Part shown: piece by piece, positions 1 to 29,315 of the stretch
Position numbering within the stretch: position 1 is the stretch's first letter
Layout: each line of letters starts with the position of its first letter
Source of the DNA: a virus
Reading direction: 5' to 3' (one strand)
DNA length: 29,315 nt
IMG/VR virus record: IMGVR_UViG_3300032205_000013
Coordinates: 1-29,315 of that record
Made by a program: the position numbers and the translations under genes
Notes under the pieces: generated by a model
Databases searched by the model: none
What the model saw: the letters and a program-made list of their open reading frames with translations, nothing else
What the model was told of the DNA's origin: nothing

Positions 1-2163
1 GAACTGCGCCGTCACCGCTCCGATGTCCGAGTTCGCGAACAGGTTGAAGTGGACGTAGACGGCACCAGCCGGAGCGGTGGCCGCGCAAGACACCTTCGCC
101 CAGGCGGACGGCAGCGAGGCCGGAGCGGTAACGAAGCCAGTCCCGCCAGGCTGGCCCGCGAGCGGATGCTTGTCCTGGTCGAGGAACCAGATATGCACGC
201 CGGCCGGTTCGCCCGTGGTCCCAACCGTGAAGCGCACCTGCGCCTCGATGTAGAACGACTCGCCCGGCGAGCACGGAACGTTGAAGCCGAGATACGACTG
301 CACGCTGGGATGGTCGGTGTTCGGGCCAGGACCGCCCGCGATCATCCGGTCGCCGAGAGCTTGCTGTCCGCCCGAGGCTGCGGAGAGCTGCCGCACCATG
401 CTGCCGGACACCGCGCCAGTAACCTGTGCGCGCCCGACCCATTCCGGACTCGTCAGGTCCGCGCCGTCGGGCGGGTCGATCTCCGAATTGAAATTCGGCC
501 AGATGTTATCGACGGCGCCGCCGCGGGTGGTGGACGAGTTCGTGAGTGTCCCGATCGGCACCTGGCCCGGGAGCACCGGGGAGCGCGACGCAGGAGTCGC
601 CTGGTTCGGCTTGTACCCGTCCCCCGCCTGCGGCGTGTAGGCGGCGGCGGCGTGCACGAGGCCAGGCCAGTCCTCCGCGGTGACGGTGATGTCGCCCGCC
701 TGCGCATCGTCCTCGGCGATCTGGGTGACCCGCATCTGGACGTTCACGAGTCCCATCACCGGGTCGGAGACGGTGAGCAGGTCGGTCGGCTCGAGGAGGA
801 GGAGCCGCGCGTGCAGCTTCAGCGTGAACGTGCGGGTGACGTTCAAGCTCCGCTGCGCCCGGATCCGGGAGAGCATGACGGCGCTCTCGGGGGCGATGAC
901 CTGCGGCAGCGAGAAGGTCTGTGCGCGACGGAGGCCGCGGAGCTCGACGTCCGCCATGTCCGGATCGTCGACGATGGTCCGGACGTAGTCGCCGCCGCGG
1001 TCGATGTACTCGATTGGGCAGGAGTTGTAGCGGTCGATCGGCGGGGTCCGCTGGATCTGGATCGGCTCCAGGAGGTCGTCCGGCCCGATGGCCGTGGCGG
1101 TCGCGTTGGGTGTGAAGGTGACGCCGTTCGCGGTGAGGGCCTGGTCGCCTCGCGGAACGAACTTGAGCATGAAGCCCAGGCCGTCCGTCCGGTTCGTCTG
1201 GATGGCGTCGGAGTTCGTCGCGTCGAGGAGCAGCCCGAGGAGCGTGAGCACGTCCGTTTGCGTGTCGATGACCCAGGAGAGATTCAGCCCGTAGGCCGTG
1301 CAGTAGTTCCGCCAACTCGACGGGTCCGAGCTCCCGGTCGAGACCGCATCGACGCGCGCGGAAGGCCAGAGCACGCCGCGGCGCGCGTGCGTGAGCATGT
1401 CGATGGCGATGTCGGCCGGGCTCGCGTCGACGTGGGTCGCGTCCGCGAAGATGGCCAGGAGCTCGAGCGAGACGGTCGGCGCGGTCGCATCCGCCCCGGC
1501 GCTCCCGTAGATGAAGAGCACGACCGTGTTCGAGTAGTAGTCGAGCAGCGGATCGAGTGGGGGCACCGCGACGAACCAGGACGGCCTGGTGACGCCGGTC
1601 GGCGTTCCCAGGAAGAGCTGCGCGTTCTGGGAGAGCGCGACGAGTTCGGTGAACGAGCTGAAAGCGCGCGTGTCCTGCCAGACCTTCGCGACGCCGTAGA
1701 TCTGGCCCTCGCAATAGCCGAGCACCATCCCCGTGTAGACGCCAGGAGCGACGTATTTCCAATGTACGGTGCCGTCGACGATGTCGGTTCCGGTCCCTGA
1801 CGGGCCCTGCCCAAGCGCGCCGGTCGTGGAGCTGTGGCCAGGGACTACAACCGTGTAATTCCCGCCGTACGAGCGGACCGTGTAGCCCTCGACGAGGTAG
1901 TCGGTGTCCTTGGTCCAGTACGGGAACGTGCTCGTGACGGTGATGCTGTCGTAGCGCTCGAGGATGTTCGGCGCGACGCGGACCGTGCCGTAGGCGAGGG
2001 GCAGCGGCTTCCCGCGCTCGCTCGACATGAAGACGCGGTCGGTACCGTTCTGCGACGTGCCGCCGCCGGTGTTCTGGTGCGGCTGCGTCGGCTTTGGCCT
2101 CGGGGTCGGAGGCGGGTTGTCAGGGGCGCCCGGATCTCCTCCTGGCTCTACTCGGCGGGCCAT
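1..2163 (-). CDS. Tail tip / host-specificity (J-like) protein, partial
   Basis: A minus-strand frame opens with ATG at 2163, directly after the stop of the DUF2163 gene, and stays open for 721 codons to base 1. The C-terminus therefore lies outside the window. The start is Pro-rich (residues 5-30), then comes a body with SERGKPLPLAYGTVRVAPN, GYCEGQIYGVAKVW and a region where RIRAQRSLNVTRTFTLKL precedes LLEPTDLLTVSDP. That pattern is typical of the phage-tail_3/J-like tail-tip proteins that follow DUF2460 and DUF2163 genes. The last 150 or so visible residues look like a beta-sandwich carbohydrate-binding module (FYIEAQVRFTVG, GVHIWFLDQDKHPL). The family suggests a distal tail-tip role in host recognition. 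Position and frame are secure; the exact subfamily is inferred. Confidence 0.85.
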   Translation of the reverse strand, partial: MARRVEPGGDPGAPDNPPPTPRPKPTQPHQNTGGGTSQNGTDRVFMSSERGKPLPLAYGTVRVAPNILERYDSITVTSTFPYWTKDTDYLVEGYTVRSYGGNYTVVVPGHSSTTGALGQGPSGTGTDIVDGTVHWKYVAPGVYTGMVLGYCEGQIYGVAKVWQDTRAFSSFTELVALSQNAQLFLGTPTGVTRPSWFVAVPPLDPLLDYYSNTVVLFIYGSAGADATAPTVSLELLAIFADATHVDASPADIAIDMLTHARRGVLWPSARVDAVSTGSSDPSSWRNYCTAYGLNLSWVIDTQTDVLTLLGLLLDATNSDAIQTNRTDGLGFMLKFVPRGDQALTANGVTFTPNATATAIGPDDLLEPIQIQRTPPIDRYNSCPIEYIDRGGDYVRTIVDDPDMADVELRGLRRAQTFSLPQVIAPESAVMLSRIRAQRSLNVTRTFTLKLHARLLLLEPTDLLTVSDPVMGLVNVQMRVTQIAEDDAQAGDITVTAEDWPGLVHAAAAYTPQAGDGYKPNQATPASRSPVLPGQVPIGTLTNSSTTRGGAVDNIWPNFNSEIDPPDGADLTSPEWVGRAQVTGAVSGSMVRQLSAASGGQQALGDRMIAGGPGPNTDHPSVQSYLGFNVPCSPGESFYIEAQVRFTVGTTGEPAGVHIWFLDQDKHPLAGQPGGTGFVTAPASLPSAWAKVSCAATAPAGAVYVHFNLFANSDIGAVTAQF

Positions 2164-3051
2164 CTATTCGGTCGCTTCCGTCGAGGGGATATGCGGGAAG
2201 CCGCGGAAGTTGACGAGGTTCCCGAACTTCGTATTGCAGTCGGCCTTCGTCCTCGCGCAGCCCGGATAGACCGTGAAGGCGTCGCCAGCGATCGGCGGTG
2301 TCGGCAAGGGCAGGGCCAGCGTGAAGGTGGAGCCGTTCCAGGACTTCACCGCGCGGCGGATTCCGACGTTCACGCCGTTCGTGAAGGCGAGGACCCCGAG
2401 GTTGAAATACCCAGCCGCTTTCGAGGTGAGCGCGGTCGTCGTCGTCGGGATGCTGGTCGTCGTCGGCGAGCCGGATACCGAGCCAGCGAGCGTGAAGGCA
2501 CCTCGGGAGAGGCCGCAATTCGGGTCATAGACCGCGTGCATGCAGGCGGGGCCGAAGACGAACTTAGGGAGCATCACGGTCGAGAGCTGTTCCAGGTCCG
2601 TGCGCGCGCTCAGGCGGACCTGGGTAGGTGACGGGTCCACGCCGGCGACCCGGCCCTCGTACCAGGCCATGATCGGGCCGAGCGACGTATCGCCGGGGAA
2701 CGCGCCGACGAGGTGGTCGATCTGCAACCGCGCCTCGTCGAAGAGCCCGTTCGCGGCCAGGAGCGCGAGGCTCGTTCCGTTGCTGATCGTCGTCACGCCG
2801 AGCTTCAGGGTGCCGGCGAGGTAGACGTCGAGCGTGTCGATCTCGAGCCGGGACGTCTGCCGCAGGTTCCCGCGCGAAAGGACCGCGCCGTTCGCAAGCC
2901 AGGTATTGCCGCCGACGGTGAGGTTGTAGTCGCAGCTCGTCCAGCGGTACGTCGAGCTGTCGAGGAGCGTGAAGGTGAAGAGGTCCGCCCGCCAGACGAA
3001 GTCGGGCTTCGTCGCGAGGAAGGCGAGGACCGGGGCGGGAGCGGCTTTCAC
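2164..3051 (-). CDS. DUF2163 / BR0599-type tail assembly protein
   Basis: This 295-residue protein starts at a GTG that overlaps the stop of the tail-fibre gene (GTGA). The N-terminal part (FVWRADLFTFTLLDSS, then RTDLEQLSTVMLP) matches the DUF2163 pattern. The C-terminus carries the hallmark of the BR0599-like family: YPGCARTKADC followed by KFGNLVNFRGFPHIP, with Cys residues spaced as in that family. A Thr/Ser-rich stretch (GSPTTTSIPTTTTAL) sits between them. The family belongs to the tail-tip hub in GTA-like and lambda-like siphophages, normally next to DUF2460 and J-like genes, as here. An upstream in-frame start would run deep into the fibre gene, so the GTG at 3051 is preferred. Confidence 0.88.
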   Translation of the reverse strand: MKAAPAPVLAFLATKPDFVWRADLFTFTLLDSSTYRWTSCDYNLTVGGNTWLANGAVLSRGNLRQTSRLEIDTLDVYLAGTLKLGVTTISNGTSLALLAANGLFDEARLQIDHLVGAFPGDTSLGPIMAWYEGRVAGVDPSPTQVRLSARTDLEQLSTVMLPKFVFGPACMHAVYDPNCGLSRGAFTLAGSVSGSPTTTSIPTTTTALTSKAAGYFNLGVLAFTNGVNVGIRRAVKSWNGSTFTLALPLPTPPIAGDAFTVYPGCARTKADCNTKFGNLVNFRGFPHIPSTEATE

Positions 3052-4889
3052 CCGGCGATCTCGGCGAGCTCGATGCGGGCCACCCAGTTGATCGTCGTCG
3101 CTGCCGCGCCGGTCCCGGTCAAGCTCAGAGCCTTGTTCGTGTTGTCGGCCGCAGCGCCTGCGTCCCACGCGCTCGCGCCCGCGTCCTTGCCGAGGATCGT
3201 CTTCGTCACCGTGCCGACCAGGGCGACCGTTCCGGCGTCGTTCTTGAGCACGCCTTCGAGCTTCCAGGCCGCCGACGTCGTGCCGCCCACCTGCCGGGCC
3301 GTCACGAGGATGGAGAATGCCCAGGAGGTATTCGACGGGATGGTGAGCCGCGCGGTGGCCGCGCCGAGCCGCAATTCCGTGGCGGTGGCGTTCGTCGTCT
3401 GCCGCCGCGCGACGATGGTGCTCGTCTGGTTGTCACCGAGGGCCGCGATCTGCTCGCCGCCGATGACGTCGGAGAACGACAGCGCCGCGAGAGCGTGCTT
3501 CCCCTTCGCGTTCGCGTAGTCGGCCGTGATGCTGTTGGAGAATCCGACGACGGAGCCGTACGCGCCCGTCGATGAATTCTGCCGCCCAGCCGCGAACGAG
3601 TAGCCGGTCGAGCTGGTGAGCGAGTTCGTGAAGCCGACCGCTGCCGAGAATGGCGCGCTGACAGTCTGCGTGTTCCCGGCCGCGAACGAGTCCGCCCCGC
3701 TCACCGTGCTGTTGCGACCGACCGCCGACGAGCCGTTCCCGGAGACGGTGAGGTTCGTGCCGCCCAGCGCCGCCGCGAACGCGCCCGAGACGCTGTGCGT
3801 GCTCCCGATGGCGGTTCCAGGCCCCGTGCCGCTGACGAGGTTGCCGAAGCCCGCGATGAACGTGCCCGAGCCGCCAGCCGCGTCCTCGTTGGACGAGCCG
3901 CCGAAGATTCCGCCGTACGTGCCCGAGCCAGAGTTGCGATTGTAGCTGCCGCCGACGATGGTGCAGTGGTTCCCGGTGCCGACCACCCGATGATGCGCGC
4001 CCTCGACGCACTGCCGGACGCCCTGCGAGATCACGTCGTCGTAGCCGCCTAAGATGGTGCTGTAGTCGCAGCCAGAGCCGGCGACCGGCGTCTTCTGGCT
4101 GCTGGCGATGTAGAGCTGTTGGGTCGCCAGAACAGCCGGATTGCTACCCTCCGCGCCGCCCGTGCCGTCGTTCACGAAATGACCCGGCAACGGGTACGTG
4201 ACCTGCACCTTCGTACCGCTCACCACCGCACCGAACTGGCCGCTCGTGAGGGTGACCCTCACCTTGTCCGCCCGGATGAGCGTCAGGAGAATGTTCGCGG
4301 GCACCTCGTCGTACGAGGTCGTGAAGACGGTCGTCACGCCGTCGCCGGTGATGCGGTCGAGCTTCTCCGAGTAGCCGATGAGCTGCTCGCTCCCGACATT
4401 GCCGCCGCCCGCGATTACCGAAATCGACACGTCAGAGGCGATCTGGTTCCCGGCAAAGCCGTTGATGATGTTGTCGGTCTTTCCGGAGGTCCCAGGCATG
4501 GTGGAGCGCTTAGTCGCGCCCGCCGAGTAGCTGAACGAGCCGCCCGCCGACGTGTCGAAGTAGGACGCTTCCGAGTAGATGACCGCTGACCCGTCGAAGG
4601 TGACGACCTTTCCCGAGTCCGGCTTCAGCACCGCACCAGCCGAGAAGCGCCAGGTGCCGCCGAGCGTAACGTTCGAGCCGATGCGGTAGGTGCCTGCGGG
4701 CACGATGCGCGAGGCGGATACGCCGTTCGCGGAATTGAAGGAGCCGCGATCGTCGGTCGTGCCGTTACCGACCGCTCCGAAATCCTTTACCGAGATGAGG
4801 TCTCCGGACTTGTCCTGCAGAGACCGCGAGACCGCCCCCGCCCCGAGCGCCTTGAAGAGCACCTGAATCGCCTGGACGAAGGTCGCCAT
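3048..4889 (-). CDS. Tail fibre / tail spike with haemagglutinin-type repeats
   Basis: This 613-residue protein begins with a short anchor-like segment, then SVKDFGAVGNGTTDD near residue 33. That motif is the usual entry to the pectate-lyase-type beta-helix of phage tail spikes. From about residue 270 to 470 there are many short repeats of the kind AxGxxNxVSG and SxAxGxxNxxxG (VSGAFAAALGGTNLTVSG, SAAVGFTNSLTSS). They resemble the trimeric YadA-head/haemagglutinin beta-roll. The C-terminal 130 residues form a separate, non-repetitive domain (TSWAFSILVTARQVGG). The expected role is host-surface binding or glycan degradation as a trimer. No catalytic residues can be assigned. The gene lies unusually between the DUF2460 and DUF2163 genes, with a GTGA overlap to the latter. 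Confidence 0.85.
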   Translation of the reverse strand: MATFVQAIQVLFKALGAGAVSRSLQDKSGDLISVKDFGAVGNGTTDDRGSFNSANGVSASRIVPAGTYRIGSNVTLGGTWRFSAGAVLKPDSGKVVTFDGSAVIYSEASYFDTSAGGSFSYSAGATKRSTMPGTSGKTDNIINGFAGNQIASDVSISVIAGGGNVGSEQLIGYSEKLDRITGDGVTTVFTTSYDEVPANILLTLIRADKVRVTLTSGQFGAVVSGTKVQVTYPLPGHFVNDGTGGAEGSNPAVLATQQLYIASSQKTPVAGSGCDYSTILGGYDDVISQGVRQCVEGAHHRVVGTGNHCTIVGGSYNRNSGSGTYGGIFGGSSNEDAAGGSGTFIAGFGNLVSGTGPGTAIGSTHSVSGAFAAALGGTNLTVSGNGSSAVGRNSTVSGADSFAAGNTQTVSAPFSAAVGFTNSLTSSTGYSFAAGRQNSSTGAYGSVVGFSNSITADYANAKGKHALAALSFSDVIGGEQIAALGDNQTSTIVARRQTTNATATELRLGAATARLTIPSNTSWAFSILVTARQVGGTTSAAWKLEGVLKNDAGTVALVGTVTKTILGKDAGASAWDAGAAADNTNKALSLTGTGAAATTINWVARIELAEIAG

Positions 4890-4897
4890 TCACCGCC

Positions 4898-5827
4898 TCA
4901 CGCGTAGTAGTCGAAGGTGAGCGAGTCGCCAGTGATGGGAATCTGCGGAGCGAGCATGGTCATGGTGGCACCGGAGGCGGTGAAGTCGGTCCCGAGCGTG
5001 AGCCGGACGCCGTCCCTGTAGCCGCGGATCGGGTAGCCCGTGAGCGGAGTCTTCCGGAGCGTGAAGGTCGGATTGCCGTCGCTGCCGGTCGTTCCGTTGA
5101 TGGTCCCGGTGAGCGTTGCGTCGAGCGAGGAATCGGTGGTCGCGGTCGGGATGAGCACTGGGATCGGCGCCTGCTCAATCGGCTTCACCGAGATGAGCGT
5201 CACGGCCTTCGCTTCCCACATCGACTGCACGATGCGCGAGGCGGGCAGGTTGTCTTGCTCGAATCGGACGCGGCGGTAGTAGCTGCCGGTCCACGAAAGC
5301 AGGTCGCCGCTCGAGGGTGGCACGACGAAGCGCACGATGCCGTTGCCGGGCAGCGAGTAGTCCGTCGTCAACGCGAGCGGCGTGCCGTTCTTGAGGATGG
5401 TCGGCGCGCCGTTCAGGTCGAAGACCGGCTCGTAGCCGTCGGAGAACTGCGGCCAGTAGAAGCGCGAGACCGCCGGGTTGAGGTCCGCGTCCGCGACGAG
5501 GGTCCTTTGCAACTGGAAGTCCGTCATCGAGACGGCGTTCGCGACGCTGAAGTAGTGAGCAGCGACGGCGTTGTCCTCGGGGTCCGTCCAAAGGAACGAG
5601 TCGAGCGCGCCGAGATGGCGGGTGAAGAAGCCTAAGAGTCGCTGGAAGTCGCCCTTCGAGGCGTTCAGGATCTCGAAGGAGAGGCGGTAGCGGTACCGCG
5701 GGTACGTCTGCCAGGTCGAGCGCACCTCGCGCCCGGAGATGGTCTCCCGCGTCTGCGTCGCGAAGAGCGGCTCCCGGTCGATGTCGATCTTCATCCCCGG
5801 CAGAGACGGGAAGACGAGGTTCGACAT
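4898..5827 (-). CDS. DUF2460 distal tail protein
   Basis: This 309-residue protein opens with VFPSLPGMKIDIDREPLF and continues with TYPRYRYRLSFEIL and GFFTRHLGALDSFLWTDPEDN, the signature of the DUF2460 family. Members follow the tape measure gene in GTA-like siphophages and probably act as a distal tail component. The first 210 residues cover the usual family length. The last 95 residues (ATTDSSLDATLTGTINGT, GYRDGVRLTLGTDFT) look like an added beta-rich module. The ATG overlaps the tape-measure stop codon by one base, and the fibre gene follows after eight bases. Confidence 0.9.
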   Translation of the reverse strand: MSNLVFPSLPGMKIDIDREPLFATQTRETISGREVRSTWQTYPRYRYRLSFEILNASKGDFQRLLGFFTRHLGALDSFLWTDPEDNAVAAHYFSVANAVSMTDFQLQRTLVADADLNPAVSRFYWPQFSDGYEPVFDLNGAPTILKNGTPLALTTDYSLPGNGIVRFVVPPSSGDLLSWTGSYYRRVRFEQDNLPASRIVQSMWEAKAVTLISVKPIEQAPIPVLIPTATTDSSLDATLTGTINGTTGSDGNPTFTLRKTPLTGYPIRGYRDGVRLTLGTDFTASGATMTMLAPQIPITGDSLTFDYYA

Positions 5828-7458
5828 TACGGCATCCGTCCTTCGCGCCTGGCCTCACGGACCGCCCGGATGAACTGGTCGCTCTTCACCACCCGCCGAA
5901 CGCTGTCGCCGTCGATCGCGTCGTGAATGTGGACGTGCACGTGGTCGTTGCCGCCACCAGCTCCGGCGCCGAGGTTCGCCCGGAGCGGTTCCGCGATGTC
6001 GCGCGGGAGGACCATCTCGCCGCCGTGCGCCTGGATGACCGGATTCACGCTGGTCGGGATGTCGTAGCCGCCCGCGGCGCTCGGTAGGGAGTCGATGAGG
6101 CCCATGACCAGCGCCTCCATCGCGGCCATCGCGCCCACGGCGAGCGCGGGCCCCACGATCGGGATTCCCGCCTGCGATGCCGCCGCCTCCGCCGCCGCCT
6201 TCGCCGCGCTCGCGGTGATGCTGGCGATCGCTACGTCGAGAATCGCCTTCAGCGTCGCCTTCAGCATGCTCTTGATGGACGACTCGACGGTCTGCGTTCC
6301 CTGGATCATCCCCGTGAACGCATCGCCGAACGCCGTGCCCATCGACTTCGCCGCTGCTTCCCCGGCGTGAAGAATGCTCTCCTGGTACCGCTTCTCCCGC
6401 TCGGCGGCCTGCTTGGCGAGACGGTCCTCCGCAGCGAACCGCTCCTGGAGAGCCGCGGTCGTCACGGCGGTGACTTCGTCGTAGTGCTTCTTGTCCTCGC
6501 GCAGGTTCTCGGCCCGGAGCTTGGCCTCGTCGAGTTGCTGCTTCTCCTCGGCCGCGAAGATGTCCTCGACGGCTTTGGTAGCGAAGGCGGTCCGCTCGTC
6601 GTAGTGCCGCTTCCACTCGCGCAGTTCGTCCGACCGGAGCTTGGCGTACGCGAGCGCCGTCTCGTCGGCGTCCTTCTTCGCCTTCGCGGCCAGCTCCTCG
6701 GCGCCGAGTTCCTCGAACTTCGGCTTGCCCTTGGCGATCTCCTCCAGGATGGCGGCCTTCTGCGCCTGGAGCTTGGCGATCTGCTCTTCCGTCCCCTCGA
6801 TCGTGAAGGCGTCGCTCACGCCCTTCGCGTCGGTCGTCAGGGCATGGAAGAAGTCCCGCATGCCGCCGCTGTGGGCCAGAATCTTGTTGATCTGCTCGTC
6901 GATCTTCTTGAGCTGGTCGCGCCCCTTCGCGACTTCCGCGGCCCACGCTTTCTCCGTCTCGGTGCGGTTGTCCTGCTCGAATGTCTTGCGCACCTCCTCC
7001 ATCGACTTCTTGATCGACTCGGCTACGCCCTCGTGAATCTTCTTCAGGGCCTCCGCCTGCTGCTCCGCCGCCTCGGACGCCTCGTTGATGCTCTTCACGA
7101 GCATCTTCACGCCCTCGATGGCGATGCCCATTCCGCCACCGAACGCGAACGCCGCGACCAGCGAAGTCACCTCGGCAGCCGCGCCCTTCGAGGCGATGCC
7201 CATCGAGGCGATATCGGCCGCCAGGAACCGCGAGTAACGGCCCTCGGTCCGGATCTCCTGGCGGTACTCCTTGATGACCCCTGCGAACGAGTGGACGGGT
7301 TCCACCGCCGCTTCCGCGCCCGAGCCGATCTCGGCCAGCTCCGCGCGCATCTCCTTCGACGCTTCCGAGGTCGTCGAGGCGGCCTGCTTCATCGCCGCGA
7401 CGTACTCGGCCGACCGGGCGGTGATGTTGACTTCGATAGTGTTCGGGTCGGGAGGCAT
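5827..7458 (-). CDS. Tail tape measure protein
   Basis: This 543-residue protein has long Ala/Glu/Lys-rich helical stretches (about residues 120-360), hydrophobic Gly/Ala segments near residues 95-115 and 400-450, and a C-terminus with AAGGYDIPTSVNPVIQAHGG and EMVLPRDIAEPLRANL. That C-terminal pattern is typical of tape measure proteins in this phage type. Two copies of a K/R-H-Y-D-E motif within similar 40-residue helical units (around residues 283-335) point to internal repetition. The protein should set tail length and be ejected with the DNA. At 543 residues it predicts a fairly short tail. It sits directly after the frameshifting chaperone pair, the standard place. Confidence 0.92.
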   Translation of the reverse strand: MPPDPNTIEVNITARSAEYVAAMKQAASTTSEASKEMRAELAEIGSGAEAAVEPVHSFAGVIKEYRQEIRTEGRYSRFLAADIASMGIASKGAAAEVTSLVAAFAFGGGMGIAIEGVKMLVKSINEASEAAEQQAEALKKIHEGVAESIKKSMEEVRKTFEQDNRTETEKAWAAEVAKGRDQLKKIDEQINKILAHSGGMRDFFHALTTDAKGVSDAFTIEGTEEQIAKLQAQKAAILEEIAKGKPKFEELGAEELAAKAKKDADETALAYAKLRSDELREWKRHYDERTAFATKAVEDIFAAEEKQQLDEAKLRAENLREDKKHYDEVTAVTTAALQERFAAEDRLAKQAAEREKRYQESILHAGEAAAKSMGTAFGDAFTGMIQGTQTVESSIKSMLKATLKAILDVAIASITASAAKAAAEAAASQAGIPIVGPALAVGAMAAMEALVMGLIDSLPSAAGGYDIPTSVNPVIQAHGGEMVLPRDIAEPLRANLGAGAGGGNDHVHVHIHDAIDGDSVRRVVKSDQFIRAVREARREGRMP

Positions 7459-7464
7459 CTCAGC

Positions 7465-7812
7465 TCACAGGAACGGGTTGCGCCGGCCCGCCCGCTCGGC
7501 GAAGGCTCGCTCTGCTGCCTCGATGCGCTTCAGCTCGTCCATCGTGACCACGCGCGCGCCGGCGTGGTTCTCCGCGGCCTTCGTCGCCTCGGCGGGCTTT
7601 CCTGAGTCCCATTCCCCGATGGTCGCGAGCACCTCGGTCAGGTCTCTCCACGGCAGCGCGTCGATCTCTGGGTAGGTCCACCCGAACTCCTTCGCGATGC
7701 GCCCGTAGATCCGCCGCCAGCCCGTCAGGGCATCTACGGGCTCTTGGGTTCCCCCGCCGATACCGCCTCCATTCCCGCCGCTGCCTGAAGCTGCTTGACG
7801 ATGTCGCGACAC
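7465..7812 (-). CDS. Tail assembly chaperone, T-like part reached by -1 frameshift
   Basis: This frame lies -1 relative to the upstream chaperone gene and overlaps its end. The first 20 or so codons of the open frame (Gly/Ser-rich) are only the shifted reading of the upstream gene. The conserved part begins near GWRRIYGRIAKEFGWTYPEI and ends RRNPFL six bases before the tape measure ATG. Small T-like domains in this position are normally made only as a G-T fusion. A -1 shift at GGGGGAA (7749-7755) would give a product of about 186 residues from 8024 to 7465. The listed left part of the open frame (above about 7753) is unlikely to be translated independently. Confidence 0.8.
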   Translation of the reverse strand: MSRHRQAASGSGGNGGGIGGGTQEPVDALTGWRRIYGRIAKEFGWTYPEIDALPWRDLTEVLATIGEWDSGKPAEATKAAENHAGARVVTMDELKRIEAAERAFAERAGRRNPFL

Positions 7813-8024
7813 CGCGCCGGCAGGATCTTGTGCAGTTCCTCGACCGGGATGTCCTCGAGCAAGTACGTCTTGACCAGCTCGGCCTGCCGGTCCCAGAAGT
7901 CCTCATGCGTGGACCGCTGCAGAGCCGCCTCGGCGTGCGCGACGGCCCGCATACGTCCCGAGCCGCCCGGCGAGTCCATCTTGAAGACCTCGAAATCGCG
8001 CCCGCCGATGTTGACCGTCGCCAT
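7734..8024 (-). CDS. Tail assembly chaperone, G-like
   Basis: This is a 96-residue protein (MATVNIGGRDFEVFKMDSPG at the start) between the tail tube gene and the tape measure gene. Its size, acidic helical body (VKTYLLEDIPVEELHKILP) and position match the short G product of siphophage tail chaperone pairs, which keeps the tape measure soluble and helps tube assembly. The start ATG at 8024 follows the tail tube stop by 17 bases. The downstream T-like domain lies in the -1 frame with a G-rich slip site near the end of this gene. Function is inferred from context more than from sequence motifs. Confidence 0.82.
   Translation of the reverse strand: MATVNIGGRDFEVFKMDSPGGSGRMRAVAHAEAALQRSTHEDFWDRQAELVKTYLLEDIPVEELHKILPARCRDIVKQLQAAAGMEAVSAGEPKSP
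7749..7755 (-). promoter_or_regulatory. Candidate -1 ribosomal frameshift site
   Basis: On the minus strand the end of the G-like gene reads GCG GGG GAA CCC AAG AGC CCG TAG. The G-run heptamer GGGGGAA lies six codons before the stop. A -1 slip lets the P-site GGG re-pair perfectly and continues as GGA ACC CAA into the T-like frame. It is not the lambda GGGAAAG heptamer, and the A-site pairing is imperfect, but it is the best slippery stretch in the overlap. Confidence 0.6.
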
Positions 8025-8041
8025 TCAGCCGCCCCCTTGAA

Positions 8042-8800
8042 TCAGCCTATTTCTGACGAGAAGTACGTCATCACCCGCTGCGTGGCGCCGATCATGTCCT
8101 GGCTCGCGAATCCCTTCAGCGAGTGCGTCGCGAAGTCCTCGACCTTGAAGTCGAAGGACAGGTCCTCGAAATGGACGCTCGCGAAGTCGACGCCGATGAG
8201 CCGCACCTGGCCGGGCGATCCGACGACGCCGTACGGGTTGTAGACGCGCAGCTTGTACGGGACGCTCTGGCTCTGAACGGAGTTGTTGACCGTCGTCGTC
8301 TGCCCGCTCGCCGCCACCGAGTACATGTAGGTGAAGACCGCGCTGTGGCCGACGTCCGCCGCCGCGAAGGTGTAGACGCCGCCCGCCGTGGGACCGCTGT
8401 ACTGGCCGGTCGCTGGCGCGCTCGCCACCCGCTGCATCCACTTGTTCGCCGTCAGGTCGAGGACGCCGCCGTCTTCTGAGAAGGTGGCCCCGTTCGCCAC
8501 CGTGACCGAGGTCGCGATGACCGCCGCCTCGCCCAGCGCGAGCCCGAGCGTTCCGGACGCGGTCGTTCCGCCGGCCACGACGAGACCGAAAGCGCTCGCG
8601 CGGAAGTCGGCATTTTCGATATCGATGGTCCAGTCGCGCGCCTTGTCCGCGACGTCGATGATGTCCCGCATGTTCCCGCGGAACGTCGCCTTCGACTGCT
8701 TGATGTCGACCTTGCAGCCCTTCAGGAAGGCGATCGGCACGGGCGTCGGGTTCGCCACGCCCGGTACCGCGTAGAGCGCCCCCATCGTGTACGTCTTCAT
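8042..8800 (-). CDS. Major tail tube protein
   Basis: This 252-residue protein (MKTYTMGALYAVPG start) contains FLKGCKVDIKQSKATFRGN and DWTIDIENADFRASAFGLV, a pattern of major tail proteins in GTA-like and lambda-like siphophages. Residues 95-180 contain GGVYTFAAADVGHSAVFTYM, which looks like a surface-exposed beta domain inserted in the tube fold. It lies between the tail terminator region and the chaperones, as expected for the tube subunit, which polymerises around the tape measure. An AGGAAAGG stretch lies upstream of the ATG. Confidence 0.85.
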   Translation of the reverse strand: MKTYTMGALYAVPGVANPTPVPIAFLKGCKVDIKQSKATFRGNMRDIIDVADKARDWTIDIENADFRASAFGLVVAGGTTASGTLGLALGEAAVIATSVTVANGATFSEDGGVLDLTANKWMQRVASAPATGQYSGPTAGGVYTFAAADVGHSAVFTYMYSVAASGQTTTVNNSVQSQSVPYKLRVYNPYGVVGSPGQVRLIGVDFASVHFEDLSFDFKVEDFATHSLKGFASQDMIGATQRVMTYFSSEIG

Positions 8801-8803
8801 CGA

Positions 8804-8992
8804 TTACCCGCCTTTCCTGACGACGTCGGGCGCCGTCTGCCGCAGCCGCTGCTTCAAATCGTCCCGAGCGGCCGACAGCCGGTTCTGCAGGTCGGTTGGG
8901 AGCGCCAGGTTGAAAAAGGTGTCGGCGAACCAGGCATCGACGATCTGGTCCGTGCTGCTCGGCTGGGTCGGCTGCGTCGACGTATCGGCCAT
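8804..8992 (-). CDS. Small hypothetical protein in tail operon
   Basis: This 62-residue protein starts MADTSTQPTQPSST, a polar disordered N-terminus, followed by a helical segment (DQIVDAWFADTFFNLALP, LQNRLSAARDDLKQRL). An AGGTGA ribosome-binding site precedes the ATG by four bases, and the gene fits exactly between the tail terminator and tail tube genes. No family is recognised. The spacing and the ribosome-binding site support a real gene. Confidence 0.65.
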   Translation of the reverse strand: MADTSTQPTQPSSTDQIVDAWFADTFFNLALPTDLQNRLSAARDDLKQRLRQTAPDVVRKGG

Positions 8993-9001
8993 CGGTTCAC
9001 C

Positions 9002-9454
9002 TCATAGAGTCGCGACAGCGAGGATCTCGAGAGGCATGAAGACGACGCCCTGACCTCCGGAGACGTCCTCGACGTACTCGACCTCGTTGATGATGCAGTG
9101 CACGCAGGTGCCCCCGAGCGTCGTCGCACCGCCCGGGTTCACCGGCGACTCGCCCGGCTGCCATTGCAGAGCGGCCTCGACGTCCTTCACCAGCGGAGCG
9201 AGCTGCGTAGACGGTGACAGCGACTCGTTGTCCGTCGAGGCGTAGAGCACGATCGCCGGGTGCAGGAGCCAGCGCATTATGAGCGAGGCCATGTACTGCG
9301 GGACTTCCTTCCCGGCCGGAACGAACGCGGCGGGCTGCTCCTGCGGACCGATATCCTGCGGCGGAATTCGCCTCGACACGCTCTTCAGGCTCTGGATTCC
9401 CTGCAGCCGGGCGAGAAGCGCGGCGTAGATGCTCTCGCGGTCGAGGCCAGCCAT
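9002..9454 (-). CDS. Tail terminator / tail completion protein
   Basis: This 150-residue protein (MAGLDRESIYAALLARLQGI) has the usual start of tail terminator proteins (lambda gpU-like), which cap the tail tube and join it to the head. Other visible pieces are IRRIP-like SVSRRIPPQDIGPQEQPAAF, IMRWLLHPAIVLYAS and VEYVEDVSGGQGVVFMPLEIL. AGGAGG precedes the ATG by about nine bases. The gene directly follows the gp10-like gene and precedes the tail tube gene, the standard slot. The assignment rests on context and general pattern. Confidence 0.75.
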   Translation of the reverse strand: MAGLDRESIYAALLARLQGIQSLKSVSRRIPPQDIGPQEQPAAFVPAGKEVPQYMASLIMRWLLHPAIVLYASTDNESLSPSTQLAPLVKDVEAALQWQPGESPVNPGGATTLGGTCVHCIINEVEYVEDVSGGQGVVFMPLEILAVATL

Positions 9455-9455
9455 G

Positions 9456-9902
9456 CTAGGTGGCCTCCTGCGTAGCGCGGGTAAGTTCGTCGATGATCCG
9501 CGTCCGCATCTCCTGCAGTGCCGTCGACAAGAACGGCCGCGCGCGGAGGTTCACGGTCCGCGAGAAGGGCCGCACTGGACGCCCGAGCCGGAGATGCGCC
9601 TTCACCTGCTCGATGCCGCTGAACCCGAGTTCCCAGACGCGCGCGTAGGGAACGTTGGTTCCGACCGCGCTCACGATGGTGTCGCCCGACACGGTCGTCT
9701 GCTCGTTGATGTTGCGGCGCAGGTTCCCGGTCCGGACGTTGAGCACCTGGCCGGAGAGCTTCTCTTCCTTCACCTTGCGCTGCAGCTCGATGCCGAGCGC
9801 CTGGACCCGCTTGCGCAGCTTGTCGCGGATAGACTGCGACGCCGCGGTGAACTTCGCTGCGACGGCCTCGGCACCGACGACGCTGGTCTTAAACTCGATC
9901 AT
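9456..9902 (-). CDS. HK97 gp10-like head-tail protein
   Basis: This 148-residue protein contains LSGQVLNVRTGNLRRNI near residues 48-65 and VGTNVPYARVWELGF near residues 80-95, then NLRARPFLSTALQEM. These are the conserved elements of the HK97 gp10 family (minor tail/neck protein). The N-terminus is a basic amphipathic helix (AASQSIRDKLRKRVQALG). The start overlaps the stop of the connector gene as ATGA. Family assignment is firm. The exact role in joining head to tail follows from the family. Confidence 0.88.
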   Translation of the reverse strand: MIEFKTSVVGAEAVAAKFTAASQSIRDKLRKRVQALGIELQRKVKEEKLSGQVLNVRTGNLRRNINEQTTVSGDTIVSAVGTNVPYARVWELGFSGIEQVKAHLRLGRPVRPFSRTVNLRARPFLSTALQEMRTRIIDELTRATQEAT

Positions 9903-10471
9903 GCCGGGACCACCTTCTTGTACTTGTTGATAACGCTCTGGGTGAACGCGGGAACGTCCATGAACTCGTATTCGGTAACCGCGCCGGTCGCCGGAGTCGT
10001 CTCCTTCGTCAGGAGCGCATCGCGAGGCCCGCGCCGGTACATCGACACGACCAGCTCGATCGCCGCCTGGGCCACGTCCGCGGGGATCGCCGTGTAGCCG
10101 TACGTGTAGCTGACCCGGACGTTGTTGAGCCCGCGCGTGAACGAGTAGCCGTAGAGCGCGACGGAGTTGCCGACGATGAAGTAGCCAGGCTGCCCGTCCT
10201 GGGGCTGCAGCGGGATCGGCACTGTGCCGATGTAGAGGCTCTGCACCGTGACGACGGGCCCCTCGCGGAGGTACAGATTCACGCCGCCGGAGCCGTCGCG
10301 GATCTCGTTCGCGGTCTTGACGCTATCGAAGGAACGGCCGGTTGCGTTCGCGATGAACGTCGATGCGGCGGTGATGAGGCGGGTTAGTTCCGGGTCGGAC
10401 GCGGTTCCCCCGGCGCCGATGTTGCTCAGCGCCTTGACGTCCGCCAGCGTGGTGAGGTCGCCCGCCGCCAC
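9899..10471 (-). CDS. Head-tail connector protein (gp6-like)
   Basis: This 190-residue protein starts MAAGDLTTLADVKALSNI and continues DPELTRLITAASTFIANATGR, the helical opening common to head-tail connector/adaptor proteins. A middle segment (GVNLYLREGPVVTVQSLYIG) and VSYTYGYTAIPADVAQAAIELV complete the pattern seen in gp6/gp15-like adaptors. The GTG start has AAGGAG nine bases upstream, and a second GTG sits two bases earlier in another frame. The gene lies between the capsid region and the gp10-like gene, the normal order portal-capsid-connector-gp10-terminator. Confidence 0.85.
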   Translation of the reverse strand: MAAGDLTTLADVKALSNIGAGGTASDPELTRLITAASTFIANATGRSFDSVKTANEIRDGSGGVNLYLREGPVVTVQSLYIGTVPIPLQPQDGQPGYFIVGNSVALYGYSFTRGLNNVRVSYTYGYTAIPADVAQAAIELVVSMYRRGPRDALLTKETTPATGAVTEYEFMDVPAFTQSVINKYKKVVPA

Positions 10472-10477
10472 ACGCCG

Positions 10478-10918
10478 CTACTCCTTCTCGCCCTTGCGCG
10501 CTGCACCCTTCGGAGTCTTGTCCGCCTGCGCCTTCTCCAACTCGCGGATGCGTGCATCGCGCTCGGTCACCTGGGCGCGCAGGTCGTTGACCGTCCGAAC
10601 GAGCTGGTCCTGCTGCCGCTCGTGAAGCTGCGCCTCGAGATCGTGATTCCGCTGCTCGAGTTCGCGCACGCGGGTGATGAGCTGATCGCGGTGCCGCTCC
10701 ATCGACCGCCGTTCTTCGTGGATCTTGTCCACCTCGGACGCGGGAATCGGCTGCCGCGCGTCGACCTGGGGCGGCTCCTTCGTGTCGCGCATCCCGTGCG
10801 CCTTCGCCGCCTCGACGTGCTCCGGCGGAACATCGAAGGCGCCGTCGGCGTCGCGCTCGACCTTGACGCCGCCGACCGAGAAGTCGTTGAGATGCGGGCC
10901 GTACAGTTTCACGCCCAT
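10478..10918 (-). CDS. Coiled-coil protein downstream of the capsid gene
   Basis: This 146-residue protein has two parts. The first 35 residues (MGVKLYGPHLNDFSVGGVKVE) look like a compact beta domain with a following FDVPPEHVEAAKAHGM. Residues 55-145 are a charged coiled coil (MERHRDQLITRVRELEQRNH, VNDLRAQVTERDARIRELEK). The start is ATG 10918 with a GAGG element just upstream, eight bases after the major capsid stop. No family name is assigned. A head-surface, assembly or connector-accessory role is possible from position only. Confidence 0.7.
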   Translation of the reverse strand: MGVKLYGPHLNDFSVGGVKVERDADGAFDVPPEHVEAAKAHGMRDTKEPPQVDARQPIPASEVDKIHEERRSMERHRDQLITRVRELEQRNHDLEAQLHERQQDQLVRTVNDLRAQVTERDARIRELEKAQADKTPKGAARKGEKE

Positions 10919-10926
10919 CGTGGACC

Positions 10927-12501
10927 TCAGCCGTTTGCCACGTTCATGACGACGCCGAACGCGCCGGGGAAGTAGCACTTGAGGACTTCGTCGACGTACT
11001 CGCCGTACTCGTACTTCCTCGTCCGCGGCGACCACTCGATTTGGTAATACTCCTGGCGGATGTCCATCCGGAGCACGGACGGGACGTTGTTCGCGCGGTA
11101 GGGAAGCTGCTCCGTCTCGAAGAGCGTGGTCCCCGGCGGCAGGTTCGGATGCAGGGCGATGTCGATGACCTGACCGCCGCCCGTGCCGAACTTGTTGTAG
11201 TAGCTCTTCAGGTAGACGCCGCCCGTCACCCCGTCGACCGTCGTCTGGATGAAGCGCTGCACCCCGGAACCGGAGGCGGTGAGCACCTTCGTCGCTGCGT
11301 TCTGCGCCTCCTGGGCGTTCACCCAGATGCGCACCGGGCTGAGTCGCGACAGGTCCCAGAAGGCGCGGAGCATCGCGTCCCACTCGACGATGCCGCCCTT
11401 GCCGTCCGCGGTGAGCGGCGTGCCCGTTCCCGCGACGCCTGTCGCCATCTGCATCACGAGACCGCCGGTCGATCCCTGGAACAGGGTCGCGGAGCTGCCG
11501 ACGGCCTGGTAGGTCGTCAGGGCTCCGGGCCCGATGACCTGCGGGATGATCCCGTCGAAGACGAGCGTGTTCGTCGACTGGTCGGACGACGGCAACGCGG
11601 AGGCGAGCTGGTTCGTGCCGCCCGGGAGCGCCGTGATCAGCACCGAGTTGCCGCCCGTGATCGCCACGATGCGCTCGGCGCCGGAAGTCCCGACGTACCA
11701 GGCGTAGGCGACCGCGCGCGGCACCGGGGTGACCGAGGCGGTGATGCTCGAGGTGGAACCGCTCGTCGTCGTTCCGGAGGACGCCGCGCTCTTCTGGGCC
11801 ACGCCGACGCCGATGACGTCGATCGTTCCGTCCGCGTTCGTCCGCGAGATCGGGCCCACCGGAACGCCCGAGACGCCGACCGCCGAGTTCGTCCAGCCCT
11901 CGGTCGTGAGCGCCACGGCGATGACGTCGTAGGTGGCAGCCGCGATCGTGCCGCCCGTGCCGGAGTTGGCCACCGTCGGCGTCGGAGTCGTTCCGAGGCC
12001 CGTCGAGGCGTTGCCGCCGATGATGACCGACTCCTCCGCGATCATCAGCGCCGACAGCAGGTTCATGACGGCGAGAGCCTTCGCGTCCTCGAAGGTCCGC
12101 CCGGCGTATTCCGCCTCGTACGTGACGTAGTCTTCGAGGCCGAGTCCCTTGTACGCGGCCGTGAGCGACTGCGTCGTCGTGGAGATGACCGCGCCGCGGT
12201 TCCCTTCCGAGACGCCCGCCGACACGCCCGTCGCGTTGATCTTCGTGACGGCCTTCCACTGCACCGCCGTCCCCTTGCCGCCCGTGTCCCGCGGGATCTT
12301 GTTCCGGAACGGCGTGAGGACCGGGAACAGCTTCTTCGAGGGCGCTTCCAGATTGAAGGCGACCAGGCCGCTCGCCTGCGTGATGGCCTTGCGCAGCGGG
12401 TCGCTCATGTCCTCCGGGCGCATCCCCGCGGACAGGGCCTGCTTCGCGAGGGCGAGCGTCTCCTGCGTGATCCCAAGCGCTCCTGCGGCTCCGTTGCCCA
12501 C
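10927..12501 (-). CDS. Major capsid protein, HK97-fold type with inserted domain
   Basis: The 524-residue protein starts at GTG 12501, which has AAGGAG five bases upstream. The longer frame above it belongs to the protease gene. Visible capsid features are KKLFPVLTPFRNKIPRDTG near residue 57, TYEAEYAGRTFEDAKALAVM near residue 120, and a C-terminal half with RIWVNAQEAQNAATKVL and VPSVLRMDIRQEYYQIEWSP. Residues about 160-310 look like an inserted Gly/Thr/Ser-rich beta (Ig-like) domain (SSITASVTPVPRAVAYAWYV). It follows the protease-scaffold gene directly, the usual capsid order. Fold class is inferred from the pattern and the neighbours. Confidence 0.9.
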   Translation of the reverse strand: MGNGAAGALGITQETLALAKQALSAGMRPEDMSDPLRKAITQASGLVAFNLEAPSKKLFPVLTPFRNKIPRDTGGKGTAVQWKAVTKINATGVSAGVSEGNRGAVISTTTQSLTAAYKGLGLEDYVTYEAEYAGRTFEDAKALAVMNLLSALMIAEESVIIGGNASTGLGTTPTPTVANSGTGGTIAAATYDVIAVALTTEGWTNSAVGVSGVPVGPISRTNADGTIDVIGVGVAQKSAASSGTTTSGSTSSITASVTPVPRAVAYAWYVGTSGAERIVAITGGNSVLITALPGGTNQLASALPSSDQSTNTLVFDGIIPQVIGPGALTTYQAVGSSATLFQGSTGGLVMQMATGVAGTGTPLTADGKGGIVEWDAMLRAFWDLSRLSPVRIWVNAQEAQNAATKVLTASGSGVQRFIQTTVDGVTGGVYLKSYYNKFGTGGGQVIDIALHPNLPPGTTLFETEQLPYRANNVPSVLRMDIRQEYYQIEWSPRTRKYEYGEYVDEVLKCYFPGAFGVVMNVANG

Positions 12502-12506
12502 GTCGA

Positions 12507-12512
12507 CTCCTT
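12507..12512 (-). promoter_or_regulatory. Ribosome binding site fixing the capsid start
   Basis: AAGGAG on the minus strand lies five bases before GTG 12501. It separates the capsid start from the much longer in-frame open stretch that continues up to 13098 inside the protease gene. Confidence 0.75.
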
Positions 12513-12527
12513 CGCCCGATCCCGGGC

Positions 12528-14003
12528 CTACCTCGAGCGGAGAGCCGGCAACGGAATGCCGCCCTCCGCGTGAATCTTCTTGACCATCTCGATCGGGTCC
12601 TCGGCCTTCTCGTCGTCCCCGGCCGGCAGCTTCCCGTCGTTGCCCTTCTCGACGGCGACCACCTTCAGCGCGCCCTTCGTCGCGAGCTGCGCGTTCGCCT
12701 TGGCGAGCTTCCCGGTCACGTCCTCGAGTTGCTTCTTCAGGCTGTCCCGCTCGACGAGGACCTTCTTCAGCGCTTCGCCGGCTTTCGCCGCCGCGTCGTG
12801 CGCTATCTTCAGCTCGCCGGCGGGATCGTCGCTCTTGCGCAGCTCGTCGGTGACCAGCGCCTCGAGCTTCTTGGTCAGCTCGGCGACGGAGCCCTTGATC
12901 GCCGCCTGGCGCTCTTCGCCCTTCGCCGCCGAGACGAACCCGCGCACGATGGCCGCGAGCCGCTCCGACTTCTTCAGGGCTCCGGGCTTTCCGACCGCCT
13001 CCAGCATGACGGGCTCTTCCGCGTCGGGCATGCCCGCGAGCAACTCGGCCGTCTCTTCCGCGACGAGGTCCTGGAAGATCGCGACGAGTTCCGTGCACAC
13101 GGCCTTGAGCCGGGCCGGAACCGTCGAGCCGTCGCCCTCGAAGCTTGCTTCCCAGGTCACATCCGAGATGAGCGCGGACAGGCCCGAGATGACCTCGGCC
13201 GCCCAGCTCACCGAGTACATGCCCTTCGCGATCTTCTTCGCGGGCTTGGCCGGCTGAGCCGCGGGCGTGGTGGCCGGAGCGCCTGGCACCGGAGACGGAG
13301 CCGTCGGCGAGGACGGCGGCGGCACGATGGTCGTCGGCGGCTGCTCTTTCGGTGTCGGCGGAGGAGGCGACTGGACCGGCGACGGTGCCGTGGGCGGCTC
13401 GGTCTTCCCGCTCGGTGGCGTGGGAGGGGCCGGAGTCGAACCGGCCGCCGCGGGCTGGTTGGGCCCGGGCTGGACCGCCCCTCCCGCATTGGTCGACTTC
13501 GAGTCCTGACCAGGAGCGGGAGGGGCGGCCTTCGTGACCCCGGCCTCGTCTAGCTTCACCAGCGACACGACTGCTTCCGGATTCGCAGGGCGATCGACGA
13601 GGCTGATCTCCGTCAGGACCAGATTCTCGATGACCTTGGGATCGTCCTTGTTCCTGCCGCCGGGCGGTACGTGCCCGCCGATCGAGAAACCCTGCAGAAC
13701 CTTTTCCTTGACCTTCAGGACCGTGCTGGCGTCGACGACCTTCGTGACGATGTACGTCCGGCCGTCCGGCTGCACGTCGATGGCCGTCGTCTTCCCGGCC
13801 GCGATCGGCTGGTGCATCTCGCGGAGCGGGCCGGAGCCGTCCGAGCGCAGGTAGCCGGGAATCGCCTTCGAGATCGCGGACGCCTTCACCCGCTCGCCCT
13901 GGCTGTCCCGCACCTCGCTCGATGCGATGCCCTCGACGATCAGCGTGCCGTCCGGTTGCTCCTCGACTTTGGTGAATGCCCCGAACAACCGGAACAGGCT
14001 CAT
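12528..14003 (-). CDS. Prohead serine protease fused to scaffold-like region
   Basis: A 491-residue protein. Residues 1-150 look like an S78/XkdF-type prohead protease: VEGIASSEVRDSQGERVK, then His64 in REMHQP, Ser107 in GFSIGG and Asp137 in SLVDRPANP. His64 and Ser107 are the likely catalytic pair. Residues about 155-255 form a Pro/Ala/Thr-rich linker. The remaining 230 residues are helical and Lys/Glu-rich (RKSDDPAGELKIAHDAAAKA, LVERDSLKKQLEDVTGKLAK), as in scaffold domains. The protease should cut itself and the scaffold during capsid maturation. No clear ribosome-binding site precedes the ATG, so translation may depend on upstream genes. Confidence 0.85.
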   Translation of the reverse strand: MSLFRLFGAFTKVEEQPDGTLIVEGIASSEVRDSQGERVKASAISKAIPGYLRSDGSGPLREMHQPIAAGKTTAIDVQPDGRTYIVTKVVDASTVLKVKEKVLQGFSIGGHVPPGGRNKDDPKVIENLVLTEISLVDRPANPEAVVSLVKLDEAGVTKAAPPAPGQDSKSTNAGGAVQPGPNQPAAAGSTPAPPTPPSGKTEPPTAPSPVQSPPPPTPKEQPPTTIVPPPSSPTAPSPVPGAPATTPAAQPAKPAKKIAKGMYSVSWAAEVISGLSALISDVTWEASFEGDGSTVPARLKAVCTELVAIFQDLVAEETAELLAGMPDAEEPVMLEAVGKPGALKKSERLAAIVRGFVSAAKGEERQAAIKGSVAELTKKLEALVTDELRKSDDPAGELKIAHDAAAKAGEALKKVLVERDSLKKQLEDVTGKLAKANAQLATKGALKVVAVEKGNDGKLPAGDDEKAEDPIEMVKKIHAEGGIPLPALRSR

Positions 14004-14052
14004 GGGTGTGGCACGTTCGCGCCGGCTCTGGACACTGTCCGGAGGCTGTCGG

Positions 14053-14403
14053 CTACCAGCCTGGCGGCGGCGGCAAAGGCACGGTCTTTCCGGCGAGATG
14101 GTGCGTGCTGTCCGAGAGGAACTCGATCATGCCGCCACGTACGAACGAATGGCAGCGGTGGCACTTGAACGGCGACGGCTCGTCAGGATGCCGGGCGTTG
14201 TACGTGCACCAGCAGGAATCGCCCGGCTTGTGCGTCGACATGTAATGCCCGGAGCTGACGAGCACGCTCGGGCTGAAGGTTGGCCTGTCGTAGTCGCCGT
14301 TGAAAGACCAAGTGCCGTTCACGCCGTGGTGTTCCTGGCAGCCAGGGCACCAGAAGGCCAGCGCGCCTCCCTCTGCCGTGCGTAGCACCCCACGAACGCC
14401 CAT
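14053..14403 (-). CDS. DUF6527-type protein
   Basis: This 116-residue protein starts at ATG 14403, with AGGAGGAG five bases upstream. It carries LAFWCPGCQEHHGVNG, WSFNGDYDRPTFSPSVLV, CWCTYNARHPDEP and FKCHRCHSFVRGGMIEFL, followed by STHHLAGKTVPLPPPP. These pieces match the small phage protein family DUF6527. The paired Cys motifs (CPGC, CWC, CHRC) and His residues suggest metal binding. Its function is unknown. It commonly sits among head genes. A much longer open frame above it is a shadow of the neighbouring gene. Confidence 0.8.
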   Translation of the reverse strand: MGVRGVLRTAEGGALAFWCPGCQEHHGVNGTWSFNGDYDRPTFSPSVLVSSGHYMSTHKPGDSCWCTYNARHPDEPSPFKCHRCHSFVRGGMIEFLSDSTHHLAGKTVPLPPPPGW

Positions 14404-14414
14404 CGGCGCTCCTC

Positions 14415-14621
14415 CTACCGGGCCGGAATCCGTGGCTCCGGAGGCTTCGGCCCCGCATTGTCGAGCTCGATCTGGTCCAGCCGGCGGCAGATCTCCTCGA
14501 TGTCGGCAAGCGCGCCCTTCATGGCGGTCTTCAGCGCGTCCACGTCGCCGCGCAGGGCTGCGACCTTCTCGACGAGTTGCGCGAGCGCTCCGCCGCCAGG
14601 CGTTTTGTGCGGGTAAGGCAC
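14415..14621 (-). CDS. Small coiled-coil hypothetical protein
   Basis: A 68-residue protein with GTG start (14621) after the MuF-type gene. Residues 12-52 form a regular amphipathic helix (ALAQLVEKVAALRGDVDALK, then LADIEEICRRLDQIEL). The C-terminus is Pro-rich. No family is recognised. The exact fit between two supported genes argues for a real gene. Confidence 0.6.
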   Translation of the reverse strand: MPYPHKTPGGGALAQLVEKVAALRGDVDALKTAMKGALADIEEICRRLDQIELDNAGPKPPEPRIPAR

Positions 14622-14660
14622 GGCCGCGATGCTGCGCCGCGCGCTGGACGCTGTCCCGGC

Positions 14661-16325
14661 CTACTCCTCGTTCTCGCCGAGCACCGGCAGCACATCGCAG
14701 CGGCAGTTCGGGTGAAGAGGCGGATCGCCTTCCGGGAACTCGTCGTCGATGTCGACCACCTCGCCGTCGAGATCCTCGCACTCGTCGCACGCGCCGCCGC
14801 CGGTCTTCCACTCCTTCCCGGCGACGACGCCCGACTCCTTCCAGCCGATCAGGTTACCCTGGATGTCGCTCGCCGCGACCTCTGTCCTGGCGATCGCCTC
14901 CGCGCGCGAGGCTGAGAACACGCCCGCGTCCATCAGCGCGTCCGCGAGCTCGTCCGGTGTCCAGCCCTCGTCGAGCGACCGGGTCACGAGCGCGCGCACG
15001 CCGTCCCTCGTCGTTTCCTCGATGCTGGAAATCGATTCCCCTGCCCGGTCCGATGCCCAGCTCGCGGCCCGCTCGTTCGCCTGCGACAGGCTTGTCTGCG
15101 TTGCGACGCCGACCTGGTGAAGTCCCTTCTCGGCCGCGTCCTTGGCGACGTCGCTGTTGTGCGCCCGGATCGACTCCTCGATCGGCCGCCAGTCGATGTC
15201 CTTCACGACGGCGGTGACCGGGTCGTCTTCCTCGCCGGCCTTCCGGATGCCGCGAGCGATCGCCGCCAGGTGCAGGCTCAGGTGCGCGAAGAACTCCCCC
15301 ACTGCACGCTGGATGCCATCGCGCGCACGGACGACGCGCTCCCTGTCTCGGTCGATCGCCGGCACCTGCCGCTTGACGATCAGGTCGCGGTCGAGGAGCA
15401 GGCTCAGCGCCAGGATCTCGTCGGACGGGTTGAAGAAGCCGCGCGCCTCGAGCGCATCGACAGCCGTACCGGGCTCCGAAAGCACCGCAGGGATCGCCGT
15501 GGAGCCCCGTAGCGCGTCGCGGGCAGCCAGGGCCTCACGAACGGTCGCCCTCATCGCCGCGCGCGATTCTAGGGCATCTGCGGCGGTCGCTCGCTCGTTC
15601 AGTCGCTCCATCCAGCCGGCGAAAGCGCCGACGTCGTCCTCGGCCCGCAGCACCTCGTTGAGACGCTCGTCGTATACGGCTGGGCTCTTGCCGCGGAGGA
15701 TCTGGAGAAAGACGACGTTTCCGAAGAGCTGCTCGGGCGGGGTGTCGGTGGCGTAGGCGTCCGAGGCGAAGGCCATCTCGACCAGGACGTCGTCGTAGAC
15801 CGCCGGCAGCGGCGAATCGACAGTGTCCTGGGCCGCAGCGGCTTCCTGGAGATCGGCCGGATACGTGGCCGCGGCGTCGACCGCATCGGCCGCGCCGCCG
15901 AGCTCGGCGAGGTCATTGGGCCAGACGCCCAGCGCGGACAGCACGTCGACCGCCGCTCCGACCTCGGCGAACGACTGGGCGAAGAGCTGGACGGCCGAGA
16001 GCGCGTCCGCGGCGCTGCCCGCTTCCGAGAGCGGCGCGGGATAGGTCGCCGTCGCGTCGATCGCGTCGCCGGACGAGCCCGATTCCGACAGGGCGTTCGG
16101 GAAGACTGCCGCCGATGTCAGCGCGTCGCCAGCGGCTCCGCTCTCCGCGAGCGCGTTCGGGAAGGTCGCAGTCGTCGGATCGTACGAGTCCGCCGCGGCG
16201 CCCGACTCGCTCAGCGTGTCGTTGTAGGTCGTTCCGCCGGCTGCAGGAGGGATATTCGCCGCGTTCGTGGAGCGGAAGAGCCGCGCTGGATTCGGCGGTC
16301 CGAACGGTCTCGGACTCAGCGGCAC
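14661..16325 (-). CDS. MuF-type minor capsid protein with N-terminal 20-residue repeats
   Basis: A 554-residue protein. The C-terminal 250 residues have the MuF/SPP1 gp7 pattern: IARTEVAASDIQGNLIGWKE, then WKTGGGACDECEDLDGEVV and PPLHPNCRCDVLPV at the end. The Cys/His cluster is typical. Residues 38-301 hold about twelve units of 20 residues, L-x-E-x-x-x-A-x-D-A-L with a Pro near position 18. Units start near residues 38, 59, 79, 99, 119, 139, 159, 181, 222, 242, 262 and 282. MuF proteins are minor head components packaged inside or near the portal. The repeat block is not part of the usual MuF domain. The GTG start lies three bases after the previous stop. Confidence 0.85.
   Translation of the reverse strand: MPLSPRPFGPPNPARLFRSTNAANIPPAAGGTTYNDTLSESGAAADSYDPTTATFPNALAESGAAGDALTSAAVFPNALSESGSSGDAIDATATYPAPLSEAGSAADALSAVQLFAQSFAEVGAAVDVLSALGVWPNDLAELGGAADAVDAAATYPADLQEAAAAQDTVDSPLPAVYDDVLVEMAFASDAYATDTPPEQLFGNVVFLQILRGKSPAVYDERLNEVLRAEDDVGAFAGWMERLNERATAADALESRAAMRATVREALAARDALRGSTAIPAVLSEPGTAVDALEARGFFNPSDEILALSLLLDRDLIVKRQVPAIDRDRERVVRARDGIQRAVGEFFAHLSLHLAAIARGIRKAGEEDDPVTAVVKDIDWRPIEESIRAHNSDVAKDAAEKGLHQVGVATQTSLSQANERAASWASDRAGESISSIEETTRDGVRALVTRSLDEGWTPDELADALMDAGVFSASRAEAIARTEVAASDIQGNLIGWKESGVVAGKEWKTGGGACDECEDLDGEVVDIDDEFPEGDPPLHPNCRCDVLPVLGENEE
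15423..16214 (-). repeat. Tandem protein-coding repeat, about 60-base period
   Basis: Codons 38-301 of the MuF-type gene encode about twelve diverged 20-residue units, so the DNA has a period near 60 bases. The best units are LSESGSSGDAIDATATYPAP, LAELGGAADAVDAAATYPAD and LNERATAADALESRAAMRAT. One non-repeat spacer of about 20 residues lies between units eight and nine. Confidence 0.75.
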
Positions 16326-16328
16326 GGC

Positions 16329-16832
16329 CTACTGGACCCCGTAGATGTCCATCGCGGTCCCGGCGTTCAGCGTACCGCCACCGGACCCCACGTCGAGCGT
16401 GATCTGCGTGATCCGCGCCGTGTTCGTCCAGATGCCGGAGCCCTGCACGACCGCCGGAGCCGTCGAGGCCGATTCCGAGCCGCTCGAGCCCGTCCATGTG
16501 ATGCCGTGGACCTGCGCCGCCACGTTCCGGATCCAGAACTGAATCAGCGCCCTGGCAACCTGTGCCGTCGTCGCGACTTGAATCCCCGCCGCGGTCCCGG
16601 ATACCTGCGTTGTTGGCGCGCTGGCGCCTTCCATGACGGAGAGCGCGTAGGCCGTCGTGCCCGCGTCCTTGTTGAACTGCAGCCGGGCAACGGAGCTCGA
16701 GCTGTAGCCCGCGATTCGGACCAGCACCATGAGGAAGTTCCACGGATCGAGGACCGGCGAGATGAGCTGCGCGGATGCTCCGCCCGCGTTGTCTACGTGC
16801 GCGAGGATCTGGATGTTCGAGAAGCCCGGCAC
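16329..16832 (-). CDS. Probable virion protein, beta-rich
   Basis: This 167-residue protein (MPGFSNIQILAHVDNAGG) is rich in Ser, Thr, Gly and Ala, with alternating hydrophobic residues (NFLMVLVRIAGYSSSSVARL, ARITQITLDVGSGGGT). This suggests a beta-sandwich. It begins at GTG 16832, overlapping closely with the stop of the previous gene, and is followed after three bases by the MuF-type gene. With the next two genes it forms a trio of likely surface or decoration proteins between portal and MuF. No named family is assigned. Confidence 0.7.
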   Translation of the reverse strand: MPGFSNIQILAHVDNAGGASAQLISPVLDPWNFLMVLVRIAGYSSSSVARLQFNKDAGTTAYALSVMEGASAPTTQVSGTAAGIQVATTAQVARALIQFWIRNVAAQVHGITWTGSSGSESASTAPAVVQGSGIWTNTARITQITLDVGSGGGTLNAGTAMDIYGVQ

Positions 16833-16833
16833 T

Positions 16834-17388
16834 TCAGTTGATCGAAGTCAATTTGTACTGGTGCAGCGTCAACGAGCCGGTCGCCACCGTCTGCGTGAAG
16901 AAGAGATCCGTCGTGAGCGACACCGTGGAATCGAATCCGCCGCCCACCGCCGGTGCCCCGACCGGACAGAGCAGGCTTCCGTTCCCGCCTGCCGTGTTGG
17001 CCGGAGAGCCGACCACGGCTTCCGACATGAATTCGCCGAGACCCATGAGGTTCGCGCTCGTCCCGGACCCGATCGCGCGCACGGTCAGGTAGATCTCAAG
17101 CCACCACGGCACGTTCGTCTTCGCCGTCGTGTTCAGGTTCAACGCGCCGGTGTCGAACACCACCGTTCCACCGAGCCGGAAATCGAAGCGCGCGGTTCCG
17201 GGCGTCGTCACCACGCACGAGATGCGACCCATCGCGTAGATGTGGAGCATCTGCCCGGGGAAGAAGAAGAACCCGGGCTGCAGCGAGATCTTGCCAGACG
17301 GCGGAAGGCAACTCGTCGCCGCCGCCGCGGTGATCGGAGACCCATCGCCATTCGCGAACGCAAGGACCTGGCCCCAACTCTGGTTCAT
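16834..17388 (-). CDS. Probable virion protein (MNQSWGQ family)
   Basis: This 184-residue protein starts MNQSWGQVLAFANGDGSPIT, with FFFFPGQMLHIYAMGRISCV and VPWWLEIYLTVRAIGSGTS in the middle and LTLHQYKLTSIN at the end. The pattern is that of a conserved beta-rich protein often found among phage head genes. No biochemical role is known to me. The ATG overlaps the stop of the previous gene (ATGA). The upstream extension of the open frame is a shadow of that gene. A decoration or fibre role is an inference. Confidence 0.75.
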   Translation of the reverse strand: MNQSWGQVLAFANGDGSPITAAAATSCLPPSGKISLQPGFFFFPGQMLHIYAMGRISCVVTTPGTARFDFRLGGTVVFDTGALNLNTTAKTNVPWWLEIYLTVRAIGSGTSANLMGLGEFMSEAVVGSPANTAGGNGSLLCPVGAPAVGGGFDSTVSLTTDLFFTQTVATGSLTLHQYKLTSIN

Positions 17389-17918
17389 ACGCTGACCGTC
17401 AACGTGACATTGAGCGTGTCGCCGCTCACCACGCTCCGGCTGTTCGCGAAGTCGCCCGCCGAGTACAGGATGCCAGTCGTCCCGCTCGCCTGGTCTGTGA
17501 CGAATCCGCCCGCAACCGTCGCGGTCGCGTTGATCGAGAAGCTCACCGCGTTCGCGCTCTTCGACCCTGCGCTCGCCGCGTTCCACGCCAGCGCCGGCCG
17601 ATTCCCAGCGTACGGCGTCACCTCCGCCCAGCCGGCGTGCGAAGCCAGCGTGTCGCCCGCGGCGGCGCTGCCCGTCCCCTTGAGCCCGAGCTTCCAGGCC
17701 GCGGTGTACGAACTGCCCGCGAAATACTTGTCGAGGAGGTCGTTCTTGCCGCCCGTCGTCACGAGGTTCTCGAATGAGTCGCGCCACCTGATCGATCCGT
17801 CCGGGCGCAGGCACTCGAACTCGTAGCGGAACCGCGGCGCCCGGATCGGCTCGGCCATTCCCTGCCGCATCGACAGGCTCGCCAGGACGACGGCCCGAGC
17901 GTTGCCCTTGAACTTCAT
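17385..17918 (-). CDS. Conserved phage structural protein
   Basis: This 177-residue protein starts at ATG 17918, overlapping the portal stop (ATGA). Visible pattern: FRYEFECLRPDGSIRWRDSF, ENLVTTGGKNDLLDKYFAGS, TLASHAGWAEVTPYAGNRPA, AVSFSINATATVAGGFVTD and VSGDTLNVTLTVSV. The same order of motifs is familiar from uncharacterised phage proteins encoded beside portal and MuF genes. It looks like an all-beta virion protein. A tail-fibre-like or decoration role is possible but not shown. Confidence 0.78.
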   Translation of the reverse strand: MKFKGNARAVVLASLSMRQGMAEPIRAPRFRYEFECLRPDGSIRWRDSFENLVTTGGKNDLLDKYFAGSSYTAAWKLGLKGTGSAAAGDTLASHAGWAEVTPYAGNRPALAWNAASAGSKSANAVSFSINATATVAGGFVTDQASGTTGILYSAGDFANSRSVVSGDTLNVTLTVSV

Positions 17919-19459
17919 TCGATGACCTCCGCCTCGTTCACGACGCCGTCGCCATTTCGATAGAACTTCACCTTCCGCCGGCTCCTCGGCGCGATCGCCT
18001 CGGCGAGCTTTTGCAGCGCCGCCGCCTGCGCGAATCCCGGCTCCGCGGCCCGCTTCTGCAGCTCGACCAGCTCCGCCTTCGCCTCTTCCTGCGCCTTCGC
18101 GTCGTCGGCTGCGTTCGGCGCTGCCGGCGCGACCGCCGGTGGTGGCGGTGGCGCAAGCTCTTCCTTCTGCGCGTCCGTCATCGGATCGTCGCCGTACTTC
18201 GCCCGCACCTCGTCGACCGTCCACCAGGCCTTCCCGCCACCGCGGCCGAGGCCGATCGAGAGTACGTTCGCCTTGTCGACGGGATTGGCGATCTCCTCGT
18301 CGATCCAGGCGAGCTCGAGGTCCGGCTGCCCGTAGCCGCGCTCGATGACGACGTCGACCATGCCCTTGAACCACGCCTTGATCGGCTCGAGCCCTTCTTC
18401 CTGCGCCGACTCTTTCGCCGTCTGCGCGGTCGCTCGGTTCATCTGCTTCATGAGCGATTGCGGCGAGAGCGAGAAGCAGAAGCAGACAATCCGTGCCAGC
18501 CATTCGTCGAACTCGTCTTTCAGGAGCCCCTGCTCCTTCGTCTCGAAGAACTTCATCCCGCCCGGGACGAACCGGAGCTTGCGACGGGCCGAGGAGTCTC
18601 CGGCCATCGCGTCGAAGTAGGTCTGGAAGTCGCGGATCTGCGCGGGACTCCAGCTATCCGGAACGGCGCATATCGAGTCCGGGATGTTCCCCGCCGTGTA
18701 GTATTCGAGCTGGCTCCCTTGCCGCCGGAGCGCGATGTTCACGGTCATGAGCACCTGCTCCACCGGGCTCATCCCGTAGACGCGGTTAGACCGCGGATTG
18801 CGCGGCGAATAGACCAACTCCTCGAGCGTGTAGTTCGTCGCCGGGATGCCCTTCAGCACCTGCTGGAACGCCGGATCGGGCGGCAGCGGCGTGCGGCCGT
18901 CGACCGTTACGAGGCGCTTCAGCGTCGCACCGTCCATGACCTGCGGGAGCTGGTACCCGAGCGTCGTCGGTGCCAGGTAAATCGTCGCCGCGTCGATGAC
19001 GAGCATGTCCTCGACCAGCATCCGCATCCACTGCGCGAAGGTGTGCTCGATGTCTGGCCGCCGGAGCCGTTGCGTGACCTCTTTCGCCGGATCGCCACCG
19101 TCGCCACCGTCCCGGCCCCGGATGGTCCAGTCCTGCGATTCCATCTGGTCCTTGCGCCGCTCGATGGCGAGGCGGACCAGGTCGAGGCCGCCCTGCGCCG
19201 GCTCCGCGAGCGCCCGCAAGGTCGGGAAGTCGATCGCGTTCTCGCCCTGCTCGGCGCGCGGCTTTCCGGCCGCCGTGTTGATGCCGAACGAGTAGTCGAA
19301 CTGCCGGCCCTTGGCTTCCGGGATCTCCGCGACCTGGGGCGTCCCCGGGCCCATCCAGGCATCTCGCCAGCCCTGGACCGCGCCGCGGAGAGCCGCACCG
19401 ACGCGGGCTATCAGGCCCGGCTCGATCTGGGTCGTCGTACCGCCAGCACCGCGCGCCAT
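17915..19459 (-). CDS. Portal protein
   Basis: A 514-residue protein with portal-family features: GGLDLVRLAIERRKDQMESQ followed by DWTIRG, a core with YTLEELVYSPRNPRSNRVYG, SPVEQVLMTVNIALRRQGSQ, GMKFFETKEQGLLKDEFDEW and FCFSLSPQSLMKQMNRATAQ. The long C-terminal tail is Pro/Ala-rich and then helical, and ends RRKVKFYRNGDGVVNEAEVI. The portal dodecamer forms the DNA channel at one capsid vertex and binds terminase. It lies downstream of terminase and upstream of MuF, the normal order. Confidence 0.93.
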   Translation of the reverse strand: MARGAGGTTTQIEPGLIARVGAALRGAVQGWRDAWMGPGTPQVAEIPEAKGRQFDYSFGINTAAGKPRAEQGENAIDFPTLRALAEPAQGGLDLVRLAIERRKDQMESQDWTIRGRDGGDGGDPAKEVTQRLRRPDIEHTFAQWMRMLVEDMLVIDAATIYLAPTTLGYQLPQVMDGATLKRLVTVDGRTPLPPDPAFQQVLKGIPATNYTLEELVYSPRNPRSNRVYGMSPVEQVLMTVNIALRRQGSQLEYYTAGNIPDSICAVPDSWSPAQIRDFQTYFDAMAGDSSARRKLRFVPGGMKFFETKEQGLLKDEFDEWLARIVCFCFSLSPQSLMKQMNRATAQTAKESAQEEGLEPIKAWFKGMVDVVIERGYGQPDLELAWIDEEIANPVDKANVLSIGLGRGGGKAWWTVDEVRAKYGDDPMTDAQKEELAPPPPPAVAPAAPNAADDAKAQEEAKAELVELQKRAAEPGFAQAAALQKLAEAIAPRSRRKVKFYRNGDGVVNEAEVIE

Positions 19460-19502
19460 CGGGACGCGGTTCTACGGGCGCCTCTGGACACCGTCCGTGG
19501 GG

Positions 19503-19742
19503 CTACCAGCCGAGGAGCGCGGCAAGCTCGCAATCGGGCTTGTGCGCGATGTGCTCCTCGGCGTCTTCCACCGCGTCGCACTCGGGGCACGTCCGCCCCT
19601 TGGGCTCGATCCGCTTGAGCAGCGCCCGGGACCTGGTCACGTGGTCGAGGAGGCGCGCTGCGATCGACACCGGGACGGCAAGGTTCACCGCGAGCCAGTC
19701 CCCCACTTCGGCAATCTCGGCGTCGGTCAGCGGCTTGCTCAT
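19503..19742 (-). CDS. Small zinc-cluster hypothetical protein
   Basis: A 79-residue protein starting at ATG 19742, which overlaps the previous stop as ATGA. The N-terminal helix (PLTDAEIAEVGDWLAVNLAV) precedes a Cys/His cluster near the end (RTCPECDAVEDAEEHIAHKP then DC), spaced like a single zinc site (CxxC...HxxxC). Function unknown. Its place between terminase and portal suggests a packaging or head accessory. The longer frame upstream is a shadow. Confidence 0.65.
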   Translation of the reverse strand: MSKPLTDAEIAEVGDWLAVNLAVPVSIAARLLDHVTRSRALLKRIEPKGRTCPECDAVEDAEEHIAHKPDCELAALLGW

Positions 19743-19984
19743 CGCGCCTTCCAGGGGAGCCCAAGCCAGCCCCCCACCGAGAGCCGGATTTCGAGCCAGC
19801 GCAGGCGCCAGGGCATCGCGGCCCGCAGTGGCGATTCCGGCTCTCCGCACGCGGTATGCGCAGCCCGCACGAGTCTTCCGTGCATCTCAGCTTGGATCCG
19901 GTCCTGGCGCCCGCCGATCGCGAAGAGGATTCCGCAGATAATCGGGATGCCGATGGTGACCAACGTGTCGAGGAATTCCGTCAT
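19739..19984 (-). CDS. Small membrane protein
   Basis: An 81-residue protein with one membrane segment near residues 5-25 (FLDTLVTIGIPIICGILFAI), then a charged/aromatic tail (RQDRIQAEMHGRLVRAAH, WLEIRLSVGGWLGLPWK). Start and stop both overlap neighbours by four bases. A second weak hydrophobic stretch near the C-terminus makes a holin-like role thinkable, but no family is recognised. Confidence 0.68.
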   Translation of the reverse strand: MTEFLDTLVTIGIPIICGILFAIGGRQDRIQAEMHGRLVRAAHTACGEPESPLRAAMPWRLRWLEIRLSVGGWLGLPWKAR

Positions 19985-21519
19985 CGTCCACCTCGCAGCT
20001 TCTCGGCCTCAATTCTGTAAAACTCGAATACGCCGGCCCCCGCAAAGCCCTTCACCGCGCCCGCGTACACCGCCGCGTCACCCTTGTCCGGCGAGCGCCC
20101 GATGCGCTTCGAAAGCTCGTCCTTCGCCTCGATCTGGATGCCGCGCACGGTCAGCTTCCAGCGCGGCGCGCACAGGTCCGCGCGCACTTCCGGATCCGGC
20201 GGCAGCGCGATGTCCTGGCCGCTCGTCGGGTCGAGCGCCTCCCGGAACTTCCACCACCATTCCGCGCGCTGATTCACGAATGCGAGCTTTCCGGTCTTGT
20301 CGTGCGCGTCGGAGCCCTCGGCGCCGTTCATGGCGATGACCTTGCCCGGCTCGTCCTTCAGCGCCTCGTGCACCGCATCGTACGGGCTCGTACCGACGCC
20401 GACGATGTCGATCTTCACCACCGCGCCGTCCGTCCGGTTCAGCACGACCAGGGCCGCCACGGAAGGCCCGTCCGGCGTCTGCGACCCGGGAATCACGACC
20501 TGCTCATCGAAGTAGTTCCCGCGCCGCGGCGACAGGACCGTCTTCGCCTTCCCGCCGCGCGCGACGTCGACGCCCAGATCCGTCATCGGCGTCGGAGGCC
20601 GTGCTCGTTCCTTCCAGCGGTCCTGCGCCGCGCGTACCCAGGCGCTCGGGATGACTTGGTAGGCGTTGTCCTCGCGGCCCGCCTTGAAATCGCCGTAGAG
20701 CATCTTCGACCGGAGCGGCTCGGGGAGCGCCTGCAACACGCTGCCGTAGTTCGTGTCCCGGAGCGCCGGATTGTCCGTGTACCGCGCCGGGAGGAACGTG
20801 CGGGACCGCGGTGTGACCATCTCGCCGTCGACCTCGACCGGATCGCCGTTCGGCAGCTCGACATCGTCGCCGCGGATCATCGTGAACCAGCGCAGCTCGC
20901 CCGGGACGGCTGGGCGCGGATGCGCGTCGTCGAGCCACGGCCCCCAGAAGCGAAGCACCCATTCGCCCTCGTCCGTCGTCGGCGGGTTGCCGGTGCACAC
21001 CACCCGGCAGCGCTGGTCCTTGCGCGTCGACCGGTTCCAACCCGTCACGAACCGGAATTGCGCCTCCGTGAATTCGGTAATCTCGTCGAATCCGTAAAAG
21101 TCGAACGGCATTCCCTGCCAATTAGTCTTGTCGTCTTCGTACTGCATCGAGCCGAACCGCACTGTCCGTCCTCCCGCGAGCTTCCAGCGATGCAGGGACT
21201 CGTTGTAAATCGCGCCGCGGCCGACGCCGTCCGGAGCGTAGACGTCCACGCTGCGCTCGATGATGCCAGCGAGCGACGGGAAGATCCGCCGGAAGATGAT
21301 CGACCGGTGGTGCTCGTGCCGCGCCAAGCCGAGGAGCAGGTCGGTCTTTCCGCCGCCCGCCGCGCCGCCGTAGAACAGGATGTCCGCGTCGCTGTGGTAC
21401 GCGAGTGCCTGCGGCTCGCTATTCGGGCTCCACGCGCTTCCGCCCCGGATCAGCAGATCGAGCTTTTCTCGCTCTCGCGGAGTCAAGTAGTCCAGCAACT
21501 CGCGCAGCTCGCTCGTCAT
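19981..21519 (-). CDS. terL: Terminase large subunit
   Basis: A 512-residue packaging motor. Walker A is GGAAGGGKTD at residues 51-60. Walker B is FDFYGFDE at 139-146 with the catalytic Glu at 146. The coupling motif CTGNPP is at 175-180. The nuclease half starts near residue 310 with TDLGVDVARGGKAKT, continues IDIVGVGTSPYDAV, and ends with SPDKGDAAVYA. These Asp residues fit the RNase H-like terminase nuclease. The ATG lies inside the end of the small terminase gene, giving about 100 bases of out-of-frame overlap. The early residues (LTPREREKLDLLI) look genuine, so the overlap is probably real. Confidence 0.95.
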   Translation of the reverse strand: MTSELRELLDYLTPREREKLDLLIRGGSAWSPNSEPQALAYHSDADILFYGGAAGGGKTDLLLGLARHEHHRSIIFRRIFPSLAGIIERSVDVYAPDGVGRGAIYNESLHRWKLAGGRTVRFGSMQYEDDKTNWQGMPFDFYGFDEITEFTEAQFRFVTGWNRSTRKDQRCRVVCTGNPPTTDEGEWVLRFWGPWLDDAHPRPAVPGELRWFTMIRGDDVELPNGDPVEVDGEMVTPRSRTFLPARYTDNPALRDTNYGSVLQALPEPLRSKMLYGDFKAGREDNAYQVIPSAWVRAAQDRWKERARPPTPMTDLGVDVARGGKAKTVLSPRRGNYFDEQVVIPGSQTPDGPSVAALVVLNRTDGAVVKIDIVGVGTSPYDAVHEALKDEPGKVIAMNGAEGSDAHDKTGKLAFVNQRAEWWWKFREALDPTSGQDIALPPDPEVRADLCAPRWKLTVRGIQIEAKDELSKRIGRSPDKGDAAVYAGAVKGFAGAGVFEFYRIEAEKLRGGR

Positions 21520-21880
21520 CGGTCAGGCCGCCCGTGTCGTCGACTTCGAGCCGGGTCGGAGCGTCGAGGCCGAGGAGGCGCGAGCGACGCTCGATCGTCC
21601 GCAGGAGCGTGTCGGCCGCTCGTGGGTCGGCTCTCTGCGGCCAGAGCGCATCGACCATCGCGGTGAGGCGCTCGACTTCAAGATCGCGGACCCTGGCCGC
21701 GTCCTCGGCCGTCTGCGTGCGCAACCGCTCGAGCCCCGTCATGACGAGCGCGTGCGCGGCCTGCGTGGACACGCCCAGCTTCTTCCCGATCGCCTCGTAG
21801 GTCTTTCCGGCTTTGCGCAAATCGAGCGCTTGGGCGCGCCGCTCGTCCGCTCGTACCGTTCGTGCCTTTGCCTTCGACAC
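21419..21880 (-). CDS. terS: Terminase small subunit
   Basis: The chosen start is GTG 21880, giving 153 residues (MSKAKARTVRADERRAQAL). An earlier GTG at 21934 would add 18 Arg-rich residues. The N-terminal helix-turn-helix, LRKAGKTYEAIGKKLGVSTQ then AAHALV, is the DNA-binding domain usual in small terminases. A helical middle (VRDLEVERLTAMVDALWP) and LLRTIERRSRLLGLDAPTR complete the pattern. The subunit recognises the packaging site and recruits the large subunit, which overlaps its end. The GGAGG upstream of GTG 21880 is about 12 bases away, so the start is not certain. Confidence 0.83.
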   Translation of the reverse strand: MSKAKARTVRADERRAQALDLRKAGKTYEAIGKKLGVSTQAAHALVMTGLERLRTQTAEDAARVRDLEVERLTAMVDALWPQRADPRAADTLLRTIERRSRLLGLDAPTRLEVDDTGGLTDDERAARVAGLLDSARARKARSADPGRKRVEPE

Positions 21881-22211
21881 GTCCCGATTCAACCTCCGGT
21901 GATTCAACCTGCCCGCGACTCTGGACATCGTCACGCGGCGGCTGCCACCCGAGCGACCGGAGCCACCGCCGCGCGTATTGCTTTACCGTCGCCATCGCGA
22001 TCGCGAATTCCTGGTCGCCGTCCTCGCTCGTGTCCACCTCGACGATCCGGATGATCGCCACCTCGAACCGCTTACCGGGCGGCAGCTTTTCCTGCGCCGG
22101 CGCCTCGAGCGGTGTGCCCCGCTGGGCGCGCTTGCAGTGCATCGCGCAGAGGCCGCTCGCGAGGTCCGGGCGCGCGGGGCGGTCGCATCCGTCGATGCGG
22201 CAGTCGCTCAT
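21678..22211 (-). CDS. Cys-rich protein overlapping the small terminase
   Basis: The frame starts with ATG 22211 (ATGA overlap with the gene before). It encodes MSDCRIDGCDRPARPDLASG followed by LCAMHCKRAQRG, a compact C-x4-C...C-x2-H-C cluster like small zinc modules of phage HNH or recombination proteins. The part KRFEVAIIRIVEVDTSEDGD and ATVKQYARRWLRSLGWQPP looks coding. The last 65-85 codons lie out of frame over the small terminase and are Arg/Gly-rich, as expected of a shadow. The true C-terminus may have been lost to a frameshift, or the overlap may be real. No function is assigned. Confidence 0.6.
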   Translation of the reverse strand: MSDCRIDGCDRPARPDLASGLCAMHCKRAQRGTPLEAPAQEKLPPGKRFEVAIIRIVEVDTSEDGDQEFAIAMATVKQYARRWLRSLGWQPPRDDVQSRGQVESPEVESGRVEGKGTNGTSGRAARPSARFAQSRKDLRGDREEAGRVHAGRARARHDGARAVAHADGRGRGQGPRS

Positions 22212-22768
22212 CCTGCCAGGACCGTGCCGAGTTGGTCGTTGGTGGCTGTCGCGTCGGAGAGTTGCTGCTTCAGCGTAGCCTGGAGCTTCTTCGCTGCGTC
22301 GAGATCGATCCAGCTGCTGAGAGTCAAATCTCCGGGATTGACGTCGATCCGCATCTGCACCATCTGCGCCGGCTTGGTCGATCCGCCAGAGCGGTAGATG
22401 CCCTGCTTCTTGTACTTGTACGCCATGCCCTGTGGAATGGTGATCCCGGTCCAGTTGACGAGCTGCTTGTTGGCTTGGCGATCCCATAGTTTGATATAGC
22501 CATTTGTGTCGGTAGCCCACTTCGTTACCAACCTCCAACGGAACGGCTGCTCGACGACGATGGGCGTGCTGAAGAGAAAGAAGGTCCCCGTCGAGTCGCG
22601 CGGATCGTCGATGGTGACGTTCGGCCCGTGAACGGTGATCCCGCCGAATCCCTGATTGCCGTGATCGGGCCAGTCGTCGGGCGGATGGAATTGCATCAAG
22701 ACCGCCCAGCGGTGATCGAACGGGAACCCGGTCTTGAACAGGAAGGCCAGATCTACCGTCTCCAACAT
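22208..22768 (-). CDS. Polysaccharide-lyase-like (concanavalin-fold) protein, N-terminus frameshifted
   Basis: The frame from ATG 22768 gives 186 residues: LAFLFKTGFPFDHRWAVLMQ then FHPPDD, GNQGFGGITVHGP, PFRWRLVTKWATDTNGYIKL and GMAYKYKKQGIYRSGGS. The order QFH, W...G.IKLW, Y.K.GIYR resembles heparin-lyase-I-type polysaccharide lyases (Polysacc_lyase). The reading frame stays open upstream of 22768 (SSLKGNSPYNVKPG), with no usual start codon before the next stop. A well-placed start exists in another frame at 22866. The intact gene therefore probably spans 22866-22208 with a -1 shift. Enzymatic activity is not proven. A glycan-binding or depolymerase role is inferred. Confidence 0.7.
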   Translation of the reverse strand: MLETVDLAFLFKTGFPFDHRWAVLMQFHPPDDWPDHGNQGFGGITVHGPNVTIDDPRDSTGTFFLFSTPIVVEQPFRWRLVTKWATDTNGYIKLWDRQANKQLVNWTGITIPQGMAYKYKKQGIYRSGGSTKPAQMVQMRIDVNPGDLTLSSWIDLDAAKKLQATLKQQLSDATATNDQLGTVLAG

Positions 22769-22866
22769 GCCCGGCTTGACGTTGTAGGGGCTGTTCCCCT
22801 TGAGCGAGGACTGCGGATTCGATCGGGGCTTACTCGCTCGTAGTGGTCGACCTTTGGCTGTGCCAT
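22753..22866 (-). CDS. Likely 5' part of the polysaccharide-lyase-like gene
   Basis: ATG 22866 has AAGGAG six bases upstream and follows the previous stop by three bases, so it is the best start in this gap. Read straight it gives only 37 residues (MAQPKVDHYERVSPDRIRS, then Arg-rich) ending at 22753. The -1 frame continues into the lyase-like gene. It is either the start of that gene before a frameshift or indel, or a short separate peptide. Confidence 0.45.
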   Translation of the reverse strand: MAQPKVDHYERVSPDRIRSPRSRGTAPTTSSRACWRR

Positions 22867-22869
22867 CCG

Positions 22870-23133
22870 CTACTCCTTCGGAACACCGACCGGCTTCACC
22901 GCGATCGGCGTCATGGCGCGCACCTCGCTGACGAGCTCCTCATGCTTGGCCTCGATCCGCTTCGTCGCCCGCTCTTCGTTGTTCGCGTGCTCGTACAGGA
23001 ACTGCTCCAGCAGCCGCCGCTCCCGGGTCTCCTTGCGCCGGTACACGCTCCGCGCGATCTGCAGCGCAGTGTTCACGCATCCAGTGACACCCGCCACGAT
23101 GAGCAGCACCTGTTCTGTCGTCGTCGCGTTCAC
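22870..23133 (-). CDS. One-pass membrane protein with coiled coil, holin/XhlA-like shape
   Basis: An 87-residue protein with a hydrophobic segment at about residues 8-27 (VLLIVAGVTGCVNTALQIAR), then a basic stretch (YRRKETRERR) and a charged helix (EERATKRIEAKHEELVSEVR). GTG 23133 overlaps the stop of an eight-codon mini-frame (ATG 23156) as GTGA. That mini-frame begins just after the previous gene, so start may depend on coupling. The topology resembles small holin-associated proteins, but no family is secure. It is followed immediately by the lyase-like gene. Confidence 0.65.
   Translation of the reverse strand: MNATTTEQVLLIVAGVTGCVNTALQIARSVYRRKETRERRLLEQFLYEHANNEERATKRIEAKHEELVSEVRAMTPIAVKPVGVPKE
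22873..22878 (-). promoter_or_regulatory. Ribosome binding site before ATG 22866
   Basis: AAGGAG on the minus strand overlaps the last codons of the membrane-protein gene and sits six bases before ATG 22866. It is the main reason to believe translation of the lyase-like gene begins there rather than at 22768. Confidence 0.6.
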
Positions 23134-23158
23134 GGAAGTCTGACCGGAGTCGTCATGG

Positions 23159-23419
23159 TCAACCCTGCGCCTTCGGAATCTGTCCGGGCCCGACGAGGAC
23201 GATTCCAGACCTGGTCGTCGCGTCGACGTGATGCCGGAACGCCAGGAGCGGCTGCAGCACCTGAATGAGTTGCTGCCCGAACTCGGTCTTGCGGCGGAAG
23301 ACGAACTGGTTCGCGACCGCCTCCGCGTGCTTGATCAGCGCGTCGAGCAGATAGACCTCGACCGCGATGCAATCCGGATCCGGTGCCGGAGCAACTCCGT
23401 TCGCTGGTACCTGCTTCAT
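23159..23419 (-). CDS. Small hypothetical protein
   Basis: An 86-residue protein starting at ATG 23419 (ATGA overlap with the nuclease gene). Visible sequence: MKQVPANGVAPAPDPDC, then a helical middle (VEVYLLDALIKHAEAVANQF, EFGQQLIQVLQPLLAF) and TRSGIVLVGPGQIPKAQG at the end. No family recognised. The open frame upstream to 23785 is a shadow of the nuclease gene. Confidence 0.65.
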   Translation of the reverse strand: MKQVPANGVAPAPDPDCIAVEVYLLDALIKHAEAVANQFVFRRKTEFGQQLIQVLQPLLAFRHHVDATTRSGIVLVGPGQIPKAQG

Positions 23420-23940
23420 GCCGCTCCCTTCCGCCCGCGAGTTCGCGCGAGCCCCATCCGCACGCCGTCGATTCCCTGGTCCACGCTCCGCACGCCACCG
23501 ACGTACACGCCTCCTGCAGCCACGAGCCGAGCGCCCCACGCCCGCTGGGTAATGCACGAGTCGCAGCCGCAGCCGTCCTGGTGCGAGTTCTTCGTCTCCA
23601 GCGCGAGGAAGATGCCGTCCGGCGCGGCCCAGCCGATGACGTCGCCCATGCCCCGCTCGGGGCGCTGTCCGTTGCGCTGGCGGGCTCCGCCGCAGTCCAG
23701 AGCCGTGACGTGGATGCCTGGAATCACGTTCAGCCGCTCGACGAGCGCCGTTGCGAGCCGCTGCTCCGGAGCATTCGCCGCGCACCAGCGTCGCGGGTCC
23801 ACGGAGAGCAGTTCCGCCGCCTTCGGACAGGCGTGCGCCTTGACGGACGCGGCGTGCTCTTCGCAGAGACGCTGGCCGCAGCAGACGGCCTTCCGGGCGG
23901 GCCGGCGCTGGCAGTTCGCGATCGAGCAGCCGCGGGTCAT
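23416..23940 (-). CDS. Zinc-cluster PD-(D/E)XK (VRR-NUC-like) nuclease
   Basis: A 174-residue protein starting at ATG 23940, overlapping the helicase stop as ATGA. Residues 1-40 are Cys/His-rich (Cys5, 10, 20, 21, 26, His29, Cys38), a probable zinc site. The catalytic pattern is Gly-Asp100 (GMGDVIGWAAPDG), then Glu115-x-Lys117 (LALETKN), and Gln132 with Trp135 (TQRAWGARLVAAGGVYVGGV). Spacing fits VRR-NUC/Holliday-resolvase-type PD-(D/E)XK nucleases. A second Cys cluster at 124-129 (CGCDSC) lies just after the ETK motif. The likely role is branched-DNA processing during replication or packaging. The chain with helicase and initiator supports this. Substrate unknown. Confidence 0.78.
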   Translation of the reverse strand: MTRGCSIANCQRRPARKAVCCGQRLCEEHAASVKAHACPKAAELLSVDPRRWCAANAPEQRLATALVERLNVIPGIHVTALDCGGARQRNGQRPERGMGDVIGWAAPDGIFLALETKNSHQDGCGCDSCITQRAWGARLVAAGGVYVGGVRSVDQGIDGVRMGLARTRGRKGAA

Positions 23941-25358
23941 GGGTACCGCTCCGTCGGTGGCGGCACGTCGCGGAAGCGCTCCCGCTCGAGGAGCGATTGC
24001 TGCGCCGGAGGCTCGTCGGCCGGATGGTTCCGGTAGGCAGTCAGGTGCGGCGCCCAGAGCGCGCGAGCGGTCGCCGGTGCTGGACCCATGCGCTGCTTGC
24101 CGATGATGATTTCCGCGTCGTCCGAGTCCTTCGGGCGCCAGGGGAAGATCACGACGTCCGCGTGCGCCTCGACTGCGCCGCTCTCGCGCAGGTCGGAGAG
24201 CTGTGGCCTGCCGCCAGGGCGCTTCTCGAGCTCGCGATTGAGTTGGACGCACAGGATCACCGGCACGCCGAGCTCGCCGGCCAGATTCTTCATCGCCTCC
24301 GCGTTGAGTCCGACCGCCTCGTCCCGCGTCTTCGCTTTTTCCGGCCAGGGCATCAGGCCGAGGTAGTCCACGACGACGAGCCGCAACCGTCCGTTGAGCA
24401 ACCGCGAGAGACGGCGCGCTTTCGAGCGCATCTCGAGCGCCGGGATGCCCTTCTGGTCGTTCACATGCAGGTCGAGTTGCGCGAGTTTTCCCGCGCCTTC
24501 GTTCAGCCGCGGCCAATCCGACTCGACGAAGTTTCCGGTTCGCAAACGGCCGAGCGCGACGCCAGCGAGTTGCGACATGAGCCTCGTCCGGATCTGGTCG
24601 TAACTCATCTCGAGCGAGAAGAACGCCGCCGCTCCGCCCTTCTTCGCCGCCTCGATCGCGCATCCGAGCGCGAGGCTGGTTTTCCCAACTCCCGGTCGCG
24701 CGCCGATGACGACCAGGTCGCCGTTCTGGAACCCGGTCGTGAGCTTGTCGAGCGAGTCGAGGCCGCTCGGAACTCCGGTCACGTCGCTGCGGTGCGCGTA
24801 GAGCTCATTCAGCGCGACGAGGTACTTCGGGATCCCTTCCCGGGCTTCCCGGAACGAGTGACGGTCTCGACTCGCTGCAATTGCGAAAAACCGCGCCTCT
24901 GCCCGTCCGAGAAAATCGGCGACGTCGTCCCGCTGCTCGTACCCTTCTGCCGCGATCGCGTGAGCCGCCACGATCGCGCGGCGCAGGTCGGATTTCTCTC
25001 GGACGATCCGCGCGTAGTACCCGAGGTTCGACGCCGACGGGACGACCTTGTCGAGCAGGTCGATCGCGTCTTCGCCTCCCGCCGCCTCGTAGCTGCCGAT
25101 CTCGGTCAGCCTGGCTTTCAGGGTGATGCGGTCGATCGGCTCGTGCGAGACCGACAACGAGACCATCGCTTCGAAAACCTTGCGATGTGCTTCTCGATAA
25201 AAATCGGCAGCGCCTACTATTTCGCAAACATCGTCGATTGCGGAGTTGTCGAGCAGGATGCCGCCGAGGAGAGATTGCTCAGCATCGAGCGCTTGCGGCG
25301 GAACACGGCCGAACGGAGCCGGTGCGAGAGGGACAACGTTGGCCATCGACTCGCTCAC
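23937..25358 (-). CDS. dnaB: Replicative DNA helicase, DnaB type
   Basis: A 473-residue protein of usual DnaB length. The N-terminal domain opens PPQALDAEQSLLGGILLDNS (residues 20-39). The linker region precedes TGVPSGLDSLDKLTTGFQNG. Walker A is GARPGVGKTS (219-228). FFSLEMSYDQIRTRLMSQ follows. Walker B is LVVVDYL (327-333). VPVILCVQLNRELEKRPG and PQLSDLRESGAVEAHADVV are the conserved C-terminal motifs. It should form a hexamer that unwinds phage DNA, loaded by the initiator encoded just upstream; the two genes overlap by four bases. A second ATG lies four codons in, so the start is slightly uncertain. Confidence 0.95.
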   Translation of the reverse strand: MSESMANVVPLAPAPFGRVPPQALDAEQSLLGGILLDNSAIDDVCEIVGAADFYREAHRKVFEAMVSLSVSHEPIDRITLKARLTEIGSYEAAGGEDAIDLLDKVVPSASNLGYYARIVREKSDLRRAIVAAHAIAAEGYEQRDDVADFLGRAEARFFAIAASRDRHSFREAREGIPKYLVALNELYAHRSDVTGVPSGLDSLDKLTTGFQNGDLVVIGARPGVGKTSLALGCAIEAAKKGGAAAFFSLEMSYDQIRTRLMSQLAGVALGRLRTGNFVESDWPRLNEGAGKLAQLDLHVNDQKGIPALEMRSKARRLSRLLNGRLRLVVVDYLGLMPWPEKAKTRDEAVGLNAEAMKNLAGELGVPVILCVQLNRELEKRPGGRPQLSDLRESGAVEAHADVVIFPWRPKDSDDAEIIIGKQRMGPAPATARALWAPHLTAYRNHPADEPPAQQSLLERERFRDVPPPTERYP

Positions 25359-26395
25359 AGGATGCGTTTGGCAGCTAGAGCGGCGAATGCCGGTGCGAGG
25401 CGTTTCTCGACTTCTTCCTTCGACAGGCGAGGTCCTGGTTCGCCCATCTGCTCGGCCATCATGCGTTTCGTCTCCTCGGGTGAGCGATAGCTGCCGTCGT
25501 TCGGCGGCTCGTCGGACGCGGTTCCGTGCTCGAGCTTCTTCGCCTCACCGCGGATCATCGAGAGTACGTAGCTCGGAGGATGCTCTCCGGGAGCGTGGTT
25601 GCGGCGGATGTACTCACGAGTTCCGGCGAGCCGTGCTTCAACCGGAAACTTCAAGCTCGCGACTACGAACTCCTGCCACGCAACGTCGCTCGCTTCGGTC
25701 AGCGTTCGTCCGAGTTTGCGACGCAGTTCGGCAAGGACGTTGGTCGGCCACGGTTTTTGATCTTCGTGCGCGCGTACTGGCTTGGCATGGTTAGGAACGG
25801 CTAGGCACGGAGTGACCGATTGTGACGCAACGTGACCGTTCGTGACTTTCCGTCCCGTTTCGTGACCATATGTAGTCACGTTTCGTGACTCTTGGCCGTT
25901 CCGCAAGTCGCCGCTTGCGTCGTCGTCGCGAATTGACGCGTCGCGACTGTCACGATTTGTGACTTCTTCGTCGGATCCGTTTTCGACATCGGTCACGTTT
26001 TGTGACTGAGACGAACGTGCCGATTCTGAGGCCGACGAGCTGCCCCCGTATTGGGCTCGCGCGCGCTCGCGGGAGTCCCTTTTCCTGGCTGCCGTGCTCC
26101 GCGCGCATTCCTGGGCTTCGAGGTAGTTCGGGACGAGAAACGCGGCGTGCTCCTCGTCCCACCTGAGACAGCCATCGGCCAGCAATTCCTCGAGCGCGTC
26201 CTCGATCTCGGCCCAGGGGCCGTGCACCGCGACGGAGAGGCCGCGCTTGCCGAGCTTGCCGACACAGATGACGCCGACGCGGTCCGCGGCTCTGAGGATG
26301 AGCCCGAAGAGGCCACGGGCGCGCCAGGAAAGCGCGAGCCACTCGGGCGTATCGCGCGTGTAGAAGCGGACGTATCTCTCGTCTTCCCAGCGCAC
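25355..26395 (-). CDS. Replication initiator with winged-helix N-terminus
   Basis: The preferred start is GTG 26395, with AAAGGA seven bases upstream and 22 bases after the previous stop, giving 346 residues. ATG 26485 would add 30 residues and overlap that gene. Residues 1-110 (RYVRFYTRDTPEWLALSWRA, RGLFGLILRAADRVG, ALEELLADGCLRWDEEHAAF) match the winged-helix start of phage replication proteins. Residues about 130-195 are low-complexity and rich in Val-Thr, Asn, Asp and Ser. Their DNA is a repeat array that is probably the origin. A C-terminal helical domain follows (LGRTLTEASDVAWQEFVVAS). By analogy with lambda O it binds the origin inside its own gene and loads DnaB. Confidence 0.82.
   Translation of the reverse strand: MRWEDERYVRFYTRDTPEWLALSWRARGLFGLILRAADRVGVICVGKLGKRGLSVAVHGPWAEIEDALEELLADGCLRWDEEHAAFLVPNYLEAQECARSTAARKRDSRERARAQYGGSSSASESARSSQSQNVTDVENGSDEEVTNRDSRDASIRDDDASGDLRNGQESRNVTTYGHETGRKVTNGHVASQSVTPCLAVPNHAKPVRAHEDQKPWPTNVLAELRRKLGRTLTEASDVAWQEFVVASLKFPVEARLAGTREYIRRNHAPGEHPPSYVLSMIRGEAKKLEHGTASDEPPNDGSYRSPEETKRMMAEQMGEPGPRLSKEEVEKRLAPAFAALAAKRIL
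25812..26006. repeat. Iteron-like array, candidate replication origin
   Basis: GTGAC pentamers begin at 25812, 25822, 25832, 25842 and 25862, an exact 10-base rhythm with a degenerate unit (CGTCCC) at 25852. Then come three 15-base palindromes, GTCACGTTTCGTGAC (25875-25889), GTCACGATTTGTGAC (25949-25963) and GTCACGTTTTGTGAC (25992-26006). The stretch is more A/T-rich than its surroundings and lies in the low-complexity middle of the initiator gene, as in lambda-type origins. Confidence 0.75.
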
Positions 26396-26402
26396 CGGCG
26401 GT

Positions 26403-26408
26403 TCCTTT
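26403..26408 (-). promoter_or_regulatory. Ribosome binding site deciding the initiator start
   Basis: AAAGGA on the minus strand lies seven bases before GTG 26395 and after the stop of the coiled-coil gene. It favours GTG 26395 over the upstream ATG 26485, which has no comparable site and lies inside the previous gene. Confidence 0.6.
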
Positions 26409-26417
26409 CCGGACCAG

Positions 26418-26675
26418 TCAGGCCCTGGCGTCCGACTCGGCGTCGTCCCGCTCTTCCGTCCCGGGAATGCTCGTCTGCGCGTCATCCAGGAACCCGCCCG
26501 AGCGCAGGTCCTCCTTCAGCGCCTCGATCTTCTCCTTCACCCGCTTCTTCTTCTCGTCGATGTCGTCGAGCTGGAGGATGTGCTTTGCGAGAAGTTCCAA
26601 GGTCTGTTCGCGCTCGCCGCGCTTGAACGGCTTGCGTTTCGGCTCGGTACCGTTACCGGACGATTTGTCAGCCAT
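26418..26675 (-). CDS. Small charged coiled-coil protein
   Basis: An 85-residue protein starting at ATG 26675, eight bases after GGAGGAG. The N-terminus is basic and polar (MADKSSGNGTEPKRKPFKRG). Residues 24-60 form a charged helix (LLAKHILQLDDIDEKKKRVK, EKIEALKEDL). The C-terminus is acidic (GTEERDDAESDARA). No family is recognised. It sits between the exonuclease and the initiator in the replication block. Confidence 0.7.
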   Translation of the reverse strand: MADKSSGNGTEPKRKPFKRGEREQTLELLAKHILQLDDIDEKKKRVKEKIEALKEDLRSGGFLDDAQTSIPGTEERDDAESDARA

Positions 26676-26695
26676 TTGCGATTCTCCTCCTTCAC

Positions 26696-27391
26696 CTACG
26701 CTGCCCTCCGCAGCGGCCAATCCCGATTGCACGTCTCGTTCTTTCCCTGCCGCCGGAAGTAGTCTTCGAGGCTCGCGGCCTGCTCGGCGTACCAGCGCGC
26801 CTGCGCCTCCTGGAGATCATCGAGGCGCATCGCGCCGATTTCCGGGAACCGCTTTGCGATCCGGTAGGCGACCCGTGCGGCGGCGATCGCGTCGGCTCCG
26901 GCATCGTGCGCACCCTCGAGCGTGACGCCGTAGTGCGCGCAGAGAGCGGACAGCGTCCTCTTGCCTTTGCGGAACCGATCGACGTGCTTGTCGAGGACGA
27001 ACGGGTCGATCACGTGGCCGATGGAAAGCGCGGGGATCGCGTGCCGCCGCGTCTCGCGGTCGATGACGGTCAGGTCGTAGCAGGCGTTCATCGCAACGAC
27101 CGGCTCGCCGTGCATCCACGCGTGCCGTAGCTCGGCGGAGATCTCCATCACCGCCTTGGACGCGGGCATTCCCTCGGCGCGGGCCCGCTCGGTCGTGATG
27201 CCGTGGATGGCGGAGGCCTCGGCCGGGATCTCGACGCCGGGATCGACGAGCCAGGTCCTCGCGTCCGGCAACTCGCCGCCGCCGACGTGGGCGACGTGGG
27301 CCTGAACGATGCGGGCCTCGCACGGGTCCGGAGCGGTCGACTCGACGTCGAAGGCGCACAGGCGGCGCTCGTGCCAGGGCGCGGCGCTCAT
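26696..27391 (-). CDS. DnaQ-like DEDDh 3'-5' exonuclease
   Basis: A 231-residue protein starting at ATG 27391, overlapping the previous stop as ATGA. Exo I is FDVEST with Asp15 and Glu17. HGIT is at 63-66. Exo II is MNACYDL with Asp106. Exo III is HDAGAD with His162 and Asp167. All five DEDDh residues are present. The body matches the Pol III epsilon/RNase T superfamily. C-terminal residues (QARWYAEQAASLEDYFRRQG) extend past the fold. It probably trims or proofreads DNA during phage replication; no phage polymerase is encoded in the window. Upstream open frame is a shadow. Confidence 0.9.
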   Translation of the reverse strand: MSAAPWHERRLCAFDVESTAPDPCEARIVQAHVAHVGGGELPDARTWLVDPGVEIPAEASAIHGITTERARAEGMPASKAVMEISAELRHAWMHGEPVVAMNACYDLTVIDRETRRHAIPALSIGHVIDPFVLDKHVDRFRKGKRTLSALCAHYGVTLEGAHDAGADAIAAARVAYRIAKRFPEIGAMRLDDLQEAQARWYAEQAASLEDYFRRQGKNETCNRDWPLRRAA

Positions 27392-27639
27392 GCTGCGCAC
27401 CTCTCCATGAGCTTCCGGGCCTTCTTGGGCAGCTTGACCTTGATGAGGCCGCGCGAGACCGCGTACCGCTCGAACCAGACGCGCGGAGGCCAGCGCCCGT
27501 AGACCTGTCGGTAGCGCTGGATAGCGATGCAGAGCTTGCTCCCGCAGACTTCCTGCGGACGCCCGCGGTGGCGTTCCTGCTCGAACGGTTCGAAGCAAAT
27601 GACGCAGGTCCGGTGCCAGCGAAGGTCCGCGCTATCCAC
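27388..27639 (-). CDS. Small Cys-rich protein
   Basis: An 83-residue basic protein starting at GTG 27639, overlapping the end of the membrane-protein gene by eight bases. Cys pairs CVICFEPF and VCGSKLC near residues 12-36 are spaced like a small zinc-binding knuckle. Then comes RYRQVYGRWPPRVWFERYAV and a Lys/Arg-rich tail. No family name is assigned. It could bind nucleic acid, given its charge and its place in the replication block. Confidence 0.7.
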   Translation of the reverse strand: MDSADLRWHRTCVICFEPFEQERHRGRPQEVCGSKLCIAIQRYRQVYGRWPPRVWFERYAVSRGLIKVKLPKKARKLMERCAA

Positions 27640-27811
27640 GGTCCACCCGCCGCATGCGTTCCTTGTGGAGTTGGTCCTCGAAGGCCTTCGCGCCGGCCGA
27701 GTCGGACAGCCTGTCCCTCCGTCGCCGCTCCGCGCGCGAGAGGAAGTGAAATAGGAGGATGGAAACGGCAGTGCCGACGAGAAGGAAAAGACCGACGTAG
27801 ATGAGGGTCAT
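27632..27811 (-). CDS. Tiny membrane-anchored protein
   Basis: A 59-residue frame from ATG 27811, overlapping the DUF1937 stop as ATGA. Residues 3-24 are a membrane segment (LIYVGLFLLVGTAVSILLFH), followed by a basic patch (AERRRRDRL) and a short helix (KAFEDQLHKERMRRVDRG). The inside of this longer open frame (to 28156) is a shadow of the DUF1937 gene. Overlaps on both sides and the clean hydrophobic segment support the gene. Function unknown. Confidence 0.68.
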   Translation of the reverse strand: MTLIYVGLFLLVGTAVSILLFHFLSRAERRRRDRLSDSAGAKAFEDQLHKERMRRVDRG

Positions 27812-28221
27812 GCGGCACCTCGTTCGATCCGGATGCCTGCGACCGCCGGATCGTCGATGAACGAGACCGGGAGCCCCATCTCGGCGGCGATCCGCAGTTC
27901 CGCCGTGACGCCCTTGCTCTCGCGCCAGCCGTCGACGCGCAGGACGTAGACGCTGTGCGAGATGCCGAGGTAGGCGCGGTCGAACGCCTCCCAGAATTCC
28001 CAGCCGAGCGGGAGCCCGCCCGCCTCCGCGATCGGATGCGTGTGCGAGATGGGCGAGAAGACGAGAAGCCCGCCACGCATGAGCACGCCAGCAGCTCGGT
28101 TCGCAGCCTCGAAGCGAGCGACGCGGACGGCGCGCTCGGGGTGGCTGTACGGGCACGCGAGGTAGACCAGCGGGCGATCCCCTCGTCGACGTGACAGAAC
28201 CTCCGCCTCGCTAGAGGGCAC
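27808..28221 (-). CDS. DUF1937 family protein
   Basis: A 137-residue protein starting at GTG 28221 with GGAGG four bases upstream. Pattern: PLVYLACPYSHPERAVRVAR, AGVLMRGGLLVFSPISHTHP, LPLGWEFWEAFDRAYLGIS and VDGWRESKGVTAEL. This is the DUF1937 family, related in fold to nucleoside 2-deoxyribosyltransferases. The conserved YLACPYSH loop and Trp/Glu/Asp residues suggest a nucleotide-type ligand, but no activity is established from sequence. It is the second gene of the leftward early operon. Confidence 0.85.
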   Translation of the reverse strand: MPSSEAEVLSRRRGDRPLVYLACPYSHPERAVRVARFEAANRAAGVLMRGGLLVFSPISHTHPIAEAGGLPLGWEFWEAFDRAYLGISHSVYVLRVDGWRESKGVTAELRIAAEMGLPVSFIDDPAVAGIRIERGAA

Positions 28222-28235
28222 CGGTCCTCCTTCAG

Positions 28236-28454
28236 CTACGCGGCTTCGTCTCGAAACAGGCTCGCGGGAATCTCCACCCCCGCATCCCGGAGCTTCTGGA
28301 TCGTCCTGAACGTCTTCGGCGTCTCGCCCTTGAGCAGGCGATAGAACGTCCCGCCGCCCAGGTCGGCCTTTATCCGCAGGGCGTCGATCCCGATCCCCTG
28401 GCGCTTCGCCGCAGCCCTGATGCGCTCGGCCAGGCTGTCCTTGGTGGCGTCCAT
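28236..28454 (-). CDS. Small helix-turn-helix regulator (Cro/XRE-like)
   Basis: ATG 28454 gives 72 residues; a start at 28496 would place 14 unlikely residues across the operator. SLAERIRAAAKRQGIGIDAL then RIKADLGGGTFYRLLKGETP and TFRTIQKLRDAGVEIPASLF is an XRE-type helix-turn-helix (sensor helix around ALRIKADL, recognition helix around GGGTFYRLLKG). The gene heads the leftward operon and faces the rightward gene across shared palindromes. A Cro-like or early regulator role is likely. No dimerisation domain is visible beyond the DNA-binding fold. Confidence 0.78.
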   Translation of the reverse strand: MDATKDSLAERIRAAAKRQGIGIDALRIKADLGGGTFYRLLKGETPKTFRTIQKLRDAGVEIPASLFRDEAA

Positions 28455-28455
28455 T

Positions 28456-28484
28456 TTGGTGTAGAAGGCTCTACAGCATATTGT
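28456..28484 (+). promoter_or_regulatory. Candidate rightward promoter (possible leaderless repressor transcript)
   Basis: TTGGTG (28456-28461) and TATTGT (28479-28484) are 17 bases apart, a moderate match to a sigma-70-type promoter. RNA would begin near 28491, the position of the GTG start of the rightward gene, so the message could be leaderless. The promoter overlaps both palindromes. Confidence 0.4.
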
Positions 28485-28486
28485 AG
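28461..28486. promoter_or_regulatory. Overlapping operator palindromes in the divergent control region
   Basis: GTAGA-AGGC-TCTAC (28461-28474) overlaps CTACA-GCATAT-TGTAG (28471-28486). A minus-strand -10-like TACAAT lies at 28480-28485 with only a weak -35. Binding here could control both divergent genes. Confidence 0.65.
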
Positions 28487-28490
28487 GTAT

Positions 28491-29084
28491 GTGCAAGCGA
28501 TTGCGTTAGACCTGGAGACGGAGCAGGCGCTTCCTCGTGATGTGGGGAAGCGACGCGCGCGCGATCCGTCCGGAAGCGGCCCGAAAGGAGGCCCTCCGGC
28601 GCCCAGCCTGAATCCGGACGAACGGAAGCTCTTGCGTGAGATCACGTCCGTGATGGACGTACGGAACAAGGAGCTGAGCCGCGACGACGAGCGCTACGGC
28701 TCACATGGAAAGCTCGCAAACTTGGCCGGTGATAAGCACCCGTCGAGCCTCAATAAATGGCGCGGCGACGACCCGAGCGACCCCCGTTTCTTCCACATCC
28801 GGCGATACCTGAACGCACTCGGGCTAGATTTCCAAATTGTCCCGAGGGGTGGCACCGTAGCGCGCCTGACACAGGACGTGTCTGCGGGGGTCGAGGTGAC
28901 GGACGAGACGAAGCAGATGGTCGCAATCATGGAGAATCTGCCAGTCGAGGCACGCCGCAACCTGGTCTCGACCGCGATCACGTATGAAAAGGTCTGGGGT
29001 TCACGTTCGGGCCCTCAGGAGCCGGATGTGGGAACGGGGCCGACCCGCATCCGGCTAGGGAACCTCGGTCCAGCGGACGAGTAG
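28491..29084 (+). CDS. Putative repressor-like DNA-binding protein
   Basis: The only convincing rightward gene: 197 residues from GTG 28491. The N-terminal 40 residues are polar and low in order. HGKLANLAGDKHPSSLNKWR then FFHIRRYLNALGLDFQIVPR (about residues 67-115) resembles a diverged helix-turn-helix with its usual LGLDFQIV strand. The C-terminal part (TDETKQMVAIMENLPVEARR) looks helical. No LexA-type protease site is visible. Position opposite the Cro-like gene suggests a lysogeny repressor. A GGAGG-like AAAGGAGG at 28584-28591 has no well-placed start after it, so GTG 28491 remains the choice. Function is inferred mainly from context. Confidence 0.65.
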   Translation: MQAIALDLETEQALPRDVGKRRARDPSGSGPKGGPPAPSLNPDERKLLREITSVMDVRNKELSRDDERYGSHGKLANLAGDKHPSSLNKWRGDDPSDPRFFHIRRYLNALGLDFQIVPRGGTVARLTQDVSAGVEVTDETKQMVAIMENLPVEARRNLVSTAITYEKVWGSRSGPQEPDVGTGPTRIRLGNLGPADE

Positions 29085-29283
29085 TCATACCGATCCGCCC
29101 GTACCAACTCCGCCGGTCCAAACGGCAGAGCACCAGCAAGCCCAACGCCTGCCCTGACGTGCTCGAGTAGTTCGGGCAGATCGACTATCGAGACCGACGT
29201 CGCAGGCACGGGAGTCGCCGAGTAGGCGTGTGTCCGAGCCGCGGCACGGCCGTCCACTTTCTCGCGCGGAGCTATCCCGCCGA

Positions 29284-29312
29284 TTCTACAGAGAGTCGTA
29301 GAAACCTCGTAG
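29284..29312. promoter_or_regulatory. Second operator-like site at the window edge
   Basis: TTCTAC-AGAGAGTC-GTAGAA (29284-29303) is a 6-base-arm palindrome with the same CTAC-8-GTAG spacing as 28471-28486, followed by another GTAG at 29309. It probably controls a gene beyond base 29315. The 231 bases after the rightward gene otherwise hold no supported gene; only a weak CTGCCC/GGGCAG hairpin near 29151-29180 is seen. Confidence 0.5.
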
Positions 29313-29315
29313 CAT

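Follow-up and report, generated by a model that had tools for sequence, protein, structure and literature searches.

The middle of the replication initiator gene in virus contig IMGVR_UViG_3300032205_000013 (29,315 bases, analyzed over its whole length and called the window here) very probably contains the replication origin of the phage, written into the codons of the initiator's own linker. The initiator would bind GTCAC sites there, the DNA would open at an adjoining tandem pentamer repeat, and the replicative helicase would be delivered to the opened strand. This reading is based on the repeats themselves, which keep their order and spacing among homologs and accompany the N-terminal domain of the initiator, on the drift of the half-site, and on an operon that includes a helicase or loader gene; binding, opening, and delivery are the steps that we infer from them. 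The best reading is a lambda O-like or pSK41-like origin lying in a disordered linker, with a GTCAC lattice and without an AT-rich region.

GTCAC sites inside the initiator gene

The features of the gene and its surroundings, in window coordinates, are as follows.

26403-26408, minus strand: likely ribosome-binding site AAAGGA, before the GTG start (sequence)
25355-26395, minus strand: initiator gene, 346 aa, GTG start (sequence and structure model)
26108-26347, minus strand: winged-helix DNA-binding domain, residues 17-96 (structure model, pLDDT mostly 95-98; alignment A1)
26045-26095, minus strand: basic helix, residues 101-117 (structure model)
25992-26006, no strand: palindrome 1, GTCAC-N5-GTGAC (sequence)
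25949-25963, no strand: palindrome 2, GTCAC-N5-GTGAC (sequence)
25875-25889, no strand: palindrome 3, GTCAC-N5-GTGAC (sequence)
25852-25866, no strand: degenerate palindrome GTCCC-N5-GTGAC, whose GTGAC (25862-25866) doubles as the opening unit of the direct array (sequence)
25812-25866, minus strand: direct array, GTCAC at 25862, 25842, 25832, 25822, and 25812, with 25852 degenerate (sequence, shuffles)
25777-25811, minus strand: pentamer element TCCGT GCCTA GCCGT TCCTA ACCAT GCCAA GCCAG (5-bp autocorrelation)
25361-25744, minus strand: helical C-terminal part, a putative helicase or loader contact (structure model)
23937-25358, minus strand: DnaB-type replicative helicase (Pfam DnaB_C, E 5e-71), its start overlapping the initiator stop

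The boundaries of the initiator gene are consistent with one another: there is a GTG at 26395, the protein start (MRWEDERYV) resembles that of homologs, and the stop overlaps the DnaB start. Judged from these sequences, the GTG is most likely the true start. Residues 120-217, coded by the origin-like segment, form a disordered linker in the model. The protein had no significant match in Pfam or PHROGs, and the RepA_N domain (pfam06970) did not match it at E ≤ 1. Fold matches to solved structures were weak (CRP/FNR type; MDR initiator 4pta, E 0.25) with none below E 0.001, and the nearest folds in the viral library were replisome organizers and initiators. A CRP-like fold combined with a half-site resemblance (TGTGA) was dropped because the matches were weak. 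Elsewhere on the minus strand, a gene like the exonuclease subunit of DNA polymerase (PHROG 192, E 4e-39) lies upstream of the initiator at 26696-27598, and 22208-22768 codes for a predicted polysaccharide lyase (PF14099, E 8e-9), possibly a capsule- or surface-degrading enzyme.

On the plus strand, GTGAC is found at 25812, 25822, 25832, 25842, and 25862. The initial annotation had described five GTGAC units in 10-base phase; all five are in phase, but they are four consecutive units, a gap where lattice position 25852 reads GTCCC, and a fifth unit. The three GTCAC-5-GTGAC palindromes that it listed are exact, and they are the only exact GTCAC-N5-GTGAC sequences in the 29,315-base record. They lie off the strict 10-bp grid on which the direct units are placed: from 25862, it is 13 (or 23) bp to the neighboring palindrome. 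Counted along the coding strand of the gene, GTCAC occurs at offsets 389, 432, 506, 529, 549, 559, 569, and 579, and GTGAC at 399, 442, and 516. In the coding direction, three palindromes are thus followed by the degenerate palindrome, which opens the direct array of 10-bp units.

Across the window, GTGAC occurs about as often as expected (68 versus 65 copies) and forms a single cluster, in the initiator gene. That gene contains 11 GTCAC/GTGAC sites and, at a 10-bp spacing, 6 pairs. After dinucleotide shuffling, the gene had on average 2.7 sites and 0.008 such pairs and never more than 9 and 1; after synonymous-codon shuffling, the averages were 4.9 and 0.36, and none of 5,000 shuffles reached the observed values. 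The cluster is neither a chance nor a coding effect. Since a 10-bp step is no whole number of codons, each unit is read in a different frame from the one before it and specifies different residues (VT, xH, xS); among homologs, the sites are spread over all three frames (174/132/86). This means that the constant element is the DNA word and not the peptide.

The neighborhood is also conserved. A DnaB gene was present in 21 of 40 homologous records, always downstream and on the same strand (21 out of 21) and mostly at the distance expected for the next gene, and a DnaC-like loader was present in 10 of the 19 records without DnaB. The GC skew minimum falls near the array, at 26810, but was set aside as origin evidence because the contig is fragmentary and most of its genes are on one strand.

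The sites might instead be operators inside the gene, through which the initiator or another phage regulator controls transcription of the replication operon, with the origin elsewhere. Many winged-helix proteins are indeed regulators, and the nearest solved folds are of the CRP/FNR type. However, the array is remote from the gene start, at 390-584 bases; it is directional and runs into a phased 5-bp repeat; and the only gene seen to be conserved alongside it codes for a helicase or loader. Moreover, sites of this kind serve as origins for lambda O and pSK41 Rep, known initiators with a similar fold and layout (PMC7466680, PMC5703833). Operator control is unlikely on this evidence.

Homologs and conservation of the layout

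Searches with the single window protein, whether by protein pattern among viral contigs or by tblastn among phages and plasmids, found no relatives. The DNA pattern recovered homologs that these searches had missed. Four exact GTCAC units at 10-bp steps were present in at least 120 viral stretches, compared to 22 for the reversed control word CACTG, and most viral matches lay inside genes of ∼900-1200 bases, typically about halfway along them. After masking of the repeat region, homology to the window N-terminal domain was found for 13 of the proteins recovered in this way, at up to 50% identity (E 1e-24). Among the remaining array-bearing proteins, representatives matched phage replication initiation, replisome organizer, and O-like PHROGs (391/3729/1408). 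Chromosomal matches, about half of which resemble plain 5- or 10-bp tandem repeats, were excluded as evidence. The L099 protein has an extra segment, YFLLDDEAGLVKIGYT..., between the winged helix and the array, which may be an inserted GIY-YIG/T5orf172-type domain.

Homologs retrieved by protein alone provide an unbiased test of the DNA pattern. Alignment of the N-terminal domain fetched 72 loci, 65 of them nonredundant and 62 of these complete; most are metagenomic contigs. A tighter alignment (A3, replacing the divergent A2) returned almost exclusively very similar copies and was given no weight for independence. First, when all pentamers were scanned in the 65 homologs, GTCAC ranked top for direct 10-bp pairs, with 142 pairs in 45 genes, whereas the best pentamer unrelated to it gave 17. 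Second, the spacing spectrum had sharp peaks at 10 both for direct pairs and for GTCAC-to-GTGAC (78 palindromes). Third, among the 62 complete genes, 58 had at least four sites, 42 had a palindrome, and 41 had a direct 10-bp pair, compared to no palindromes and no direct pairs for the control CACTG; eight lacked an exact GTCAC-form pair at 10 bp. Finally, in the 29 genes with both elements, the palindromes came first in 28 and the direct array came last in 26. The mix of direct and inverted sites, which the initial annotation considered unusual, is instead the rule of the family, and the conserved order and elements make the window a typical member. The comparison of repeat spacing in related phages that it had suggested gave a conserved 10-bp geometry, which supports an origin-like array. 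By these sequence comparisons, the three-part layout of palindromes, direct array, and pentamers recurs in dozens of diverse phages.

The half-site itself can change: some homologs have no GTCAC but show the spacing with a different word. In L302, GTTAC palindromes and direct units are followed by CCTAGCCTAGC, with the same CCTAG pentamers. L287 has GACAC at 10-bp steps, at a level reached by none of 300 codon shuffles. Two distant members of a second N-terminal family have an AACGC lattice, L272 (1 of 300 codon shuffles) and, more weakly, L431. A change of half-site at constant geometry is what would be expected from coevolution of an initiator and its sites.

A natural domain swap was found among cultured phages. 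Evi, phi1, pAEv1818, Marin, and 5399 share an E. coli-type N terminus, and all five have arrays, as two GTCAC clusters in the same place and 260 bases apart, one in the codons of the N-terminal domain and the other in those of the linker. No lattice and at most a few scattered sites are present in seven phages that have just the C terminus in common with them (Rac-SA53, pPE4, PPompW, Chris1, TL-2011b, epsilon15, and phiV10; up to 94% identical). In this comparison, the sites go with the N-terminal DNA-binding domain and not with the C terminus. In the plasmids pSK41 and pPR9, the N terminus and the origin are likewise replaced together as a unit (PMC5703833). The earlier proposal of an origin-like iteron array inside the initiator gene is thus supported: the array is conserved, accompanies the DNA-binding domain, and retains its spacing even where the half-site is a different word.

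A second alternative is that a different phage or host protein binds the sites, which would explain the recurrence of GTCAC in several initiator families. At least two N-terminal families have GTCAC arrays, and profile comparison supports their homology weakly (hhalign probability, 54), so that these families may or may not be related by descent; arrays also occur in short proteins with no obvious winged helix (L062, L032, and L038). Against this, individual homologs have GTTAC, GACAC, or AACGC in place of GTCAC at unchanged geometry, and the presence of the array tracks the N-terminal domain. Both are expected if the initiator reads the sites, and a separate binder appears improbable, slightly more so than operator control.

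Further array-bearing proteins were observed outside the main group. In L062, L032, L038, L024, and L164, all short proteins, the N terminus does not resemble a winged helix and seems to be made up of helices with a basic stretch. Additional initiator-like families (L083, L112, and L123; L011 and L117; L025) have the GTCAC 10-bp array in the linker and are not joined to the main group by sequence. The GTCAC site may have been taken up repeatedly by separate initiator families. The second N-terminal family is also modeled as a winged helix, and a basic helix comes after it. The Phage_rep_org_N profile (PF09681) gave hits to 2 of 13 window-type members (best E, 0.028) and 1 of 8 E. coli-type members (4e-5), and the C terminus of homolog L022 matches the O-like PHROG 391 and phi80 gp15.

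The pentamer element and the proposed mechanism

The strongest 5-bp autocorrelation of the entire window gene (P = 0.0009) belongs to the pentamer element, located right after the last GTCAC. This adjoining repeat was missed in the initial annotation. Most homolog genes also have a tandem 5-bp repeat directly after the last GTCAC, with the consensus GCYKW (GCCTA, GCCGT, and similar). In the 45 bases after the array in 43 genes, the 5-bp autocorrelation was 0.48, compared to 0.28 in shuffles (z about 20), and 3-bp periodicity was suppressed; control stretches before and after gave no signal. The element was present in 30 of 41 homologs and absent from 11. The second family (E. coli and Burkholderia types) has purine pentamers such as TAGAG AAGAG AAGAG at the same position (z 9.5, in a set that had been selected by the array). 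A GCYKW repeat after the array was also seen in L281, L319, and L312.

These data bear on a third alternative, very improbable, that the repeats are a by-product of protein-level selection on a low-complexity Val-Thr/His/Ser linker or a simple tandem repeat: the linker is disordered in the model and about half of the chromosomal matches resemble simple tandem repeats, but synonymous shuffles never reach the observed values, the three frames give different residues from the same DNA word, the spacers between units vary, and the periodicity after the array is 5 bp and not 3 bp.

An AT-rich opening region was looked for in the window and not found; the pentamer element is 60% GC and has no weak-melting peak. 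In some homologs, a C-tract/C-tract/G-tract element such as CCCCCCTTACCCCCCTGAGGGGG (hairpin or triplex-like) occurs ∼30-50 bases after the array. It was found only in a minority, 5 of 42 and 5 of 25 genes (versus 0.24 and 0.03 in shuffles), namely, L276, L284, L319, L339, L342, L013, L014, L017, L020, and L194, and it is absent from the window.

For the proposed origin, the following sequence of events can be envisaged. The N-terminal winged-helix domain would bind GTCAC half-sites, and dimers on the palindromes would nucleate the complex. The direct array would be occupied by a head-to-tail row of protomers, spaced every 10 bp and oriented towards the pentamer repeat. The complex would strain or open the DNA at that repeat (25777-25811), one strand of which may be held in 5-base steps, and the C terminus of the initiator would hand DnaB, the product of the next gene, onto the opened strand. 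The proposed assembly on palindromes and array is well supported by comparison among homologs. The opening step is suggested by two analogies, that of DnaA boxes with DnaA-trios and that of DnaD, for which single-strand recognition is described (PMC10201434). More tentatively, the pentamer repeat could take the place of the AT-rich region, as an element at which the strands are opened in a sequence-specific manner, with the initiator (or its C terminus) holding one strand in 5-base steps. This would make it an independently arisen phage counterpart of the DnaA-trio, and the origin class one that is spread over many phages; such an interpretation is possible but rather doubtful.

The layout probably represents a viral replication origin of an undescribed type, recognizable from sequence alone. 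No description of the GTCAC signature was found in the openly accessible literature searched, and an earlier description may exist elsewhere; the same literature yielded no binding, footprint, or replication data for any member. The signature, GTCAC every 10 bp and then 5-bp repeats, serves as a pointer to both origin and initiator in many uncultured phages, even those whose proteins no database recognizes. Since it is also present in cultured phages of E. coli, Pseudomonas, and Aeromonas, opening without an obvious AT-rich region is directly testable. The half-site drift at constant geometry constitutes a natural data set on initiator-site coevolution under coding constraint.

Comparison with known systems

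The lambda-type origin (ori-lambda in gene O; phi80 gp15 sites) is similar in that the initiator gene carries its own iterons in the middle, a helicase-delivery gene follows, and the iterons adjoin the presumed opening region. However, lambda has four long inverted-repeat iterons and an AT-rich region, whereas the window has a GTCAC 10-bp lattice mixing palindromes with direct units and a GC-neutral pentamer repeat, and its protein has no sequence match to the lambda O family. The RepA_N plasmid origin of pSK41 shares the winged-helix N terminus and the central position of the origin boxes in rep, in a dispensable linker (PMC5703833). In addition, the N terminus and origin of pSK41/pPR9 can be swapped as a unit (PMC5703833), as seen here for the E. 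coli-type phages. The window protein, however, is not a RepA_N protein, the boxes and their spacing differ, and the gene lies in a phage operon with a DnaB or DnaC-like gene.

Among phage replisome organizers (Phage_rep_org_N, PHROG 391/3729/1408), fold and genomic role are alike, and other array-bearing subfamilies match them, whereas the window-type N-terminal domain falls below the Pfam cutoff. Finally, the arrangement resembles the DnaA boxes and DnaA-trio of bacterial oriC, where double-strand sites run straight into a short one-strand tandem repeat. Here, however, the repeat unit is 5 bases instead of 3, no DnaA protein is involved, and the reading of one strand is putative.
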